From: Rugosibacter sp.
GTDB lineage: Bacteria; Pseudomonadota; Gammaproteobacteria; Burkholderiales; Rhodocyclaceae
Length of the DNA stretch: 10,014 nucleotides
Direction of reading: 5' to 3'
NCBI GenBank assembly: GCA_030652715.1
Contig: JAUSQB010000111.1
Span: 1-10,014, forward strand
In this document: positions 1 to 10,014 of the stretch, piece after piece
How positions within the stretch are numbered: the first letter of the stretch is position 1
How the letters are laid out: each line of letters starts with the position of its first letter
Notes under the pieces: generated by a model
The model's database searches: none
What the model saw: only the letters and a program-made list of their open reading frames with translations
What the model was told of the DNA's origin: nothing
Translations under genes and position numbers: made by a program

Positions 1-492
1 AGGCAAAACATAATTACCTGTAATATCAATACGGCGACACTGCCAAAGCTCCAAAGGAGGAAGAACACAATTTAAAGCCTTTACCGCGACCGCTCTAAGG
101 ACTTCTGCACCCTTCCGAATATCCAAGTGCCCAAATACATTAACCTTTGACGTCAAAGAAGCAGGAGATGCTGCAATGACCAAATAATCTTTTTTTCCGT
201 CAGACTGAGCAGCCCAGTAAAGCCCCATCGAATCCGATCGCAATTTCTCAACGTCAAGTTGACGCTTCTCCCACTTAATCACACCGTCCGAGTCAGTACA
301 GACAACCGAGCCTAAGCATTCCTGCACTCGATCAAAAACCGCTTTACCGACCGAATCAAGCGGAATTCTCAAGGTCAGCCAATCAATTAAAAGACCATCG
401 TAAGACAGGTTTTTTGAGTTAAGAGTGCCACCCATGGCACCTTGTCCGGGTATTACATAGGACCCGGACGTTTCAGTTATAACAAAAGTCAT
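1..492 (-). CDS. Filamentous phage replication initiator, gene II/X family (N-terminal 164 residues)
   Basis: The frame runs open from ATG at 492 to the window edge, so the C-terminal part is missing. Proteins of this family (M13 gpII; Phage_CRI and Phage_X domains) nick the plus-strand origin to start rolling-circle replication. The match to M13-type gpII shows in three places: LLIDWLTLRIPL near residues 35-46 (gpII begins MIDMLVLRLPF), IAASPASLTSKVNVFGHLDI near residues 105-125 (gpII has KASPAKVLQGHNVFG), and CRRIDITGNYVL at the visible end (gpII has SRIDATF). I chose the start at 492 because GGGGGAG (500-506) lies 7 bases upstream and an in-frame stop lies just before it. This gives about 33 residues more than M13 gpII. 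ATG at 435 is the alternative start and would give a protein closer to gpII in length. The gene lies 47 bases after the PP-loop gene and is probably in the same transcript. Confidence 0.88.
   Translation of the reverse strand, partial: MTFVITETSGSYVIPGQGAMGGTLNSKNLSYDGLLIDWLTLRIPLDSVGKAVFDRVQECLGSVVCTDSDGVIKWEKRQLDVEKLRSDSMGLYWAAQSDGKKDYLVIAASPASLTSKVNVFGHLDIRKGAEVLRAVAVKALNCVLPPLELWQCRRIDITGNYVLP
444..469. repeat. 8-bp GC-rich inverted repeat near the start of the replication gene
   Basis: GTCCGGGT (444-451) and ACCCGGAC (462-469) are perfectly complementary and are separated by 10 bases. On the minus-strand transcript the hairpin would lie between the two possible start codons of the initiator gene, at 492 and 435. 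No U-run follows on either strand, so it does not look like an intrinsic terminator. It could affect translation, or belong to the phage origin or packaging region. Neither role can be shown from sequence alone. Confidence 0.5.
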
Positions 493-539
493 AACAACGC
501 TCCCCCATCATTGACCGAAACCAAACCACGCCGAGCCGC

Positions 540-1268
540 TCACAGGCTGCACGCCCGGCACACTTCCCGCCGCCCGAATAAATCGCCGTTCAGATCTACG
601 CCTCGTGGCACATCGCCACGCTCAAACCGCAAGCGCAGCCCCTTCAAATCTGCTGGCCAAGTGTCGCGCTGATCGCTGCGGAAAGTGTGGCCCACGGCAT
701 CCTCCTGCGCTTCCGCACTGGCGTAATAGCTCGGGTGCTCTTTCCAAAGTTCCCACCAATCACCCAGCCTCTGATAAGGGCACCGTGCGCAGTCTGTCCG
801 CTGCGGTATCTGCACGCCGCGCTCCATCAAGTAGCGCCACACTTCGGCCAAACCCCACCCCCATTCGCGCATTGGGTAGCGCTGTTCTATCTCGCCGCCG
901 AAAATCCCGCCTTCCCGTTCCGGCTCATCCGCTCGCAGCCCAACGTAAGCAACGCACGGCGCGTTTTTCTTGTACCACGCCTTCGCCGTATCAATCTTCA
1001 ACATCCTGGTGCACCACCGCATCCGCCAGCTTGGCAGCGCGTTAAATTCGGCAATCATTTCGTTAAGCGTCAGCTTGTGACGCACTTTCTCAATAGACTT
1101 CCCTAGCAATATTTCCAGCTTGGCCCAATGCAGCAGCACATCAGGCAACTCGTCCCCGGTCGGCGTGCACACATAGCGCCAGTCCGTATCAGGGTCTAGC
1201 TCGGCAAGCCGCAGCGCCATCGCCGTGCTGTCCTTGCCACCACTCAGCCACACCACATTGGTTTTCAT
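540..1268 (-). CDS. PAPS reductase-family PP-loop ATPase, phage type (probable cargo gene)
   Basis: The protein has 242 residues. It has the N-type PP-loop SGGKDS (residues 9-14), then CTPTGDELP (34-42), CTRMLK (86-91) and GLRADE (110-115), which are the usual landmarks of the PAPS reductase/adenylyltransferase-type fold that activates a substrate with ATP. The C-terminal ECGLH-type catalytic motif of sulfate-assimilating CysH is absent. Instead there are two CxxC pairs, C160/C163 and C237/C240, which could hold zinc or an Fe-S cluster. A role in sulfate reduction is therefore unlikely. Relatives act in thiolation or modification of tRNA or DNA (DndC-like enzymes), and many phage homologues have no known role. 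The start is ATG at 1268, with AGAGGA at 1274-1279 placed 5 bases upstream; an upstream in-frame TTG at 1283 lacks this support. The gene is about 62% GC in the lines counted, against about 45% for its neighbours, which suggests separate acquisition. Confidence 0.85.
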   Translation of the reverse strand: MKTNVVWLSGGKDSTAMALRLAELDPDTDWRYVCTPTGDELPDVLLHWAKLEILLGKSIEKVRHKLTLNEMIAEFNALPSWRMRWCTRMLKIDTAKAWYKKNAPCVAYVGLRADEPEREGGIFGGEIEQRYPMREWGWGLAEVWRYLMERGVQIPQRTDCARCPYQRLGDWWELWKEHPSYYASAEAQEDAVGHTFRSDQRDTWPADLKGLRLRFERGDVPRGVDLNGDLFGRREVCRACSL

Positions 1269-1318
1269 CCGTATCCTCTGCAAAAAACCGCTAACAAATC
1301 ATTCTTTATGTCCGGCAT
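1265..1318 (-). CDS. Possible 17-codon ORF coupled to the PP-loop gene
   Basis: ATG at 1318 opens a reading frame MPDIKNDLLAVFCRGYG. Its TGA overlaps the ATG of the PP-loop gene as ATGA. A strong ribosome-binding site, GGGGAG (1326-1331), lies 7 bases upstream and overlaps the stop codon of the preceding 82-residue gene. These two features are what a translated, coupled ORF would show. It is far shorter than any known filamentous phage structural protein and nothing can be said of its function. It may only carry ribosomes into the PP-loop gene. Confidence 0.35.
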   Translation of the reverse strand: MPDIKNDLLAVFCRGYG

Positions 1319-1330
1319 ATCAAATCTCCC

Positions 1331-1579
1331 CTAAAACCGAGGATCAAAAACCAAACGCACCGGCGAAGAGACTTTTTCAAAAGAACGATTCCGAGGCGAC
1401 CAAATCGGATATTCATAACCAGTACCGGGAGGAAGGAAAAAGCGACAGCCATCAAAAGGGTTCTTTTTAAGAGCGGTTCGCACGCACTTGATCAAATGAA
1501 CACCGTAAACAGGAGGTGTTGGCACTGCCAAGAGGCAAGAGGAACACCGCACCGGCTTGAGACTGCCGCCAAGTGACAC
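1331..1579 (-). CDS. Hypothetical small phage protein with four cysteines
   Basis: This is an 82-residue protein that I do not recognise. Cysteines lie at 12 and 15 (RCSSC), 32 and 45. The C-terminal half is rich in aromatic residues and proline (FFLPPGTGYEYPIW near 47-60). There is no signal peptide and no clear membrane segment. A GTG start at 1579 follows directly on the TAG stop of the DNA-binding protein gene (1580-1582), with AAAGG about 8 bases upstream, so the two genes are very likely translated together. The frame stays open between two better supported genes on the same strand, and the next ribosome-binding site begins on its stop codon. Both points favour a real gene. A metal-binding role is possible from the CxxC, but this is only a guess. 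Confidence 0.6.
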   Translation of the reverse strand: MSLGGSLKPVRCSSCLLAVPTPPVYGVHLIKCVRTALKKNPFDGCRFFLPPGTGYEYPIWSPRNRSFEKVSSPVRLVFDPRF

Positions 1580-1879
1580 CTAAGCAGCCTTTACAGCAGC
1601 CGCATTGATAGGACGAAGAATCAGCCCAATATCCAGAGAATCAAACCGATCAACAAAGAACGATTCAGGCGCAATGGTGTAAAAACCGGGCGCGTAGGGC
1701 TGCTGATTGTCTTTAAGCATGACCTTGATACGAGAAGGGTACTTCTGCGGGGTGCCGTCCTGACTGACCGTGTGCGCGTAGGCTTCCTGTTCGCGGATGG
1801 TGTAGGGCTTGCCCGTCTTAGCAGCAATGCCAGATTTAGTGAGGACTTCAGCCGATGACACTTCGATTTTGATAGACAT
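1580..1879 (-). CDS. Single-stranded DNA-binding protein, gene V (helix-destabilising) family
   Basis: This protein coats newly made phage plus strands, stops their conversion to duplex form and presents them for assembly at the membrane. It has 99 residues, against 87 in M13 gpV. Shared segments are KSGIAAKTGKPYTIREQ near 15-31 (gpV: TRSGVSRQGKPYSLNEQ) and QPYAPGFYTI near 60-69 followed by SFFVDRFDSLDI near 73-84 (gpV: PAYAPGLYTVHLSSFKVGQFGSL). The extra length is an insert near residues 38-46 and an Ala-rich tail. The start is ATG at 1879, preceded by AAGGAG 9 bases away. It is the first gene of the leftward transcript and follows the operator region at 1905-1973, so its expression is probably controlled by the divergent regulator. 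Confidence 0.93.
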   Translation of the reverse strand: MSIKIEVSSAEVLTKSGIAAKTGKPYTIREQEAYAHTVSQDGTPQKYPSRIKVMLKDNQQPYAPGFYTIAPESFFVDRFDSLDIGLILRPINAAAVKAA

Positions 1880-1904
1880 TTCGCCTTGCTCCTTGCGTAA
1901 GTTA

Positions 1905-1920
1905 CCCTCAAAATTGAGGG
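1905..1920. promoter_or_regulatory. Operator-like inverted repeat 1 (perfect copy)
   Basis: CCCTCAAAATTGAGGG consists of two 7-base arms, CCCTCAA and TTGAGGG, around AA. It would lie just downstream of the predicted transcription start of the leftward phage operon, where a bound repressor would block transcription. It shares its core with two further copies at 1934-1949 and 1958-1973. Confidence 0.7.
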
Positions 1921-1927
1921 CAGACGA

Positions 1928-1957
1928 AAGATAGCCTCAAATTAGAGGTGTTGTCAA
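1928..1957 (-). promoter_or_regulatory. Promoter for the leftward phage operon
   Basis: On the minus strand a perfect TTGACA -35 box (1952-1957) and a TATCTT -10 box (1928-1933) are 18 bases apart. The predicted start of transcription is near 1921, about 40 bases before the DNA-binding protein gene. Operator copy 2 fills the spacer, and copy 1 lies just after the predicted start. Confidence 0.65.
1934..1949. promoter_or_regulatory. Operator-like inverted repeat 2
   Basis: GCCTCAAATTAGAGGT keeps the CCTC and GAGG arms at the same six-base spacing as copy 1, with weaker inner and outer positions. It sits between the -10 and -35 boxes of the leftward promoter. Confidence 0.6.
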
Positions 1958-1979
1958 CCATCATTTTTGAGGGTATCGT
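1951..1979 (+). promoter_or_regulatory. Promoter for the DUF3693 regulator gene
   Basis: TTGTCA (1951-1956) and TATCGT (1974-1979) are separated by 17 bases. The boxes match the sigma-70 consensus at 5 and 4 of 6 positions. The -35 box overlaps that of the leftward promoter, so the same seven bases (TTGTCAA) serve both directions. The spacer is exactly filled by operator copy 3 and the bases next to it. The predicted start is near 1986, about 24 bases before the coding region. Confidence 0.55.
1958..1973. promoter_or_regulatory. Operator-like inverted repeat 3 (one strong half-site)
   Basis: CCATCATTTTTGAGGG matches copy 1 at 12 of 16 positions. The right arm TTGAGGG is perfect and the left arm is degraded. 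It lies in the spacer of the regulator's own promoter, which suits autoregulation through weaker binding. Confidence 0.5.
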
Positions 1980-2009
1980 TCGCCACGAAATAACGAAGGA
2001 ACAGAAACC

Positions 2010-2384
2010 ATGAAAACAACCGACTACCTAGACGCCGCCAAGAAAAAGCTAGCCATAAAATCAGATTACGAGCTAGCGAAAAAAATGAATATTCCTAATG
2101 GACAGCTTCCGGGAATGAGAACAGAAAAACGCGCCGTGCCGCTATCTGTAGCCTATTGGCTGGCCATCACGCTAGAGATCGACCCCGCGCAGGTGGTAGC
2201 CGATCTGGAAGCCCAGCGCGAAAAAAATCCCGTCAGGCGGGAATTCTGGAAGTCTTTTCTTTCGCGTGCAGCCAATATCGCCATCCTATTGGCCAGCACG
2301 CTGGCGTTCGCTTTTTCCGCTGGTCTTGGCAACGATCAGGGCGGCAGTGGTGGCCTTTTTAAACGCCGTACGCGGTTCGCATAA
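2010..2384 (+). CDS. DUF3693-family phage regulator with a C-terminal hydrophobic segment
   Basis: The protein has 124 residues. The N-terminal part, TDYLDAAKKKLAIKSDYELAKKM (residues 4-26) through about 65, has the look of DUF3693 phage proteins, which are small helix-turn-helix-like regulators often found beside inovirus replication genes. Residues 87-106 (AANIAILLASTLAFAFSAGL) form a hydrophobic stretch long enough to cross the membrane, followed by a Gly-rich and then basic tail. The start is ATG at 2010, preceded by AAGGA 9 bases away. The gene is divergent from the replication operon and is separated from it by overlapping promoters with three operator-like repeats. A repressor or switch role is therefore likely but inferred. 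Its last codons and TAA lie inside the XerC arm of the dif-like site. Confidence 0.8.
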   Translation: MKTTDYLDAAKKKLAIKSDYELAKKMNIPNGQLPGMRTEKRAVPLSVAYWLAITLEIDPAQVVADLEAQREKNPVRREFWKSFLSRAANIAILLASTLAFAFSAGLGNDQGGSGGLFKRRTRFA

Positions 2385-2401
2385 TTTGCATTATGTAAAA
2401 T
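2374..2401 (+). other. dif-like XerC/XerD attachment site at the phage-chromosome junction
   Basis: The site reads GGTTCGCATAA (XerC arm, 2374-2384), TTTGCA (central region, 2385-2390) and TTATGTAAAAT (XerD arm, 2391-2401). It matches 23 of 28 positions of E. coli dif. One mismatch is in each arm and three are in the central six bases, the part that commonly differs between phage and chromosomal sites. Phage genes lie on the XerC side and chromosomal genes on the XerD side. Filamentous phages such as CTX-phi and the Neisseria Nf phages integrate at dif using host XerC and XerD. A second dif copy should flank the left end of the prophage, outside the window. Confidence 0.85.
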
Positions 2402-2476
2402 TAAAGATCAAAGTAACGTCAAGTCAGAAAGACTAGTACCTGCTGCGGCGCTTGCATTGCACATAACAGCAGTCAG

Positions 2477-3253
2477 CTATCCCACAGTATCGCGATAAGC
2501 ATGCCACGTGGCATGCCCCAGCAAGGGAATGATTACTATCATGCCCCACAGCCAGGTTGCAAACCCGATAGCAGTTAGTGTCACCAGCAAAGCGGCCCAT
2601 AAGAACATCGCTGGAACGTTCGCCATAACCGTCCTGACACTGGTCGTCATGGCGGTAATTAAATCTGTGGATCGATCCATTATCATCGGGATAGAGACTG
2701 CGGTAAGTATAAAAACCCCAGCAGCGATGACGCCTCCTACAGCGCCATAGGTCAACAGGAAGGGAGTGCCTCCGGATGTAATCCAGCTGGTCTGATAAAT
2801 GGCACCACTTGCGGCTGGAAGTTCGCCATGGAAATAATCCTTGAAAATCACGGCAGACAGACCAAACCAGATAATGATAGACAGCACAAGAAGCACGGCT
2901 AGTCCAGCTAATCGGTGGGCATTGACCCTTAAGCCATTCAAGGACAACTCGAAACTCACAGGCTGGCCAGATTCTTTGCGGCGGGAGAGTTCATACAGGC
3001 CGGCTGCCATGAGTGGGCTAACCAGCAGAAAGCCGGAAACGGCTGCGGCGAACAAATAGAGGTGATTGCTTGTGAACATCACCACCACCCATCCCATGGC
3101 GGTGATGATCAGGCCATGCCCCAGGCTGGCTGTCAGGCTATATCGCATATCGTCCCACCCCTGACGCAACCAGCGGAATGGACTTAGCAAACCTACTTGT
3201 CGAATAGAAATAGCGTGTTCTGCTTGGAGGGTAGAAACATTTTGTTCGCTCAT
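2477..3253 (-). CDS. DUF2189 family multi-pass inner-membrane protein
   Basis: The protein has 258 residues. It has about five to six hydrophobic segments, near 46-62, 65-87, 115-135, 166-190 and 213-245 (the last may be two). The C-terminal PLLGHATWHAYRD motif (243-255) is the mark of DUF2189 proteins, which are putative integral membrane proteins of unknown function, common in Proteobacteria. The start at 3253 is chosen because GAGGAG lies 6 bases upstream. An ATG at 3337 would add 28 residues of unconvincing, non-hydrophobic sequence and lacks a comparable ribosome-binding site. It is the last chromosomal gene before the dif site and converges with the phage regulator gene. It lies downstream of the CoA-transferase gene with a gap of about 140 bases, so it may have its own promoter. 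Confidence 0.85.
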   Translation of the reverse strand: MSEQNVSTLQAEHAISIRQVGLLSPFRWLRQGWDDMRYSLTASLGHGLIITAMGWVVVMFTSNHLYLFAAAVSGFLLVSPLMAAGLYELSRRKESGQPVSFELSLNGLRVNAHRLAGLAVLLVLSIIIWFGLSAVIFKDYFHGELPAASGAIYQTSWITSGGTPFLLTYGAVGGVIAAGVFILTAVSIPMIMDRSTDLITAMTTSVRTVMANVPAMFLWAALLVTLTAIGFATWLWGMIVIIPLLGHATWHAYRDTVG

Positions 3254-3306
3254 GTCAGTCTCCTCAGACTTTTGTTCGAAGTAAAGACGATCCTCTCCTG
3301 CTATGC

Positions 3307-3327
3307 CAGACAGAAAAAACCTGTCTG
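3307..3327. repeat. 7-bp inverted repeat upstream of the DUF2189 gene
   Basis: CAGACAG (3307-3313) and CTGTCTG (3321-3327) flank a 7-base A-rich loop. It lies 54 bases upstream of the DUF2189 start and 68 bases after the CoA-transferase stop. No T-run follows the stem on either strand, so a regulatory site is as likely as a terminator. Confidence 0.35.
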
Positions 3328-3394
3328 ACACTTTCATCCTACGCCATTTCCATAACGCGAACCATAAAAATGCTGCACTCCCGTGCCCTACCCT

Positions 3395-4723
3395 TTAAAG
3401 AAACCGTCGTGGGAGCAAGCCACTTGTCCGCGCCTGCTTTTCGAGCGATTCGTGATCATCCGGGTGAGCAATGCTGATAAGGGCATTCACGCGTTCTGGA
3501 ATGCTTTTTCCTTTGAGGTTAACCATCCCATACTCTGTCACTACATACATGACATCGGTGCGCGGCGTGGTGATTACGGTGCCAGGCGGGTGCCCTGCCA
3601 CAATGCGTGAACGTGGTTGATCACCTTTCATGTAGCGAGAAGATAGACACATGAAGGATTTACCGCCTTCTGACATGAACGCACCACGTACAAACTGTAG
3701 CTGCCCGCCTGTACCTGTCCGATGTTTGAAGCCTGCGCTCTCGGACGCTACCTGCCCCATCAGATCAATCTGCATCGCGTTGTTAATAGAGACCACCTTG
3801 CGGTTACGCGCAATATTTTCCGTGAGATTTGTCTCATTCACCGGCAAGCTCATGCACATTTCATTGCCGTCAAGGAAGTCATATGTGCTCTTTGATCCTA
3901 AAGCAAAGGTGAAAACTATCTTGCCACGATAGGTGCTTTTACACGCACCTGTCACCTTTCCTGCTGTCACCAGATCGACCATCCCATCAACAAACATCTC
4001 GGTATGAACGCCAAGATTTTTAACGGGCGCATGGGCCAGGGCACCGCAAACCGCATTGGGCATGCCGCCGATACCAATCTGCAGGCATGCGCCATCTTCT
4101 ATTTCCGGAATGATCAAGTTTGCCACTTTGATATCAACATCTGTCACAGGCGCACTGGGCAATTCGGTCAAGGGGGCGTTATCGCCTTGAATAACCGCAT
4201 CGACTTCCGAGATATGAATGACATTTTCCAGGCCGTAGCACGTAGGTAGCTCAGTGCTGGTTTCTACCACCACACGTCGGGCTTTGTCGCATAAGGCGCG
4301 CACATAGCAGTTCGATGCACCGAAGTTGAAATAACCATGTCGATCCATGGGTGTGGTTTTAATGACAGCAATATCCACATCCAGATAATCCTGATACAAC
4401 CTTGGGCCTTCACCAAAGTTAAAGGGGATGTAGCTGGCTACACCATTGTCATATGACTTGCGGTCATGCGCAGAAAAATGCCAGCTCTCGCCATGAAAAT
4501 GACGTTGCTCAGGATCAACTTCCAACACTTTGCGAGGCTTCATGGTCAGAATGCTTCTGATACGCACATCCTCTAGCTGGAGTTTACGTTCTGCCAGTGC
4601 AGCATCAAACACATCCGGCTGATTAAGCGAGGCACCGTAATCGACCGACCAGCCTGATTGAACGATGCTGGCAACCGCAGCCGCAGTTGCCGTTTTTTCT
4701 TGCAGCATTTTTTGCAAATCCAT
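3395..4723 (-). CDS. Acetyl-CoA hydrolase/CoA-transferase family protein (Cat1/4-hydroxybutyrate CoA-transferase type)
   Basis: The protein has 442 residues and is apparently full length for the two-domain acetyl-CoA hydrolase/transferase family. These enzymes move CoA between acyl-CoA and a free acid such as acetate through a glutamyl-CoA intermediate, in the cytoplasm. Visible landmarks are GIGGMPNAV (217-225), HTEMFVDGMVDL (240-251; E242 is the best candidate for the catalytic glutamate by position relative to 4-hydroxybutyrate CoA-transferase), SGFK-like ESAGFKHRTGTGGQ (328-341), FVRGAF (344-349), GGKS (353-356) and TEYGMVNLKGKS (396-407). The ATG at 4723 has AGGAGG 7 bases upstream. It follows nagZ on the same strand with an 80-base gap and does not belong functionally to that operon. 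The substrate cannot be assigned: acetate, succinate, butyrate or 4-hydroxybutyrate all fit the family. Confidence 0.88.
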   Translation of the reverse strand: MDLQKMLQEKTATAAAVASIVQSGWSVDYGASLNQPDVFDAALAERKLQLEDVRIRSILTMKPRKVLEVDPEQRHFHGESWHFSAHDRKSYDNGVASYIPFNFGEGPRLYQDYLDVDIAVIKTTPMDRHGYFNFGASNCYVRALCDKARRVVVETSTELPTCYGLENVIHISEVDAVIQGDNAPLTELPSAPVTDVDIKVANLIIPEIEDGACLQIGIGGMPNAVCGALAHAPVKNLGVHTEMFVDGMVDLVTAGKVTGACKSTYRGKIVFTFALGSKSTYDFLDGNEMCMSLPVNETNLTENIARNRKVVSINNAMQIDLMGQVASESAGFKHRTGTGGQLQFVRGAFMSEGGKSFMCLSSRYMKGDQPRSRIVAGHPPGTVITTPRTDVMYVVTEYGMVNLKGKSIPERVNALISIAHPDDHESLEKQARTSGLLPRRFL

Positions 4724-4803
4724 TCTGATGCCTCCTGAAAGTGTTTTTTTAATATTTAACCCGAAAAACTTGTTCTAATGCCATATCGCGGTATAAGGCT
4801 ATC

Positions 4804-5814
4804 CTACGCCGCTAATTGTTCAATGGCTGCAATCCCACTGGCATAGCAGTGCTCATCCTGCTGCCAGGGTTCATCCGGCACAAGTCGGCTAAGCGCTCGA
4901 GTGCCAGATGCATGTCCCGGCTGCCAGGTCGCTAACAAGATGCCTACGTCATCGGGCGCATTGCACACCAGCAGTACATCGCATCCGGCTGTCCAGGCCG
5001 CATTGGCTCGGTCGACAATATTCCCGGCCACACTGGCGCCTTCCATCGATAGATCGTCGCTGAAAATAACACCATCAAAGGCAAACTCATTACGTAATTT
5101 ATTGATCCACACCGGAGAAAAACCGGCAGGCCGTGAATCGACTTGCGGATAAATGACATGCGCGGGCATGATGGCATCCAGTACAAGGTGCTGATACGGC
5201 ATCAAGTCCTCGCGCATGTCAGATAACACGCGCTCATCCACCGGAATAGCTACATGAGAATCCGCAGTAACCCAGCCGTGGCCAGGAAAGTGTTTGCCGC
5301 AACAGCGCATGCCCGCCGACTGCAATCCATTAATCAGTGCGCCAGCAAGTTCAATTACCGCCTGAGGATTGCGGTGGAAGGCGCGGTCGCCAATAACCCC
5401 GCTTCGCCTCCAATCAAGATCAAGCACGGGGGTGAACGAGAAATCAACGCCGCACTGACGCAGTTCAGCAGCAAGCAAATAACCGATGGTACGCGCCGCT
5501 TCACAAGCGCCTGTTGCATCGGTGTCCCACAAGGTGCCCAACTTTCGCATGGCGGGTATCAGGCTGAAGTCATCCCGGCAGCGCTGAACGCGGCCACCTT
5601 CGTGATCAATGGCAATCAATAAACGCGGTGTGCGCAGGGCATGAATCTTTGCACACAACTCGGCGAGTTGTTGACGGTCACGATAGTTGCGCGTGAAAAG
5701 TATTACCCCGCCGACTAATGGATGTGTCAACCGCTCATCATCCCGCGCAGTCAGCACATGTCCTTCAATGTCTATCATCAAGGGGCCAAGAGGTTGTGCT
5801 GAAAGTGTTTTCAT
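4804..5814 (-). CDS. nagZ: Beta-N-acetylhexosaminidase NagZ (GH3)
   Basis: NagZ removes N-acetylglucosamine from anhydro-muropeptides in the cytoplasm during peptidoglycan recycling, a step that in many bacteria also affects AmpC beta-lactamase induction. The protein has 336 residues, the normal length. It starts with GPLMIDIEG, has IDHEGGRVQR (69-78), and has the GH3 motif KHFPGHG (174-180) followed by DSH (185-187), which carries the catalytic histidine. FSDDLSMEGA (251-260) carries the nucleophilic aspartate. There is no signal peptide, as expected for a cytoplasmic enzyme. Its ATG overlaps the acpS stop as ATGA, so the two are translationally coupled. It is the last gene of the housekeeping operon. 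Confidence 0.96.
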   Translation of the reverse strand: MKTLSAQPLGPLMIDIEGHVLTARDDERLTHPLVGGVILFTRNYRDRQQLAELCAKIHALRTPRLLIAIDHEGGRVQRCRDDFSLIPAMRKLGTLWDTDATGACEAARTIGYLLAAELRQCGVDFSFTPVLDLDWRRSGVIGDRAFHRNPQAVIELAGALINGLQSAGMRCCGKHFPGHGWVTADSHVAIPVDERVLSDMREDLMPYQHLVLDAIMPAHVIYPQVDSRPAGFSPVWINKLRNEFAFDGVIFSDDLSMEGASVAGNIVDRANAAWTAGCDVLLVCNAPDDVGILLATWQPGHASGTRALSRLVPDEPWQQDEHCYASGIAAIEQLAA

Positions 5815-6188
5815 GGCGTTTCCAGTAAAACAAATGCGACGGCGTAATCGTGTTCGTCGCTAATTGAAAGATGGGCCGTCATATTTCGCTGAGCAAAATA
5901 AGCGGCAAGGGATGAAGAAAAAACAAAGCCGGGTTTGCCCAGTGCATCATGCGTGATACTGATTTCAGGCAAAACCAAAGGGGAGCGTATGCCTGTACCC
6001 AAGGCCTTGCCCAAGGCTTCTTTGGCAGCAAATCGTTTGGCAAGCACACGGGCCGGGTCTTGACTGGCAGCGCAGGCAGTACGTTCATCTGGCGCTAAAA
6101 TCTTTTGCAAAGCTCGTTCGCCATGGCGCTGCCACAACTCGGCCATGCGTTTAATTGCGACGATATCAGTGCCTATACCAAAGATCAT
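5811..6188 (-). CDS. acpS: Holo-[acyl-carrier-protein] synthase AcpS
   Basis: AcpS transfers the 4'-phosphopantetheine group from CoA to a serine of acyl carrier protein, which makes it active for fatty acid synthesis. The protein has 125 residues, the usual size. It has IGTDIV with D8 and RFAAKEALGKALGTGI with E57, the two magnesium-binding acidic residues of the family. The ATG at 6188 lies 11 bases after the pdxJ stop. The bases before it (ATACATCGCCC) contain no ribosome-binding site, so translation probably depends on ribosomes finishing pdxJ. The pdxJ-acpS order is widely conserved in Proteobacteria. Confidence 0.96.
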   Translation of the reverse strand: MIFGIGTDIVAIKRMAELWQRHGERALQKILAPDERTACAASQDPARVLAKRFAAKEALGKALGTGIRSPLVLPEISITHDALGKPGFVFSSSLAAYFAQRNMTAHLSISDEHDYAVAFVLLETP

Positions 6189-6199
6189 GGGCGATGTAT

Positions 6200-6934
6200 T
6201 TAGTTAATGAGGTTTTTCATTTCACGCACTGCTTCTCGCATGCCCACAAAAACAGCTCGGCTGACAATGGCGTGACCAATATGCAATTCACGAATGTCCG
6301 GTAGTGCAGCAATAGGCTGCACGTTAATGTAGTTAAGCGCGTGCCCGGCATTTAGCCGCATGCCTGCACTGGAAATCGCTTCACCCGCTGCGCGAAGTTT
6401 TGCCAGTTCAACCTTAACGGCTGGGTTGTCTTCATCACGTCCTTGTGCATGAAATGCCAGTGCATAGGGTCCGGTATGCAGTTCGCACACATGCACACCG
6501 ATACGCGCCGCAGCGGCAACTTGGACTAATTCAGCATCAATAAACACACTGGTCTGAATACCCGCTTGAGCCAGACGAGAAACAACCGTGTGCAAGCGCT
6601 GCTCCTGCTCAGCGACATTCAATCCGCCCTCGGTCGTGACTTCATGCCGCCCTTCGGGCACCAGCATGGCCATTTCAGGCTTGATGGCACAGGCAATAGA
6701 AACCATTTCTTCGGTTGCGGCCATTTCAAGGTTTAACTTGATGTGTGTGAGCTCGCGCAAGCGGCGCACATCGTGATCCTGAATATGCCGCCGATCTTCG
6801 CGCAGATGCACTGTGATGCCATCCGCACCGCCGAGTTGCGCTTCAACTGCCGCCCATACGGGATCTGGCTCATAAGTTTGTCGCGCCTGACGAATCGTGG
6901 CGACATGATCGATATTCACACCCAGCTTGATCAC
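6200..6934 (-). CDS. pdxJ: Pyridoxine 5'-phosphate synthase PdxJ
   Basis: PdxJ condenses 1-deoxyxylulose 5-phosphate with 3-amino-2-oxopropyl phosphate to form pyridoxine 5'-phosphate, the last ring-forming step of the DXP-dependent vitamin B6 pathway. The protein has 244 residues and is full length. Motifs are [15 protein letters not shown] (4-18), [11 protein letters not shown] (41-51) with H43, NLEMA with E70, [15 protein letters not shown] (90-104), CELHTG with E151, and NAGHALNY with H198. The start is GTG at 6934, overlapping the recO stop as GTGA. This shows coupling to recO. Confidence 0.97.
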
Positions 6935-7659
6935 AGTTCTTGCAACTCCATAAAGACCCGCCGCGATTGCAGCGGTTTTCCTCCCAGATGATGCGCAATC
7001 AGTTGGCGCATCAGCATCTTGCTCTCCAGCCGTGTTTGCGGATCGGTATAGTCGTCCGCAACCATATCGAGCAGCGTTTTACCACGTAAAACACTCATAT
7101 TCGCCGTATCATCAGCGCCGACTTTTCGCACAGGCCCGCGTTCAACCTGAAAAGCATACTGCGCTTGGGCAATGATCTGCTCACCCGTGACCGCCTCGCG
7201 ATCCAGCGTCACGCCGTAGCCTAATTCCTTGAGCAGTGTCTTCTCGAACCGCCTCAACTCGGGCGCATCCGCTCCGCCGAGAGCCAGCGCATGCAGTGCC
7301 GCACTGTAAGCGTCAAACAGCACACCATGCGGGTCTTCCCGTGGCAGCATCTTGACTAATAATTCATTGAGGTAATAGCCCAGCAACAAGCAGCGCCCGC
7401 CTAATAATGGCATGCCGCCTATCCATTCGGCCTTGGCCAGCGTTTTGACCTCCCCTGCCCCGAACCAGCCAAGTTCCAACGGCTGGAATGCCATCAGCAA
7501 TCCGCGCATGGCGGAACGTGGCCGTCGAGCACCACGTGCCAGTAGCGCCAAACGCCCATGGTCACGGGAAAAAGCATCGACGACTAAACTGGTTTCGCTA
7601 TACGGATAAAGGTGCAATACAAAGGCGCGTTGCTCATCAATGCGTTGTTTTCCACTCAC
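6931..7659 (-). CDS. recO: DNA repair protein RecO
   Basis: RecO works with RecR to load RecA onto gaps coated by single-strand-binding protein and can anneal complementary strands. The protein has 242 residues. The N-terminal OB-fold shows as [25 protein letters not shown] (12-36) followed by [15 protein letters not shown]. The helical C-terminal part includes [15 protein letters not shown] near residue 134 and a terminal [11 protein letters not shown]. The zinc-binding cysteines found in some RecO proteins are absent. The start is GTG at 7659, only four bases after the era stop, without a strong ribosome-binding site, so it is probably coupled to era. The era-recO-pdxJ order is conserved in Proteobacteria. 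Confidence 0.95.
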
Positions 7660-7663
7660 CGCG

Positions 7664-8551
7664 TTACTCGTAGCCCAAAGACTTCAAAGCGCGTTCATCA
7701 TCGGCCCAGCCGGTTTTTACCTTGATCCAGGTTTCCAGCCAAACCTTGCCGCCAAAAAGTTTTTCCATGTCTTTGCGGGCATCGGTTGAAATGCGTTTCA
7801 GCCGTTCTCCCTCCTTGCCAATGACCATGACTTTATGGGCTGACCGATCAACAATGATCGCCGCAAAAATACGCCGCAACTCGCCCTCTTGCTCAAACTT
7901 CTCGATCTCGACCGCCAAGCCATAAGGCAGTTCTTCGCCAAGATTGCGGAACAATTTTTCACGCAGAATCTCTGAAGCGAGAAAGCGTTCGGATCGATCC
8001 GTGATGTCATCCGCCTCAAACACCGGGGGCATTACGGGCAAATAAGTGGCGACAGCCGATAACAATGTCTCCGTACCCATGCCTTTTTCGGCAGACAGCG
8101 GCACGATCTCGCTAAAGGTGTGCAGGGCTGAAACTTGCGCGATAAATGGCAGCAATTTTCCTTTGTCAGCCAAACGGTCGATTTTATTGATCACCAGAAT
8201 AATCGGCTTTTCTGTCGGCAGCATGGCCATGAGCGCTTCTTCACCCGCCCCCCAGCGCCCTGCTTCAATCACCAGCAAAATCACATCTACATCGGCAAAT
8301 GACGAAGTGACGCTGCGATTCATCAACCGGTTAAGCGCATTCGTGTGCGATGTTTGAAAACCTGGCGTATCGACAAAAATAAATTGATTGTCTGCCGTGG
8401 TCAAGACACCGTGAATGCGGTGGCGCGTGGTTTGTGCCTTCCTTGAGGTGATGCTCACCTTGGCACCCACCAGACAATTCATCAGCGTTGATTTGCCCAC
8501 ATTAGGGCGGCCAATCACCGCTAAGTAACCAGTACGAAAATTTTCATTCAT
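7664..8551 (-). CDS. era: GTPase Era
   Basis: Era is an essential GTPase that binds the 3' end of 16S rRNA and helps the small ribosomal subunit mature. The protein has 295 residues and is full length. The GTPase motifs are GRPNVGKS (G1, 14-21), QTTRHRI (G2 region, 40-46), DTPG (G3, 61-64), NKID (G4, 122-125) and PLSAEKG (G5). The C-terminal KH domain carries VMVIGKEGERLKRI and ends LKSLGYE, as usual. The ATG at 8551 lies inside the end of rnc, overlapping by 8 bases, so expression of the two is coupled. Confidence 0.98.
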   Translation of the reverse strand: MNENFRTGYLAVIGRPNVGKSTLMNCLVGAKVSITSRKAQTTRHRIHGVLTTADNQFIFVDTPGFQTSHTNALNRLMNRSVTSSFADVDVILLVIEAGRWGAGEEALMAMLPTEKPIILVINKIDRLADKGKLLPFIAQVSALHTFSEIVPLSAEKGMGTETLLSAVATYLPVMPPVFEADDITDRSERFLASEILREKLFRNLGEELPYGLAVEIEKFEQEGELRRIFAAIIVDRSAHKVMVIGKEGERLKRISTDARKDMEKLFGGKVWLETWIKVKTGWADDERALKSLGYE

Positions 8552-9224
8552 TCTTTATTATGTCAATCCGGGTGAGTGCCAAACGAGCGGCTTCTTGTTC
8601 AGCGATGCGGCGACTACTGCCTTTGCCAACGCACGAAATATTCAGCGCAGCAACGGCACATGACACTTCAAATTCCTGTGCGTGCGCTTCGCCACGCAGG
8701 TTAATTAACGAATAACTCGGCAAGGATAAATGACGCCCTTGCATTAATTCCTGCAAGGCAGTTTTAGGGTCTTTCCCTGATTTTTTCGGATCGATACGCA
8801 AAATCCATGGAGTAAAAAGATGGTCAATAACCTGTTGTGCGGCAATAAACCCCGCATCAAGGAAAACTGCCGCAAACACGGCTTCCAAGGCATCAGCCAG
8901 CATTGACGGGCGGCTAGAGCCACCGCTTTTCATCTCCCCTTCGCCCAAGCGCAAATACTCCCCCAACCGAATGCTCCGTGCAATTTCAGCAAGGGTTTCC
9001 TGACGCACCAGGCTCGCCCTCAAGCGGGATAGCTCACCCTCAGTACATCTTGTATAGCGCAGAAACAGGGCGTGCGCAATGGCGCAATTCAGTATCGAGT
9101 CGCCAAGAAACTCCAGGCGTTCATTATGCGGCACACCAAAGCTTCGATGAGTCAGCGCCTGCCGGAGAAACTCTGGATGGATAAATTGATGCCCCAGGGA
9201 AGCTTCTACCGCCTTAAGCTTCAT
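8544..9224 (-). CDS. rnc: Ribonuclease III
   Basis: RNase III cuts double-stranded RNA, including rRNA precursors. The protein has 226 residues. The signature is NERLEFLGDS (34-43), with metal-binding E38 and D42. D111 and E114 in LADALEAVFAAVFLDAG complete the active site. The double-stranded RNA-binding domain starts near DPKTALQELMQ (about residue 152) and contains GKGSSRRIAEQEAA near the end. The ATG overlaps the DUF4845 stop as ATGA. RNase III often controls its own message by cutting the 5' leader. No obvious long stem is visible here, because the upstream sequence is coding. Confidence 0.97.
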   Translation of the reverse strand: MKLKAVEASLGHQFIHPEFLRQALTHRSFGVPHNERLEFLGDSILNCAIAHALFLRYTRCTEGELSRLRASLVRQETLAEIARSIRLGEYLRLGEGEMKSGGSSRPSMLADALEAVFAAVFLDAGFIAAQQVIDHLFTPWILRIDPKKSGKDPKTALQELMQGRHLSLPSYSLINLRGEAHAQEFEVSCAVAALNISCVGKGSSRRIAEQEAARLALTRIDIIKNE

Positions 9225-9580
9225 TTATTCGCGCTGCTACCCTCAAAATCAAAGACCAGGCTGACGTTATAAAACAAGGGAATTTTCTTTGTGTACGCAA
9301 AAGAAATAACTAGCTCCCCACTTTCCTTATTTACCTCGATATCTTGCGCAGTTACGCTTTTAATGACGTCAATATCGGCACGTTTATCGTACGCCGCACG
9401 CACATCACGTATTGCTGCATCTTTCAAAGTGCTATCTGCTGCGGTTGCTTTGACTATCTTGAGGATTTTTCCGTATTCAATCCATTCAGGCAATACTTTC
9501 ATCGTCAGCAAAGCGAGAACTGCAAAAATCACGCTGCCTATCATCATGCCATTGAGACTTACACCACGCTGAAGTTTCAT
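9221..9580 (-). CDS. DUF4845 small membrane protein
   Basis: The protein has 119 residues. Its N-terminal hydrophobic segment (about 11-31, MMIGSVIFAVLALLTMKVLPE) is preceded by two basic residues, which suggests a single membrane anchor with the rest outside the cytoplasm. Its start (MKLQRGVSLNGMMIGSVIF) looks somewhat like a pilin-type leader. The family (DUF4845) is regularly found between lepB and rnc in Beta- and Gammaproteobacteria, and its role is unknown. The ATG at 9580 lies 8 bases after the lepB stop, and AGGAGA directly after that stop serves as ribosome-binding site. The position suggests cotranscription with lepB and rnc. Confidence 0.9.
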   Translation of the reverse strand: MKLQRGVSLNGMMIGSVIFAVLALLTMKVLPEWIEYGKILKIVKATAADSTLKDAAIRDVRAAYDKRADIDVIKSVTAQDIEVNKESGELVISFAYTKKIPLFYNVSLVFDFEGSSANK

Positions 9581-9588
9581 TTTCTCTC

Positions 9589-10014
9589 CTAATGAAAACG
9601 GCCGATACGTTGTAAATCGCCAAAATTAAACCAGATAAAAAATGCTTTTCCTACCAGGTTTTGATCAGGAACAAAACCCCAGAAACGGCTATCCTGGGAA
9701 TTATCACGATTATCACCCATGACAAAATAATGCCCGATCGGTACCTGACAGCTTATGCCATCATTATTGTAGTGGCATTGATCACTATTCGGGAAACTCA
9801 CAATCGGCCGCACAAAACCTGACGCATCAGGATCGATAAGCACAGAATGCTGTACGTTGCCCAAGGCTTCTTTAAAACGCGGCGTGTAATACAAACGTGC
9901 AGGATCAAGATAGTCTCCCGCGCTTTCAAGTTTTACTTCCTGTCCATTGATGACCAGTTTTTTGTTGCGGTATTCCACATGATCTCCTGGCAGGCCGACC
10001 ACGCGCTTGATGTA
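9589..10014 (-). CDS. lepB: Signal peptidase I, C-terminal part (cut by the window end)
   Basis: LepB removes signal peptides from exported proteins at the outer face of the inner membrane by a Ser-Lys mechanism. The visible frame gives the last 141 residues. It opens with YIKRVVGLPGD, the family box with the catalytic lysine (third visible residue). HYFVMGDNRDNSQDSRFWGFVP near the C-terminus is the conserved GDNRDNSxDSR box. The N-terminal membrane segments and the catalytic serine lie outside the window. It is the first visible gene of the leftward block. Confidence 0.96.
   Translation of the reverse strand, partial: YIKRVVGLPGDHVEYRNKKLVINGQEVKLESAGDYLDPARLYYTPRFKEALGNVQHSVLIDPDASGFVRPIVSFPNSDQCHYNNDGISCQVPIGHYFVMGDNRDNSQDSRFWGFVPDQNLVGKAFFIWFNFGDLQRIGRFH

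Follow-up and report, generated by a model that had tools for sequence, protein, structure and literature searches.

According to the passages of PMC4246890 that deal with them, VGJphi carries a single 29-base attP that is homologous to dif on its XerC side, and integrates by XerC catalysis, and TLCphi has a near-identical central region and a degenerate XerD arm. The window analyzed here, a stretch of 10,014 nucleotides, is an entire contig (C156) of a draft metagenome-assembled genome. With a probability of roughly 85%, and from sequence comparison, we read window positions 2374–2401 as the single chromosomal dif of a Rugosibacter-like betaproteobacterium, at which an inovirus was inserted by the host Xer recombinases in a VGJphi-like XerC exchange.

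The complete site (2374–2401, plus strand) reads GGTTCGCATAA-TTTGCA-TTATGTAAAAT and forms the attachment junction at the right edge of the prophage. It comprises an XerC arm (2374–2384, plus strand), a central region (2385–2390, plus strand) and an XerD arm (2391–2401, plus strand). Compared with the E. coli dif sequence, these three parts agree at 10/11, 3/6 and 10/11 positions, respectively (23/28 overall and 20/22 arm bases), and our recount gave the same figures as the first-pass annotation of this DNA. The pattern CGCATAA-N6-TTATGTNAA was searched for in the whole assembly (2,095,759 bases in 498 contigs, 82% complete); the window site was its only match with no mismatches, and the next best two had two mismatches each. 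At up to three mismatches the pattern occurred at 21 places and a reversed control pattern at 32; therefore, only the exact match is informative. No second complete dif was found by this pattern search of the 498 contigs, and exactly one site with no mismatches was present in every one of eight congeners (G001–G008), so that the 28-base layout of XerC and XerD arms around a 6-base center occurs once per chromosome in the window assembly and in the eight congeners. The site is, as the first-pass annotation had proposed, the chromosomal dif, with predicted binding by XerC and XerD. XerC scored above the curated cutoff in the window assembly (contig C35), and XerD did so in eight of the nine genomes of the genus, the sole exception being the 82%-complete window assembly, in which no XerD above the cutoff was found. 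A 29-base match between window positions 2326–2354 and contig C3 lies away from dif and looks like a chance or compositional match.

In all eight congeners dif lies 36–115 bases past an ankyrin gene, which is itself preceded by tatD, holB, tmk and mltG-like genes (the ankyrin, tatD and holB identities were confirmed by tblastn), and no phage was found between the ankyrin gene and dif in any of the eight. To the right of dif, the window carries a DUF2189 membrane protein gene (2477–3337, minus strand; PF09955, E = 1.4e-28), an acetyl-CoA hydrolase/transferase family gene (3395–4723, minus strand; PF13336, E = 5.5e-55) and, beyond it, a glycosyl hydrolase family 3 gene (nagZ). The acetyl-CoA hydrolase/nagZ block follows dif directly and without a phage in five of the eight congeners: DUF2189, hydrolase and nagZ adjoin dif in G003, G004 and G005, and hydrolase and then nagZ come after it in G008, with a DUF2189 remnant, and in G006, without DUF2189. 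Other genes occupy the non-ankyrin side in G001 and G002. The empty dif locus that had been anticipated in related strains is therefore present and phage-free. In G007 the DUF2189-hydrolase-nagZ block sits approximately 6 kb from dif, across the ankyrin group from it, suggesting that the terminus region was rearranged. Two DUF2189 paralogues, each containing a single in-frame TAA, were also seen, at G000:C35 3439–4218, on the same contig as xerC, and at G002:C1 180314–181105.

The same alignment bears on the origin of the central bases, which the first-pass annotation had suggested might come from the phage. Among the eight phage-free congeners the central region reads TTTGCA in four (G002, G006, G007 and G008), TTGGCA in two and TTTGTA in two, and the phage-side copy at the other junction (described below) reads TTTGCC. 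By this comparison TTTGCA is native to the genus, with no evidence of phage origin, and the idea of a phage-derived center was abandoned. The proximity of dif to the replication terminus, also part of the original proposal, was borne out in G007, a complete, single-contig genome that was used because the window's own genome is too fragmented. Within the 400 kb around its dif, GC skew was +0.047 before and -0.069 after the site, and the cumulative GC-skew maximum lay 4,161 bases (4.2 kb) from it. GGGNAGGG motifs, which are KOPS-like by the E. coli sequence, were distributed 26:6 before dif and 1:13 after it. Both GC skew and KOPS polarity switch around dif in this one congener over that 400-kb range.

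Inovirus genes fill the window to the left of dif. A phage HTH transcriptional regulator of 124 amino acids (2010–2384, plus strand; phrog_638, E = 4.7e-19; phrog_4441, E = 7.2e-15) ends in ...RTRFA-stop inside the XerC arm. The site had been placed exactly between inovirus and chromosomal genes; the boundary is real, but the site is not simply intergenic because the XerC arm ends with the regulator stop codon TAA (2382–2384). Leftward from the regulator, all on the minus strand, are the single-stranded-DNA-binding protein G5P (1580–1879; PF02303, E = 1.5e-23; phrog_1199, E = 2e-22), a small open reading frame of 82 amino acids (1331–1579) with no Pfam or PHROG match and a relative at 46% identity in the circular inovirus L118, a PAPS-reductase-family gene (540–1268, start ATG at 1268; PF01507, E = 1.2e-8; phrog_424, E = 7.1e-29; PADLOC SspD, E = 8.4e-41) and the first 164 codons of the replication protein G2P (1–492; PF05144, E = 2.9e-5; phrog_702, E = 5.1e-14), which is cut by the contig end. 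The PAPS-reductase-family gene was matched in none of 16 inovirus loci (L109–L124), and its nine IMG/VR relatives are all on contigs of 18–51 kb; therefore, it was probably acquired from larger phages. SspD was its best PADLOC model, with no other Ssp genes in view, and a PDB search with the protein returned nothing at E 0.001.

The opposite end of the phage was located on a second contig, C204, by searching with the ankyrin protein of the congeners. The first 16 bases of C204 (L103 1–16) are the reverse complement of the first 16 bases of the window, its first open reading frame continues G2P in frame, and in L109 and L118 a single gene covers both G2P pieces, which align next to each other on it. 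C204 carries the rest of G2P, a coat protein, a minor protein, a DUF2523 protein and a Zot-like G1P, followed by ankyrin, tatD and holB. The gene set expected of Inoviridae is present, with half of it on C204: Zot-like G1P (PF05707, E = 2.2e-21), coat protein (PF05356, E = 8.4e-8), G5P (PF02303) and G2P (PF05144, both pieces). No integrase, serine recombinase or transposase domain scored above cutoff in the 12 phage open reading frames scanned, and the phage therefore has the character of an Xer-exploiting element (IMEX), integrated at dif with no recombinase of its own recognized; host Xer activity would explain the junctions, as had been suggested. A 90-amino-acid cysteine-rich open reading frame between G2P and the coat gene (L103 771–1043, plus strand) gave a weak transposase zinc-ribbon match below the curated cutoff.

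Between Zot and ankyrin on C204, AGTTCGCATAATTTGC is followed by CGCAAAGTCAAAGG (L103 4491–4518, minus strand). This is a half site, composed of the XerC arm and five central bases (TTTGCC at the phage side) and lacking the XerD arm. Thus, a complete second dif copy on the far side of the phage, as envisaged in the first-pass annotation, was not found, but a half site is present there. Treating the lack of a second dif copy as a refutation would have misfired because at the far end VGJphi-type phages leave no more than a half site. The prophage is approximately 6.9 kb long (6,875 bases if both contigs represent one copy).

The two junctions lie on two contigs joined by 16 bases only, and C204 may come from another host because its chromosomal stretch is unusually divergent from the congeners. 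That stretch has 67.7–70.8% nucleotide identity to all eight congeners (69.5% to G007), whereas G003, G004 and G005 are 80–82% identical to G007 over the same stretch, and C156 is 84–86% identical to G003, G004, G005 and G007. In a sample of 40 of the 498 contigs plus C3 (part), C35, C156 and C204, compared with 1.2 Mb of G007, 15 contigs had hits of at least 400 bases; 13 were mainly at 75–87%, and the outliers were C204 (69.5%) and C220 (66.8% over 864 bases). C204 may therefore come from another host that carries this phage, or its terminus-side stretch may have been replaced. That one phage lysogenized two co-occurring Rugosibacter-like species, with C204 and C156 binned together and contributing one junction each, is a serious possibility to which we give a little less than even odds: the near-equal distance of the C204 holB-tatD-ankyrin genes from all eight congeners, the closeness of the C156 genes to G003, G004, G005 and G007, the contamination estimate of 1.86% for the assembly and the existence of at least one further distant contig (C220) in the sample all fit it, but the overlap at the contig ends is exact and in frame, and the G2P pieces, G5P and Zot were each found once in the assembly. 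Two hosts would alter the claim of one lysogen and not the mechanism, and whichever host C204 belongs to, it shows a phage/dif junction built as predicted. A search of 399 genomes of the order with the carboxy part of G2P matched this genome alone, and thus no other lysogen of this particular phage came to light there. Contig C220 (L178, 17.8 kb) has open reading frames that match G007 at only 27–55% and is possibly foreign to the bin.

The two junctions differ at the first base of the XerC arm, which is A or T in the chromosomal sites of all eight congeners, G in the window and A in C204. This pattern indicates that the ankyrin side keeps the XerC arm of the chromosome and that the window side carries the XerC arm of the phage, and from these arm origins the exchange point would lie at or just after the border between arm and center. 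In the window it is the XerC arm, if anything, that is probably phage-derived (its overlap with the regulator end recurs in the circular relative L118), and the center and XerD arm are probably chromosomal. The implied attP, GGTTCGCATAA-TTTGCCG-CAAAGTCAAAG, has an intact 11-base XerC arm and a 7-base center whose agreement with dif is confined to the XerC side. Its XerD arm is poor and matches the XerD consensus at 7/11 positions with a 7-base center and 4/11 with a 6-base center.

Independent relatives have the same build. No relative was confirmed when IMG/VR was searched with just the window regulator; an alignment of 29 regulator homologues used as the query led to 10 loci, and four of these (L243–L246), which are more distant, have no Xer arm at the regulator end. 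L118, a circular IMG/VR contig with a 127-base terminal repeat, is 68–75% identical to the window phage in G2P, 64% in G5P and 44% in the regulator. At the end of its regulator homologue it carries the attP ACTTCGCATAA-TTGCCCG-TAAAGTAAAGG, in which the XerC arm is CTTCGCATAA and the right half is degenerate. In L238, on a 31-kb contig, three sites are spaced 6,759 bases apart and delimit two phage copies identical at 6,758 of 6,759 positions; in order, the sites are ATTGCGCATAA-TTTGCGA..., ACTGCGCATAA-TTTGCGA... and ACTGCGCATAA-TTTGTA-TTATGTTAAAT. From its sequence, this order is host XerC arm plus phage center, then attP, then phage XerC arm plus full dif, with the same polarity as in the window and on one contig. 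As in the window, the regulators of L237 and L242 end at a full dif. Just past the complete dif of the L238 tandem prophage, an open reading frame (18714–19934, minus strand) resembles another Zot-type ATPase, and a second inovirus may lie beyond. As the window comes from a draft metagenome-assembled genome of 498 contigs, a free phage circle might have been joined by chance to a chromosome end during assembly; we regard such an artefact as scarcely credible, given that both joins fall exactly at a Xer arm/center border, that the chromosomal sides are the genes flanking dif in the congeners and that L238 shows the same anatomy independently.

A center of seven bases also fits the relatives better. 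The 11 + 7 + 11 attP recurs in L118, L238, L239 and L241, where the XerD arm matches at 8, 8, 9 and 8 of 11 positions, respectively, with a 7-base center and at 6, 5, 5 and 4 with a 6-base center. The window phage thus has a single 29-base attP with homology beside the XerC arm but not the XerD arm, as in the VGJphi class, provided that C204 belongs to this phage. A route like that of TLCphi, Cf1c and XacF1, in which XerD acts first and XerC second on a fully homologous 6-base center next to a degenerate XerD arm, is an unlikely alternative. The identical XerC arm, the identity of five of six central bases and the poor XerD arm correspond to attP-TLC as described in the cited part of PMC4246890, and XacF1, too, has its attP in its regulator gene. 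However, the XerD-adjacent base is C in the phage and A in all eight congeners, a XerD-side mismatch that should block a first XerD exchange, and the center reads best as seven bases in the window phage and in L238, L239, L241 and L118. A center essentially identical to that of dif was therefore not observed, although a single mismatch makes this exclusion a soft one. The XerD-side mismatch and the 7-base center favor VGJphi over TLCphi, and we infer a VGJphi-like class from the junction sequences.

The CTXphi route, which in the same source (PMC4246890, in part) is likewise XerC-only and leaves one full dif, would instead use folded single-stranded phage DNA with two inverted dif-like sites and allow no excision. 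No such pair of sites forming a hairpin attP(+) was found in the window phage: the best inverted XerC arm within 200 bases on either side of attP matched at 7/10 positions, a value reached in 73% of shuffles. In L121 and L124, dif-like pairs are inverted within long imperfect inverted repeats, an attP build of the CTXphi type, and the same test detected both as controls (9/10 each, 1.3% and 1.6% of shuffles; inverted repeats with E values of 9e-14 and 2e-14, against a best value of 1.2 for the window phage). We consider a CTXphi-like insertion very improbable.

A single XerC-type exchange, proposed at the outset, remains the best reading of the junctions. In the VGJphi-like reading, attP would lie at the 3' end of the phage HTH regulator gene, and host XerC would exchange one strand pair at the border between XerC arm and central region, with replication or repair completing the event. 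The XerC arm of the chromosome would land on the ankyrin side and be followed by phage sequence, giving the half site, and the XerC arm of the phage would land in front of the chromosome's own center and XerD arm, giving a complete and presumably working dif on the DUF2189 side. We infer that XerC is the sole catalyst, that the substrate is double-stranded, that the event is reversible and that both contigs derive from one lysogen.

The overlap between regulator gene and Xer site appears to be widespread among relatives. The window and L118 regulators both end in F-A-stop, encoded by TTC GCA TAA, which is the end of the XerC arm. Among 86 regulator homologues, window included, 58 end in an alanine that fits the frame with the stop in the arm, 12 have SHN or AHN near the end and 10 have RII or RIM, corresponding to the other two frames of the arm, and six fit none; the protein tails of 80/86 thus point to an Xer site where the regulator gene ends. 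Alanine is the last residue in 62/86, and at positions -2 to -15 it never exceeds 35%. The tails SHNLHYVK and RIICIMLN spell a full dif, and SHNLRLCR spells a degenerate right half. This tally comes from protein tails, in which a terminal alanine can have other causes, and DNA was checked at 12 loci only: the stop lies inside the XerC arm at seven (L237, L238, L239, L241, L242, L118 and the window), the arm is read through in another frame at one (L240) and no arm is present at the four more distant loci (L243–L246). Many relatives therefore appear to share a regulator that ends inside the recombination site. With its stop codon in the XerC arm, the regulator gene should yield an identical protein whether or not the phage is integrated. 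A broader idea, which we put forward tentatively and lean against, is that in a large environmental inovirus family the regulator gene and Xer site form a composite element kept in any frame; the members with the stop in the arm, which would be the majority, would be unchanged and read-through members would gain a new protein tail on integration, so that the anchor would either hide or report the integration state.

These results add a Rugosibacter-like host to those of phages that use the dimer-resolution machinery, and the signature to expect is a complete dif at one phage edge opposite a half site. Such prophages will be missed by any search that requires two full dif copies, because the far end keeps a half site only. 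For phiRSS0 and XacF1, integration has been proposed in print to alter the regulator protein; no such change is expected in the majority of the window regulator's family, and the idea can now be tested by comparing members of the three reading frames. The lifestyle of an inovirus integrated at dif is already known, and the regulator ending within the Xer site is the most interesting feature of this locus.

Like the VGJphi class as presented in the cited part of PMC4246890, the window phage has no integrase of its own recognized, a single 29-base dif-like attP with homology on the XerC side only and one complete dif left after integration. It differs in its host, a betaproteobacterium rather than Vibrio, and XerC-only catalysis is presumed here; its regulator gene overlaps the site. 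It resembles phiRSS0 of Ralstonia solanacearum, a betaproteobacterial inovirus at dif in which a reversed HTH regulator gene (ORF13) carries attP at its 3' end, but ORF13 is reported in the cited portions to change from 156 to 130 amino acids on integration, whereas the window regulator, with its stop in the XerC arm, should stay unchanged (PMC3816273, PMC4471427). XacF1/Cf1c of Xanthomonas likewise integrates at dif by host XerC/D with attP in a regulator gene (ORF12) and a 15-base core of XerC arm and central region; unlike the window regulator, ORF12 of XacF1 is split by integration, as far as these accounts describe (PMC4076744, PMC5666396). This class is placed under TLCphi, with XerD acting first, in the corresponding section of PMC4246890, whereas the center of the window phage differs from dif on the XerD side. 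The enterobacterial phage UPphi901 is likewise integrated at dif as a tandem prophage, and its repeats agree with dif over no more than roughly the first fifteen bases, like the half site on C204; in the portion of the report cited, no regulator overlap is described (PMC7307601).
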